This document shows, in pieces, positions 1 through 64,000 of a DNA stretch of 64,000 nucleotides. The position numbers and the translations under genes were made by a program. The stretch's first letter is position 1. The number at the start of each line of letters is the position of its first letter. Source of the stretch: Tetraselmis striata (lineage: Eukaryota; Chlorophyta; Chlorodendrophyceae; Chlorodendrales; Chlorodendraceae). The notes beneath the pieces were generated by a model. It did no database searches. It saw only the letters and a program-made list of their open reading frames with translations, and was not told the origin of the DNA. The stretch is from NCBI GenBank assembly GCA_006384855.1, contig VCJN01003431.1, positions 62,001 through 126,000 on the forward strand, given 5' to 3'.

Positions 1-105
1 TGTACGCCAAAGTCTGGAGATGTCTTAGCCCCTTGTTGCTTTGTTGAGTGGCCGCATGGAGTGCATTAAATCCCCTCCTGGATCTTGTCACCCGCCTCAA
101 ATGGG

Positions 106-109
<4 letters not shown>

Positions 110-146
<37 letters not shown>
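110..146. repeat. (CT)n microsatellite
   Basis: An uninterrupted CT dinucleotide run of about 37 bases lies upstream of gene A. The CT/GA-rich ORFs crossing it on both strands are artefacts of the repeat. Confidence 0.95.
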
Positions 147-149
<3 letters not shown>

Positions 150-447
150 TGTCGGGGCATGTCGCATTGCGCGGTCGCTCCGCCAGCTCCGGAAGTTCTG
201 ACTCGCCACTATGCCTGAAGTGCGGACGGACATTGCGGGGCATTCCTGCATTCCGCGTTGTAGATGCTGCTCCGAAACCAACCGGCCCACTAGAGTGTTT
301 GGGCCTGCTATGGCACATGAAGGCTAATAAACGCGGACCCAACCGCCTCCGCAGAAGCCGGCCGCGAGACAGGGGGGCATCGCGCAGGACCTGCCTCCCC
401 GGGCGCGGAATGCCGCCCCAGCCCCGCCCACCCCGAGGAACTCAAGC

Positions 448-3400
448 ATGCACGTCAGCACCGGCCGGCAGTCCGGGAACCTGAACTACTTCTACACCGC
501 AAGCAGCCGCGGCGCGTCCGAGCCGAACCGCGCCAAGGCGAGTCACATGCCGCCGCTCGACGTACCCGAGGTGGCCAAGCCGGGAGGACCGCGGAGCAAG
601 GGGTTCGGCCTGCACAGCGACGTCGCCATGATCTTGAGCCCCAGGTGAGGCCATAGCCTGTTCTATTTAGAACTGCCAAACTTCCATCCTAAGACGATTG
701 AGTCCGGCCTGCATGCGCCTCGTCCCGTGGCCAATGCGACACGGCCTCACTGCCTCACCGTGAATGCATAGGCAATCTCTGACGGTCATTGCAGTGAGAG
801 CGTGAATGGGTGGTGGTGTTTGCAGTGCCTTGCCTCTCAGTCTAAACTGGGCAGCAGGGTCAGCAGTGGGGAAAGCTGGTGAAGTCTCCCGCACACATAC
901 AAACGGTCTCCGGATAAATAACGTTTTCGAACCCCCCCCCTGTGAAGAAGAAATTTTAATTCAGAATAAATCACGAATACATCACGACAACTCCGACGCG
1001 AAGGTGCAACCCAATGTATTACTTTTTGGCCCTGCGGACCGCATTTAATACTATGGTATCTTGTGTACATATGTGTACATATATTTACATTTACATACAT
1101 GTATACATGTTCATATTTACATACGGTATTATATACTTATACATTTATATTTACATTTGCATACATACATATAAATTCATGAATGTGTACATATGTATAT
1201 ATATAAAAAATTATATATCCATATATAAAATCACCAACTGCCGCGATGATCGCTCAGATACACCACCGCCGGGATCTGGAGCCCAAACTCTGGCGCGGCG
1301 AGCTCCCGGGCTCATGCCGCCCTGGCGGCGTCCGGGGCTGCTATGGCGCGCAGCGGCAACGCGCCTCCGAGCTACGGCCTGCGGCAAACAAACGACCAGT
1401 CGCCAACCGCGGGGTCGCGGAAGGGTATGTTGCCGCGATGGAGCCTGGCCATGACCGCCTCCGACACCTCCGATGCCATGAGCGCTCTCGTCCTGTCGCA
1501 TGCAATCCCTTGTCTGAGTGCAAGCAGCCCCGCCTCTCCAGTCCATCCGCGGTATAGTCTTGTGCTCAGCAGTGTGGTAGACTCCAGCAGATGTTGGCTC
1601 ATGCGAGATGCTGACGCGGCGCCGTGCCGTCCGCAGACCCGCAGGGCGCGGACATCTCGGTGCGTCTCACCCGCCGCGTGGAGGAGCTCCGGCAGGCGCT
1701 GCAGGAACAGGCGCAGCAGGCGGCGACGGCGCGCATCGCGGAGACCAATGCCCTCGCCAAGCAGGTGGGCCATCCGACAAATCCCCCTCCCAACGTTGTT
1801 TGCTCTCTCAGGGCGCTGTTTCATGCTGCCAGGCGGGGCCACTCCCGCAAGACCTGCCACCCCCTGCTTGCCCTTCGAAGGGAAGCTCATATATACATGT
1901 ATCGTTGACATTCCGACCATAACACGTTTCTACATCATGGGACACTCGGAGGTGAAGCTGACACGCAGAGCCCACAATATCTGTACTTCTAGGTCGCTCA
2001 GCAGACTCACTGTCTATTGCTGGGATGCAAGTGCGGCAATTAGAATGTAATAGAAATAGAAAATGTGTTGGTAACTTGACTTTTCTTGAAAGAAAAGCGA
2101 CAGATACATCTTAGTCGTATTGGCAATCGATTCCGATTAGCACTGAGAACATTATTTGACTTAGTATTGCCCATTAATTCAGGAAATGTTACGTGCATCG
2201 TTTCAAATTTGATAACGGTCACTGACGCGCAATTGCTGCGCGTGATTACCATGTACAGCCAAACCAGCAATCCGTATCCTATCTATTTGTACTATCGTAT
2301 CTTACGCTATCTTGCGGTGCCGTCCCGGTAAACCGTATGTGATATGCATGATGAAATAAGACTAATGAAAAATAGGACAGCAGAAAAGAATACAAAAAGA
2401 AAACGCGTGAAGGGTGGCAAATTTGAACACGGCCAGGCACCGCCGTTTCAAATGCATTGCCACCTACGCGCTGGCTCCCCTTATTCCCCCCCCCCCCCCT
2501 TCACCCCAGATGGCGGCGGAGCAGCAGTGCCAGGCTCTGCAGTCGGAGCTGGCCAAGGTGCGCCGTGAGTACGATGCCTTTCGCATCCAGTCGTTCAATG
2601 AGAAGGCCACGGTGACGGAGGAGCGGGCGCACGCCCTGCAAGAGCTGGCAAAGTACCGGGCGGAGGCGGCGAGCCTGGGCGAGCGGTACGAGGACGCCAA
2701 GAGCCGGTTGGACAAGGAGCGCGATGTCGCGTTTGACCTGGTGGCGGACCTCAGAGCGCAGCTCAATGTCGCCAAGGTGGGACTGCCCCGCCGGATGCCC
2801 TCCATGCTCAGGCCTGCAGCGCTGATTGGATGCAACGGCGGCGCCGGTGGACTGCCGCTGCGCCTGTGTCGGCGGCTACCTGGAGGCGTGGCTCACTCGG
2901 CGTCGGGCGCGCGCCCTTGCGACTGGCGTAGGGTGAGCTTGTGGAGCATCAGGCGCAGCTGCAGGCGTCCATCCAGAACAGTGAGGACGAGAAAAACTTT
3001 GCGGTGGCGGAGCTGCAGGTGGGTGGGGGCAGGCAGGCCGGACGGGGCAGCGATGTATGCCCCTTTCCGTCCTGTATCACTGTTGGTAGGACATGTTGCC
3101 CCGGGCAAATTATCGAGATGCGGGCAAATTGGGCAATTGATGGAGACGCTCGTGTTGCTGTTGTGTCGCCCACATGCCCCCCCCTGGCCCCTTTATGTCG
3201 CCCTAAATGTCACCCTCATCTTGTCCTCTTGTGCCATCATATCCCCCTCCGTGTCTCCTTCGGGTCGCCTTCACGTCACCCTGATTTAAGCCTCATCTTG
3301 CCTTCACCTTACCCTCAGGTCTGCCTCATGTCCCCATCATGTCATCCCCCATGTCACCCATCATATCACCATCATATCACCGTCATGTCACCCTCATCTT

Positions 3401-6274
3401 GCTCTCATGTCGCCCTCATGTCACCTCCATGTCTCCCTCGTGTCACCGCCCCCCCGCCCCCCCTCCCCCCCCCCCCCCCCCCCTCCGCGCGGCCACAGGA
3501 GGAGCGCGCGAAGAACAGGTCGGCCAACAAGCACGTCAAAATGCTGGAAGAGGTGCGGGAGGCGTTGGAGATAGAGCTGAAGGATGAGAGGGTGAGCCCA
3601 TGAGCGAGCCCCGCCTGCATGCCTGCTCGGTCCTGGCATTCCGAAGAGTAATGTCAGCATACGTGCATGTGTACCCTCATGCGAGCCCAGTAGGTGGGGA
3701 CAAAGGGCAGAAGCGGGGTGGGGGGGGGGGGGGGGGGGGGGGGGGGTATTGGTCTTACTATATTGCCTTTGTTGGAGATAATCAAAGGGGGGGGGGGTCA
3801 TGGAGTATATGCCACGTATGTACGGATGAATGGATGTATGGTAGCATTTCCGACTCGCGATTGGCCGCGTGATCGCGCAGGTGAAAACCGACCAGGCGGA
3901 GTACCAGAAGGAGACGATGGTGCTCGCCATGCCGGAGCTGCACCTGGTCATGGCCACCATGCAGCGGGACATCTACGCGCACGCCAGCCGAGAGAGCATC
4001 GACGACCTGGTGCGCACGGCCAGCGCCCCGGAGGAGACGGTCATCCAAATCAACAAGGTGAGCCAACCCCTTCCTCTCATTCGACACCCCATCACATGCC
4101 CCCCCCCCCCCCCCCCCCACCAACACACACAACCCATCCACCCACCCACCCACCCCCTTCTCCCCCAGTCTCCGCATGCCATTATGGCACGCCTACGTTG
4201 CCTTGTTGATTCGCCCGTCTACGCCGTGCATCGTGCGCCTAGTGCCGAATGCCTCAGCGGAGCTGCAGGGTTGTCCATTCAAAGCAGCCGTATTGCCGTC
4301 CTCGTAGCCGGCTCCTTGGGGTCCTTATAGATGAGCACCGCCCTAGGCGCACCTCCCCCCCCCTCCCCCCCCGCCTGTGTTTATCCCGGTGTGCTGGGGC
4401 CTGCATGGCCTCCTAGATGCTGCCCGTGGCACATCATGCCGTGACACTTGTTTTGTCCGGTCCGGTGCAGATTTTGTCGCGCAACACGCTCCTGCTCCGC
4501 AAGATTTACCTCTACTACAACAGCTACCTCACAAACACGGTAACGCCCGAGAGGAGCGCCCACATGGCTTGCGCTGAATCGCAGCCGCGCATGCATGGTT
4601 GCCTTGTGACTATTCCGCCGCGCGCTCAGCTGCCCGCCCACCCGCACCTGTGCGCCGGGCCGCAGGGGAACCCCGCAAAGGCGATGAATCAAGCGGAGTT
4701 TGTGCGCTTTTGCCGCGACTGCGGCATCATCGAGTCCCAGATCGACAAGCTGCGGGCTCTGGACAAGGGCATCAGCCACCACACCCCGGCTGGGCCCCAC
4801 GGCAAGCTGGAGTCGCCGTCCGGCGGCGCCAGAGGCACGGCGCACCCGGTCGCCACCAGCCCGCGGGAGTTGGCGCTGGACGCGGCGCCCGCCGGCCTGC
4901 AGCTCCACCGCGTCGCCACCCCGCCGGGGTCGCCGCGCCAGGGGGCAGCCAGCGGCATGCCTGAGCAGACGCAGGACATCGTGGCGCTCCTCTGCCAGGA
5001 TCTGAAGCTGCCGGACCTCGGGGTGCGCTGGCGCTCCATCTGCACTTGGACCTGTCCCTCGCATTGTTTCGACTGCTTGTCCACCCCATGTGAACGAGAG
5101 TTGGCCGGGCTGGGGGGGTCGGTCGGTTTTGAGGGTTTTAAACCTTAATCCCCAAAACCTATAGCCCTTAAAACAGGGGCGGGGGGCGGGGGCTCGGTGC
5201 ACAGGTGTGCTGATTCATCCCCCCCCCCCCCCCCCCCCCCCCAAGATTTATTATTCATCCACAAATGAAACGTCAGCAAACGTACCGTCACGTATCGTAG
5301 CAACGCACCATCACGTATGTATCATCACGTACCATAACGTGCTGTCACGTATCGTAATAATGCACCGTCGCGTATCAACGTACTGACATGTAACAGAATG
5401 TACGTATCCCCCCACTGATGATGATGCTGGACATGCTGCTCCGACATCTGTTCGCAGCTTGTCTTACTGGCGAATCCACTACATTGGTCGGCACTCGTTG
5501 TCACGCGCCAAGTTTAATATTCATAATGAATGTATATGCCGTCCGGCAGGTTTCCGGTACATACATGTTTGGATTATAACAAGTATGCTGTTAGTCGCTA
5601 TATGTATGGCAACTAGCGACTATCGCGCTAGTGGCAATGCAACGTGGCAATGCAGTATGCCTTCTGACCACCGCATGGCAGCGATATCTTATTTCGGCCC
5701 GCTCTGGGACGACCTTTAATATGCAATCCTTATCTGCTATACATTCTTGCTCTATGGGACTAGGCGGGGCCCCGGCTCCGCCGGCCTATGTGCACCTGCG
5801 TGCCACTGTTTGTCAGCAAGCGCGCCTGTTGTGTCATCATCAGAATGTGGATGACATTCCCGGCGTCTTTCTGCGGAGCATGAACGTGGACCAGCTCTTT
5901 GTTCAGTGTGTGTCCAACACCAAGCCGCACGACGGCCAGGCCAGCACCGACAGCAGCGAGCGCTTCATGGACTTCCATGACTTTGTGCACATTCTCGTGC
6001 GCCCTCCGCCCCTCTCGTCGCCTTGTCCCCATGTTGCCCGTGTTGCCCACGGCTGGCTGACCCGCCCGGCATAGTGGTGCGATGAGTGCCCGTGACCAGA
6101 CCCAGCTGAACCTGTACTGAGTGAGCGCATGCTGCCAATGCCGATCCCGATGCCACTGCCTCTCAGGTCCGGGTTGCCAACTTGCGGTACCTTGATCTTC
6201 CGTCCCTGGCAGCTCGTGTGCTGGTGCTACTTTTCCAGGTGAGAGACCGATTGACCCCCCCCCCCCCCCCTCTT

Positions 6275-6312
<38 letters not shown>

Positions 6313-6948
6313 TAAAACACACGCACTCTCCCCCTCTCTCTCTATAACTCTCTCCCCCCCCCCTCCTCCTCCCTCTCTCTCACTCAACCGCCGCCAGCAA
6401 AAAAAATACAGCAACAGCACTTCGAAAGGATAAGAGCCCAAAGCCCGTAGTTCATGAAATCGCGCACATCCCAAGGCGGGTTATGTTAGCCCGGCCCTGC
6501 GCTCAGCCTGGGTGCTGCCAGCGTGCTGATATGAACTGTGGTTGTTGCGAGGGCTGACACGCAAGGTTTGGTGCAGGCTGTGTTTCCGCGTGCCAAGCGG
6601 GTGGACCTGAACATGCTGCTTGCGTATGACAAGGTGGGTTCAAGTGGTGGCGCTCTTCCCCACCACGTAATGCTCCAGCGACCTCACGCCTTCCCCAGTT
6701 ACTATTCAAAGACTGACGCAGCAGCTCACCTCGCGACTCTAAACTATGCCCCTTGCATGCTGCCAAAGCAGATGATGCAGCAGGACAGATCCTCAGCAAG
6801 CTCTCGAAGAAAGACGCCTGTGTCACCGAGGGGGCCTTCATCACCAAGGGAGTCCATGTCTCCGAGGGGGGCTATGTCACCGGTGAAACCCAGGAAAACT
6901 TCCAGGCTCGGGGAAGGCTTTGTGTCTCCTCGAAAGAGATATTTTTAG
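448..6948 (+). CDS. Gene A: multi-exon coiled-coil protein with TPPP/EF-hand-like C-terminal half
   Basis: Exons I support by GT-AG borders and continuous reading: 448-644 (possible first exon, ATG at 448), about 1637-1764, 2510-2776, 2932-3018, 3499-3591, 3881-4057, 4471-4539, 4666-5022, 5844-5996, 6167-6238, 6577-6633 and 6772-6948 with stop. From 2510 onward all junctions are phase 0. The first two exons do not join in phase, so an exon may be missing there. Exons 2-6 encode a charged heptad-like coiled coil (EELRQALQEQAQQA, EEVREALEIELKDER). The exon at 4666 begins with NQAEFVRFCRDCGII, and exons 5844-6238 encode DQLFVQC...FMDFHDFVHIL...ANLRY, an order reminiscent of p25-alpha/TPPP and EF-hand-like folds, here separated by a Pro/Gly-rich insert. 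The last exon is rich in SPRG and MSPR motifs (possible phosphosites). A cytoskeletal or axonemal role is an inference only. Confidence 0.72.
1054..1230. repeat. AT-rich TACA/TATA microsatellite-like tract
   Basis: A low-complexity stretch of alternating TACAT/TATA words within a presumed long intron (645-1636) of gene A. I see nothing else convincing in that intron; its ORFs do not resemble exons. Confidence 0.8.
3160..3450. repeat. Degenerate CATGTCACCCT minisatellite in gene A intron
   Basis: Repeated words of the form CATGTCACC, CATCATATCACC and CCTCATCTTG recur about every 9-15 bases throughout the intron between exons 2932-3018 and 3499-3591. The tract then runs into poly(C) directly before the 3' splice site, so the whole intron is pyrimidine-biased on the coding strand. 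Confidence 0.8.
5265..5405. repeat. CGTACCRTCACGTAT minisatellite in gene A intron
   Basis: About eight imperfect repeats of a 13-16-base word (ACGTACCRTCACGTAT and variants) follow a poly(C) run at about 5219-5242 in the intron between exons 4666-5022 and 5844-5996. The rest of this 820-base intron shows no supported exon. Confidence 0.75.
6256..6312. repeat. Poly(C) followed by (CA)n microsatellite
   Basis: A run of C (about 6256-6270) is followed by about 16 CA dinucleotides in the intron after exon 6167-6238 of gene A. A CT-rich stretch continues to about 6385. Confidence 0.9.
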
Positions 6949-7489
6949 CGGCAGCCATTGAGAGGGGGTTGAGGGGGTGGCAACACAAGAAAGACAAGCG
7001 AATCAGCAATAGACGCGGTGCTGGGAAATGTGCCCGCTTTCCACCAAACCAAGCAACCTTCGCATCTGCCGTGGAAAGATTATACTGCGCAAGCATATGA
7101 TATGGGGAGCATCCATGCATCCACATAAGGCCGTGTACGCGCCGGTTGTTGTATCATCATGGAAGTATTGATAGATTACAAATACCATCAGCCGGAGGAC
7201 AGATATGATTGTATGAACTGAAGAGGCTCGACGCTTATTCATGTGTGGTTGCTGGTGTATCGCTGCTCATCGCCATCATGGTCGCTTCCGCACTATTACC
7301 AGGCGATTTGGACTGTTGGGTGAAGCAGCATTGCTTCAGTACGGGGACTCGCTGCGCTGCTAAGCCACCAAGCAGCCCTGCAGTGCCGGCAGCGGCAGAG
7401 CTGGGCCGGCATCAATGACATGAAGGCAGTTTGTGTGATGCTTTTTGTCACAAGTTAGATTGCATTGATTTTGCAAGGGGCAGATGGTA
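6949..7489. other. Intergenic sequence, no gene seen
   Basis: This stretch holds the presumed 3' UTR of gene A and spacer. Short ORFs on both strands lack any motif, splice context or relation to other parts of the window. Confidence 0.5.
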
Positions 7490-8310
7490 CGCGCTCATGA
7501 TCCTCCCGGCACCGGGCGACGCTCACTGGCGTGTGCAACACGCTGCCATTGCGGATGCCTTTCGAGATCACTGTGTTCACAATGTGGGCATCCATGTACG
7601 CCGAGAGGTGGACAGCATGTTCCAGGATGCAATGCCTCTGGGCAACACTGTACCCATGGATGAACCCAAGGGCATGGTGCCAGCTCCCCCCCGGCATTCA
7701 ACGTCGTGAACGGGAGCTGTGATTCTCGGAGCTTGAAGCCAACGTTGCTGGAGCTCAAGACCATGCGTGACACGAGGCCAGGACATTGCAATGCCCTGGG
7801 CCACAGCTAGGGATCGTTTTGAGCACACCCTGTTGGGCGAAATGCAACGTTGGTTGGCGGTGCGGGATGCGGCGTGGCACAAAACGGAGCCGGGACGGAA
7901 AGGCCCGCTTCGAGAGATCCTGGACATGTACATAGGCAAAGTCTTTGGCACAGTGGGTGAGGTGAGCAAGGGGGTGCGCAGGTGCGTCGAGCACGGTACG
8001 AAGCATCGCATGCTTGGCAGCGGATCGGGCTGCCATCTCATCGCGAGGCACACGGTGCATCACCGGAGCTCATCAAGCGGGCTTGCTTGCTCATTACAGA
8101 TTTCATCGGAGTGATGAGCTTGGTGGCAGCTCGGGATTGTGCATGCTGCCTAATCAGACGGTGTAGATTTGTCTGCTACCCGCGTTGTTGGAGCGGCGTA
8201 GCGCGGCCACGGATCGCCCACACGCACATGTTGAACCCGACGCGCGCAGCATTCATCCATTCCGCCTCGTGCGGGCTTGTCTTGATGTCTCCCATTACCG
8301 TTTTAGCGGT
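7490..8310 (+). pseudogene. Decayed LINE1 3' end (RT C-terminal domain remnant)
   Basis: The translation in shifting frames matches the C-terminal part of the LINE1 RT ORF at 25780-26600. Shared pieces include GDAHWRVQH, AFRDHCVH, RREVD, PLGNTVP, LLGE/DIQR and CLIRRRRF versus CLIRRCRF. Several frameshifts and stops break it, and the endonuclease-like core is partly lost. It is truncated at its 5' side near 7490, as is usual for LINE insertions. Near 8297-8310 a small hairpin (ACCG, TTTTAG loop, CGGT) occupies the place of the 3'-tail hairpin of LINE1. The insertion lies about 550 bases downstream of gene A, in the same orientation. Confidence 0.85.
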
Positions 8311-10480
8311 GATATTTCTGTTTTTCATCTTCTTTGGTGTTCACACAGGTGCAGCCGTACTCATGTTTCTAAAGGAGATAGAAACAGCGGCAATTTGTTA
8401 CTTAAATGTAAGGATTAAAGATTGCACGCACATCGTGCAGCTGGTTTTCTTAGCGCATAAGATTTGTTACTACCTGCTGTATTGGCGCTTTTTATGATGA
8501 TGCTATAATACAGCAAGTTAGCACAAGTTAATACAGCTGCATCCTCATTCATTCCCGGAATGTAAAAAAAACAGCAAATCAGCAAGCAAACGAGAATACC
8601 GGTACATGTGTCCCTACTAACATGGGGATAGTAGCAGTAGTCGCTATACGTGTAGAGAATAACCCCTGCGTAATCCCTGTAACAGAATAGTCCATGCATA
8701 ATCCCTACGTTATATACCAGCCCCCTCGTTGGGCCCGGCGGCCCTCCGGCGCTGGTAACATGAGTAGAGCTCTACTTTTGCGCTATGTTTCTATATATTG
8801 CTATATCGAACTCTGCTACTGATATATTGCTAGCTAGTATTATAGGGAGTTTCCTTCCTCAGTACTTTCCATGCATTCTCTGCCATCATATATCATCATC
8901 CGGCATGCGCCATATCATCTGCTTTATGTAACAACCAATAAAACCCTGTCGATCAATACCTGTAGATAGTGCATAATCCTTGGCGAGTAGCTATTTATGT
9001 CTATAATATACATGGGTAGAAATCTTATATAATACGAGTTGATATAATCCTGGCATAGATAGCCATGGACCCTAGCGAGTAGCAGTCCCACACTGAGAAT
9101 GTATGCAACCTACCCGATGTAATAAGTACAGTCGTACCCAGATAGAATCGCAGCCGCCAAGGAAGCCGGGGGGGCGTAAGTCGGCCGTTCCAGCGTACGC
9201 GTAGTGTGGTATACTTGCGATTCCGTAACGGGAAGATTGGTAAGATGCATGCATGGTTCCTGAGGCAAAGTTGAGCAGGACTCGAGAGGTGTAATGTCGT
9301 GGAAAGCAGTATTAAAAACATCAGCATGCAGCTGGCCCTTGCCTGTCAAAAGCCTATGTTAATGCTGAGGGCATGCAGATGGGAGTTCACCGAAAGTCGG
9401 CGAGAAATCTATAACACTAAGCCTCCTCTTTGTACTCCGGCCGGCGCAGGCAGGTTGTCATCTATAGTCGGTGGGTGTCCAAATCTAGTGCGCTTAGAGG
9501 GTGGTATACAAAGCGAGGTCGCAGGTTTTAGTTCATTACTTGTTGGTGACGATGGTGTTCGAGCTTCATGTTCGATTATGTCGAGGTTGTGTTAGGCATG
9601 TTTACCGTGAAAAAGGGTAGGTTTGGTTGTGCTCCGGCTCCGGTGGCAAAAAGTTGGGAGCCAAAATCGCGACATTTTTCAACTTTCGAATTACAGCCTA
9701 TGCTTTTCAGGGATCAATACATTCATCATAGGCTCTCGGAAACTGGCTTTACATTATGTATAGCCCGCGCGAGTAGTACATAATGCACATTTATATACTG
9801 TAATGTGTTGTGCAACATATTGTGTGTGAACACATTGTCACACTATGGCACGGTGACGCCATTCATTGCACATTATGAGATAGCGCAAATTCTTTTGTGG
9901 GCATGACATATACATATCAATATCGACCTCTGAGAACTTTGAGCATCAGACAATGCTTTGGCACCGAGATATAATAATATATAAATAATTGCCATGCTGA
10001 AACGACACAATCATACAATCACAAATGCATCCAGTTGTGTATGACATATGCGGCAAACTCAGAATGGCCCCAAACTGCAAGGAGATGTTGTTCTTGATAT
10101 ACTTAAGAGTTGACAAAAGTTCCACTTGTACCTCCGAAGTGAAGCATGGTAGTCTGTCACATGGAATAATGTGTCCATGTGCGACACAATGTGTATATGT
10201 CTCGGTCACACAAGCCCAAAATTGAAACCCCACACAAACCCCACAGAATGAGTCCCCACAGCCCACAATCACACCCAAACATCATTATCGAGGGTTTGGC
10301 AGATGATTTGCCTATGAAGCCCACTAGGGTCACGATTTACATGTGGTTTGTGTGACTGTCGCATGTAATGCACTAAGTATATGGTTTGTGTGGTTTATGT
10401 GACTGTATGGTACAGTGTGGTTTGTGTGACTGTCCATGTGCGCACTGCTTGTCTCAGCAGGCACCATTAACTGCCGCCAG
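8311..10480. other. Intergenic AT-rich sequence, no gene seen
   Basis: I find no coding sequence I can support. A short block at about 9262-9310 (GACTCGAGAGGTGTAATGTC) recurs with changes at about 13559-13590, preceded in both cases by GAGGCAAAG, so it is probably a dispersed repeat. A run of GTGTGG/TGTGACTG words lies at 10335-10435. Confidence 0.45.
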
Positions 10481-10930
10481 CATATCATCATGCAACGATG
10501 TGGGGATGGTGTAGACATCATGCTTGGTCTTTTTGACATGTGGCGCACCAGTGACCTTCGAGCCCTTGCGGCCACGGCGCATCTAGTCGGACTTCTTGAA
10601 AGTCGTGGCACAGAGGTGACTGAACTGCATGCAATACTTGCTAGTGTCCAGATAGTAGAGCCGCTTGATAGCATGTGTAGCGTCCCAATCCTCGCCGCTG
10701 ACACCAATTGGGTACCTGTCAATGTACTGCACCCCAAGGACGGCAGAGCCTTTGGGCAAAGTGACACCATAGTTGTCCTCAACGTCGTCGGCAAGGACAT
10801 GGACGGCGACAGTGACAGTGACATTCATGATGAAGAACTCCCAGCCATCCTCCACTGTGGGAAAGATGCAGTAGCACTCGTTGCTCTCGGTGTCGATCAT
10901 CTCAGCTAGGTTTTCTTCCTCGCAGCCACC
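10445..10930 (-). pseudogene. Probable terminal exon of a decayed gene, function unknown
   Basis: Read from a plausible acceptor near 10927 leftwards, the - strand gives an open frame beginning GCEEENLAEMIDTESNE, followed by FPTVEDGWEFF, LPKGSAVLGVQYIDRYPIG and LYYLDTSKYC. A TAG at about 10585 interrupts it. After the stop the same frame continues with MRRGRKGSKVTG and VKKTKHDVYTIPTS, which read like a basic nuclear-targeting tail. The acidic-to-basic layout and natural amino-acid composition support former coding, and the internal stop argues for decay. I do not recognise the family; a transposon-borne or chromatin-related protein is possible. The + strand ORF here (157 aa) looks like its shadow. 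Confidence 0.4.
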
Positions 10931-12933
10931 TGGCAGGTGACAATATGTGTCCGGTCAACGAGCTCTAGATTGATCAGCGCACACGTTACATAAATGATAA
11001 CGCAAGACTGATGAGGCAGGCAGTCACCTCTCCGCGGCTGTGGGTAGAGCGCAAGTGACATTGCACGGCTCAGCGCTGGGCACCTTATGGACCCTCCTCT
11101 TCGCAGCTTTGGACATCGTTTTGCGTGAGATGCCAAAAAAATCTCAATTGTTCGGCCGCCCTGGCGTCGCTCCAGTGTGTCGGCCGCTATGGCGACGCTG
11201 GTGAAAGCATGGCGGGATGTCCGCGCATCCTTGTCTCGACAGGCCGCCAGAATAGCATGAGACTCATCACGAGCAGTTGCCGCCACCTGCTGCAGTGCAG
11301 CCAAGGACCTTGGCGATATGCACAATGTTGTCTCGTTGTGCACCCGCATACATGCAGCAATCCTCGGCTGCCTGACGAAATGCCCCATGGCACGGGCAAG
11401 ACTTTGGAACCTGTGAATGTACCAGCCAGCCGCATGAACGGCTCCACATCCCGTTGCATGGTGCGGGTCAGTAGGGTTGGGCGGCAGTCCAAACCGCCGT
11501 CATCGAAGTGTTGTCTTATGAGGGTCAGGTCGGCTGACCGCTTCCGCCACCGTAGTGGTGCGCCGCTGGCACCGCCTGTTTGCTGCGCTGTAGGCTACTC
11601 CATTGTGGGCAGCACCTCCGTTAATGTTGGTGCCCGTACTGATGGTGGTTTGTACTCTTTAGGGACTAGATGGGCATGGCCTCGGCTGACAAACTGTTTG
11701 TACCAGTTTCGCATCAGACTCCTTCAATGTCTTCCTTATGAGGTTGGGTGCCAACTAACGCCAGCTGTGCTGCGACCTCCTCCTCAGAGTATGGAGGTGG
11801 CACCTAGGAGCGTCTCGGCCGGTTGTTGCCGCCACTTTTACCGACTGATGAAGAAACACCCCCCTTCTGCACGAGTAGACCCTGCCGAACGTTTTTTGGC
11901 GCCCGCCCTCCGCATGCCGCCGCCGCTGCGGCCAGTGAGTTTAACCATAGTGGTCTCTGTGGGCCCTATGCCGAGCACATGGTCGGTTGGTCAGGACGAT
12001 ATACAGTACTTTATTGCTGAAGTGGGGAATCTGTGCATCGGACCAGGCATGCGGCATGCCGACTCACCGGCCGAGCCTCCACAGTGCCGAGAGTGGTGCT
12101 AGGAGGCTGTGGGGCAAGAGGCGCGCTTTCGCGGCATCATACAAGGGTTGCCGGTTGGTGGTGTCGTTACCCCAGGCCTACCCTAGGCCTGACCCCAGGT
12201 GGCGGGGACGGTTGTGATGGACGGGCCGATGGCCGATGCCGGCCGTAACCGCCGGAGGGGGCTAGCCTACCTATTACTAGACGTGGTTCATGTACTATTT
12301 GATTGGGTTTATTAGTGGTTTAGGAGTTATGGCCGTCGGTGTGCCCGAAACCGGGATCAATTTGCCAAAAATGTCGTTTTACAGCCCGTACCGGCACCCG
12401 TACTTTTTGCCACAGGCCGCCCCGCCACTCCTCTGCATGATATCCATCAGTTTGTAGACGATACATCGTGGAAGGAAATGACGATCGTCGAGGAGTTGGC
12501 AAGAGGGGTCAAGGACAAGGTTCGTCAATCGCATGATCACGGCGATCGGAAGTCCAAATGAAGAGAGGGGCATTTGGGAGATGGCCGACCGCAAAGTAAT
12601 GTCCCGGTCGCAGTAGGTAAATGGAAAGGCATGAGCAGGCGGCCCACTGAGCCGAGGATTGCTGGAGCTGGCACACAGTTGATATACATGTCAATACTAA
12701 TACATGTCGTACTACTTATCCATCAGCATTCCTGTGCCAAGAATAATAACCCGTCTCCAGTTCCGTTAGGTATTATTCTGACGAATCATACGATACTGGT
12801 TAGGATGGTGGTCCGTAGTGACTAGTGTCAAAGCCGCCCGTCGGCTTGATAGTCGTCGAAATATTGTTGTTCATAGACGATAAATGTTGATTGTGAAGAC
12901 TGCGAGTCGGATCCCGCCGGCTCATCGCATGTT
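10931..12933. other. Possible further exons of the same decayed - strand gene
   Basis: The - strand at about 11100-11490 contains open pieces such as RDVEPFMRLAGTFTGSK, ALQQVAATARDESHAILAAC and the basic SHAKRCPKLRRGG. They could be upstream exons of the remnant at 10445-10930, but I cannot define splice borders. The long + strand ORF at 11125-12102 has no recognisable motif. From 12100 to 12930 I see nothing I can support. Confidence 0.25.
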
Positions 12934-13551
12934 CTAGGTTTGTAAGTTCGGTCGGTTGCATGTTAAAGAGTTTGTGGCAGGGCCATCTTCGTCAACATAG
13001 CCGTCATCACCGCTCGACTGGTTTGAAGGTTGCGAGCCATCGCAGGGTTCCGAGTCGGCGTCGTTATCCGCACCACGTGTATATTCAGACTCCGCTAAAG
13101 GTGACGGCGGTATCGGTCGACGATGGCGAGGGTTACGGTGGTGGCAAGTCGGCATAGTGATGTCGATCCAAACTCTTGGCTTGCTTGAAGTAAGTCGGCA
13201 ATAAAACGAGAAACGAGCCCCCCCCCCCCTCCCCCGCCGGCCATCATAATTGTACAGTTGTTGCATGGTGCTCAGGTAATGTCGACCGATGGCAGTCACA
13301 ACGTCAGGAAGGGAGGAAGTTTTCAGAATATTGATGGTAAGGATGGCATGCAAAGAGTGTCGTCGAGCGGTCGTCTTGTTAGTGGGCCGGTTGTTGCGGT
13401 CATAAGCACATGGTTTTGTCCAACAAGCAAAGTCGACAAACCAACAAGCACAATAAATAAAAGCCAGCCTTGCAAAATAGCGAGGGATATTGTAGAAAGA
13501 GCACCGCCAATTGTATTGGCAAATATGCAGAGTTGAGGCAAAGGCGAGCAT
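12934..13551 (-). CDS. Uncertain ORF with acidic, Asn/Ser-rich C-terminus
   Basis: A 205-codon open frame ends in an acidic stretch (GADNDADSEPCDG, SSGDDGYVDEDG). The N-terminal third reads like antisense or intron sequence, so at most the distal 80 codons (about 12934-13180) look protein-like. It lies upstream, on the same strand, of the remnants at 10.4-11.5 kb and could be the 5' part of the same old gene. No domain is recognised. Confidence 0.25.
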   Translation of the reverse strand: MLAFASTLHICQYNWRCSFYNIPRYFARLAFIYCACWFVDFACWTKPCAYDRNNRPTNKTTARRHSLHAILTINILKTSSLPDVVTAIGRHYLSTMQQLYNYDGRRGRGGGARFSFYCRLTSSKPRVWIDITMPTCHHRNPRHRRPIPPSPLAESEYTRGADNDADSEPCDGSQPSNQSSGDDGYVDEDGPATNSLTCNRPNLQT

Positions 13552-15079
13552 AGTTTCAAGACTCGAGAGGTGGAATGTCGCGGAAACAAGAAGTAAAATG
13601 ATTGAAAATTGTGCTGCAAGGGAGACATATTTATGTGAGGTCAGTGGATGGGCGAGGCGTCACTGCCTCGTCTTCGCTACTGTCATTGATGTGGTACCGG
13701 GGTCATTGGTTAAAGGAATATTAGGTTTTCTAGGGTTTGGCAATTCCCTCACAAATCATCTGAGTAGCACACCAGGCTTTCATGTACATGTACAAGTAGC
13801 CATCTTATTTGCGGTTTTGCTTGTCGCGTGCGCAACGTCCTCACTGGAAAGTTGCGCACGGTCCTTCCGTCCCGATTTCGTGATTCGTTCGTCTTGCCGT
13901 AGTTGGCGTTTCCTAGTACCTTTCGGGTGATTAACCTTTTGCAGCTAGCCCGCCATGTATAAATATATATGTAGATGCATACTAATCCTTATGTTTTTTA
14001 CGCTTAGCAGGAATAACTAAAATGATAAAAAGATAATTTAATAATAATGCCACCTACCGCTGCTTATTGCTTATTGCTTATTAGGCCGATATTCCGATAA
14101 GACCGCGTTACGCGATCAAGTTATTGCCCGCTAGCAGCTTGGGCGGGGGAATCGGGTACCGGTCGTTAATGAATTGGTATTTGGAATAGGAAGTCGGTAT
14201 GTATTCGTTACTGCCATCAACTCCGATTTTAGCCCATATTCGAAAAGCAACTAGATTGTTAGTCGTACAACGATCCGACTTTCTATATTATTATTGTGCC
14301 GATCTAGGAGACAGCGCGCGCAATAATCTACAATTTCATCCCATAACCGCCTCAAATCGTCATCTCGCTGCGCGCGGCCACGCCCCCCGCGCCAGCCCCG
14401 CCTGCCGTCGGGATAGGGCCACCAGTAGCCCAAAGCCGCCGCGGTCCGCATCACTGCTCACTGCTCAATGTCCCACTCGTCGGTATCGAACCTCAGAACC
14501 CCGTCCCCATGCTACTCGACGGGCTGCAAGTTCACCGTGCCCGAGCACCAGGAGCCTGGAGCAGTCCGGGTCATGATGATAGACAGTCGCGGTTGGCGCG
14601 GCTCCACCCTCGGTCGCCATCGCGGGGTCTGGTGAAGGTCGAGCGACGCAGAATAGAGCAAGCCTAACCGGACGGAGGGATACCCCATGACAGAGGCCCC
14701 AAAATCGGCGCCGGCATATGTATTGGCGCCGGACGGGTGGGGCAGCACTGAGTAGGCCGCGGGACCCGGGCGCGAGTGGTGGAGCGGTGGACTTGGGAAA
14801 GGGGGGGGGGGGGGGGGGGCGACGTATATGGCTCGCGGGGTGGCCCGGAAGGCCCAAGATACGTACCGGATGGGTCCGAAAGTTCATCGATGCCATCTAG
14901 GACTTCCTGGCTTTTCTCTCGTTTTATTCTACATTATTTTGCGTTAATGTAGGACCTCCGGAGGTCGAATATACCACGTCCTAGATTGAATATGCGATGT
15001 ACCGGCGTTTCGAATATGGGGTTTTCCTAAATATAAATATTAGCGGCGAATCTACGACTATAGCCGATCTAGCGGCTTT
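13552..15079. other. Intergenic, no gene seen
   Basis: No supported coding region. A short GGGTACCGG-containing stretch at about 14150-14185 resembles the sequence at 49943-49975 next to the LINE2 copy there, so LINE2-derived sequence may begin here and be interrupted. A G run lies at 14803-14819. The ORFs at 14465-14900 are low-complexity. Confidence 0.35.
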
Positions 15080-16263
15080 TCGAGTATGGGCTTTAGGTAT
15101 GCGGCACCACAGTAGACGACAAGGCTAAGACGGGGAAGTAGCGCGCCATTGAGGCGCTCGATTCGGTATTAGTCGGTGGGCAGGACATAATTTCTCGTAA
15201 TGTCGTGAGTGTGTCTGTCGTTAAAACATGTAATTAATATACTACCGATTCTAAGTTACGGATGTGAAGTATGGGGAATGGATAGAACTAGCGGCACAAA
15301 TATAAATTACAAACTGTACTCAATCAATGCTTTGCGGTGCCTTATTGGGGTGGGTAACAAATCCCATGGGGTGGCCAATGTACCGGTGGTGCGGAAATTG
15401 GATATTGCGCCCATAGAGGCTACGGCCGCTGCGGCATGGGCTCGCTCGGGCTTTCCTTAAAGCATCCGACTTGAATACATGTATAACTCATTTAGTAGAT
15501 CAGCCAAGTCGGGCGCGCATTAAGACGTGGACGTCGGGGATTGTGCGGTGGATGGTTAGACTAGCTAGTAGGGCGAACGTAGGGCTAGCTGAGGGGGCGC
15601 ACCTTCATCCACTACTTGAGTGGAGGTCACTAGCCGCGCATGATGCCACTAAACTAATAATTAAAGGCATCGGTGTGGGCGCGTTACGAATCGTCAGCAG
15701 CGTTGGCACGCACTGGCTGGGGTATATATGCCCAGCCACTCAGGCGTATTATGCGTCAAACCCGTTGCCACACAATGGTACGGGTGTTCCCATGAGGTTT
15801 CTGGCCGGGTTGCACATGATGCAATTACTACGAACATGAGAATTTAACACTGCCCGCCGATTGGCCCAAATTCATGCCATGCATGAGCGGTTCCTTGAAC
15901 ACTGCCATGCATGCGGCGGATGTGAATCTTAGATGACTATCGAACATGTGTTGGACGGTGGAGTGCCCGCGGGTGGTGGGGGTATCACCGCCGTCGTAGT
16001 TTGGGGTAACTAAGTTGTTGGTAGTTCCGGATGAGGGTTCCGGGATTTTATTAGTAGTCACGTTATTGTGTCAACACCCGAGGACCAAAGGATTTAACTC
16101 CCTTATCTTACTGGGCGGTCCCTCCCTTCACGGCGTCCTGGATTTTACTACTGAGAACGGGAAATTTTCCATTTATGGCGTCGGGCCCTCCCTCACATCG
16201 CTTTTTTTGTTGCACATGTCTGTCGCACACCCGAGATGCTTTGCTCCGCGGGATGGGGCTTGC
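15080..16263 (+). mobile_element. LINE2 copy, decayed, left part (continues at 21589)
   Basis: Nucleotide sequence and broken frames match the LINE2 copy at 49990-51075 throughout: the AIEALDSVLVGG segment, SYGCEVWGMDRTSG, RCLIGVGNKS, DIAPIEATAAAA, LNTCITHLVDQPS, SNPLP and the HSR-type end near 16240. Frameshifts and small insertions spoil the reading frame. The copy stops exactly at the MULE1 target duplication (16255-16263) and resumes at 21589 beyond MULE1, so the two halves were one insertion before MULE1 arrived. Confidence 0.88.
16255..16263. repeat. MULE1 target site duplication, left copy
   Basis: GGGGCTTGC here is repeated at 21589-21597. In the intact LINE2 copy (near 51081) the sequence occurs once. 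Nine bases is the usual duplication length of Mutator-like elements. Confidence 0.85.
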
Positions 16264-16323
16264 GGGAAAAGGGCAATATCATAGCGTAAACGGTGCAGGC
16301 CACTATACTTCACTTTTGACTCA
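16264..16323 (+). repeat. MULE1 left terminal inverted repeat
   Basis: Reverse-complementary to 21529-21588, perfect from about 16280 inwards. The outermost 16 bases differ between ends apart from the initial GGGA. Confidence 0.92.
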
Positions 16324-16619
16324 CTGGGACAATTTACTAGCTCGCGCGCCAAACAATGTACTACAGACATATATACAGCGCAAAGTACTGTATACTCGCC
16401 GCCGCCGCCGCCATCCCTTATCCCGCCCACTCGAGTGGAGGGGGGGCTGCGCAGTACTACTAGTCGCTACTGGTATGCCTTTCCACCACCGCCAAGGCTG
16501 CCCAGAACCCAAACCGGGCCGTGGCAGACAATTATTCATAGGAAAGGATCCCACGCGACACAGGCATGCATGGTCTTAACTTACACAAAATGGCGCGAAC
16601 GCCCGGATCCGTGACATGA

Positions 16620-17231
16620 ATGGACTCCGCCCACCTTCGGCGTAGTTTTGCACGGCTGGTGAGTAGGCATGCTGCCGCCTCTTACGTCCATGCGTCCCTG
16701 TGCCTTATTTGCCTTGCATTCCCTGCTATGCCGCGAGACTTGCAGCTCACGCTATCGGGTACTGCCATGCAGGTCGGGGTAGGTCCCATCGCGATGGAGG
16801 TGCCTAGCACCCCCCCCCTTCCCCCCCGCACGCGGCCACCCTCTCGAGAGTCTGCCAGCCGGTCCGCCCGACCCGCTCTACCAAGGGCTGCATCTGCTCG
16901 ACGTGCCCCCACCCAACGCTCTCGTCGCGTGGCGGCCCTTGCCGTTGGACCTAGCCGGGACGATACGCAGTCAGTGGCGGGTCAGGGGCAAGGCCCGCCA
17001 GCGGCAGACATGTCGCCGAGCTTGGCTATCGCTGGCGATGCGGCCGAGGGCTGGCCTACGCATAGCGATAGCCAGGCTGGGAAGAGCGGCGGGCAGGGAG
17101 CCGGCGCGTCGGCAGCCACACCCTGTGGACTTGCGCTCGCATTACGCGGGGGTGGGGGCGTGCCGGATGCCAGCGGCTCGGAGGCTAAAGGCGCGACAAC
17201 CACCATGCCCACGGTAAGAGCTGTGGAATAA
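16620..17231 (+). CDS. MULE1 + strand Pro/Ala/Arg-rich ORF, unknown
   Basis: A 203-codon frame near the left end of MULE1, convergent with the transposase remnants. The part from the MQVGVG methionine near 16770 to a donor (CCCACG|GTAAGA) near 17215 looks most like an exon: RPPSRESASRSARPALPRAA, QRSRRVAALAVGPS, GQGPPAADMSPSLAIAGD, EAKGATTTMPT. The segment 16900-17220 is duplicated at 19255-19570 with the same frame open, which supports coding. MULE2 has a similarly placed, similarly basic/proline-rich + strand ORF at its left end (36833), suggesting an accessory protein of this MULE group. No known domain. Confidence 0.45.
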   Translation: MDSAHLRRSFARLVSRHAAASYVHASLCLICLAFPAMPRDLQLTLSGTAMQVGVGPIAMEVPSTPPLPPRTRPPSRESASRSARPALPRAASARRAPTQRSRRVAALAVGPSRDDTQSVAGQGQGPPAADMSPSLAIAGDAAEGWPTHSDSQAGKSGGQGAGASAATPCGLALALRGGGGVPDASGSEAKGATTTMPTVRAVE

Positions 17232-17299
17232 GCGGGATGGAGGGCGGGGGGGCGGGGGGGGGGGGGGGGGGGGGAGGGGAGGTTGTGGCCGTGCTGTGA

Positions 17300-18345
17300 T
17301 GTAATGCTGTGGTCGTAGTGTGGTGCACCTTTCCATTTTTACGGCTTGCTTATTATGTCACCATTACACGTTCGACTGACAGCCCCCGACTCCAAAAACT
17401 AGCACGAGCAACGCACTCCCTGCCCCCGCTGCCGACGAGTTGCAGCCGGCCTGAAAAGAAGCAACGCCAGTCGCCAAGGTGGGCGGCCTTGCTGCGATGT
17501 AACGTTGTCCCGGGCTTCTGTAGTTTTCGGCTTGCTAATTATGTCGCCATCGCACGTTCGACCCACAGCCCCCGATTGCAAAGCACGAGCGACGCACCCC
17601 CCTTGCCATGCTGCCGACGAGTCGCAGCCGGCCTCAAATGAAGCGACGCCAGTCGCCACGGTGGGCGGCCTTGCTTCGATGTAAGGCTATGCTAGGCTGT
17701 TTTCGTTTTCGACTGGCTAATTACGTCGCCATCGCACGTTCCACCCATAGCCCCCAAGTGCAAAATGTGGCACAAGCGACGCACCCCCCTTCGCCTTGCT
17801 GCCGACGAGTCGCAGCCGGCTCGCAGGCGCCACCAGTCGCAAGGGTGGGCGACCTTACTGCGATGTAAGGTTAAGCTAGGCTTTTGTAGTTTCCGGCTTG
17901 CTAATTATTATGCCGCCATCGCACGTTCCACCGATGGCCCCCGAGTGTCAAACCTTGCACGAGCGACGCATCCCCTCGCCCGATACTGACGAGTCGCAGC
18001 CGGCTTCAACCGAGGCGACGCACGTCGCCAAGGCGGGCGGCCTTGCTGCGACATAATGCTGTTGTCCACCTTTGCATTTTTATGGCTTGCTAAATATGTC
18101 GCCATCGCGCGTTCGACCTACCCCCCTCCTCCCGATTGCTAGCTGCACGAGCGACGCACCCCCTCTCCTTGCTGTCGACAAGTCGCAACCGGCCTCAAAA
18201 GAAGCGACGCCAGTCGCAAGGTGGGCGGCCTTGCTGCGATGTAAGGCTATGTTGGGGTTTTTTAGTTTCCGACTTGCTGACTATGTAGTCGCCATCGCAC
18301 ATTCGACCCATACCCCCCGACTGCAAAATCTGGCACGAGCGACGC
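17300..18345 (+). repeat. ~187-bp tandem array, first block (6 units)
   Basis: Units are recognised by the GCTTGCTAATTATGTCGCCA block at about 17342, 17528, 17712, 17896, 18083 and 18272, spaced 184-189 bases. In most units one half resembles an exon (AADESQPAS, EATPVAK-type reading) ending in CCAAG|GTGGGC, and the other resembles a short intron ending in a CCCACAG-like acceptor. Frames are not kept in every unit. Confidence 0.88.
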
Positions 18346-18392
18346 ACCCGTTGCCCCCGCTGCAAAAGGCCCAAACGACCCTCACAGTTTGC

Positions 18393-18690
18393 TCACAGTG
18401 GCGGCAATCCTTTGGTGACGCCTGTGCAGGCCAGGAGAAGCAAACATGGGGAAAAGGCAAGGGCAAACGCGGGCAGGGTGGTGCTGGCTCCAAGCGCGGC
18501 CGTGAGGAGGAGGGCGGAGCGCTGGATGGCCAGCTCTACTATGGGGTGGGCACCGCTGAAGTGGTGCCGGGCGCAGCGGAGCCTGAGACCCTGGTGATGT
18601 ATGCAAAAGTGCCCGCCAGAGATAAAGGTGGCTGCACTGCCGGCACCTTCTCGACTCGCCGCAGTCGCAGGAAACCCCATTGTCGCCCGC
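18393..18690 (-). pseudogene. MULE1 transposase fragment with SWIM zinc finger
   Basis: The - strand reads VSCDCGESRRCRQCSHLYLW, matching ISCDCKSFMCHRQCGHLYLW of the MULE2 transposase. This is a SWIM-type CxC...CxH finger, characteristic of the C-terminal part of MULE transposases. The frame beyond it is not clearly conserved. It stands alone between two blocks of the 187-bp array, with no DDE catalytic region next to it. Confidence 0.8.
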
Positions 18691-18839
18691 AGAAACGCAC
18701 TTCAGTCGACAACAAACTCTGTGGACGGCTTGCAAGGAGCGAGAAGGCTGAGGCAGCAATCCTCGCCTACTGTTGGTATACGCGACAATGCACGCATGGG
18801 TGACCTGGTACTCGGAGTGGCATTCGTGTTGTATGGCAG

Positions 18840-19250
18840 TCGTATTGACGCACCCCCTCGCGTGCCTGCTGCCGAGCCGCAGCCGGCCTCGACAGGGGCG
18901 CCGCGAGTCGCCAAGGCGGGTTGGCCCCGCTGCACGTATTGCCATTGCGCACCTATTACTTTTACGGCTCGCTAATAGAGTCGACATCGCACGTTGGCCC
19001 CGCATACCCCGAGCGCAGAGGCTTGCCCGAGCGACGCACCCCCTCGAAGCGCTGCTCCCGAGTCGCAGCCGGCCTCGACAGGGGCGCCTCATGTCGCCAA
19101 GGTGGGTTGGACCCGCTGCACCTTTGTTGCCGTTGCGCACTTGTTACTTTTACGGCATGCTAATTGAGTCGCCATCGCACGTTGGCCCCCGCAGACCCCA
19201 AGCGCAGAAGCTGGCCCGAGCGACGAACCCCCTCGCGGCGCTGCTCCTGA
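18840..19250 (+). repeat. ~187-bp tandem array, middle units
   Basis: Two diverged units (TCGCTAATAGAGTCG at about 18965 and GCTAATTGAGTCGCC at about 19155) differ from the outer blocks in carrying TTGGCCCC after the CGCACG box. Their exon-like half reads PAAEPQPASTGAPRVAK, the cleanest version of the repeated peptide. Confidence 0.8.
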
Positions 19251-19254
19251 CCCG

Positions 19255-20750
19255 CATGCCAAACGCTCTCGTCGCGTGGCGGCCCTGGCCGCCGGACCTA
19301 GCTGGGCCGATACGTGGGCAGTGGCGGGTCAGGGGCAGAGCCCGCCAGCGGCAGACACGTCGCCGAGTTTGGCGGCTGCCTCTGACGATGCGGCCGAGGG
19401 CCGGCCTACGCCTAGCGATAGCCACGCGGGGGAGAGCGGCGGGCAGGGAGCCGGCGCGTCGGCAGCCACACTCTCTGGACTTACGCTCGCATTAGGCGGG
19501 GGTGAGGGCGTGCCGGATGCCATCGGCTCGGAGGCTAAAGGCGCGACAACCACCATGCCCACTGTAAGAGATGCGGAATAGGCGGGATGGAGGGCAGGGT
19601 GGAGGGGGGGGGGGATGGCCGTGCTGCGATATAATGTTGTGATGCACCTTTGTATTAATACGCTTGCTAATAATGTCGCCATAGCATGTTCGACCGACAG
19701 CATCCGACTGCAAAGTTGGCACGAGCAACGCACTCCCTGCCCCCGCTGCCGACGAGTTGCAGCCGGCCTTAATAGAAGCAACGCCAGTCGCCAAGGTGGG
19801 CGGCCATGCTGCGATGTAAGGTTATCCCGGGCTTCTGTAGTTTTCGGCTTGCTAATTATGTCGCCATCGCACGTTTGACCCACAGCCCCCGATTGCAAAA
19901 GCTGGCACGAGCGACGCACCCCCCTTGCCTTGCTCCCGACGAGTCGCAGCCGGCCTCAAATGAAGCGACGCCAGTCGCCAAGGTGGACGGCCTTGCTGTG
20001 ATGTAAGGCTACGGGTTATGGGCTCATGTGGTTTCCGGCTTGCTAATTTTGTCGCCATCGCACGTTCCACCCACAGCCCCCGAGCGACGCACCCCCTCGC
20101 CTTGCTGCCGACGAGTCGCAGCCGGCTCGCAAGAGGCGCCGGGAGTCGCCAAGGTGGGTGGCCTTACTGCGATGTTGTAAGGCTATGCTAGGTTGTTTTA
20201 GTTTCCGACTTGCTAATTATGTCGCCATCGCACGTTCGTCCGACAGCCCGCCCCGAGTGCAAAAGCTGGCACGAGCGACGCACCCCCTCGCCTTGCTACC
20301 GACGAGTCGCAGCCGGCTTGCAAGAGGCGCCGCGAGTCGCCAAGGTGGGCGGCCTTTCTGCGAGGTAAGGCTATGCTGGGCTGTTTCAGTTTTCGGCTTG
20401 CTAATTAATATGTCGCCATCGCACGTTCGAGCCACAGCCCACAGTGCAAAAGCTGGCACAAGCGACGCATCTCCTTGCCCGCCGCCAACGAGTCGCAGCC
20501 GCCCTCAAAAGAAGCGACGCGCGTCGCCAAGGTGGTCGGCCTTGCTGCGACATGATGCTGTTGTCCACCTTTGCATTTTTATGGCTTGCTACTTATGTCG
20601 CCATCGCGCGTTCAACCTACCCACATCCCCCCGACTGCTAGCTGCACGAGCGACGCACCCCCTCGCCTTGCTGCCGCATAGTCGCAACCGGCCTCAAAAG
20701 AAGCGACGCCAGTCGCAAGGGGGGCGGCCTTGCTGCAATGTATCCGTTGG
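19255..20750 (+). repeat. Segmental duplication of 16.9-18.25 kb plus second array block
   Basis: The 3' part of the Pro/Ala-rich ORF (16900-17230) and the array units following it are repeated here in the same order, down to unit-specific details such as the CACCTTTGCATTTTTATGGC variant at 18065 and 20570. Array units lie at about 19660, 19848, 20038, 20208, 20397 and 20585. The duplication flanks the SWIM fragment and ends where the transposase N-terminal region begins. Confidence 0.85.
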
Positions 20751-20751
20751 T

Positions 20752-21297
20752 TCAGCCGCAAGTGACTGCTACCTGCACGCGGAAATTATTTGACGAGGGG
20801 CAGCATACCTTTGTAGCCGCCAAGGCATACAAGAACCGCCAATTAGTAGGGAGGCCTGAGATTACCGACTTGACCGCTTTGAAGTCGGCATATTCTGTGT
20901 GGCCGTCTTCGGCAGGAAGCCAGTGACCGACATGGTGTGGTTGTACCTCAGCCCCAGCCGGGGTGGGCCGTGGGGCCCCTGCAACTGCCGTGTCGGAACG
21001 CTTAGCGCTGCCTTGCATACTGGGGCTGCCTGCGGCACCCTCTTCAAACGCCACTACTTCGGCCAAAGACGAAGGGGGACGCTGGCCACCCCCCCTTAAC
21101 GACTCTTCCAAGGTCGCAACATCACGCAAGGCTGCCCCACGCGAGGAGACGGGCCGCCCGACGGCAGACCCGATACAACTTGTTACCATCTCGAGAAGAA
21201 CTTCCCTACTCAACATTCCCTTATGATCTTGAAGGAGTTCCCGCACCTCCCCAAGTGTAGCGCGAAGTTCGTGTATAGCCCGCAAGGGGGAACCCAT
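20752..21297 (-). pseudogene. MULE1 transposase N-terminal fragment
   Basis: An open frame of 181 codons begins MGSPLRAIHELRATLGEV. Its distal part, YADFKAVKSVISGLPTNWRF followed by LAATK, aligns with WESYKALKTDILDFGEKWRY and SSAAK of the MULE2 transposase exon 1. In both elements a GT donor follows the AAATK/SAAK lysine codon; here a possible 36-base intron ends at a GTGCAG acceptor before a quick stop. The zinc-finger and DDE exons that should follow are absent, replaced by the repeat array. Confidence 0.75.
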
Positions 21298-21528
21298 ACC
21301 GACCCCACACCTCTACCTCCTACTTGTTTCAGCGAGACGGTAAGACATGTGTGGGAGGCGGAGAACTGCCTCGACTTCGCGGCAACCTACCTACATGCCT
21401 TCGGAGAACCTGCCTCGACCCGCCGCCTTTGCCCCGTTCCGCCGCCACCAAGTGATCATGTACTTTGCGCCAGTGCACGCGAACCCTAAAACCCTGCACA
21501 TTTTTTAGCATGATATTTCCATTTTTAG

Positions 21529-21588
21529 TGAGTCAAAAGTGAAGTATAGTGGCCTGCACCGTTTACGCTATGATCTTGTCCCAGTCCC
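21529..21588 (-). repeat. MULE1 right terminal inverted repeat
   Basis: Reverse complement of 16264-16323. It is followed directly by the second copy of the 9-bp target duplication (21589-21597). Confidence 0.92.
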
Positions 21589-21905
21589 GGGGCTTGCCCC
21601 TACTCGCATTACTTGATGGGCCGACGCCGAAACGGGTAGGGCAGACCGCCTTCCGTTGTCAGTGCTGGGTATTTTGATGGCAGTGTCTTAGACGGTGATC
21701 CAACAGTGTTGGATATTCTGTCACCGACTTTCAATTAGTCTTGCAGAATGCTTCGGCAACTTGCTTGATGACTATAACAGAGCGACGCCTACTACCCAGT
21801 AAGGCTTTCCTCGATATCTGGATCCCGATATCTAAATCTCGAAAACGGCCGTCACAGAGAGGCTGCAAGGGTTTCACTGTTGCCAGTCCTGTCCCGGGTG
21901 GTGTG
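21589..21905 (+). mobile_element. LINE2 copy, right part (3' end), continues 15080-16263
   Basis: This stretch matches 51081-51370 base for base with few changes, including CGGGTAGGGC, GATCCAACAGTGTTGGA, TTGCAGAATGCTTCGGC and the GTTTCACT...GTCCTGTCCCGGG end. It completes the LINE2 insertion that MULE1 split. Confidence 0.9.
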
Positions 21906-21949
21906 GAAAAACAACCCGCCGCTGCCTTACCTCCCGTAGTACTTTACTG

Positions 21950-22065
21950 GTACCTTCAGCCGACTCGTCTAACGCGGGCTGCAACCAAACCCAACAAGCT
22001 ACTGGTACCGGGTACCAATACCGGTACCGGTACTCTTCGTACCGGTACCACCACCACCCACCCAG
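21950..22065. repeat. Cluster of GGTACC palindromes
   Basis: Eight or more overlapping GGTACC/CGGTAC words occur in about 100 bases at the presumed 5' border of LINE1. Another GGTACC lies directly at the LINE1 3' border (about 26758). The cluster may be a target-site preference or part of the element's 5' end. Confidence 0.6.
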
Positions 22066-22099
22066 CGGCCCCGGAGGCGACCCGTGGCCGTGTGTCGCC

Positions 22100-22919
22100 A
22101 TGCCTCACCCGCCGCCCAGATCGCGTAGCTGCCGTCAACTCTCTCCCACGCGACGTCACCGTTACGCCCGGGCTGTGGCGGGTCGCTTGTATCCGGCGAT
22201 GTCTGCGCCTTCCGCCGATGGTGCGGCAGAACGCGCCGTTGACCCCGGGTCGCCGCCGCCCCCCATTACATCGTCCAGTATATCAAGCAGCCCCGGCGCA
22301 TCGCGTGCGGCGGGAGCGTCGCCCGGGGCAACACCGTCCAGCGGCAGTGCACCCGACGCCACCCAGCCAAGGCCGAGCCCGCCCGCGGCTGCCGCTCCGC
22401 CGGCTCCCACGTACGCCCAGGCGGTGAGCCGGTCGTCGAGTCCCGAGTCCGCGACGGGCGCGGCAGGTACGACCGGCGCGCGCGCTGCCTCGCCTGTGTC
22501 GTCGACTCGCCGCAGCACTTTCAGCAGTATTTCGGGGCCCGGCGCGTCGCAGCGCGATCACGACGGCGTTCCGACCGGCCAGGAAGTCTCCGAGCGGCCC
22601 CAGCCGCGGCCGCGCGGCGGCAACCGCGGCCTGGCGCTCACCGGCCTCGATGCTCTCGCCCGCCTGCATTCCAGGCTACACGACAGCGGGCCGGCGCGGC
22701 GGGGCGTAGCGCCGGCAGCGGCTTGGACAGTCGCCGACGCGCTTTCAGTCGCTGGCGTCGCCGCGGGCGCCGCGTGGGCGCCGAGGATTGACGCCGCAGC
22801 CAGGTCGCTCCAACCCGCCCGCGTCAGGCACCACCCGGCCGACGTGTTGGCTTTCAATGAGGTCGCCGCCGCGTGGCTAGCCAAGGCGCGCGCCGTGCTG
22901 GCCGAGAGGCACCGCCGTC

Positions 22920-22951
<32 letters not shown>

Positions 22952-23200
22952 CGCCGGTGGAGCTGGACAATCGTCAATGCTGCCGTCGCCCGCACTGCCG
23001 TCCGTCGTTGCGTTCCGGGGCGTCGCAGCGCCCCCGGTTGTTGCCCCCACGGCGCCAGAGGTGGGTGCACCGGCCGGCCACCCCGGTAGCCAGGCCTCAC
23101 GGTCTCGGTATCCGCCCCCCCTACTCGCCCATCTCCAGCCGGCGACGGGGTGGGGTGGGGTGCGGTGGTCCACCTCTCCGACGTGGACATGATGCACATG
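22100..23200 (+). CDS. LINE1 5' coding region, low-complexity, frame-broken
   Basis: The 329-codon frame from 22100 is rich in Pro, Ser and Ala (PPPPITSSSISSSPGASRAA, PPAAAAPPAPTYAQAVSRSS) and then more ordered (LALTGLDALARLHSRLHD, VADALSVAGVAAGAAWAPR, DVLAFNEVAAAWLAKARAVL). A 26-base G run interrupts it. Beyond the run another frame continues through VVAFRGVAAPPVV and PATG to join, across a G-rich slip near 23155, the frame WGAVVHLSDVDMMHM. It is probably the N-terminal half of a single polyprotein with the RT. The -AQAVS- linker style is common in LINE N-terminal regions; no zinc finger is seen. Confidence 0.6.
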
Positions 23201-26200
23201 CCAGCGGAGATGTCCATGGAGATGGCGGTGCCTATTGACTTTCAAGAAGCGTGGGCGGAGGCACAACGCTGCGTGAATGAGCGGGTGGTGGCGGCGGTGG
23301 AGGCCGATGACCCCGTGGTGCTGGATAGGGCGTTGAAGTGGAAGTACATGCTGCCGCAATTGTTGCTTAGGGCCCCGAGCCGTGGCGGGCGGCGGCGGCT
23401 ACAAGCCTTAGCGTGGCGCTTCCGCGCTTTCGCGGAGAGGCGCATGACCGAACTCGTGCGCTCATGGGACGACGCGCGCACTGAGGCGTTCTACGCGGAC
23501 ATGCCCGCCAGCGTCGAACGGACGCCGATCTCTTTGCGGCGCTGCTCGTGGGCACCGCTGATACCGTTGTAGCGTTGGTGGAGGACGGAGAGCTCTCCCG
23601 AGCGGCGGGCCGACTATCTTCTGAAGGTATGGGCGACTTGTCCGATCCTGCTATCCTCGCCTAGCTGCGCGACAAGCACCCGTCCCGTATGTAGCCACCC
23701 GATCCCAGACGCCACGTATGACATTCCGGTGGACGAGGCCACCCTGACGGTGGACATGCGCGTGCCGTACCAGCAACTCAAGCAGCACGTGGCGGCGGGG
23801 CCCTCAGGCATGCGCAACGAGTATCTCCGCTGCTTGGTGGGCGAATACGCCCCGGCGTCCGGGGCCGCGGCAGTCCGCGCCATGTCGGAGGTTGCCTCCA
23901 TGTACCTCCAAGGTCGCCTGCCCGGGTGGTTCAACCGGCTCTTCGCCTCTGCTAGGCTCGTGGCACCTGTCAAGAAGCTAGGCGAGGGGAGGGCGCCGGA
24001 CGTGCGGCCTGTGGCAGTCGGGGAGGCGGAGCGGCGCGCAGCGGAGCGGGCAGTGGTGGACAACATGAAGGAGGCGACAACATACGTGTCGGTGCTCGCT
24101 CCATCTCAACTCGGCGTTGGCATTCCCGCGGGCGACTCTGTGCTCATCCAGGGCGTCCGGCTCATCGCCGAGAAGCTTGGCCCACGTGCCGTCGTCGTCC
24201 ACACAGACCTTCGGAACGCTTACGACGAGGCATGGCGCCGCACTATCATCCAACGCCACATCGATTGCTCTCCACTACACCCTGTCATCCCTGCGCTCCT
24301 AGCCTCCCTCTCCACGGATTCGTATCTAGTCGTGGACGACCGGTCCGCCCCTCTGCGGTCGGAGGACGGCGTGCAACAGGGCGCACCTTTGGCCACGACT
24401 TCCTTTTGCGTCGCGATTCACCCCGAGGTACAGCAGTGTGATACCACGTTGGAGGTCAATGACGGGGCGGCGCGCTTCAACGCCGACGATGGATTTTTGG
24501 TGGGCCTTCCGGAGCTCGTTTGGCCGGCTCTTCACACCTTCCGCACGTCCATCAAGGCGTCCGTGGGGCTTGAGGTGCGCTTCGACAAGATGCAGGCGTA
24601 CAACGCAGACATGGAGGCCGCGCGGCGTGAGGCTCCGACCGACATCGAGGGGCCCGAGCTAGATAGCCATCACGGCATCGCGGTCCTCAACGTGCCGCTC
24701 GGATCGCCAGAGTATGTGCAGGCGTACATGCGCGGCAAGGCGGAGGAGCTACGACAGGAGGTGGACGCTAGCATGAGCAAGCTTCTGTCTGCCAAACCCA
24801 GCCGTGGGTACACCCACGCCTTGCATCACCACGCATGGGCCCTGCTCAAGCATTGCATGCAACACAAGGCGGGGCATTGGCTCCGAAATTGTCTTCCGTC
24901 CGAGGTGGAGGCCTTTGCGGAGGCGGTGGATGCCACCATCCTCGCGGCAGTCGAACGGGTGCTAGGGGTCTCTTTTGATCCCTCCACGTACGGCACCGAC
25001 ACCAATCCGGTGGTCACCGATTTCTTGGCGGAGCTTTTGCACGACCCCGACCCCATGGCAGCGGAGGTGGCTACCTTGAGCGAGGATGCAGTAGCCAGGG
25101 CGCGCAGCAGGCTTCACCTCCCCACTCGGTTGAAGGGAGCTGGCATCCGCCGCGTGGCTACCGTTCGTGATGCCGCCTTCATCGGCTGCATAAATGCCAT
25201 CCTCCCAAGGTTCCTGACTAGGAACTCCGGCACCCCCACCCCCACCCCTGGTTTCTTCGACCCACAGCTCGGGTCCGTACTTGGCCGAGGCAGCTTCAAC
25301 GCAACTTCTTCCGCCCGCCAGTATGACCACTTCCTCAACGATGCTCATGGGTCGGACAGCTACGCCGAGGAGATGCGCGAGGCGTGGGGCCGCCTCCAAG
25401 CGGCTACTGCTGGCCATCTCGGCGACGCAGATGCGCGCCAGATGGAGCGGGAAGTGGAGGCTGCGTCGGGCTCGCAAAAGGAGCTGACGGCATTTCTAGA
25501 CCAGGCCAACAACTCTCGGCTTCGAAATGAGGTGTGCGCTCTCCCTGCCACATGTAGGGAACGGATCTTGTTCAACCAGCTCGACGCGGCGTCAGGCATG
25601 TGGACAGTGGCCATCCCCACCGCGCGGACAGCCATGACTCCGCATGAGCTGCGGGAGGTCGCTGCCGGGTACTTTCTTCTGCCTAGCCCATGCTTGGCCC
25701 CGGTGGTTGGGAGCCACATCATTTTGCCCTCGACGGAGCACAACCCCGCCGTCACTGTTGACCTATACGGCGACGCGCTCATGAACCTCCCGGCGCATGG
25801 AGACGCTCATTGGCGTGTACAACACGACGCTATCGCATATGCCTTCCGCGATCACTGTGTTCACGACCTAGGTATCGCGGTACGGCGGGAGGTGGATGAC
25901 TTGTTCCAGCAGGCAGTGCCTCTCGGCAACACCGTACCTAGGGATGAACTCAAGGACCTAGTGCCGAACGCAGAGCTCTCCCTTCCGGCGTTCAACGCCG
26001 TGACCGGGAGTTATGATCCCCGGAGCTTGAAGTCCACGCTGTTGGAGTTCAAGACTATGCGGTACGGGGTCAAGTACAATGCAGTGCCCCGGGCCACGGC
26101 TGTGGATCGGTTTGAGCGCTTCCTGTTGGGCGACATACAACGGGGTTTGGCTGCGCGGGATGTGGCGTGGCACAACACGGAGCCCGGACAGAAGGGTCCT

Positions 26201-26410
26201 CTTCAAGACATCCTGGACATGTCGGAGTACACGGGCATGGTCTTCGGCATAGTGGGTGAGGTGAGCAGGGGGGTGCACCGCACAGTGGCTGCGTGGTATC
26301 GCATGCTTGGCTGCGTGCGGATCGGGGTGCCCTCTCATTGCGGGGCACTCGGTGCATCACCCGGGCTCACCAGGAGGCCTTGCTCGCAAGAGATTTCCTC
26401 GGGGTCTTGA
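23150..26410 (+). CDS. LINE1 reverse transcriptase with C-terminal restriction-like endonuclease
   Basis: The uninterrupted part is 23729-26410 (893 codons). Upstream coding (IDFQEAWAEAQRCV, KWKYMLPQLLLRAPSRGGRRR) joins it only through two frameshifts and two stops. RT motifs are clear: GPSGMRNEYL near residue 26-35, motif A VHTDLRNAYDEAW near 158, motif B GVQQGAPLA near 214, and the catalytic FNADDG near 250. The C-terminal 200 residues (HWRVQHDAIAYAFRDHCVHD, RREVDD, LLEFKTMRYG near 772) have the spacing and E-x-K of restriction-like endonucleases found downstream of RT in R2-like and related LINEs. This part is the one conserved in the 7.5-kb fragment. Whether the Asp of PD-(D/E)XK is present needs alignment. 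Confidence 0.85.
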
Positions 26411-26574
26411 GCTTGGTGGCCGCTCGAGAGCGCGCTCGCTGCCTCATCAGACGGCGCAGATTCGTCTGCCATCCCGTTGCTGAAGCTGTACATCACGTCC
26501 GAGGATCACCCACACACACACGTGCACGCGTGGCCCGGACTCTGAACCGTGTGCGCATCACTCATCCATCCCGC

Positions 26575-26760
26575 CTTATGCGGGATGCGGGCCGCTTTTA
26601 GGCGGCTTGCTGTGTTGTTTTTCTAATTCTGAGGAACTGCCCTTTTTGTAATTTACACCAGTACCGTCTTATGCGGGATGCGGGCCGCTTTTAGGCGGCT
26701 TGCTGTGTTGATTTTCTAATTCTGGGGAACTGCCCTTTTTGTAATTCACACCAGTACCTG
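26575..26760 (+). repeat. LINE1 3' tail: two tandem 93-bp units with hairpin
   Basis: Two nearly identical 93-base units (26575-26667 and 26668-26760) follow the RT stop codon. Each carries the small hairpin GCCGC-TTTTAG-GCGGC and ends TTTGTAATT(T/C)ACACCAGTACC. Tandemly repeated 3' ends are known in several LINE groups, and 3' hairpins can serve as RT recognition sites. The corresponding stem in the 8.3-kb copy differs in sequence but still pairs. Confidence 0.88.
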
Positions 26761-26970
26761 GTACCGCGCTCCACTGCGCCGCGGCCGCCGCGCCCGGCGG
26801 AGGCACCGCAGGCGGCCCTCGGCCGCGCCCGCATGTAGCGACTAGTGCATGCGGGGCGAGGACGCTGGTTTATTGTTCCTGTTGAGGATTCACGTTCACT
26901 ACGACAGCGCCTTCTGCCTACGCACCACAGGGTTTCGGCGTGCTAGATGGGCTGCGCATTGGCTAGCACT
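26761..26970. other. Spacer upstream of gene B
   Basis: A GC-rich spacer between the LINE1 3' end and the first methionines of gene B. Three in-frame ATGs (26947, 26971, 26980) precede the first exon's conserved-looking part. No promoter element is identifiable. Confidence 0.4.
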
Positions 26971-28488
26971 ATGTCAGCAATGCCACAAACGGAGACGTAT
27001 ACGGTCGAGCCGGAGCGCCTCGTGCGCCGGACGAAGTTTTACGCGGAGCGCGCCGGCGCTGCGGAGGAGTATGTAGGTGACACCCCGCTGCCCGTTATTC
27101 GGAGCCTTGCCGAGCCCTGCCGCTGCCCTGCCGCCGCCGACCCACCCTTCACCCAGTCCCAGCGATATCAGCATTACCACCAGGACATACGCAAGTTGGC
27201 AGGCATCTCCCCAGCCACGTGTACCTCCTGCCCGCCCATACTCTTTGCACTCCAAGCTGTGTCGCTGAAAATAACTTGGCTGTTTTGTTGGTATTTTTCA
27301 CCTCCGGAACCCCCGCCCCCCACGCCCCCCCTTCCCTGCCCGCAGCCGGGATGGAAGCGCTGCTGACGTCCAAGTGCGGCGCCGCCGTATTGGCCATGTC
27401 GAAGGAGGAGCTGCACGGCGTCCTAAACAACGACGCCTACAAGGTTGTGCCCTTCTCAGCACCGCGAAGCGGCTGTCGCCGCAGCTGCCGTATGACATCC
27501 GACAGCGCGGGGGGGGGGGGGGGGGGGGGGGGGGGGTCTAATCCGGCGGGTCGGCTCGCTGCTGAGCGATGCTGTGCCGACACGCCTCTCAGGCGAAGAT
27601 GCACAAGATGTACGCCAAGTACTACGGCGGCGTATCGGCCGACTTTGCGCTGAACGTGCGCAAGACGCCGGTGCCGCTGATAGACATCGAGAAGGCGCAC
27701 CCCGGGGTGTGGCGGGAGCTGCTGGCCGCGCTGCAGCGACTGACTGCCATCCGGCCGTACGACTCCGAGGTGCAGACCGTTCTGAAGGAGTACTTTGCTG
27801 GCTTCGTCACGGACAAGGTGCGGCTCTGCCTTTTGGTCTGATAATGAAGAGGGAGACCTGTGCGGCTGGCCGCGCTCGCCGGTGTGTCGCGCGCTGCCCC
27901 TGCCGCTGTGAATCTCCGGCCGGCTAAATTGACGTGCTGCGCTACGGCGATTCGCTGCTGTGGTTGGGCAGGACATGGTCCAGCGCGCGATGGCCAACGG
28001 CGTGTCCAGTAGCATTGAATGGCTGACGCTGGGCGAAGGCGACAAGCGGCAGCTCGTGGCCATCGCGACCGGGAGCACGGTGGAGGAGGTGTCGCATGTG
28101 GAGACCAGCCTGATGCAGCTCGTGCAGGAGGCGATCATCAAGGCGCAGGTGAGCGGGGGATGCTGCGTGTAGCCAGGGGATAGGGCGGGCGGAAGGCAGC
28201 CCCTGTGGTATAGCTTGGGTGGCTTGAGGCGTAGGCATCTGGACCCCATAGCCCTCCTGCTGGTTTTTAATAGACCCCCCCTTTCCCTCCCCCCCCTTCC
28301 CTCGCGCTCACGGTTTCCCATCCACAGGCGGAGCAGATCTTCAAGAAGCAGGGAGTTGTCATCGACCGCACCGAGCGCCTGGCAAATAGCCTCGGAAAGC
28401 TCGCAGGCTCAGTGTCTCGCATCAACAAGGACGCCCGGGATAACAAGCGCACCATGAAGCACGCGCTCTTTGCTGGCAGGTGCGCCCT

Positions 28489-28520
<32 letters not shown>

Positions 28521-31388
28521 CCCCCATATCCCTCCTGTGTCGCCATCCACTCGCACTGGTTCCGGCACTGCCGCCGCACGTCATCTGCGCTTCCTTTCCA
28601 CGCAGCGCCGCTCGCGAGCCTGGTCATGCCTCAGGCACATACTGCCGCAGCGCGCCGGATGCAAACCACCCCGCTCTCTGCGTGCCACCACTAGCGATAC
28701 CTCTCCCGCGTGTTCCCATCCCTCGGTGAAGATGCGCGCCAAAGCAGCAGGAATGAGGCCTGGGCTGGCAGCATGGCGCGCCCCCACGCTCCGTGCTCTG
28801 TGCTTGGGCGGGCATCAAGTAAAACGCCGCGCGCTGAGGAGGTGCATTGTCACTGCGTGCAGGCGGTCGTCGGACCGCGCTTTCCTGGTGCTCCAGAACA
28901 TGTTCTGCCTGCAGCACCTGGAGGGCATCATCGGGACGTCCGCCATTGGCGCCATGCAGATCCTGCACCGCGTGTCGCAGAAGGCATCAGGCTCGGGCAT
29001 CAAGCCGGCCGACGGCGTGGGCGGCCTGTGGGGCGCGCCGCTGCAGCCCACCGTCAACCCCGACGCGATGCTGATCGGCACCCACGCACACGAGCTGCAG
29101 AGCATCACCCAACAGATGCTGCATCCGCTGGACTACGAGGCTGGCGGTGGCACCCCTGTCTGCGTCTCCACCCTCGCCTCGCACCTGCTGTTCCTCTCCT
29201 CCAATGGAGGGCTCAAGGCGGGCACCGCGCTGGCAGACACCTTTGGTGCGTAAGAGCTGTATCCCCCCCCCCCCCCCCCCTGGGATGATAAGGCCCCATA
29301 GGCATCTCCTTTGTTACATATACATGTACATATACACATATAGGCCTAAGTACAGACATACGGGTGTCGGCGTGATGGCAACAGCAAGCACTGCGATAAA
29401 GGACCCGCCCTGCGTGTCAGTTTAGGTGCGGATGGATGCCTCGGCGTCTGTAGACATATGTACACATGCAAATGCGCCTAGCCCCCAGGTTTGCTCGCCA
29501 TGACTCAGACGCTCTGTCGCCTACCCTGCCATGCGCTGCAGGCACCCAGGCGTTTGTGGAGCTGGCCATGGCGGCCGACGTGCCGAGCGAGTTTGTGGAG
29601 GACATGGCCAAACTGAGCGCGGAGCCGCCCATTCCTGCGGGTAAGGAGTTCGCTCGCACCGCTGAAGCGGGGGGCTCTCCGCTGTGCAGGCAGCTCGCAC
29701 AGTCCATACCCCTCTCCCCCTCCGCCTTGGCCCCTCCCCGATCCTCTCCTCACGCCGGCCCACGAACCCAAACCCACCTTGGAGCCGTCATCAACCTCCC
29801 CCCCCCCCCCACCCCCCCCACCCCCCCCCCCCCCACCCCCGCCTTCCTTACAGCAACCAAACATGCCGCTTTTATACGCCTGAAGGCGATAACAACAGTG
29901 CAATACAGCGGACCCCCCTTTCGGGCACCGGTAACGCTGCCAGTCACAAGTCGACTGCAGCACCGTGCCTGCGCACATCGTCCTAGAACCCAAATTATGT
30001 GCAGCCCGCATGCATTGCTGAAGCGGCAGCCACGCCATCCCTTTCGCCTTGGACATCCATCATTAAGTTGCAAGAGTAGCAACCTCGGACATCACGGCTT
30101 CTACTTATCCTTATCGGTAGTCGGGTGACCACAGGTGTTGGTATTTGTTGGTATTTGTCACCGGGCGGCATCTGCTATCAGTGTCCCGAGTCGCTGTACC
30201 CAATGCTGTCCGGCACTCTGGCTCCGGCCGTGCCGGTGGATAACGTGCCGCCCGGGGCGGTGCGCAGGCAGCAAGGTGTTCGACCTGATCAAGATCTGGC
30301 GCATCGACTCGGGCGAGTACGCGGAGATTGCGGCGATCATCCTGGACGCGTGGAAGAGGCGCTGCCAGGTCGCAAAGGCACAGGGGCTGGAGCCCATCGC
30401 GCGGCCAGTGCTGATGCACTCCAACCTGGGCAGCGTGGAGGAGCTGCTGGAGACTGTGGCCCTGCAGGTCTGCCCCCATGTACTCCCCTCGTGGTTAGGG
30501 GCTCAAGGTCAAGGCAGGATATATACATTATATATAGATATGTATGCTAGTACCATATGTAAATATATATGTAAATATATTGAATGTGCTTGTACCGAAG
30601 CGACAGTCGCTTACAATGCTGCTCGAGTGCAGCTGCTAACGCTCAGCCCAACGCCGGCAGGAGGACATCCGCCCCTTTGCGCTCGGCTTTGGCACCCTCC
30701 TGGACGGCTTCCAAGACTTTGAGCTGGAGGGGGAGACTGCCAAGATCAGCCTTGCAAGCATCGTCATGAAGGCCGTGCAAGCCAGGCCGCCGCCCAAGTT
30801 TGCCTCCAAGTACCCAAACACCAACAGCAAAATCGTGCGCCCCCCTGCGCCCACACGCTTGGCATGTCTGTTTAGAACAAAAACCCTAAAACCCCGTCCC
30901 ACAACACCAAGAACGTCTTTGCAGCGCAAGCCATCTAAAACCCCATATGTACACCCAAATTAAGGTGGTCAGCCCTTACTAGGGTTTACATTTGAGTCTC
31001 AGGATAGGCTCAGAAGCCGCGATAAAGATCGGCTTGATTTTGATGCTCGATCCTGAAGGCTGAAGGCTCGTTGTTCCAGTGGCGGGGTGGGGAGGATGCA
31101 GCGCGCTGCTTTGACCAAACCCACTCAGAGCGCAGAGCGGCGATTATGGGGCATGTCCGCACTATGTTGGCTTGAATTGACACTGGTGTGCCGTTGACAC
31201 AGGTGTGCGCCTGCAAGCTGGGGGACGACGTGGCAGGGAAGAACCAGTTTGACCCGCGAGTGCCGGAGGAGGCGGCCATGGCGCTCAAGGCAGAGATGGA
31301 GCAGATGCGCAGCACGCACACGGCGCGCCCCTTCCCGAACAACACCCGCCGCCCCGATTCATCAGGGAGGATTGGTGGAATGCCGTGA
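26971..31388 (+). CDS. Gene B: multi-exon helical protein of unknown function
   Basis: Exons with matching phases: 26971-27076, 27346 to about 27443 or beyond, 27593-27817, 27972-28148, 28328-28479, 28863-29245, 29542-29640, 30268-30467, 30661-30834 and 31203-31388 with stop. Distinctive pieces are RLVRRTKFYAERAGAA, MHKMYAKYYGGVSADFALNV, MVQRAMANGVSSSIEWLTLG, RTERLANSLGKLAGSVSRIN, RAFLVLQNMFCLQHLEGIIG, KVFDLIKIWRIDSGEYAEIA and EDIRPFALGFGTLLDGFQDF. There is no signal peptide or clear membrane helix, and it is mostly alpha-helical in composition. Exon 2 is uncertain: after NNDAYKVVPF a one-base shift would give STAKRLSPQLPYDIRQR running into a 27-base G run, so an assembly error is likely. I do not recognise the family. 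It is intact enough to be a working host gene. Confidence 0.7.
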
Positions 31389-31429
31389 TATGTGATGCTG
31401 GGCACACCCATTGAATATGTGAAACCCGT

Positions 31430-31845
31430 ATTTATGTGAGGGGATGAAGATTATCAGCCATACAAAGTATAAAGATAAAGAATACTTATGTGAATAAGGG
31501 CTGTAGGTTATCAGCCACAAATATTAGAAGATGAGTAGAAAATAATTATGTGGAGGGCTAGAGATTATCAGCCATACAAAGTACATAAGAATAAATAAAG
31601 TACACAAGAATAAATAAATATTTGTGGATAAAGGGTCTGGGTTATCAGCCAAACAAAGCATAAGAATGAATAGTACTTATGTGGATGGCTGTAAATGTTC
31701 AGCCACACAAAGTATGTCAGAATAGGCAATGCTTTTGTGGAGGGCTGTAGATTATCAGCCATAATAGAAAGTTGAAGCACAGTTCACACGTATGTGGTGG
31801 GATGTATATCATCAGCCTGAGAAAGTTAAAGAATAATTATGATTT
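31430..31845 (+). repeat. ~55-bp minisatellite, about 7 imperfect units
   Basis: Units share GGGCTGTAGATTATCAGCCA, an ACAAAGTA(CA)TAAGAATAA core and an end ACTTATGTGG. They differ by 10-30% and by internal duplication (the third unit repeats ACAAGAATAAATAA). The array begins just after the stop codon of gene B. Confidence 0.88.
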
Positions 31846-32684
31846 CCCTGCTACAAAGAACATCCACGTACTTCCACTGGCAACACCGTAGTATATAGGG
31901 TTCGATTCACACAGTAATCGCCGCGCGCTCAGGAGACTGAATGTGCTTCCCTATGCCGCACTGCATTATGCCAGCGTAGCGCCGCACCGTTACTGCAGAG
32001 TATAGTGAATCGGATATTGATAGTTCATTCGAAGTACATAGGATGGATGGGTCGTGGTGTTTGTCCTGGTGGGGCGCAGGGCGGAAGGGGAGCCCTCCCG
32101 AGGCTGTATCTGCACACTAGGATGGGGAGGGCTACTATGATGCCGCGGCTGGGATGCGAATAGAAGTACGGCAAGCTGCTCGAAACGTGTGACAGCCGCC
32201 GAAGTGGCAATATGGATTCAGCACCTGAGAGCGATCCGGACAGTCACTGGTTTTGCGGCTTAGGGCTTCATTCAGGGTCAGCATACGACCCTACGCCACC
32301 ACAGCCCGCTGTGCCTGCCAAAAGACACAATGCGGATATCACTCCAGCAGACCTGTTGTGGACGACGTTCCATGCAGGCAGAATGCAACCTCGAATAGTG
32401 GCTCGTGTTTGAGTTGAATGCTTTTTGGTTTATGAACACTCGTAGGTAGGCAGGTGAAGCGCTGGTGTGTAGGTACCTCATGGCGCTACCACCAGGGAGG
32501 TCGGCTCTCCAGTATAAGTGTATCCCCAGTAGTTGCCCATGGAATATATAGCTCCAACGGGTGAGTGAGGGCCAAAGCGTGTGTCAGTTGCCAATCGCGC
32601 TCGATAGTGACACCGGCACACAGGCCACCAACGGGCCACCCTCATGTTGCCGCCTGACTTGTCTGTTTGCTGCGCTGGGTGCAG

Positions 32685-32763
32685 ATCAAGAATGCTGACC
32701 TGGTATCGCAGAAGCTTGCTGAAGCCTACCGAGCTGTGGCCAGGGACATGGTCCTCGGTAAAT
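32685..32763 (+). CDS. Possible alternative last exon of gene B
   Basis: A GGGTGCAG acceptor precedes an open frame IKNADLVSQKLAEAYRAVAR ending VLGK and a stop. Joined to the donor at 30834 it is in phase (both phase 0) and gives an amphipathic helical tail that fits gene B better in composition than exon 31203-31388. It could be alternative splicing or an independent remnant. Confidence 0.35.
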
Positions 32764-33090
32764 GAGCATCTTGAGGCCAATTTGTTAATCCGGGGCCCGC
32801 TATCTCTACCCCTTTTTGTGGGCGGGGTGGCGCCGCGCATGATTGGGTGATGACAGCTTGGCCGGGGGTTGAGTGAGGGGCTGTTTGTACGGGTACGTAT
32901 TTGCTGCGCCTTCAAGTCCGCCAAGCGGCGGCTTGCTGGCGTTGGCGGAACAGAGACAAATCAACCGAAACGAGTATTGTAAATTTCACATCATGTCCAC
33001 GGATAAAGTAGTCGCTATTATATATACTTCCCACGGCATGACGGACGATTGCGCATGTGGATGGACGAACATGGATGTACATGGGCGCCG

Positions 33091-33145
33091 GAGCACTTGA
33101 CGGAACTTGGTTTATCAGGAGCACTTGACGGAACTTGGTTTATCA
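33091..33145. repeat. Perfect 28-bp tandem duplication
   Basis: The sequence starting GAGCACTTGACGGAACTTGG occurs twice head-to-tail (33091-33118 and 33119-33145). Perfect identity implies a recent event. Confidence 0.92.
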
Positions 33146-34144
33146 ACCTGCCATGTATGGGTTGCACTCGGCACTCATTGACGTACGACGTCGCTTGAAT
33201 CGCGGCTGTATGGAGTTCGATTTATCATATACTACAGGCGCGACAATGTGCCCCAGTCCCCCAATGGACAACGACCGGGTCAGTGCGCCTCGGCTTTACG
33301 GATCATGTGGAGTCGGAGGCCGTCCTGCACCACCACGCGGGTACCGACGTTTCCCGCCACTATTTGAATTATGTCAAGGAAAGCGTTGCATGGCAGGGCA
33401 TGAAAAGAGCTTGCTTGAGATGCTGCTGCTGTAGCTGCCATTGTTTGTGGCGCAACGGTGCGTAGGTCGAAGCGCACGTTGTGGCCTATGTCGCCCATCG
33501 CCCCATGACCCACGCCAACCAACATGCAGAGTTGCAGGGCCAAAAGGGAGACTAACATGCTGCCATGAACTGGCACCCCTATAAATGCCAAACAACCTGC
33601 CAGCACTTCCGCAAGGCAGCCCATCACCTGCCCCCCTGATACAATGATATGCACCCCATCCCGTGCCCCCCCCCCCCCCTTTCTTTTTCCCCAATCAACG
33701 TTACCCTTCCGCAGATGCGGTGTTGTCATCTCAAGTGGAAAGAATTGGTGGGGCCTGTGGGCCGGGCGCCACACAGCTACATGTTTCCTCGTGATTTCAT
33801 GTTTGCGCGAGATATTGTGGCAATTTGGGTTGGGCAAGGCTGATGGTTGTACAAGTGTCCGCTGCGCCGTCAAGTCTGCCCAAGTGGCGGCGTGCGGGCA
33901 GTGGCGGGGTAGAATAAATGCAGCAATAATGCAGTTTTTTCATGACATCAATCCAGATTTTGTGATGTCGTCGCATGCCAAGTTTGCTCTGCACATATGG
34001 TTTCTCGGCATGTGAAGGAATATGTATCATCGATACCAGCATACTGGGCCAGCATACTCGATACCAGCATACCAGCAAACTTGATTTGCCAATAACGTGC
34101 TACACTGAAAGCAATACGAAATCCGCGCATGATGTATCTGCGGG

Positions 34145-34215
34145 CAACCTTTCTGATTGTCTTTTTTTTTTGGCGATTTCCTGATGTCGCCTTCTGCTGC
34201 TAGCTCATGTAACTA
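34145..34215 (+). repeat. Dispersed repeat, copy 1 (see 60378 and 60815)
   Basis: The block from CCTTTCTGATTGTC through GGCGATTTCCTGATGTCGCC to TTCTGCTGCTAGCTCATGTA recurs, in the same orientation, at about 60378-60440 and 60815-60885. It is non-coding and could be part of a SINE or MITE. Confidence 0.8.
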
Positions 34216-34493
34216 AATGTATCTGCGGGCAACCGCATAATATATAGCCATAAGTAGATCCGTTATTGCAGGAGTATGGAATCAACCAGAGCCGCAAGGA
34301 TCAATCGTAGCAGTCGCTACATTGTACCGCCCCGCCTCCATCGACCCGCCGACCCGGGCCCGGCGTCCGTCGACGGACGGGTGGCGAGGCGGATGGGCGA
34401 CGGTCATACGGCGTCCGGCGACGGAGGAACGACGGCGTCCGGCGTCCGGGTCCGATCCGCGCGGCGGGCTCGGCGCTTCGCGCCATGCACCCG

Positions 34494-34528
<35 letters not shown>

Positions 34529-34661
34529 TAGACCTGACGAACGACGAACGACCGAAGGCCGGCGGCTGGGCGGCCGGTATCCTTACCACCACCGGTACCT
34601 GCGCGTAGTTGTAATTCACACCGGTACGAGGTATACAGGCTGCCCGATGGCAACTTGGGGG

Positions 34662-34933
34662 TTTCAAAGTTGAGTCTAGTTTTGCCAAAAAGGGCGCGCA
34701 GGCTGTTTTACACGGTCAAGAGCCGAAATTGAACGCAGCGAAAACTGGAAGATGGCAGGCTCAGCTGTTCTGGCTGCTTTTATGTCTACTCGTGCTGCAC
34801 CCAACAAGGGCGCAACAACAGTTACTAGTTCCGGTACCACTGAGCAGCACTTGTAGCTAAAAAGCGGTTAGGTCAAGGATGGAAACCCCATAAACTAGTT
34901 TAGATCATTTCAAAGTTGAGTCTGGTTTTGCCA
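34662..34933 (-). repeat. B1-A2-B2 terminal repeat block of the YR element
   Basis: B2 at 34662-34687 and B1 at 34908-34933 are near-identical 26-base repeats flanking A2 (34688-34907). A2 matches the far end of the element at 49762-49939. The same order and related sequences occur at 53462-53868 in another element. Confidence 0.88.
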
Positions 34934-34986
34934 GTCTTGAGCGAACGCAGAGAGCGGTGGATTGACGGAGAAGGGGTAGCGCCAAG

Positions 34987-36573
34987 TCATGAAGGAGGCA
35001 CTGGGAAGGCCACCGCTGCGGAGTCCTGTTGGACTTGGAAGTGGCGGAGGGGGGCGATGTGTCCAAAGAAGAACCACGCGCCAGGAGAAGGAAGAACGTT
35101 GGGGTCGATGTAGTCCAGAACGACATCAGAGTTAGTGGCCCAACCGCCTTGGTAGCGGATGTGGGACAGTGGCGCTCCGATGGCGTTTGCTGCAGAGGCT
35201 GCGCCCTTGCGTAGACTGTGTGAAGTCCAGGAAGTGCCAGCAGGAGGGGCAGCGTTGATTAAGTTGACTGCTGTAGACAACCAGTTTGACATCGTAGCCG
35301 CATTCCAAGGTTTTGACTGCTCAGCCACATTGACAGCCCAGAAGTTGGAGGCAGCCAAGCCAACAGTAACCAGGGGGACAAACTGGACGTTGTCGATGAA
35401 GTGGTGCAAGAGACGTGTCACTCGAGGGTGCTCGGACACTGGAAGGAGAAGTACGCGCAGGTCGTCGGGTCCCCGCCGGCCAGCGCGACCCTTCTCGCGG
35501 GAGATCTGCAAGGTGATGTTGTAGGTGTCGACATGCACATCTTGCACTCGACAGGAGACGCCAGTAAGGCCCCTGGCAAAGAACATAAAGTTGACAACCG
35601 AGGCCAAGAGGGCTCGGTAGTCGAGGTGGGACTCTGGGTAAGGAGCAAACACAATTAGCTCGGCCTTTGAGACGAAGCGGGAAGCTACATCCGCAGGCAG
35701 AGGGACACGCAAAGGGGCAGCGTCCAGTCGGCGCTGACGCAACATTAACCCACGTCTTGCTGAAGTGAGGTGTAGGCTGTCCTTGGCGATCGGGACGAGG
35801 TTGTGCAACTCGAAGAAGGTGTTGATGGCAGACAGGTAGGGCTGCAGCGATTTAGCTGCGATGTGCCCTCGCTCCCCGATCCAGGCAACGTACCGAACAA
35901 CAGTAGCAGTAGTCGCTTCCAGCGGGCTGATGTTCTCGGAGTCGTGGCAGAACTCAGCGAACTGAGACAACCTGCCGGCGTAGCTCTTGAGGGTCTGAGC
36001 GCTGAGGGAGCTGGAGAGCAGGTCGAGCGTCCGCTGGCCTAGCTCGTCTGAGCCGAACGCGTCCTGCAGTCGAGATCGCAGTGACGCAGCCCATGGAGCG
36101 ATAGCTGCGGGCTCGTCAATTACGTAAGTGCGTCGTTTTACTGGCAGAGTTCCACCGGCACGGCTACTGTTCGCAAAGTACTCGGCAGCAACGGTTAGGT
36201 TCCCGGCGGTTGGCCGGTAGTTGCTGGACGGGTTTGCAGTAGCTCCAGTACGGGTTTGCGGGGCTAGGTTCAGGTAAGAGGGCCGCCCCGCGCGCCCTTC
36301 GCGCTCGTAGCGCCTGTCACGTGCGTAACGTACACGCGCGAGACTTGGTCGTTGCGAACCGGTTGTAACACGTAGTGTAACAACCGACGAACGCAGAGAT
36401 GGGGTTGTAAGAAAGGCGGATGGTTGAGCCGCCATGTGCAGGCGTGCGGATGGTTGAGCCGCACTCGGCTGTAGCTGTAAGAAGCGCCGCACCGAGGAAG
36501 GTCTAAATGAAGTCTGTAAGGTGGGGGGGTCAGCAGAAAAGGCCAAAACGCGAGCAAAAAGGTACAGTACCAC
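34987..36573 (-). CDS. Tyrosine recombinase (integrase) of split-repeat element
   Basis: A 528-codon frame whose last 350 residues form a tyrosine recombinase: an N-terminal SAM-like core-binding part (TLKSYAGRLSQFAEFC, ATVVRYVAWIGERG, SLQPYLSAINTFF), then the catalytic domain with R in MFFARGLTG near residue 333, HSLR near 452-455, GGW near 475 and the nucleophile Y in LDYIDP near 488. So the R...HxxR...W...Y set is complete. The first 11 codons (36573 to about 36541) belong to the end of MULE2, and the true upstream sequence lies beyond it at about 48650-48728 in the same frame. The recombinase would cut and join the repeat block or a circular intermediate. It is intact apart from the insertion. 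Confidence 0.9.
   Translation of the reverse strand: MVLYLFARVLAFSADPPTLQTSFRPSSVRRFLQLQPSAAQPSARLHMAAQPSAFLTTPSLRSSVVTLRVTTGSQRPSLARVRYARDRRYEREGRAGRPSYLNLAPQTRTGATANPSSNYRPTAGNLTVAAEYFANSSRAGGTLPVKRRTYVIDEPAAIAPWAASLRSRLQDAFGSDELGQRTLDLLSSSLSAQTLKSYAGRLSQFAEFCHDSENISPLEATTATVVRYVAWIGERGHIAAKSLQPYLSAINTFFELHNLVPIAKDSLHLTSARRGLMLRQRRLDAAPLRVPLPADVASRFVSKAELIVFAPYPESHLDYRALLASVVNFMFFARGLTGVSCRVQDVHVDTYNITLQISREKGRAGRRGPDDLRVLLLPVSEHPRVTRLLHHFIDNVQFVPLVTVGLAASNFWAVNVAEQSKPWNAATMSNWLSTAVNLINAAPPAGTSWTSHSLRKGAASAANAIGAPLSHIRYQGGWATNSDVVLDYIDPNVLPSPGAWFFFGHIAPLRHFQVQQDSAAVAFPVPPS
36524..36533. repeat. MULE2 target site duplication, left copy
   Basis: GGGGGGTCAG here and at 48640-48649. The exact length (9 or 10) is ambiguous because of the G run. 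Confidence 0.82.
36542..36564 (+). repeat. MULE2 left terminal inverted repeat (core)
   Basis: Twenty-three bases identical to the reverse complement of about 48609-48631. The terminal 8 bases outside it differ (CAGAAAAG here, GGGAGGGA at the right end read inwards). Confidence 0.85.
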
Positions 36574-36832
36574 GAGGTCCTAGTTTTGCTGCTGTTTTTC
36601 GAGCCAAATCACGATGTCCGTTTAGGGTTTACTGTTCTGCCTTAATATACTGTTTTCGCCGCCACCTGTGCGGGAGTGTGAGGCTCGAACATATGCGCGA
36701 CGGCTGCCGTAACGAACTAGAACCACCTCCCCCTCGCATCCACCCACACTCCTTGTCACGCCTCTCGGGCTGTGGTCACCCTTGCTAGCCGTACAACCCG
36801 TCGGAGTGAAGCGCGGGCCACTAGACGCCCAT

Positions 36833-38493
36833 ATGACGGAGCCGTACCTGCGACGGTCCATGCGCAATGTCGCTTGGGGGGTGAAGCCAGCGGACGGCCC
36901 GCTGGAGGACCCTCCAGACGCTCGGCGGCGGCGGCGGAGGCCCACCCCGGAGGTGGAAGGCCCGGGCACGGCTCCTATGCCGGTAGCTCAGTCCCAGCCA
37001 GCACCTTCGCAGGCGCGGCGGTCTTCGCGGCGGGTGCGGGGGAAGCCGCCCTCTTTGTATTGGCCCCGCCTGGGGTTTGACGAGGAGTCTGATGCGGATA
37101 TATCTGATAGCGGCCAGCATCCGGCCAGTGTTCCGCCGACAGTCGTGCAAGCCTCGCTACCGGCGTCTACGGTACGCACCGCGGCAGCGCAGCGCCCAAT
37201 TACGAGATCAGGGGTTCCACGCATACCTGACGGCGATTCCATGCAACAAACCCAAGATTTACTGCCGGTAACACAGGATATCGCCAGGGCTTTGGACATG
37301 GTTCGCCCCCACACTCCCCACCCCCCCCCCCCCCCCCCCCCACCCCCACCCCAACCGCCGAACCCCAACCCCACATCTCACTAAAGGTATTGAACTCACC
37401 CATTCCCTCCTCGACGCAGTCTCCCCCCTCGGACGAAGGAGAAAAAGGCGAGGTCAGTGAGGCGAAACCAAGGCGCCGCGAGGTACGCACTAGGCCCTCT
37501 GAGCAACAATCTGCGCGAGGAGTAACAATCTGCGATACAGCAGATTGCGTTAGTACTTACAGTTCAATATATCACAGGGCAAGGCTCCCATGACCCAGGC
37601 GCAACTGCAGGATGAGGCCCTACAGCAAGCACGCGCTGCTGCTACTTCCACTGCTGATGTAGCTGCTGCGGGTGACGAGGGTGGCGCCGGGTTTCCCGAC
37701 GCTGGGCCGTCAAGGCTGCCGACAATCTTGGAGGAGGGGGCGCCAGAGTCGCTTTTGCACTTGCAAGACAGACTTGATGCTGTTGACAACGAGATTGCTT
37801 CCTGTGAGGAGTCGCGTGTTCTCCTCGAAGCCGAGATTGAACGTCGCAGAGCCCAGGTGGCCGCCCTCGCTCGACAAGCGGGGCAGCTCTTCACCAACCA
37901 TTCCCAAGATTTCAAGAAGCGAGATCGCCCGCCTGTGCGGAAACTGGCCCACTTCGAGGAGAGTGTGGGGCTTCCCGAGGAGCAGGGAATGCTTTGTGCC
38001 GTCCAATGTCGTCTTGAGGAAGTGCTTACTCGTCTGGACGAGCTGCGTGAGGTAGGCCTGTCACGCTTGCATTTCGCGTGTCGCACCGCCTCGTGTGAAC
38101 ATGAATGCATCGCCTTTATGTATCACACGTCTCACTGCTTCTAGCCCACCCTCGTAGGAGAAGGACAGGTTGCTGGCTACCATATCGGGACCTCACCTGT
38201 CCGAGCACCGCCACGACGTCGTCCCGGAGACACCCGTGCCGGCCGACTCTCCCGATGATGGGACTGGGACCACCGAGGGAGCTCTGCGCAAACAAGGGGA
38301 CAGGACGCAACCGGCACGCAGTAGGCCGCCGAAAAAACTTGCGGCGGAGGCGGTACCCCACGAGCCACCATCCGCCGCACGAGCCTCCGACGGCCTCGCC
38401 GACGACGACGCCCAGGACGAGGTCTTCTACGACGCAGGAGAGGAGCCCGCCTCCTGTGAACGCGAGGACGGTGTGAACTTGGTTTCCGATACG
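36833..38493 (+). CDS. MULE2 cargo gene, 5' exons: basic/acidic disordered and coiled-coil region
   Basis: Exons inferred: 36833-37267 (ATG at 36833; DARRRRRRPTPEVEGPG, QARRSSRRVRGKPPSLYWPR), 37420-37482 (SPPSDEGEKGEVSEAKPRRR), 37578-38051 (QLQDEALQQARAAATS, LLHLQDRLDAVDNEIASCEE, LLEAEIERRRAQVAALARQA, a coiled coil) and 38158-38493 (EKDRLLATISGPHL, DDDAQDEVFYDAGEE). All introns are GT-AG, and the last junction is phase 0, as is the acceptor at 40255, implying continuation across a 1.76-kb repeat-filled intron. The basic N-terminus could bind DNA or target the nucleus. No named domain. MULE1 has a similarly placed ORF. Confidence 0.55.
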
Positions 38494-40255
38494 GTGGGTG
38501 CACCCGCACTATGCTTGCCGCAGTATAAATTTAGAACTGCCCATTTACGTGCAAGGGCCCAACAATCTGTGTTTTGTCGTCGTGCCTATGCGCATGCATG
38601 GCGCTTCCGTGCCGCATGAATACGACTTGTACAAGTCTACAAAGTATAAGGGGCTCTTTTTTAGGCAGTTCCCGCCTGCGGAAGGCAACAATTGAAGTAC
38701 ACCGCATGAACCTACGGCACGCTATCACAAAGTACGTCGTACCTCGGGTGTGGCTACCTACAGCTGTCTTGACGGCAAGCCTATGCGCTTGTGTCATGTA
38801 CGCAACTATTATCCGAACGATGACAGTGTTTCAACGTTGTAGGCAGTAGAAATTAAGCAACAATCTGCGGTGCAGCGCAGCAATCTAGAGGAGCGGCTAT
38901 CTACCTGTGCCTTGTCTTCAAGCCTATGCGCCCGCATAATACCTCTAAGCCGCAGTACTGGGAAGTGTAATATCTGATATGGAGTTAATATATGAATAAG
39001 GCAACAATCTGCGGCGGGGCGCAACAATCTAGGGCGTGCCTTAACGCTGGGTAAGGCTAATATGTGTAGCACCTTCTGCGGCACCTCGCAGCAATCTATG
39101 CCTTGTCGCAATCATAAATGAAGCAACCAGTGTAGTACCCGCTAGTAACATGTTTGTATCGCCGAGTGTATCGGGAAGACTTGATCTCTCCTGAGCTATG
39201 AATCGGAGGAGGACCGGTTTTCAAACAATCTTGACTGTTTCGTTCGGTAGGTAATTAGCACTCGGCAGTGCTGCGCAACAATCTACGGCCTGCCGCTACA
39301 AACAAACACGCCAGCAAAGCCTTTCCATATGTAAGATCGTCACGCGTATGCACATTCATACGGATTTAAATGCACATAACGGCTTGTATCCATGTAGGGC
39401 GATACGGTGTGCCTGGAGACAACAATCTGCGGCACCTCGCAGTAATCTATGCTTTGCCGTAATCACATGTAAAGCAGCCAGTGTAGTACCTCCTAGGAAC
39501 ACGTTCCTATCACCCAGTGTATTCGGAATATTTGGTCTTTCACGCCCTATGAATAGGAGGAGGACGGGTTGTACAACAATCTAGGCAGTAACGGCGGGTA
39601 GGTAGCAATCTGCGGAGCAGCGCAGCAATCTAGGGCCTACTGCTGGACACACAAGGTAGTGCAACCTTTTGATATGTATTATCGTCAATAATGTGCACAT
39701 TCACACTGATAATTGCATGCCATACAAATGCAGGTAAATAACTGGTCGTATCCATGTATGGCGATACGGTGTTCCCAGAGACAACAATCTGCGGCCCCTG
39801 GCAGCAATCCATGCCTTGCCGTAATCACAGCTAAAGCAGCCAGTGTAGTACCTGACAGGAACATGTTCCTATCACATGAGTATTTGGAATGTTTGGTCTG
39901 TTATGCCCTATGGATCGGAGGAGAACAGGTTTTACAACAATCTAGGCAGTTACGGCGGGTAGGTACCTATCTGCGGAGCGGCGCAACAATCTGGGGCGTA
40001 CCGTTGGACACACTAGCTAGTGAAGCCTTTTGATATGTATTAACATCAGGAGTATGCACATACACACTGAGACAAACATGCCAAACAGATGCATATACCT
40101 GGCTAGGCTGCAATAATGTGGAGTATAGTATGCCGACAGTAAACAGCTATCTACGCCTTTTCCGTAGAGCCACTGTGGACTAGGTCAGGCACCGCAAACA
40201 ACGGGTGGGGCCACGAGCATGTGTTCCTTGTACTTATAACGGTTTTGTGCCGTAG
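38494..40255 (+). repeat. AACAATCT repeats and ~360-bp tandem units in MULE2 (presumed intron)
   Basis: The motif CAACAATCTGCGG or GCAACAATCTAGGG and near variants occurs more than a dozen times, usually in pairs about 20-30 bases apart. At 39070-40060 the pairs are embedded in about three imperfect ~360-base tandem units (CGTAATCACA...AAAGCAGCCAGTGTAGTACC...TGGAATRTTTGGTCT). No coding sequence is supported within. Confidence 0.85.
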
Positions 40256-40947
40256 AACTCCGAGGACTGGAGGCAACTGCGCCTCGCTCGCCGGCCTCGA
40301 AGCCACCCCGTTATTCCGCCCTCGTGGGACCCCAACCATGACTCCTTCCGGAAGTGGTTCGCGAAGTGGCCACGTGCAACAGAGGACATGGCCCGTGAGT
40401 ATTCCCTCATGTGGGCGGAACTAGACCACCTCTTGACGCGCGGCCCGACAATGTGGATGAACTCCGAATGGTCATATTGCTTCGCGGACGCGTTTCTTAC
40501 CTTGTGGCCCTCGCCGCCTGGCGTCGAGTTCCGACTGTGTATCTGCTCTTTCGATAGTACTCTTCACGGCACGAAGGACCTCGTCGCCAAGTACGAGAAG
40601 GTATCTGTCCGGCCGGAGCCGCCTCCTGGCACTTTGGTCGTTTGGTTCCACCTCTTCTGCCCGTATGGTACTCTTTGTAACCCTGTCGGAGCCGACACGG
40701 GCGCCGGCCACTATGCCACTGCGATATGGCAAACCATAAACCGCAAGATTGTGGCGCCCGTCTTCTTGTACGACAGCCTAAAGGTGATCGCGCGTGGCAC
40801 TCTTCCTTTAGTCGAGTCGGGAGACTACCCAAGCCACGCCAACGCTCTATGGGAGGTTACGCGGTCTGACAGCGCTGTCTTGCCGAAGTTGCTCCGGGGC
40901 ATCACCTCTCATCAAGGAGGCCGCATCACCGAATCCATGATAAGGAT
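40256..40947 (+). CDS. MULE2 cargo: Ulp1/C48-like cysteine protease domain (partial match)
   Basis: The acceptor CCGTAG at 40255 opens a frame NSEDWRQLRLARR...WDPNHDSFRKWFAKWP...MNSEWSYCFADAFLTLWP...GHYATAIWQTINRKIVAPVF, then LYDSLK. WMNSEWSYCF resembles the WLNDE-type start of Ulp1 folds, and GHYATAIW...LYDSL resembles the catalytic His strand and the Asp of the HW...YDSL motif. I cannot find the Gln/Cys part (Q...DCG), so either it lies in an unrecognised exon or the domain is inactive. The frame stops at 40951 unless spliced at AGGAT|GTAGCG (40947). C48 domains are known cargo of plant MULEs (Kaonashi type), which fits the context. Confidence 0.45.
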
Positions 40948-41003
40948 GTAGCGCCGAAACGCGTAGGGTCGCCGCCCAGTAAGGGAACCTCACGTGCAGC
41001 CAG

Positions 41004-42653
41004 TGCACGCGTCGACGTGGGGACTTGCACGGATCCGGTAGCCCTTGAGAAATCAACGACTTCTGGAAGTGCTCCACGCGCCTTGCCCAAGCCGGCTCAA
41101 GCCCCCGATAAGCCGCCTTTAATTCCTTCACCTGAAGTGCGGCCCTTGCCATTCCCCGCTGCCACGGACAAGCCGCAAGATGGTTTCGTGGCGAGTCGAG
41201 TGCCTCCGCTTGACGACCCCCTCCGCCACGAAGCGATAGGAAGCAAGCGCTTCCTCGCGAGAGGCCACGCTTCATTTTACGTGGGTAGTGACCGCACTAC
41301 ATGTCGCAGACTGGGAGAGGAGCTCATGCGCAGGCGCTCCGAGCTGACAGGCAATACGGACACTTGTCCGTTTCAGCCCGCCACCGGCATGCGCCAAGAG
41401 ATGTTGCTAGACTGCGACGGTAAGCGCGTGGCACCATTCACGGCTGCCCAGATTGTGCAACCCTTACTAGGGTAAGTTATGCCCTAATTCTGAATGTAGT
41501 AATGGGCCAAATCTGCAGGTCCCACAGACCCACGGTGCTTGGTGCCGGGCTCAAGGCGGGCTGCAGTCGGGGACTGGCTACGCAACTCGTCAGGAGGCGC
41601 GGAGCTATACAGGGACTTGCAAGGCTTCGTCACGGAGGTCGTAGACGAAGCGGGGCGAAAACTTGCGTTCCGAGCCAAGATGCTGCCTGTCGAGCGGACT
41701 CTTGTGTATTCTCCGGCAGGAGCGCCGACAGGCATGGAGACTATCAGCAACGGTGTCGGAACAGTCTTGCTCCTCGTCCACTTCACGTGCTGCAACCCTC
41801 TGATGCTCGTGCGAAACGCGCCTGACATACCCATAAGGGACGCCGTCAAGTGGGCTTGTCCACGACTCGTGCGCCCCCTCTTCGCCTATATGTGCTTGTA
41901 AGTTGTGCCCTTCTCGGCATATATGAAAGTTCGTATAACTAACCCCCCCCCCCCCCCCCCCCATTCACTTGACCTTACGTACAGGCGGAACGCGCATCAA
42001 CTTTTCCATTGGGCTCCGAGGCATACTTTACAGCCTTCTATCCGTCTCTTAATATGCTAATGGCCGGCGGCGGCAGGAACCTATGCCAAGATCGCGTCAT
42101 TACCCGGAAGGAGCTCGTGCCTTGGGGGCTGCTTGACGAGGACCACCTTAACCGATGTGGTGGCAGCTCCGACCGCGCTTCATACTCCACGATGGGTCTT
42201 GTAGTCGCGCTTCCAGGCGAGCGAGTGATTGCAGACGCGGCGGTCGGGGGCATTCATCCGGCAACCGTGACGAGGTGCCGTGACTGTGTCCAGTGGGCGG
42301 GGCAGGCCGTCGACGGGCATTTCTACCTGAAAGTTGTCCTGGCGCCCGCTGACGGAGCAAGTCTGCCTGGTATGCAACTCACGCCATTGGACATGACGTT
42401 CAACAGGCACCTGTTCCCTACGCCCTACAACGACATTTGCGACCAACAGGTCGAGCAGCATCGCCGCGCAATGCAGGTGTCCCCGCAATGGGCGAATGTC
42501 TTGGTTCACGACCGCGTGCCGTCTCCGCTGAGGCCGAGCATCGACTTCGCGCTCAGACTCCATGCGAGCGCTGGCGAGACTGACCAATTGAAGCAAGCAT
42601 CCTTCATATTCCCTCACAGCCGCGTGGGGTCACAATCGGGCAACGCGAGGTGA
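41004..42653 (+). CDS. MULE2 cargo exons, unknown (three segments)
   Basis: Open pieces: 41004-41471 (VDVGTCTDPVALEK, proline-rich, then FLARGHASFYVGSDRTTCRR and LLDCDGKRVAPFTAAQIVQP, ending at GG|GTAAGT); about 41526-41895 (AAVGDWLRNSSGGAELYRDL, FVTEVVDEAGRKLAFRAKML, FAYMCL|GTAAGT); and about 41985-42653 (GSEAYFTAFYPSLNMLMAGG, TRKELVPWGLLDEDHLNRCG, LVVALPGERVIADAAVGGIH, PWG...LDMTFNRHLFPTPYND). Poly(C) runs precede the acceptors. Phases between the first two do not fit without adjusting a border, so one splice site is wrong or the gene is damaged. The amino-acid composition is that of real protein, but I recognise no domain. Confidence 0.5.
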
Positions 42654-42787
42654 AACTCCCCCTGGACTTAGCATTTACCGAGTTAGTTCGCGCGGTCCCC
42701 CCCCCCCCCTCCCACCCCGCCTCCCGCAACCTATGTAAACAATGTGTTTAGCCTCAGTCCTTGTCTCATTTCAATATGGCCTCGCAG

Positions 42788-43490
42788 GGATACGGGAAAA
42801 GGAGTCCCCAGGTTGGGTGCTACACGCCATCAGTTTATGCTCCGGTTGTGCTGGGGAATGCCAGGCAATTGGGCGGATGGCCACATCTCCCGGGCTTTCA
42901 AAAAGTATGCGCATTTACAGGTGAAACCGACACCTCCCTGCATACCGACATGGCCCTGGGAGTAGTTGCCTCTAATCCAGGCCGTTCCAAGCCTGACTTC
43001 GAGTTTTGTGTGGGATCCGTGGGCCGGCAAGGGCGGCACGAGGTCGGCGCTGCAAGCTACGAGGGTATTGCTTAGCGACGTGGTAGCCTACGCGGGCAAC
43101 GACTTTGTTGCTGATGCTCTATGCCCGGATACACACACAAGAGCTCGAAGAACAATCGGCGAACCATATGTCATAGTGACGTCGCCTTGGTTCAGTCTTC
43201 TCGACCTCTTCATTCCTTTGGCGGCGAAGTCGGCAGCAACAATGACTTGCGTGCAGGCACCAGTGACGTACCTCACGCAGGGACCCCCTCCAAGAACTGC
43301 TTTCTTTCGAAGTCTCGCTGAATATCGCAGACTGTGCGTTGTCATGTCTGCTCAAGCCCGAAACCCCCTGACACAACAGCGCGCGCTATGGATTGTGATT
43401 TGTCAGGTCGGCGAGGAAGTAGACCGGCATATATGCGGATCGGAGGCCTCCGCCCTCGTACCACTAATAATTGAAGGTGTTCCACGATAG
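42788..43490 (+). CDS. MULE2 cargo: class I methyltransferase-like exons
   Basis: Exon 42788-42920 (MLRLCWGMPGNWADGHISRA, FKKYAHLQ) joins in phase to exon 42981-43490. The latter reads SSFVWDPWAGKGGTRSALQ, which has the DP-x-G-x-G form of SAM-binding motif I, then VLLSDVVAYAGNDFVADALC (acidic loop-like), then EPYVIVTSPWFSLLDLFIPL, where TSPWF stands at the place of the (D/N/S)PP(Y/F/W) motif of amino-methyltransferases, and ends RRLCVVM...QRALWIVI...EGVPR. The order and spacing fit Dam-like/N6-adenine methyltransferases of the kind also carried by DIRS-type elements. The second Pro of the motif is replaced by Trp, so activity is doubtful. It ends just before the 372-bp satellite. Confidence 0.5.
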
Positions 43491-43559
43491 CATGTAGCAT
43501 GTAATTGATTCTGCGACTTGACAGTACCTGACTAGCAATCTATGCTTTGCCATCCAGCC

Positions 43560-44960
43560 TCGGCCCTTTTAAAATACACCAGCAATTCCTCGGGCAGGGA
43601 AAGTGTTGCAGTCGTGTAGGCAGGTACCGCGGGCTGCGGGCAACAATCTGCGGTGCAGCGGTGCAATCTAGGGCTCGTCGTCGCGAACATGAAGTACAAG
43701 GGGATGTGGCTAGATACATGTGTCTTGTCCTCTAGCTCTTACGCATGTGGTGTGGCTAGATACATGTGTCTTGTCCTCTAGCTCGTACGCCACATAGTCC
43801 GGGGATGTAAGCAGCCGTGTATTGACCGTAATAGTACATGCGGGACGCAACAATCTGCGACGGTGCGCAACAATCTAGGGTGTTCCGCATAACGCGAGGT
43901 GAAGTCGTCAGGCGAGTACCCGGACAGCAATCACTGCTGTGCCGTCGAGCCTATGCGCTTGTATAATACCACGTTTGCACCTAGCACTGAGACAATAGAA
44001 GTGTTGCAGTCGTGTAGGCAGGTACCGCGGGCCGCAGGCAACAATCTGCGGTGCAGCGCTGCAATCTAGGGCTCGTCGTCGCGAACATGAAGTACAAGGG
44101 GTTGTGGCCGGATACATGTGTCTTGTCCTCGAGCTCTTACGCAAGGATAATACCCGTACGCCACATAGTCCGGGGATGTAAGCAGCCGTGTATTGACCGT
44201 AATAGTACATGCGGGACGCAACAATCTGCGACGGTGCGCAACAATCTAGGGTGTTCCGCATAACGCGAGGTGAAGTCGTCAGGCGAGTACCCGGACAGCA
44301 ATCACTGCTGTGCCGTCGAGCCTATGCGCTTGTATAATACCACGTTTGCACCTAGCACTGAGACAATGGAAGTGTTGCAGTCGTGTAGGCAGGTACCGCG
44401 GGCTGCGGGCAACAATCTGCGGTGCAGCGCTGCAATCTAGGGCTCGTCGTCGCGAACATGAAGTACAAGGGGATGTGGCTAGATACATGTGTCTTGTCCT
44501 CGAGCTCTTACGCAAGGATGATTCCCGTACGCCACATAGTCCGGGGATGTAAGCAGCCGTGTATTGACCGTAATAGTACATGCGGAACGCAACAATCTAC
44601 GGCGGTGCGCAACAATCTAGAGTGTTCTGCATAACGCGAGGTGAAGTCGTCAGGCGAGTACCCGGACAGCAATCACTGCTGTGCCGTCGAGCCTATGCGC
44701 TTGTATAATACCACGCTTGCACCTAGCACTGAGACAAGGGAAGTGTTGCAGTCGTGTAGGCAGGTACCGCGGGCCGCAGGCAACAATCTGCGGTGCAGCG
44801 CAGCAATCTAGGGCTCGTCGTCGCGAACATGAAGTACAAGGGGATGTGGCTAGATACATGTGTCTTGTCATCGAGCGCCTATGCACGAGGGAGGAGAGTG
44901 TTACAGCGCTGTAAGCAGTTCACCCTGACCGAAGGCAACAATCTGCGGTGCAGCGCAACA
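43560..44960 (+). repeat. 372-bp satellite, about 4 units, in MULE2
   Basis: The unit is marked by GTGTTGCAGTCGTGTAGGCA at about 43601, 43999, 44372 and 44743, and by GTTCYGCATAACGCGAGG at about 43881, 44253 and 44624. Spacing is 371-372 except the first unit, which holds an extra about 26-45-base duplication near 43740-43795. Each unit contains two AACAATCT pairs. Units are about 98% identical by eye, so the array is young or homogenised. Confidence 0.92.
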
Positions 44961-45012
44961 TTATAGGCGAACTATACATGCGAAACTGCAATCCCTATAC
45001 ACCCGCAAATTA

Positions 45013-48000
45013 CTACTTCTTCCCCTTCGACTGACACCACCAAGGATCCTCGAGGGAGCCGGAAGAGCACGACATTCCGCTGATGGATTTCGCGGGATCC
45101 GGTGCTTGCGTTGAAACACGTTTGCGCCTTTTAGGCGCCTTCTGCTGATCGCCAACTTCCCTTGCAGCTAATTTTTTCCGCTTGTAGCGTTCACGAGCCA
45201 TCAGATTCCTTCGAAACCTCCGCGCCTCCGCCAGGGCCTCTTCAGCCTGTCGTAGAGCTCTGCGTGCCCGGAACCCGACGGGTTTAGCAGGAGGCTCCCG
45301 GAGAAGGCCTCTCGCCCAAGGCGCTTTGCCACTCGTCGAGGCCCGCAAACGGCTGGCTTTCGCGGCTCGACCGGGATCTCGTTTCGCCGTTTCGACTGCA
45401 GCCGGCGCGCCCGGCCTTTCACGCGTAGCGGGGACTTGGGCAGGTTGTGGCGTAGACGAGGGCCGCTTGGGATGGCAGACCACCGGTTCGGCTAAAGCCG
45501 AGGCGATATCCGGTGCCCTAGTACGCAGGGCTGGGGCAATTACTTGCGGCGAAGAAAGGGCAGTCTCGGGATCCAAAGCGGAACCGGACGCAACCCTCGC
45601 GAGGTTGCGAGTCGCGGCAACTGGCGTCTTTGTCTCGCGAGGCACCGGAGGTGCGTCTAAAACTCGTTTTGCGGTGGTCGTCCGCTTCCGACGGATGTCA
45701 GAGGGAGGCTGCGCTGATCCGCGTGTCGCGGGAGTTGAAGTGTTCAGACGGTCAGAAGTATCGTCTGGCCGTCGTCGATTGCCGCCGCGCCCCCGACGCC
45801 GGGGCGCTTGTCCCTCCAAAGGTTGGACGATCAGGGCCGGAGTTGCATGCGCAGGTCGGAAGGGGGGGCGCTCGCCCCCCATTGGGCGCACCCCGCCGCT
45901 GAACCGCCTGAAAACAACGTCGTCTGTTAGTGCTCGCCACAGGTACAGATGTCCGCACTGGCGATGGCACATGAAACTCTTGCAGTCGCAGGATATCCCG
46001 AGACCTGGTAGGTCCCAAACGCGGTTTAGAGACCCGCATGTCCGTCTGACGCCTCCGATTGTGGTGCAAGACGGAGGCAGGTCACCGCATAGACTTCTCT
46101 CATAATCGGTGACGCGTCGGTCGGTGACGTTGTCCTCAACGAGAGGGTCGGCATTTACGTAAAGGTCGCCATTCTTCCACTTGTACGCGGTTAAGCCAGT
46201 ACGCGCCGGCGTCGCAAAGTCCATGGCCTCGTGCACAAGCGTTGAAAACTCCTTTGTCAAGCCATGGTTGAAGGGCTCGTTATCCTCCCGGAACTGCCGG
46301 CCTTGCAGCTTGCACATCTCCTGGAAAGTTGTTTCCAATAGGGTGTCGGTGGCTCGACGACGTGGCCCCATGTCTAGTTCGGCCTTCATGGACTTGTGCC
46401 AGCTCTCTTGAGGATTTGTAGAGGCCGGAACTCCCCCAACACCAGTGGATATGTTCCAGTCCAGGTTGTCGTCGAGATACTGGCCCTCCAGCCAAGCTGC
46501 AGCCCGGCTCTCGCCTTTTCGCCGCAACTCGGCCATGAGGACTGCAGACACGGCGACTGCCTGCTCCGTCGTCCGACACAAATGTATAACGTTGACGACG
46601 CTCCGCAGGAATCCGACATTGGCGGTGCGATTGCGTAGAATGGGGACTGGCCGCCCGCCCTCCTTGATGCGGAAACTTGGGCTGTCGACCTTGCGGTGCA
46701 AATGCACCCAACAACTCACTCTCTGCGACGCGGACACCGTTGTAAGCCCCGTGGCATTAAAAAACAAAGTAGGCGGGAGGTGACTTGTATACGGGAAGCC
46801 CTAGATTGTTGCGCCCCGCCGCATGGTGTTGTCTTCGGCATGCATTTAAAACAAACCGCGATCGAGCGTAGTCCTTCAAGTATTGTGTGACATACCTTCG
46901 CACTTGGAAAAACAGCCGGAATGGCAGCGCGGACGCCGACCCCCCTGTCCGAAACCACGGCATGCGGTGACGGTCGTTGGCCAAACAACTCCTCGCAGGA
47001 GTCTACCACAGCCTTGAATAACGTGCAGAAAGCGCCTTCGCTCTCCGTTCTCGCGAAGCAAAACGCGATTGGTATGAAGGAGTTGACGAGATCGACGTGG
47101 CTATTAGTCGGGGGTCTGATTGTTGTTGTTCCCACCGTTAGCAAGACCCACCGATTGAAGGACACCTTGTGCGTGCCATCGGTCATGAAATGTAGCGGCA
47201 GGCCACTGAGTTGAACGTACTGAACCGTCCTCAGTAGCTCGATTGTGGAGAACGCCACTGCCTCGGCTTCAGCTTGTACGCCATTCCGAAGCACGAACAA
47301 CTTATCAACCTCGACGTCGTCATCCATATTCTGAGGGGCGGGCAGGAGATTGGAATCCACCCACTCTTGCAAGTCGGCAAAGGAAGACAGCGCACGTACT
47401 CCCTTCCCTTTCACCGCGAGAGCCCTCTTCCATCGCTGAACCTTTTTTAGCAATTCGGGTCGCCCCCCTTCGGGGACTCCCGCGTCCCGTAGCTCCTGCG
47501 ACGTGAAGCGGTTCAACGCCTTCTTCGGGGTCATGCCGCAGTCAGTGATGAGGGGCTTCAACTTGGGGCGTAGAGCCTGTGGCACGCCGTCGTCATCGCC
47601 TAGCTTCGCCGCCGTGTGCGACACGTTGTTGTACTCAATGCCCCACTTTCCAGATGACGCTTGAACGGCTCGTAGTCTCGCTGCGCATCCGGCATGACTC
47701 CGGCAAGCGTAGACCTTCCACGGCGCAGGAAGCACGCCATACACGCCCGTTATTTAGGCTAGCATAAAGGCCGTTTGAGGAAATAAATGCACCCGCGAGC
47801 CTTACCTTCGCGGCGCTAGATCGGTGGAGGTAGCGCCACTTTTCGCCGAAGTCGAGAATATCAGTCTTCAAGGCCTTGTACGACTCCCACTCTCTTTCAT
47901 CTACAACCGGCCTTAACCACTCATGATCATGTCCTCCTGACTTGGAAGGTTGGTGTTCTTGGACCGGGACGCTGGTAGAAGGCTGCGTGCGAGGCGGTAA

Positions 48001-48372
48001 GCGAGTCCCGGTACGGGTTGGGGTTGTAGCTTCCGGCCGAAACTCTGGCAGCGACGCAAGGGCTTCACGGTCTGCGGGCACCCCCCCTCGAATGTTTGAA
48101 GCCTCAGCCGGTGCTGGGAACTCCCGGTCATTAGGCCCGACGCTAGCCTCCTGTCCAGCGCTGCCATGTGTTGGAGTCGCACCAGTTCGTGGAAGCACCG
48201 GAACCTCAGCCAAGGAGCGGTCGACAAATCTAGTCAGCAAGCCCCGTGCCGTATCGGCACCAAGCGCAGGTTCCAGACGCTGCAACATCGACCACACACG
48301 CTCAGAATTGACCTGCATGTACTGAAACATGCCGTCGATATGCTCGCCATTGGACCACGCCGAATTTGACAT
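45013..48372 (-). CDS. MULE2 transposase (Mutator-like, DDE, SWIM zinc finger)
   Basis: Three exons: 48372-47806, 47714-46896 and 46722-45013, about 1031 residues, introns of 91 and 173 bases with GT-AG ends and consistent frames. Exon 1 carries a helical N-terminal region (WESYKALKTDILDFGEKWRY). Exon 2 opens with a FLYWCH/WRKY-like zinc finger (VYACRSHAGCAARLRA...NNVSHT), then the catalytic core: first Asp in LHFMTDGTHKVSF, second in HAVVSDRGVGVRAAIPAVFP. Exon 3 continues CWVHLHRKV, with the Glu in STNPQESWHKSMK, and a SWIM finger ISCDCKSFMCHRQCGHLYLW; its tail is basic and disordered (RRRGRGGNRRRPDD). The DDE triad and both fingers are present, so the protein may be active. Intron 2 contains an AACAATCT motif. 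Confidence 0.9.
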
Positions 48373-48608
48373 GGCTATAAGGTAGGAGGCCTATGGGGCG
48401 CGGCACGGGTGTGGCGAGTGATGCCTCCCGTTGCGATAACCGTTGACGACACAATCTAGAAGCCGCGGTCGTGCCAGCGCCATGATCCCAGTACTTAATG
48501 CAACTGTACGAAACCCTAAATTCGTCCTTTTCGGTATAACGAGATTTGGCTCACTTTGCTCGGATTAGGGCTCAAAAACAGAGCCAAAACACGGTGCGCG
48601 TGATACAT

Positions 48609-48631
48609 TACCTTTTTGCTCGCGTTTTGGC
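48609..48631 (-). repeat. MULE2 right terminal inverted repeat (core)
   Basis: Reverse complement of 36542-36564. A T-rich/GAGCC stretch further in (48530-48600) also resembles the left subterminal region in reverse. Confidence 0.85.
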
Positions 48632-48639
48632 TCCCTCCC

Positions 48640-48649
48640 GGGGGGTCAG
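48640..48649. repeat. MULE2 target site duplication, right copy
   Basis: GGGGGGTCAG, matching 36524-36533. Beyond it the YR element resumes. Confidence 0.82.
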
Positions 48650-48728
48650 GTCCTGACACAGGGCGCTCATCCCGCCATTGAGCTGCAAGGGTGCGTCTTG
48701 CGGCGGTCACCGAAAGGTGGCCTCGCAA
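48650..48728 (-). pseudogene. 5' end of the YR ORF, separated by MULE2
   Basis: The - strand frame RRTLAAQWRDERPVSGPDPP runs into the target duplication here and continues, in the same frame, on the other side of MULE2 (TLQTSFRPSSV at 36530). It therefore belongs to the recombinase ORF at 34987-36573. No obvious start codon is seen; the frame overlaps the end of the gag-like ORF, so translation by frameshift or reinitiation is possible. Confidence 0.7.
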
Positions 48729-48764
48729 GGCTCCTGCAGCTCCGACGAAAGGCGCCCCACACCG

Positions 48765-49640
48765 TCACTCGTGCTCACCTTCGCGGCCACGTCCACGTCC
48801 GCCGCCACGTCCTCGCCCACGCCCGCGTCCTGCAGCTGCAGCCGCTACTCGAGAAGTAGCGGTCGCCTTGGCGCTGCTGGCAACGGTCGCCTCGAAGACA
48901 CGACGCTCGTAGTCCCTCATGAGGTCCCCAAAAATCGCAGAACCCAGATGCTCCGAAGCAGGCTGAAAATGCTGGGCTCGCAGCACGTCCAGAACACCTT
49001 GGTCACCGTGCACACGCTTGATCTCATTCAGCCTCCGCAGGAAGGCTAGACGAAAACGAAACGCCTTGTCGATGGCCTCGGCGTGATTCCGAGCTCTCGC
49101 GAGGTAGGGGGTGAAGTCCTGGTTAGTGGCGGGGACGTAAGGTAGCAGCTCGTCGAGCGCCACGAAAAGGGCGGCCATGTGGGCCCCAAAACACGACATC
49201 CACAAGTACTCCTCCTGGGCCGGCAGACGCCGGTCATCCTGCTTGAGGTACTCGTTCGTTAGGTCGGTGCTCAAAGGGAAAAGTCCAGGCACTCGGCTGA
49301 CCGGTCGAACGGCCTCGTAACCAGACTCTGCTCTCTGCAGTAGCTCCGGCACCGCGAGGTAATCATCCTCGGCACTCACGGATTTTGCTCCGACACGGCC
49401 GCTTTGGGCTAGCTCTAGCAAGTCGGGGCGCTCTGCGGCTCCCCCGCTGCCTGTCGGCTGTCCCGCGAAGCGCTGCCCTGAGCCGGAGCCATGTGCCCCT
49501 TCTCCATCAACAACGCGATCACGAGCCGTCAATTGTGCCACAGCTGTAGCCAGCTCTCGCAGTAATGAAGACTGGGCCCTCATATCTGCGTTCAACGACT
49601 CCAACGTCGGCTCAGCGACGGGTTCTTCTCCATCTGGCAT
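48765..49640 (-). CDS. Gag-like protein of the split-repeat YR element
   Basis: The start is taken at the ATG at 49640 (MPDGEEPVAEPTLESLNADM). An N-terminal coiled coil (RAQSSLLRELATAVAQLTAR) is followed by a helical core (RRLPAQEEYLWMSCFGAHMA, ALDELLPYVPATNQDFTPYL, AIDKAFRFRLAFLRRLNEI, VLRAQHFQPASEHLGSAIFG) and a Gly-Arg tail (GRGRGRGRGGGRGRGREG). This layout, an all-helical capsid-like body with an RG-rich nucleic-acid-binding tail instead of CCHC knuckles, is what gag-like ORFs of DIRS/PAT-group elements look like. It directly precedes the recombinase with no RT between them. Confidence 0.7.
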   Translation of the reverse strand: MPDGEEPVAEPTLESLNADMRAQSSLLRELATAVAQLTARDRVVDGEGAHGSGSGQRFAGQPTGSGGAAERPDLLELAQSGRVGAKSVSAEDDYLAVPELLQRAESGYEAVRPVSRVPGLFPLSTDLTNEYLKQDDRRLPAQEEYLWMSCFGAHMAALFVALDELLPYVPATNQDFTPYLARARNHAEAIDKAFRFRLAFLRRLNEIKRVHGDQGVLDVLRAQHFQPASEHLGSAIFGDLMRDYERRVFEATVASSAKATATSRVAAAAAGRGRGRGRGGGRGRGREGEHE

Positions 49641-49761
49641 GGTAACGCACGGACGTACGGACGAGAATATCACACTCGGGTGGCGAGCCGGGTGTGGTCT
49701 TGAACAACCTGGGGTGACCTTGCTCGCAACGGGTTACGAGACAGTTTTTACATCGCTGCGT

Positions 49762-49939
49762 GGAACGCAGCGAAAACTGGAAGATGGCAGGCTCAGCTGT
49801 TCTGGTTGCTTTTATGTCTACTCGTGCTGCACCCAACAAGGGCGCAACAACAGTTACTAGTTCCCGTACCACTGAGCAGCACTTGTAGCTAAAAAGCCGT
49901 TAGGTCAAGGATGGAAACCCCATAAACTAGTTTAGATCA
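49762..49939 (-). repeat. A1 repeat of the YR element
   Basis: About 178 bases matching 34730-34907 with only a handful of substitutions and the same orientation. No B copy adjoins it, which distinguishes the arrangement from LTRs. Confidence 0.9.
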
Positions 49940-51380
49940 GAACGGGTACCGGTTGTAAATGAATATAGGTACTTGGGTACGATCATTAAGTCGGATTTAG
50001 GTATGCAACACATAGTAGACGACCGGGTTGAGAAGGGCAAACGCGCTATTGAGGCGCTCGATTCGGTATTAGTCGGTGGATGGGACATAATTCCTAGTAA
50101 TGTGCGTGTGTCGGTTTTTAAAACCTGTGTAATGCCGGTTTTAACTTATGGGTGTGAAGTATGGGGCATGGATAGAACTAGCGGCGCAAATAAATTACAA
50201 ACCGTACTCAATCAATGCTTGCGGTGCCTCATTGGGGTAGGTAAAAACTCCCCTGGGGTGGCCAGTGCACCAATGATGCGGGAATTGGATATTGCGCCCA
50301 TAGAGGCTACAGCCGCTGCGGCACGGGCTCGGGCGTTCCTTAAAGCATCCGACTTGAATACATGTATAACCCATTTAGTAGATCAGCCAAGTTGGGCGCG
50401 CCCTAACACGTGGACGTCATGGACTGTGCGGTGGTTAGATCGACTAGCTAGGGCGAACGTAGGGCTAGCTGAGGGGGCGCACCTTCCACTTGAGTGGAGG
50501 TCACTAGCCGCGCGCGATGCCGCTAAACTAGTAAAGGCATCGGTGTGGGCGCGTTACGAATCGTCGGCATCGTTAGCACGCAATAACACTTGGGGTATAT
50601 ATGTCCAGGCGTCTTATGCGTCAAACCCGTTGCCACAGTACGGTGTGGGTGTCCCCGCGGGGGTGGTGGCCGGGTTGCACATTATGATACAATTACGCAC
50701 CCGAGTATTTCCCACTGCCCGCCGATTGGCCCGGATTCATGCCATGCCTGAGCGGTTCCTGGAACACTGCCCTGCATGTGGCGGAGGTGAATCTGAGACT
50801 ATCGAACATATGTTGGTGGAGTGCCCGCGGTGGGGGTATCACCGTCATAATTTTGGGTTGTTAGTTCCGGAGTTCAGGGATTTTATTAGTAGTCAGGTTA
50901 TTGCGTCAACACCTGAGGACTTAACTGCCTTTATTTTGGGCGGGGTCCCCCCCTCCCTTCACGGCGCCCTGGATTTCACTGGGAATGGGGAATTTTTCCA
51001 GCTATGGCGTCGGGCCCTCCCTCACATTGCCTGTTTTGTTGCACATGTATTGCACTCCCGAAATGCTTTGCTCCGCGGGTTGGGGCTTGCCCCAACTCGC
51101 ATTACTCGAATGGGCCGACGCCCAAACGGGTAGGGCGGACCTTTCGTGGTCAGTGCCGGGTATTTTGATGGCAGTGTTTTAGACGGTGATCCAACAGTGT
51201 TGGAATTCCGTCATTGGCCTCCAATTAGTCTTGCAGAATGCTTCGGCGATTTGCTTGATGACTTTAACGGAGCGTCGCCTACCCATGGCTTTCCGTAACT
51301 GGATTGCTGCCTAAACGGCCGTCGTAGAGACGCTGCAAGGGTTTCACTGGTGCCAGTCCTGTCCCGGGGGCGAAAAAAAA
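49940..51380 (+). mobile_element. LINE2 copy, 5'-truncated, best preserved
   Basis: It begins at or near the YR element border and ends in GTCCCGGGGGCG followed by nine A's (51372-51380). It contains the C-terminal end of the LINE2 ORF2 (49973-51133) and a ~240-base 3' UTR whose sequence recurs at 21589-21905 and 55391-55495. The split-repeat element at 51389 starts a few bases after the A tail. Confidence 0.85.
49973..51133 (+). CDS. LINE2 ORF2 C-terminal part (RT thumb and zinc knuckle), 5'-truncated
   Basis: A 386-codon open frame starting within the protein: KSDLGMQHIVDDRVEKGKRA, then VMPVLTYGCEVWGMD, the conserved block that follows the RT palm in LINE ORF2 proteins. It continues through RCLIGVGKNSPG and LEHCPACGGGESETIEHMLV...C, a C-x2-C...H-x4-C finger typical of LINE ORF2 ends (zf-RVT type), and finishes MGRRPNG. 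The RT catalytic motifs themselves lie upstream and are missing. The frame is intact over its whole length, unlike the copy at 15 kb, so this insertion is younger or was under recent selection. Confidence 0.85.
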   Translation: MGTIIKSDLGMQHIVDDRVEKGKRAIEALDSVLVGGWDIIPSNVRVSVFKTCVMPVLTYGCEVWGMDRTSGANKLQTVLNQCLRCLIGVGKNSPGVASAPMMRELDIAPIEATAAAARARAFLKASDLNTCITHLVDQPSWARPNTWTSWTVRWLDRLARANVGLAEGAHLPLEWRSLAARDAAKLVKASVWARYESSASLARNNTWGIYVQASYASNPLPQYGVGVPAGVVAGLHIMIQLRTRVFPTARRLARIHAMPERFLEHCPACGGGESETIEHMLVECPRWGYHRHNFGLLVPEFRDFISSQVIASTPEDLTAFILGGVPPSLHGALDFTGNGEFFQLWRRALPHIACFVAHVLHSRNALLRGLGLAPTRITRMGRRPNG

Positions 51381-51388
51381 ACGAGGTA

Positions 51389-53868
51389 TGATCTTAACGT
51401 GTTTATGGGGTTTCCTACGGATTGAAACTGTCCGAGTGCGACACGTACGGTCTGTAGTGGTTTCAAGCGGTTTAATAATTGTTATCATCGGGTTTTGGTA
51501 CGGGCTGCCCCGCCGCCCGCGAGCCCTGCGCTCCCGGCCGGGGAGCTATACTTATTAGGACAGCCACTAGCAGCTCGTCTGCCATCTTCCAGCTCGTTGC
51601 CTTCGCCAGCGGCTTCGCGTACTTGTGCGCGCGAGGGTCACTGAGGCTGAACAAGTCCGCACCGAGGTTCATCCACCCGGTAGTGAGTCGTCGTGCCGCG
51701 CACATGCGTTACAACATCAGGCAGCGACAGACAGCCCCTCGGTAGTGTGGTTTTCCCTACTCGTGCGCCCGAGGTCATTTTTCGATTTTTGCCCTGGCTT
51801 TGCAGGTAGGACGTTTTCGGGTAGCGATGCGCACGGCAAGGAATTGGAGCTGGGGTGTCCCCGTTGGAGGGGGGTTAAACCTCAACACCCGAAGTCGAGT
51901 CGCAGTACAGGCCTTCGGGGCTCTCGCCGTGGAGCGCCCTCTCGCAGTAGTTTAACCTCTTGAGGTTTAGGTGAGGTGGACGCGCTCGGCACCATGGCCG
52001 TTGCTTGTCAAGGTTGTCAACGACGACAACTACGCCCACCGCAACAAATCGGCGCGGACGGAGGAGGACGTCTGTGTCGTCGGGGCGGCCACTTGTTGTC
52101 CCGCAAGACACTAAAGCCCGGTCCGCGTGTCCTCGCAGCAGGGCGTCGTGGCATCAACGGTCGTTACATGCTGTGGTTTTCCGGAACTACTCGCGTAATT
52201 GGTCTGTTACGGGGGTGGCGCCGCTCATGCGCCGGTGTTTTGAGAGGGCTCGTTGCCCTCGCCCCAATCATGCTTCAGCAACGTTTGCTGTGGTCGTAGT
52301 AGGAGGCGTTTGTGCGGCTCATGCCGATGCGTCTCCGACGCCTCCTACTGCAACGTCGTCGTCACAAGGACCACGACAACCGGAAGCTGCCCGCCGGGGG
52401 GCAGCTCTACCACCTGGCGTGCCTGGCGTCTCGTGGTGTCCGTAACTACCCCTGGCCAACTCTGGGTTTGGGACTTCGGCGGCCGTCGCAGGTGCAGCAG
52501 CAGCGGCCGCCTCGTCGTCACTGACCCTCGCCCCGATATCATGGTCATCGTTACGGGCCGGGATGGGCTACAAGGGCCTCTACGCCGGCCAATCCGCCTC
52601 CAACGTCACGGCAACGCATCTGTGACAACACGAGGTGCCCGCCGGGTGACATCCGCCACCTAACGCGACTTGTGCGTTTCGTGGCGTCATCTTAAGCTTG
52701 CGCTTTGTGGAGTAGTCAGCAGCCATCGCTGGTGCAGCAGCGGCGGCCGGCTCACCGCTCTCCGCGAAGAAAAATCCACAGCCTACCGAGTCGGCGGGTC
52801 TACTGCGACGTCGCCGGCAACCTATCCCGACACACCTAAGAGCCGGTACGACACGACCACACAAGGTCGCAAGATCCCACGCCCCTCAGCGTTGTGCGCA
52901 TCTCCCGCCGCTCATTGCGCAAGGGGGCGAAATAACCATCGGTGGTAATGACATCAGCATTACATTGCTGTCATCGCGCGTTGTTGCGTGTCCAACCCTC
53001 GTAACGTGCATCGCCAGTACATGTGCAGAGTTAGCATCGCGGGTACAGCGCACCGAAACTTCACTTGGCTGTACACGGCGCGCTCGCGCGCTCGTGCGCG
53101 CAGCTGTACTCGTCCTATTGGTGCCTGTGCCAGTGCAGCTTTGCTGAGCGCTCGTCGCCAACTTGACCACTTCTACCCATGCTTCTACTTGTATGCAGTT
53201 CTGGCTCGTGCCGCACGCCACCACGGCGCGCGGCCAATGCTATGGGGCGCCGCCGGGAGACGGCGCCTTAATTCCGCGACACGTCCGGCCTATGTCGTGC
53301 CGGCGTCAACATCTCCCGTCCGCGTCTGATACGCCTGTGCCTCGATCGAAAACTTCTTGGCGCGAGACCCCTTCTACAACTCAAGACATCTTCCGCCTTC
53401 GTCTTGTCGGCACGCCTGCCGACTGCCTACGCTCGCAGTCGTAAATGAACCGCGTGTAAACTGGCAAAACCAGACTAGAATGCATGATTGAAATGATCTA
53501 AACATGTTTATGGGGTTTCCTACGGATTAAAACTGTCCTCGTGCGACCCGCACGGTCTAAAGTGGTTCAAGCCGGCGGTTAAGTAGCTTTTACCATCGGG
53601 TTGTGGTACGGGCTGCCCCGCCCATCGCCCGCGAGCCCTGCGCTCCCGGCCGGGGAGCTACTTCGGACAGCCACCAGCAGCTCGTCTGCCATCTTCCATC
53701 TCGCTGCCTTCGGCAGCGCCCTCCCGTTTTCCGCCTCCGCCCTGCGGGCTCCTCCTCCGACATTCCCTCCCTTCTCGCTGAACCTTCCTAGCCATAAAAT
53801 GGCGCTTTCCGTGTAGAACAGCCTCCGCGCCCTTATTGGCAAAACCAGACTCGAATGCATGATTGAAA
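51389..53868 (+). mobile_element. Second split-repeat element, 2.5 kb, apparently non-autonomous
   Basis: A1 at 51389 to about 51620 matches A2 (53494-53836) over its first 220 bases (TTTATGGGGTTTCCTACGGA, GTACGGGCTGCCCCGCC, GCGCTCCCGGCCGGGGAGCT). A2 is flanked by 32-base B1 (53462-53493) and B2 (53837-53868), both starting TGGCAAAACCAGACT. This is the same A1...B1-A2-B2 order as the YR element at 34.66-49.94 kb, with related end sequences (TGATCTAAAC/TTTATGGGGTTTCC, TGGCAAAAC), but in the opposite orientation. The 1.8-kb interior has several overlapping 65-146-codon ORFs, none with a recognisable gag, RT or YR motif, so it probably depends on an element like its neighbour. Confidence 0.8.
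53462..53868 (+). repeat. B1-A2-B2 block of the second split-repeat element
   Basis: B1 and B2 differ at one base in 32 (CAGACTAGAATG versus CAGACTCGAATG). The junction B1-A2 carries TGATCTAAAC, the same start as A1 of the YR element. Confidence 0.9.
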
Positions 53869-54497
53869 CATGTAGTCAGCTGATGGTAAGCGCGACGGTT
53901 ATTTTGGCCTGCGCGGAATTATGACGGAATCTATAACGGGTGTGTTTTGATCTACCTGTATCTAGTCTGTGTGAAACAGTTTCGAGACTCGGGACGGACA
54001 GTACCGGTAGCAGACAGACACACAGACTCACCTCGTAATTAATATGGTACAGCAGCCCAAAAAAGTCTCTGCATGTTTTTACGCGTATGATTTGGGTTTG
54101 GTCGCCTCTAGTCAGTAAACCCACGCATAGTCTAATACGCCGTTGTAGCCATTGCGAGCATATAACCATGAAAGAGCGTGCATGTGGTGTGCTAGGGCCA
54201 ATGCCGCGACAACGCGTATGGCGCGCGCGTCGCCTGCTATGCGGCACTGCCAGTGTAACAAGTGTTGCAAGGCCGGGCTGTGAACGGTTTGAGCGCACGG
54301 CGGCACGCCGTCATTTGGACATAAAGAACCGTGTTTTTCTCCCATGGTCGCCAAAATACATGTGTTGCCCACCTAACCCATGCCGCGCGGCGCATGGTTT
54401 GGAGTCTACGGTCAGCTAGCGGGCTGCATGCGACATTCGCAAACTGGCTGTTCGCCCTGCAAGAAGCAATAATATTGCAATAACGTTTTAATTCATA

Positions 54498-54552
54498 ACA
54501 TTTAAGCGTTTTATCAGATTTGGCTGTAAATTAAAACGCTTAAATGTTATGG
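54498..54552. repeat. Perfect 19-bp inverted repeat (hairpin)
   Basis: CATAACATTTAAGCGTTTT at 54498-54516 pairs with AAAACGCTTAAATGTTATG at 54534-54552, separated by 17 bases. It may be a tiny MITE-like element, a palindrome left by excision or a cruciform. Confidence 0.92.
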
Positions 54553-54700
54553 CATGTCAAAGTTACCCCATGTTCTCACTGGTATCCCAGCCAGCTCTCG
54601 CACTGTGGGTGGGGGCGCATGATGGGGGCATGTAATGTGCCCTTCCACGCAAGCTCCCAGGCGCGAGGACCTCTTGGATAGGTCTCCACGTCGCGCGGAC

Positions 54701-54737
54701 CCCGTCATCATTTTGGCTTTCCCAAAATGATGACGGG
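54701..54737. repeat. Perfect 16-bp inverted repeat, 5-base loop
   Basis: CCCGTCATCATTTTGG pairs with CCAAAATGATGACGGG across the loop CTTTC. This is a strong stem-loop of unknown role. Confidence 0.92.
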
Positions 54738-55390
54738 TGACATGTGTGACAACATGCGCGCATACCCGTGCAGCAGTGGCGACATTGTTGTCGAGAGGGC
54801 CAGCCCGCGCTTAGCCTACGGTGCGGGCGGTGTAAGCATGCACCTATGGAATCGAAGGCACTTTATGTGTGCTACTTTCACCCAGCGAGGCGCAGCCAAC
54901 GGCGCTTATCTTGCAGCTTGGAAAATTGTGGGATGATTGGCCCCATCACGACGACGGGATTACTCGCATACTCTCATGGAAATGCCTTGAGTTTCATCGG
55001 TAACGTGCATGGATTGGGCTCAAGCTCGGTCGTCTTACAGCGCAGGCATACTTCCACCCACCACCGGCAGCGCGCGGGCATATGCGACCGATGGTAGCTA
55101 CGCCGCCAACAAGTTGCCCCCTATTCATCGCCCATTGTTTCGGTGGTTTTAGCCATGTGCCAAGCAATGTCATTGCCGAAGAACAATTTTAAAAGTGCGA
55201 TAACCGGGAGAAACGGCTGCCGCCTCCTTGGCGTAGGAGGATTGCATACACTGGATTACAAGGCTCGATGGCCCCGCGGCCCCATGGCTTGGGCACCGAG
55301 GCGAGGATACGCGCGGATTTCTTTGTGCAAAGACTTATGTGGATGGTTTAGGATATATTATTCGGTACACGGGCGGCCGAGTATCGGTAC

Positions 55391-55495
55391 ATCGCCTTCC
55401 CAGGGCTTTCCGTACCCGGATCGCTGCCTAAACGGCCGTCGTAGAGACGCTGCGAGGGTTTCACTGGTGCCAGTCCCGTCCCGGGGGCGGGAAAA
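55391..55495 (+). mobile_element. LINE2 3'-end fragment
   Basis: GGCTTTCCGT...CGGCCGTCGTAGAGACGCTG...GGGTTTCACTGGTGCCAG...GTCCCGGGGGCG matches the last about 105 bases of LINE2 at 51283-51372, followed by an A-rich end. It is an extremely 5'-truncated insertion. Confidence 0.88.
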
Positions 55496-56020
55496 ACAAA
55501 ATCGATAAATCGCGATGTACGAGTATCGATCACGGGCAGCCGGGTATCGGCATGAGTACTACAGGCGTCAAAAGTAATCAACGGGTAGGTCTTAATCCGT
55601 GCGCAGGTTGCTCGCCACACGTCGCCAAACCGATTGCTGCTTTGTGGGCATATATCGTCTTCCCTCGGGCCAGCCGGGCCCAGTAGTCGCACAACGAATG
55701 CGATGGCGTATGGTGCGCATTTACATCTGGCATTAATGAAGTGCTACATCTTGCCAGATGTAATTGCCTAGCATCGCATGTGCCCGTGCCTGGCTCCTTC
55801 TTGGCTTCCTGGACTCCCGCTTGACCCTTGGTTTCAGGCTTATGCATCTCGTTTGCTGGCAGCCTTTCATAATTGCTTTTAGTTCTGCGTTCAGTGCGGA
55901 TATGTGAAAGCACTAATGTACAAAATTATCGCATGTGCCCAAGCACGGAGAAAGACCTACATGGAAAGGATACCGCGCAAAACGCACCAGGCACTGGGTA
56001 CCCACATGGGGATTTGTGTG
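55496..56020. other. Intergenic, nothing recognised
   Basis: No gene or repeat family recognised between the LINE2 fragment and LINE3. ORFs are short and without motifs. Confidence 0.4.
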
Positions 56021-56049
56021 GTACATATCCTTACGATCCACCCATGTGC

Positions 56050-56950
56050 TTATGGGCGTTGATTTCCGCAAGGTTGAGGATTTCCGGGGGCCAGTGGACG
56101 AGGTATTGGTTGACGCCATCTGGTCCTCGGGCTGTGGAGGTGATGCGGATCACGTCGTTGGTTGGCAGGGGGTTGCGTGGACTGTGAGGGGTTGCGTGCG
56201 GAATTGGGCCGTGCGGGCCTGGGCTGGGGCGCGCTGGGGGTGTAGGAGTGTAGGAATTGTGCAGGTGTAGGTGTAGGAATTGGGCCGGCGGGCCGAGTTG
56301 TGGGCGGCATGCGGTGCGCGGAAGGACAGATAACCATGTGTTGTGCACGGGGAGCCGACGCGTGTCGAAGGAGTGGTAGCGCGGCGGGGGTACGGTACCT
56401 CTTATTGGTAGGGTGAAAATTTGCGATAGGGTATGTAATGCCTTCGGGAGGGCGGATCTGATGGCGGCTGGGGTATGGGTTGGGGCGGCTATGGTAATCT
56501 CTGCGACCGTTTTGAGGCGGTATATGGGGCGTCGTTTTGTCGGTCCGTGGTTTGCCAGCGCGTCCCCCAGGTCTCAAGGCCGACTGCCCAGAGCGGAGCC
56601 ATCATGCGCATTATTGCCGCGGCTTTAGGTTTGGCTTTGTATTGCTTGTACGTGGCGGTACTAGCAGCGGGGGGTAGGTGTTCCGAGAGTTTGGTTCGTG
56701 TTGCTGCCCTCGCGGCCTCGTGCCGGTAGTTGAAGGCCTCGCGGATGGAGGTGGCGAGGTGTGTGTCGTCGGCGAAGGCGTATGAGTACCCCGTGACGTG
56801 GAGGTGCAGGTCGCGGTGAATGTGCGTGAGGCTTTCGCAGTGCCGGGTAGGATTGGGAGGATGCTGTGCATTCCTCCGGCCACTTGGTGTATCTGGCGAC
56901 CGTGTTTCCCGGCCTCGTGCACACCCATCACACAAGGCTGCCCTCCGCCA
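56050..56950 (-). pseudogene. LINE3 reverse transcriptase fragment (inverted)
   Basis: The - strand frame reads HLHVTGYSYAFADDTHLATS, the RT motif C (FADD), then IREAFNYRHEAARAATRTKL, AAIMRMMAPLWAVGLETWGT and, after a frame change, a Pro/Arg-rich continuation toward 56050. RT motifs A and B, which should lie about 40-110 residues upstream, are cut off at the junction near 56950. The block after FADD has the length of the RT palm end and thumb. Non-functional as it stands. Confidence 0.75.
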
Positions 56951-56954
56951 CGAG

Positions 56955-58110
56955 AAGTAAAAAACGCCGGTCGACGTCACTGTACCCACTGCTACTTCCC
57001 AGCTGCAGGCATAGTCTGGAACTGCCCAGTCACAGGGTGCCATAACGTGGTCCACCGCTCCGCTTACGTCCTCGCCACGGATGCCAGGTGTGCCAAATGC
57101 GTCCTTAAAAACAACCACGACGACACCACCCACCTTTTCGAGGTCCAATGGGAACCAGCCTGGCAACTAGCCGAATCCGTTATGGATACGAAATCCGGAC
57201 CGCGCGCACTCAATGCAAGCCATCGCATTCGAACCCAACTCGAAACCCCGGAATTTCCCCCCGCTCAACCGGCCGCGTGGCACCCCCCAAACACCAAGTG
57301 GAAATCAGACGCGCCACCATCAAATAATCCGGACGTGGACCCCCTGCCTACGGGGGAATTCTACTTCAGGGTCCGAGACACACACCAACTAGTGCTCCAC
57401 AAGCCGGACGGCACAGCCTCCCATACCCTCGACCGCCGAACGGTCGAACACCTCCACTTTCTCTTCAGACCGGACCGAACAAACAATACGTTTGCAGAGG
57501 AGGTTTATGCGCTCCTGGGCAGAGTGCGCACCCTTACGAGTGCCGACGACAATTCCAAACACCAAATCCGAATGATGGGCCACGGATGACCGCTTTACAC
57601 TGGCAATCATGACCGCCCTCCGTGCCCGCAGAGAACTTTTCAGCGACCCCCTCAACACGCCGATCTACACCTTCCAATACCATAGTCTGTACCCCGAAGA
57701 TGTAGTTTTCGGCGCTAGACCCCCAACGACCTGTACTTATGTACTTATGTACTTGTGGGCATAAGTACATACGTTATGTACTTGTGGGCTGAAACGTCCC
57801 TCGCCAACCCCGAATACGATGACATATGTATGCTGAAAGCGGTGCAACACGCTCTCCGTCGCGTGCACGCTCAAAGGCATGAGTCTACCGCCACGGTGCT
57901 CATCCTCCCCGAGTGGATAGACGCATCCTACAAGAAAGCTCATCTCCTCAACCACCCCTACATGCAGAAATTATGCGAGCTCCCCGCGGACCTCACCAAA
58001 TTCCGGTCCCCAGACCAACACACCGAGACAGCCCCGAATAAGGACCTCGGCACCAAATGGCCGGTGGGAGTGTACGTACTTCCGCCCCCTACCTCGCAAA
58101 CGTCAACGCA
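56955..58110 (+). pseudogene. LINE3 PHD-like finger and methyltransferase-like region, frame-broken
   Basis: The frame to 57589 reads RHCTHCYFPAAGIVWNCPVT...GCHNVVHRSAY...DARCAKCVL, a Cys/His pattern (CxxC...CxxxxC...H...CxxC) like PHD or RING fingers, then WKSDAPPSNNPDVDP and TGEFYFRVRD. After a frame change comes ALRARRELFSDPLNTPIYTF and LYPEDVVFGARPPT. A small duplication near 57735-57785 (ATGTACTTGTGGGC twice) breaks the frame before SLANPEYDDICMLKAVQHAL and ATVLILPEWIDASYKKAHLL. ANPEY stands where amino-methyltransferases have NPPY, so I read this as a degenerate class I methyltransferase-like domain. Similar blocks occur in algal and oomycete LINE proteins as far as I know. Confidence 0.55.
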
Positions 58111-58662
58111 GCGGAAGCTTCGACCAAGATGTCGGCTGCCCTCAGGGTCTTGTACCCCGGCCGCATGCCGCACTTCCACCTTAACACCACCCAACGACCA
58201 CTAGGCTCGGACGCAGCAAGAGCAGCTACATCATGCCCCCGTCTTCCAAGACCGCCTCGCGACTGGCGGATACCACCCGTCGCGCAGGACCTCCGCCCAC
58301 TGACGTCACCAATCCCGTCCATACAAGTCCTAGAACGACGGCACGACCCGAAACGCTTTACATACACCGACGGCTCCCGCATCCACCGCGGCGGAGCGGT
58401 GGGAATCGGTGCCGGGGTCTACGCGCCGGGCAATAATCCCATCGCAGTGGGAGTGGACGCGGACAATATTCGCCGCACCATCATCAGAGCCGAACTCGCC
58501 GCCATATCGGTGGCACTCGAGTCTGACCTACCGAAGCGCATCCTCTCAGATAGCGCAGTCTCCCTTCACCTAATAGAGCGCATGATGTACCGGCCGGTCA
58601 CCTTACGACGCCACACTCACAAAATACTACTCGAACATATAGTACTCCAACTCCGACACTGA
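58100..58662 (+). CDS. LINE3 RNase H domain
   Basis: The frame ends at 58662 and contains PKRFTYTDGSRIHRGG (first Asp in YTDGS), NIRRTIIRAELAAISVALES (Glu in RAELAAI) and KRILSDSAVSLHLIERM (second Asp in LSDS). These are the D-E-D residues of type I RNase H; a last Asp/His would lie downstream. The 80 residues before it (MPHFHLNTTQRPLG, PRPPRDWRIPPVAQDLRPLT) are linker. The frame is closed by a stop and continued in another frame (VLTNEQADTTAGEVANRTIP), so the polyprotein is broken here too. Confidence 0.75.
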
Positions 58663-58818
58663 CCAACGAACAAGCCGACACCACCGCCGGTGAAGTAGCC
58701 AACCGGACAATCCCACCTGACACTATCGTAACCGTAGGCGCAACTCCCGAACCAACCGATGACGTGTGGCTGAACCCATGCCAAGGCGCGCCGACCACCA
58801 CTCACACCCCCCCATAAC

Positions 58819-59724
58819 TTGAAAGCCGCCCTTTGGAAACACGCCGACGCTACAGTAGGCTGCGACGCCTCCGACGAAACCCTGCACTCCCACCTCATAG
58901 ACCACGCGTTGGCCACAGGTGTAATGCCGGACCTCGTCACCCCCTCGGACATCACCACCTCGGAAAGAATCCACAGGCTGGAATTCATGTGGGGAACACA
59001 CCCAAGCCGAATGAGACGCAAAGGCCAGCCGTCCTTCACATGCGGGAAATGCGAACATCCCCTCAGCAATGGTCACATGGCAGGCAATTGCCCCTCCATG
59101 GCCGGCTTAAAGACAGACCGACACAATAGCACGCTTCAACTCCTCCTCAACGAGCTGGAAGTCCTAAACGGCGGTCGTTGGCACGTACTATCCACGGACG
59201 CGGGCAACAAACCTGTGGCTGACTTCTCCTCCCCCAACAAAGACTCGCTGATCTCCGACCTAACCGACCGAATTATACACAGAGTCCCGTGCATCAGCAT
59301 CCCCGACCGCCTAGCGGACGCCCAAGAAGGGGAAACCGAAGGTCGCAGTGCCGCCCAAGCACCCACCCTGCTCCCCACGACCATGCTACCCCCTCACCTC
59401 CGCCCTAAACACTGCAAGCCGGACGCAATACGCATCGTCGGATTCGACTGGGACCCGGCCACCGAAACCATATCTCCCAGCACCGATCCCAGAGCAGTCC
59501 AAAAAATACAGATAATCGAATTCAAATACATTATTGATCTCAATTATGCCACTACTGTGCACCCTCTCATCCGCGAAAAATACCAACACATGGTGAGCGC
59601 CCTACGTCAACAAGGATGGCAATGTCCGATTGAAATCATTGCCGTCACCCTCTGCCGCAGCGGCACCATGCACAAATTCACACTAGAAGCCATCCATAGC
59701 CTCATGGTCCTCCGCCCTAATTAA
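58819..59724 (+). CDS. LINE3 C-terminal region: CCHC knuckle and PD-(D/E)XK-like nuclease
   Basis: A 301-codon open frame. SFTCGKCEHPLSNGHMAGNC (about residues 74-92) is a CxxC-x7-H-x4-C knuckle as found in LINE C-termini. Further on, HCKPDAIRIVGFDWDPATET (PD near residue 199) and IQIIEFKYIIDLNYA (E-F-K near 232-234) give the P-D...E-x-K pattern of restriction-like endonucleases, followed by LIREKYQHMVSALRQQGWQC and PIEIIAVTLCRSG, the helix-strand order expected after the active site. It would nick the target to prime reverse transcription. Only this part of LINE3 is open over its full length. Confidence 0.75.
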   Translation: MKAALWKHADATVGCDASDETLHSHLIDHALATGVMPDLVTPSDITTSERIHRLEFMWGTHPSRMRRKGQPSFTCGKCEHPLSNGHMAGNCPSMAGLKTDRHNSTLQLLLNELEVLNGGRWHVLSTDAGNKPVADFSSPNKDSLISDLTDRIIHRVPCISIPDRLADAQEGETEGRSAAQAPTLLPTTMLPPHLRPKHCKPDAIRIVGFDWDPATETISPSTDPRAVQKIQIIEFKYIIDLNYATTVHPLIREKYQHMVSALRQQGWQCPIEIIAVTLCRSGTMHKFTLEAIHSLMVLRPN

Positions 59725-60224
59725 GAAGCAACCCCCGGACAAACCCCCTCCGCCTCCCAGCGCCGTTGCAATCCGCCTCTGTAGGAAACTCCAACGACAC
59801 TCGGATGGCTACATACTCTCCTCCGCATATCCCGACAGTCCCTCAAACATGCCATGCCCAACCTCAGTACCTCCCACACACCCCGCACGCACACCCACCG
59901 TTAACATACACGCTTTCCGCAGACCATCGTACATGACACCCCCGCCACGGCAGGGGGGGGCAATACCAAGCGGCATGGAAGGAGGAGGGGCGCGGGCGAG
60001 AAGGAGGAAGGCCGAAAGCTGCATCCGTAATCCCTAGCGTTCCCACAACGGCTGGATAAAGCAGGTCCTAAAAGCAACTCGGCTTGGGCAGTAGAGAGCA
60101 GCAAGTCAGCACGTTGTAAATCAATTTCAATTTCAATTTACACTTCTCCCCCCCCCCCCCCCCCCTCCCCTCCCCCCCCCCAAGAAGATACTCCCCCTCA
60201 TCGCACTTCCCCCCTTAAGAAGAT
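59725..60224. other. LINE3 3' flank, low-complexity
   Basis: Contains TCAATTTCAATTTCAATTTA at about 60122-60142, a short tandem hexamer typical of LINE 3' ends, followed by poly(C) runs (60147-60182). No gene. Confidence 0.5.
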
Positions 60225-60895
60225 ACTTCTGCCGTATGTAGTTATCGGCGGCGATAGTACGCCGGCGATGCTTCCCCCCTACGTGCTACTTTTTTACGAG
60301 TGCTGATGTGTACGAGTATACGGTGCCATGCATGTACGAGTATATATGCTTCCACCTCGCAGTTGCTGTAGAGGACCTTTCCGATTGTCCTTTTCTGGCG
60401 GTGATTTTCTGCTGATATCGCCTTCTGCAGCTAGCTCATTTAGTCGCTAATTGTATACAGGTAGTACTCATCGTCTACTTCTGCCGTATATAATCCTTAG
60501 TCATCGTCGGCGCGTATGATAGTACGCCGGCGGTGCTTCTACGTGCTACTTTTTTACGCGTATGATAGTGCCCCGACCTCTTGCTTTCTTCGTGGTCAAT
60601 CCGTTCAGGCACTTCGAAACTTTGTCGCCGGCCAACCTGCTGAGTTCCGCCGTCACCTGTCGCGCACACGGCGGGGGCTGTTGCAGCGGGTCTCGGCTTG
60701 CGTGCATGGTACCCTGGGCGGCATTCTCTCTGCCGGTGTGCAGATGGCCAAGTCTGATGCGTGTGCTCGTGCCCACTCTGCGTCTTCTCATGTTACTGCT
60801 TCCACCCCGCAGTCGATGTAGAGGACCTTTCTGATTGCCTTTTATTTTGGTGATTTCCGATATCGCCTTCTGCTGCTAGCTCATGTAATTTATAT
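60225..60895 (+). repeat. Imperfect tandem duplication including dispersed repeat copies
   Basis: Unit 1 (about 60225-60440) and unit 2 (about 60475-60890) share CTTCTGCCGTAT, ATAGTACGCCGGCG, TACGTGCTACTTTTTTACG and the GAGGACCTTTCYGATTGYC block ending TTCTGCWGCTAGCTCAT. Unit 2 has about 230 extra bases (60570-60800) with a 101-codon ORF (ALRNFVAGQPAEFRRHLSRT) of unknown origin. The GACCTTTC...GCTCAT block also occurs at 34150. Confidence 0.75.
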
Positions 60896-61492
60896 ACTTT
60901 TTTACGAGTGCTGATGTCTACGAGTATGCGGTACCATGCACGGCAGCGAGCACATAAGGTACCTGGGTAGCGCTATTCTTTTTTTATTTTTTTCTCTTCG
61001 TCATTGGCATCAGCGCAGCAAACTGCCCATCATCACTTGGCCCCCCTGTGTTGTATGGTGCATACAAACGGTCGGTGTATAGCGACTATGAGGACTAATC
61101 CATACCGCACGACCAGTCGTAGCAATATTAGCCTTGTACGACGAGCGATCTCGCTTTCTGCAGACCGCTCGCATAACGCGGTCACCAGCACCGTCTCAAA
61201 TACATCGGAAGCACGGCGTGGCGCGCGGGTATAAATGAAGCGCCGGAGCAAGCGGAGTTGCAGTCTCGACGCCTGCAGAGGCCACTTCTTTCTCAAAGCC
61301 TTCAACTTAATTCCTGCTACTGCCTCCTCGGCGGCTGTCAAGCAAGAAGGGCGGAGACTTTATCAGCACCACTGGCAGTTTATATACCGTACTTTGTCTA
61401 CCAGCCTGGCAGGCAGTATACCTGCTGTCGCTGCGATCACACAAGCACGGTCTTCGCATTCTCTGGAACACGGAAGCCGACCCTTCGTCGAG
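60896..61492. other. Upstream region of gene C
   Basis: Contains TTTTTACGAGTGCTGATGTC, a further partial copy of the neighbouring repeat, and a T-rich run at 60977-60995. The frame upstream of the signal peptide (from 61235) is open but reads like untranslated leader. No promoter motif can be assigned. Confidence 0.35.
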
Positions 61493-64000
61493 ATGCGACT
61501 CGAACGCGCACCGCTCTCCGTTCTGATGGTGTGGCTGGTGCTGCTTGGCACGATGCCGCTCCAGTCGTCTGCTTTTTTCTCCAGCCCACCGGGATTTTCG
61601 CTCGCCAAAGATGCTTTATTTGAAGGCATCACAGGTAATTCTGATACCCAAATAAGCTTATGCCACATTCGATGTATGCCGTCGGCGGCACCCCGTACCG
61701 TTCAATCGGCGAGTAGCTTGCTTACTTGTGCGGCCTGCTGATGATATATGCGGCGGCCATTCGTATACATAATCCGATCAATCATTACTGTTCGGCCGTT
61801 TCAGTGCCACCGCCCCCCCACCGTGCCGCCCCTGATTTCTGATTTTCTGCGTAAGAAAGCTGGCACAGTCTGAGCGATGCCGCGTGCGCATGAAATTTTT
61901 ATTGTCGCGATACTATAAATTGTCATGCCGTCTTTGAATCGTCCTGATAGATTATGTCACGAATAAGCGTGTCATTCCGTGTTCCGTTGTTAGTTTCACA
62001 CTTCACACTTTGCCTATACTTTATTTCTATACAGAATAATTTGCGACACACCCCTTGGAAGTCTCCTGGGTGGCCGTACACTTCGCAAATTGCGCATATC
62101 CCGGCCTGCATGACTATATATGCAACCTCAAGGCCGGAGTGAGAATTCTTGCAGATAGCAGATTTGTGTTCAGAAATCACAATTTAGAACAACTAAGTTG
62201 CAACATGCACTGTCCAAACTGTAAGCCAAGATCTCCCTGATGACCCTCTGGAAAAGATTGCGGACTTGATCAAAGGACAGATTCCGGGTTCCAATCTTCC
62301 AGGTATGTGCATTTCTCCCTCTGGCATCGATCACTATGACGGTCGCATTTATTACGTAGAGAACGATAAGCCAATACATCATCAAAATTTTATCCATTGC
62401 GCTGAAGCACTTGACATGAACAACATACAACTTGCTTTGACAATGTTGTAAACAACAAACGTAGCAATTTGGGGTTCGTCGACAATAACATGGAAAACAC
62501 GTTCATCATAACGACTGAATTTAATGCCTGCCTGCCCCACCCTTGAAGGCAATGGTAACGCGGACTGGCTACTTGGCGTCGATTGTGGTGGTCAGAATGG
62601 AGTAGACGCATTGGGAAGTTTTGCCTCGGGAGTCATGTCGGGGCTGTACAATCAACTGTCCTCTTTCCCAGGCTCTGGCCGCGTGACAGAGTCGATGTGC
62701 AACACACTCAAGAATACTATTGGTCCACTGCTGCAGCAGTTTCACTGTCCAGGCATGCCCGACGTCACCATCTACGCAGGACCCGCCGCTGAAGTGGGTT
62801 TTTTCTATACCGTAACTGAAGCCATGGGCATCTACATTGATTCTGCAACCGGCGACATGGGATGCTACCGGACAGGATGTAAAGGAGGCGGCCTCGTCGC
62901 TGGTTTCAGTGGGGACATGGTGGTGGGCATGCTGGCTGCTGGCAGCGACCAGCTGCCTGGTGACGCCTGGGCTGGAGCGTTTGATCTGAAAGTGGCCGGT
63001 GGCGTTGGTCTCACTGTTGGTTTGACGTCGTCTGATTACCCGTTTGTTGAGGTGTCAACTGGAGGGGGCCTCAGCGCAAACTTTGGTTCTGTTCTGAAGT
63101 GCGGTACTGACGTATCCTACATCGAGAAGGGCAACAACGGAGGAGCACCTCTTCCACCAGCAGGTATGGAATTTGGACCTCTAAATCGGCGCAGGAACCG
63201 AGGGAGGCTGCTTATGCTGATGCCAGTAGCTGTGTTTACATGCTTTCCTTGGGAGCTAAGTCGAAGTCGCTAACAGCTCAGGCTGTATACTTGGTGCTAA
63301 TAGTTGTCAGTGCGCGACACGCAGATGGGAAGACAAGTGCGCTCTCCAAATACCGCTACGGTGGCTGCTACACTGACTCGCCCAGCAGATCGTTCGGATT
63401 CCTTGTCAACGGGGGGATCAGAATTGATGAATGCGCTACCCTGGCCGCACGTTATGGCAGCGATCGATTTGCCATGCAGAATCCTTCGACAGACCTATTA
63501 CACTTTGGAGAGGGGGAATGCTGGCTGTATGAGCAGCAGCCAGCTGTTGGCTACAACCCGGATGCTATACGCCGCCCTGACTCGGAGTGCGAGGTGGAGG
63601 CTCCCTGGGGAAGCCTGGCATCTTTCACATTGCTTTTTGGTGGAGCCTGGCGCAACGCTGTATACTACCGGACTGGCACAGTGGCGCCGCATGCCCCATC
63701 AGATGGCACCTCCGGCTACTGCAGCTGGAACGCCTGCACAGATGCTGCGCCCGAGTGGGACAACTGGTGCAGCCAGTCCCAGTCCAACTGCGAGGACAGC
63801 TGCGAGGCCGGCATGTGGTGCGCTGCCTCTGGTGGGCAAGCGCCGCCCTCTGACCCCCCTCCAGCATCCACTGGCGGTGACAACACCTCCGGCTACTGCA
63901 GCTGGAACGCCTGCCCCGACGCCGCCCCCGAGTGGGACAACTGGTGCAGCCAGCCTCAGTGGCACTGCGAGCACAACTGTGAGCATGGTGCTTGGTGTGC
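61493..64000 (+). CDS. Gene C: secreted cysteine-rich protein with WSC-like domain (partial)
   Basis: Four exons with consistent phase 1 junctions: 61493-61634, 62231-62302, 62549-63163 and 63325 to beyond the window. The start ATG at 61493 opens a signal peptide (MRLERAPLSVLMVWLVLLGT, cleavage likely near QSSAFF). Exon 3 encodes about 205 residues rich in Gly with few Cys (DWLLGVDCGGQNGVDALGSF, AEVGFFYTVTEAMGIYIDSA, VAGGVGLTVGLTSSDYPFVE) that I do not recognise. Exon 4 starts with a WSC-like block (YRYGGCYTDSPSRSFGF, CATLAARYGSDRFAMQNP) and then two repeats GYCSWNAC...PEWDNWCSQ...NCEDSC...WC, each with six or more Cys. Such modules occur in algal and fungal extracellular, carbohydrate-binding proteins; a cell-wall or extracellular-matrix role is inferred. 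Confidence 0.72.

Follow-up and report, generated by a model that had tools for sequence, protein, structure and literature searches.

The window, a stretch of 64,000 nucleotides from the marine green alga Tetraselmis striata (contig VCJN01003431.1), holds a tyrosine recombinase (YR) element that is best read as an RT-less branch of the PAT/DIRS retroelements. Going by the sequence, we consider it probable (about 0.73) that this family is copied through RNA by a reverse transcriptase (RT) which other elements provide in trans, and that its own YR carries out the insertion.

Positions 34662-49939 (minus strand) form a single element with the order A1-gag-YR-B1-A2-B2, interrupted by a 12.1-kb MULE that is flanked on both sides by a 10-bp target duplication, GGGGGGTCAG. 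After subtraction of the MULE and one target duplication, the element measures 3162 bp and its final base is 34662, which agrees with the original prediction of an element of about 3.2 kb with this layout. Its features are as follows:

49763-49939, minus strand: A1, the 5' terminal repeat, 177 bp, 98% identical to A2
48768-49640, minus strand: gag-like ORF of 291 aa whose C-terminus is RG-rich; homologue of the gag portion of P0133 (described below)
36534-48639, no strand assigned: nested MULE, foreign to the element, with its target duplication at 36524-36533 and 48640-48649
34987-36579, minus strand: YR frame, 482 aa from the likely Met
34908-34933, minus strand: B1, 26 bp, 25 identical with B2
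34731-34907, minus strand: A2, the internal copy of A, 177 bp, 98% identical to A1
34688-34730, minus strand: A2-B2 linker with TGTAA, lacking about 58 bp that most copies have
34662-34687, minus strand: B2, the 3' terminal split repeat, 26 bp, 25 identical with B1

The terminus at B2 reads ...ACTTTGAAA, and the B1-A2 boundary (TTTGAAA/TGATC, the slash marking the boundary) is the junction expected of a closed circle. The terminal repeats are direct, and thus not the inverted terminal repeats of DIRS1-like elements. Comparison with other copies showed that the window copy lacks about 58 bp of the linker and that repeat A extends to about 186 bp elsewhere.

The gag-like ORF with its RG-rich tail was found as had been described; Pfam returned nothing significant for it and no zinc finger. 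The open YR frame, which extends 46 bases into the MULE, matched the integrase domains PF02899 (5.2e-8) and PF00589 (0.0012, under its curated cut-off). The set R-HxxR-W-Y, earlier called complete, is indeed kept, as R, K, HxxR, W and Y read from the alignment with RT-bearing relatives. No Dam-like methyltransferase domain was matched by Pfam in gag or YR, and there is no room for one between them. The pN/pS ratio was 0.19 for gag (18 copies) and 0.17 for YR (27 copies), a stop-free YR match was present in 76 of the 81 scored copies, and both genes are, as judged from their coding sequences, under purifying selection.

The element belongs to a high-copy RT-less family of hundreds of copies and does not represent a single deletion, with RT, RNase H and methyltransferase missing from every copy read. 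When the window was searched with two DIRS/PAT RTs, one weak match was obtained, outside the element (47 aa, E 0.006, 56733-56873). The B1A2 junction word has 689 exact copies in the genome vs 0 for a reversed control. The earlier statement that no RT lies between gag and YR or after YR was borne out well beyond the window copy: RT was found in 0/29 further copies read around the YR, all of which have the order A1-gag-YR-B1-A2, and the distance from A1 to B1A2 was 2.5-2.9 kb in 64 of 68 paired ends and never 4-9 kb. Moreover, gag was joined to YR within 61 residues in 108 of the 120 protein models listed. An RT or RNase H piece did turn up in three protein models, all judged chimaeric and rejected. 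P0080 aligns with a Ty3/gypsy-like frame at 94-100%, P0123 has, upstream of a gag-YR copy, an RVT_1 match that falls short of the cut-off and lacks any genuine match to DIRS/PAT RT, and the RNase H piece of P0075 lies upstream of gag. Other YRs above the Pfam cut-off were either diverged copies of this family (L035 and L036, together with L037 below the cut-off) or, in four cases (L031-L034), looked bacterial from their neighbouring frames and were set aside as contamination. One scan of viral contigs recovered no relative.

The nearest outside relative is P0133, on a 134-kb ENA contig outside the T. striata genome, which has homologous gag (E 6.5e-14) and YR (40%) in the same order but, unlike the element, carries an RT-RNase H-methyltransferase between the two genes, in the +1 frame (score 1027 vs a maximum of 271 over 15 shuffles). 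It aligned through the methyltransferase stretch, whereas Ngaro is RT-RNase H without methyltransferase. As the original prediction had called for, the YR was placed in a phylogeny, where it nests among RT-bearing green-algal elements with P0133 as sister of the family (support 99/97); this tree was rebuilt without two very long branches, the first, unsure tree having had P0133 as sister at 93/96. Because P0133 has homologous gag and YR with an RT between them, the lineage probably lost its RT, going by these sequence relationships. A relative in which an RT separates gag from YR, named beforehand as the find that would make this copy an internal deletion, exists at depth, but the window copy did not arise by an internal deletion of its own.

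The repeats and insertion sites were compared across copies. For 52 A1/A2 pairs, differences came to 1.35 within a copy vs 2.92 between copies, and 0/20000 permutations were as low. Fourteen kinds of variant occurred in A1 and A2 of a copy alike, and 6 of these were confined to a single copy, vs 71 variants that were unshared; the lack of shared variants beyond column 143 is a weak signal (p 0.017), with the cut chosen after seeing the data. A1 and A2 behave like LTRs, but gene conversion between them could also homogenise the repeats. Empty sites, which the original prediction proposed to look for, were recovered: insertion was exact, with no target duplication, at two, and a third had one changed base. 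The +1 base of the target was a pyrimidine in 51/51 cases (consensus TA/Y). The TATA-like CATAAAAG lies within A1 and recurs there in 24 of 28 other copies. The linker contains TGTAA, which we take to be a possible chlorophyte polyadenylation signal; it is not linker-specific, occurring at three places of the element in L003, and with a further one before B1 in C973. TATA, TGTAA and repeats are similarly arranged in an autonomous split-repeat element from this genome.

Considering these results, we propose a plausible model for the mobility of the family. Its RNA would begin downstream of the TATA-like box, within the 3' portion of A1, and stop between A2 and B2, after TGTAA. The element's own Gag may package or escort this RNA, which would be reverse transcribed by the RT of other elements, probably autonomous PAT/DIRS relatives of the same genome. 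The ends missing from the RNA would be supplied by the B1-A2 stretch, giving a circle with a B/A junction, and the YR would recombine this junction with a short target (TA/Y).

The original prediction left two alternatives, RT in trans and a DNA-only YR transposon; the former is favoured because RT-bearing PAT/DIRS elements with open frames are present in the genome, A1 and A2 are LTR-like and gag is under purifying selection. In the DNA-only case, RT was lost and the element would excise as a Crypton-like circle and be reinserted by the YR, with copies gained from host replication. The kept YR residues and constrained frame, exact insertion without duplication, head-to-tail tandem units with a B/A junction (L059, and C348 with a spacing of 2916-2923) and two solo A-linker-B units (flanking L008 and L060) would all suit this account. 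However, selection would then be maintaining a gag that has no known use in such an element; exchange among circles by the YR would be expected to separate A1 from A2, whereas copy-private variants are common to both; and the predicted A1-gag-YR-B1 units without A2 were found at 0 of 30 YR-selected loci. The TATA/TGTAA layout also suits an RNA cycle, and we regard a DNA-only mode as unlikely. It is highly improbable that the RT is missing simply because the window copy is an individual deletion or a decayed fossil; this copy is broken by the MULE and has a shortened linker, but the same anatomy recurs across the family, and the stop-free YR matches and pN/pS of 0.17-0.19 also speak against it. 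The other copies contradict this as an account of RT absence, although the death of this one copy is likely.

Possible RT sources include RT frames of 849-1287 aa, and 22 of 122 Dam-domain matches lie within open frames of 696-714 aa. An 849-aa RT-RNase H-methyltransferase frame with no stop in the match occurs at 28 places (23 and 5 more), and beside these frames neither a clade-YR match nor a C973-type YR stood among the matches listed. Both observations would fit a two-part retroelement, in which a gag-YR half and the 849-aa partner are each mobile only with the other's help. Against this, at none of the 10 RT loci examined on contigs C1-C350 does the family's exact linker word occur on the matching strand within 5 kb, and the 849-aa frames may adjoin a YR in another frame. 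The missing linker word also weighs against RT in trans as set out above, since no donor sharing the family's ends was found. We met no precedent for such a division of labour in the parts of the literature surveyed, and consider it still less likely than DNA-only movement. RT borrowed from other elements is our preferred reading.

YR retroelements are seen as an RT module joined to a recombinase module, and the T. striata lineage appears to have shed the RT, yet its hundreds of copies retain the split repeats together with Gag and YR, and selection acts on both proteins. The family offers a way to test if Gag and YR work in cis with an RT that is shared, and if YR retroelements can evolve towards Crypton-like DNA elements through RT loss. 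In its A1...B1-A2-B2 split direct repeats, gag followed by YR in the same direction, catalytic YR residues and absence of target duplication (three target sites here), the element resembles PAT/TOC3-like elements of DIRS order, and its gag without a zinc finger resembles that of TOC3; in contrast, no copy read has an RT, RNase H or Dam-like methyltransferase in cis, and its length is 3.2 kb vs up to about 6 kb. VIPER/TATE elements share split direct repeats in the order A1, B1, A2, B2, but VIPER encodes RT/RNase H; SIRE, a short truncated VIPER derivative, corresponds to the A2-B2 region and resembles the solo A-linker-B units. Ngaro combines RT-RNase H with a YR, whereas this element has no RT. 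Cryptons likewise have a YR without RT, but lack gag and long or split repeats, while this element has a conserved gag and long repeats and its YR groups with RT-bearing elements of algae. Gag-only LTR elements (TR-GAG, BARE2-like) retain some proteins and borrow enzymes in trans; unlike these, the family described here keeps its recombinase and would borrow only the RT.

We conclude that the compact element of Tetraselmis striata is an RT-less branch of the PAT/DIRS group with intact Gag and tyrosine recombinase (YR), and the best reading of its mobility, at a probability of about 0.73, is RNA copying by a reverse transcriptase (RT) supplied in trans. Without its nested MULE and one target duplication (TSD), the window copy is 3162 bp long, in line with the 3.2 kb of the original prediction.

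Features of the compact element in the window
49763-49939, minus strand, A1
48768-49640, minus strand, gag ORF
36534-48639, nested MULE, TSD GGGGGGTCAG
34987-36579, minus strand, YR frame
34908-34933, minus strand, B1
34731-34907, minus strand, A2
between A2 and B2, minus strand, short linker
34662-34687, minus strand, B2

In Pfam, the YR frame matched an integrase SAM-like domain (5.2e-8) and, weakly and under the curated cut-off, the catalytic domain (0.0012), and the gag ORF had no significant family match. R (FAR), K (EKG), HSLR, GGW and YIDP were retained in an alignment with RT-bearing relatives, read by eye, bearing out the complete R-HxxR-W-Y set that had been predicted. The MULE spans 12.1 kb, with terminal inverted repeats of about 64 bp (81% alike) and a transposase domain on the minus strand; neither of the two plus-strand frames checked matched Pfam. 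Tandem arrays lie inside it, one of a 371-bp unit and one of 13 copies of a 55-mer bearing CAACAATCT. The 3' part of a LINE (49931-51133; zf-RVT match under the curated Pfam cut-off) adjoins the insertion of the compact element, and no LINE continuation was seen on the opposite flank.

When the genome was searched with the YR, 7349 first-look candidates emerged, of which 81 were scored: the copy in the window plus 80 further ones with identities of 95-97%. The YR match was stop-free in 76 of the 81. Thirty loci from this search were read closely, 29 being copies other than the window's. The predicted absence of RT extended to these other copies, all 29 reading A1, gag, YR, B1, A2 (A1 partial at locus L020, gag gapped at L010, A2 short at L027); the B2 end was complete in 27 (exceptions L014 and L027), and end-to-end length was 3099-3240 bp in the 26 measurable copies, 25 of them at 3198-3240 bp. 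The gap from gag to YR was at most 61 residues in 108 of the 120 protein models listed, from 382 matches in all. Gag was intact in 18 of the 29 copies by a start-word test and YR in 27, and pN/pS over all pairs was 0.19 for gag (18 copies) and 0.17 for YR (27 copies), both somewhat lowered by the preselection of intact frames. Contigs C1804, C2009 and C396 (loci L031-L034) carry XerC-like and phage-like integrases of bacterial look and are probably contamination of the algal assembly.

Exact words from A1/5'UTR, B1A2 and the linker occurred at 596, 689 and 786 places in the genome, respectively, and each reversed control at none; spacing counts rest on the first 100 listed places per word. Among 92 listed A1 sites (another 8, past the last listed B1A2 place, were omitted), 68 had a B1A2 junction within 12 kb downstream, at 2.5-2.9 kb in 64, 3.9 kb in one and 9.5-11.4 kb in three; none of these 68 listed pairs showed the spacing of about 5 kb expected for an RT-bearing copy, and the remaining 24 sites, with no exact junction in reach, are uninformative on spacing. 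Of 100 listed linker sites, 46 had both an exact B1A2 and A1 at the expected distance, 15 B1A2 only, 9 A1 only and 30 neither; because not all were paired, some may be solo A-linker-B units, which were seen twice (loci L008 and L060). Head-to-tail units with B|A junctions and a period of about 2.92 kb were observed on C1388 (locus L059) and on C348, where A1-type sites are 2916-2923 bp apart.

Restricting candidates to long proteins led to P0133, of 1488 aa on a 134-kb ENA contig, with a homologous gag (29% across 153 aa, 1.2e-11; 6.5e-14 without composition correction) and a YR 40% identical to that of the compact element; no Pfam family matched the roughly 750 residues in between. Every possible +1-frame reading was scored against the RT-RNase H-methyltransferase (RT-RH-MT) stretch of the Cymbomonas protein P0142, giving 1027, far over the controls (15 shuffles, mean 249 and maximum 271; reversed sequence 243; other frame 110), and P0133 is therefore organised as gag-[RT-RH-MT, +1]-YR. 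Cymbomonas tetramitiformis proteins combine RVT_1, RNase H and Dam-like domains with a related YR in a single chain; the YR of P0142 was detected by sequence search and was absent from the Pfam matches at the chosen threshold. In an unrooted YR tree of 15 of 23 aligned rows (gapped and long-branch rows removed; P0165 flagged as a long branch), the Tetraselmis clade (six rows, 100/100) was sister to P0133 (99/97); six of the other eight rows come from RVT_1 proteins, and the proteins behind the remaining two, P0138 and P0145, show RNase H plus similarity to DIRS-type RT-RH. A single loss of RT would explain both the tree and the P0133 layout.

The element ends are exact, the left flank joining TGATC and the right end being TTTGAAA, and B1A2 reads TTTGAAA|TGATC, matching the junction expected of a closed circle. 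Empty sites, a check foreseen with the original prediction, were read from uninterrupted target relatives among the sequences collected: two insertions were exact, the target being neither lost nor duplicated (L030 and L115), and a third had one base altered (L015). Both ends could be read in 51 of 59 copies; T stood at -2 in 38 of these, A at -1 in 34, and T or C at +1 in all 51. A transposon moved by YR as DNA only is an unlikely alternative in view of its repeats, as a YR merely shuffling DNA circles would separate A1 from A2 variants. Both repeats were present in 52 of 59 copies. In these, A1 and A2 differed at 1.35 positions within a copy versus 2.92 between copies, a likeness reached in none of 20000 permutations, with or without two subfamily markers, and they were identical in 22 of the 52. 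Fourteen kinds of variant were common to both repeats of one copy, six being private to a single copy and four also occurring once unpaired; the 71 unshared variants fit changes arising after insertion, as expected. On these comparisons, A1 and A2 behave like LTRs. The TATA-like CATAAAAG was present in A1 of 24 of 28 copies, and TGTAA, which we take to be the chlorophyte polyadenylation signal, was detected in 26 copies, each time 51 bp from the right end, L003 having it at two further places. A transcript that begins at the TATA-like box and stops at the linker TGTAA would be without the 5' part of A1 and without B2, and both would be provided by B1-A2. Past column 143 of A there were 0 of 14 shared versus 21 of 71 unshared variants (p 0.017, the cut being picked after viewing the data), lending weak support to an RNA start near this column. 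A hairpin, CGCTGCGTTCCACGCAGCG, lies at the 3' end of A (L003:370-400 and equivalents), and folding of the A1 region beats 200 shuffles (z -3.4).

For RNA copying with RT in trans, the genome offers several RT sources. The 5.9-kb PAT-type C973 element (L073+L072+L074, C973:123300-132500) has the order A1, gag, 696-aa RT-RH-MT frame, YR, B1, A2, B2, with a CCHC knuckle in gag (read by eye), TATAA in A1, TGTAA between A2 and B2 and another before B1; in this copy the YR is split over two frames. Among the 122 Dam-domain matches, 20 were in 696-aa frames and 2 in 710- and 714-aa frames; the C973-type YR also occurs elsewhere, its best matches among those listed being mostly in 459-aa frames. A Cymbomonas query found RT-YR frames spanning 1209-1287 aa, some interrupted by stops. 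It also found an 849-aa open RT-RH-MT frame with a stop-free match at 23 places, and a second query added 5 (C1419:86361-88274 is one of the 28). Among the matches listed, with the best candidates scored, no clade YR and no C973-type YR stood beside these 849-aa frames. A two-part system, in which gag-YR works with a separate RT-RH-MT element, could draw on such frames; we regard it as quite improbable. RVT_1 frames of about 1540 aa are abundant and were read as Ty3/gypsy. None of the 10 RT loci compared by eye on contigs C1-C350 (C44, C71, C79, C130, C136, C158, C194, C280, C306 and C337) had the exact linker word of the compact element on its own strand at a distance of 5 kb or less.

Chlamydomonas TOC1 is a non-autonomous element with split repeats. 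An RT-less gag-YR family was not found in the literature searched, which lay mostly outside subscription journals, nor in the consulted parts of a DIRS overview (PMC3266345) and a fungal survey (PMC3783388). In the sections consulted of a nematode YR survey, PAT has split direct repeats and is classed in the MT-bearing DIRS group, MT is missing from Ngaro and Viper, and Crypton and TEC are DNA elements encoding YR alone (PMC4157794); the direct repeats of Crypton are described as short, long ones being absent (PMC3212892, in part). VIPER has the repeat order A1, B1, A2, B2, with SIRE as the counterpart of its A2-B2 region (PMC6681497, in the part consulted), and the accessible part of PMC12278014 gives the same order and SIRE relation and reports no TSDs.
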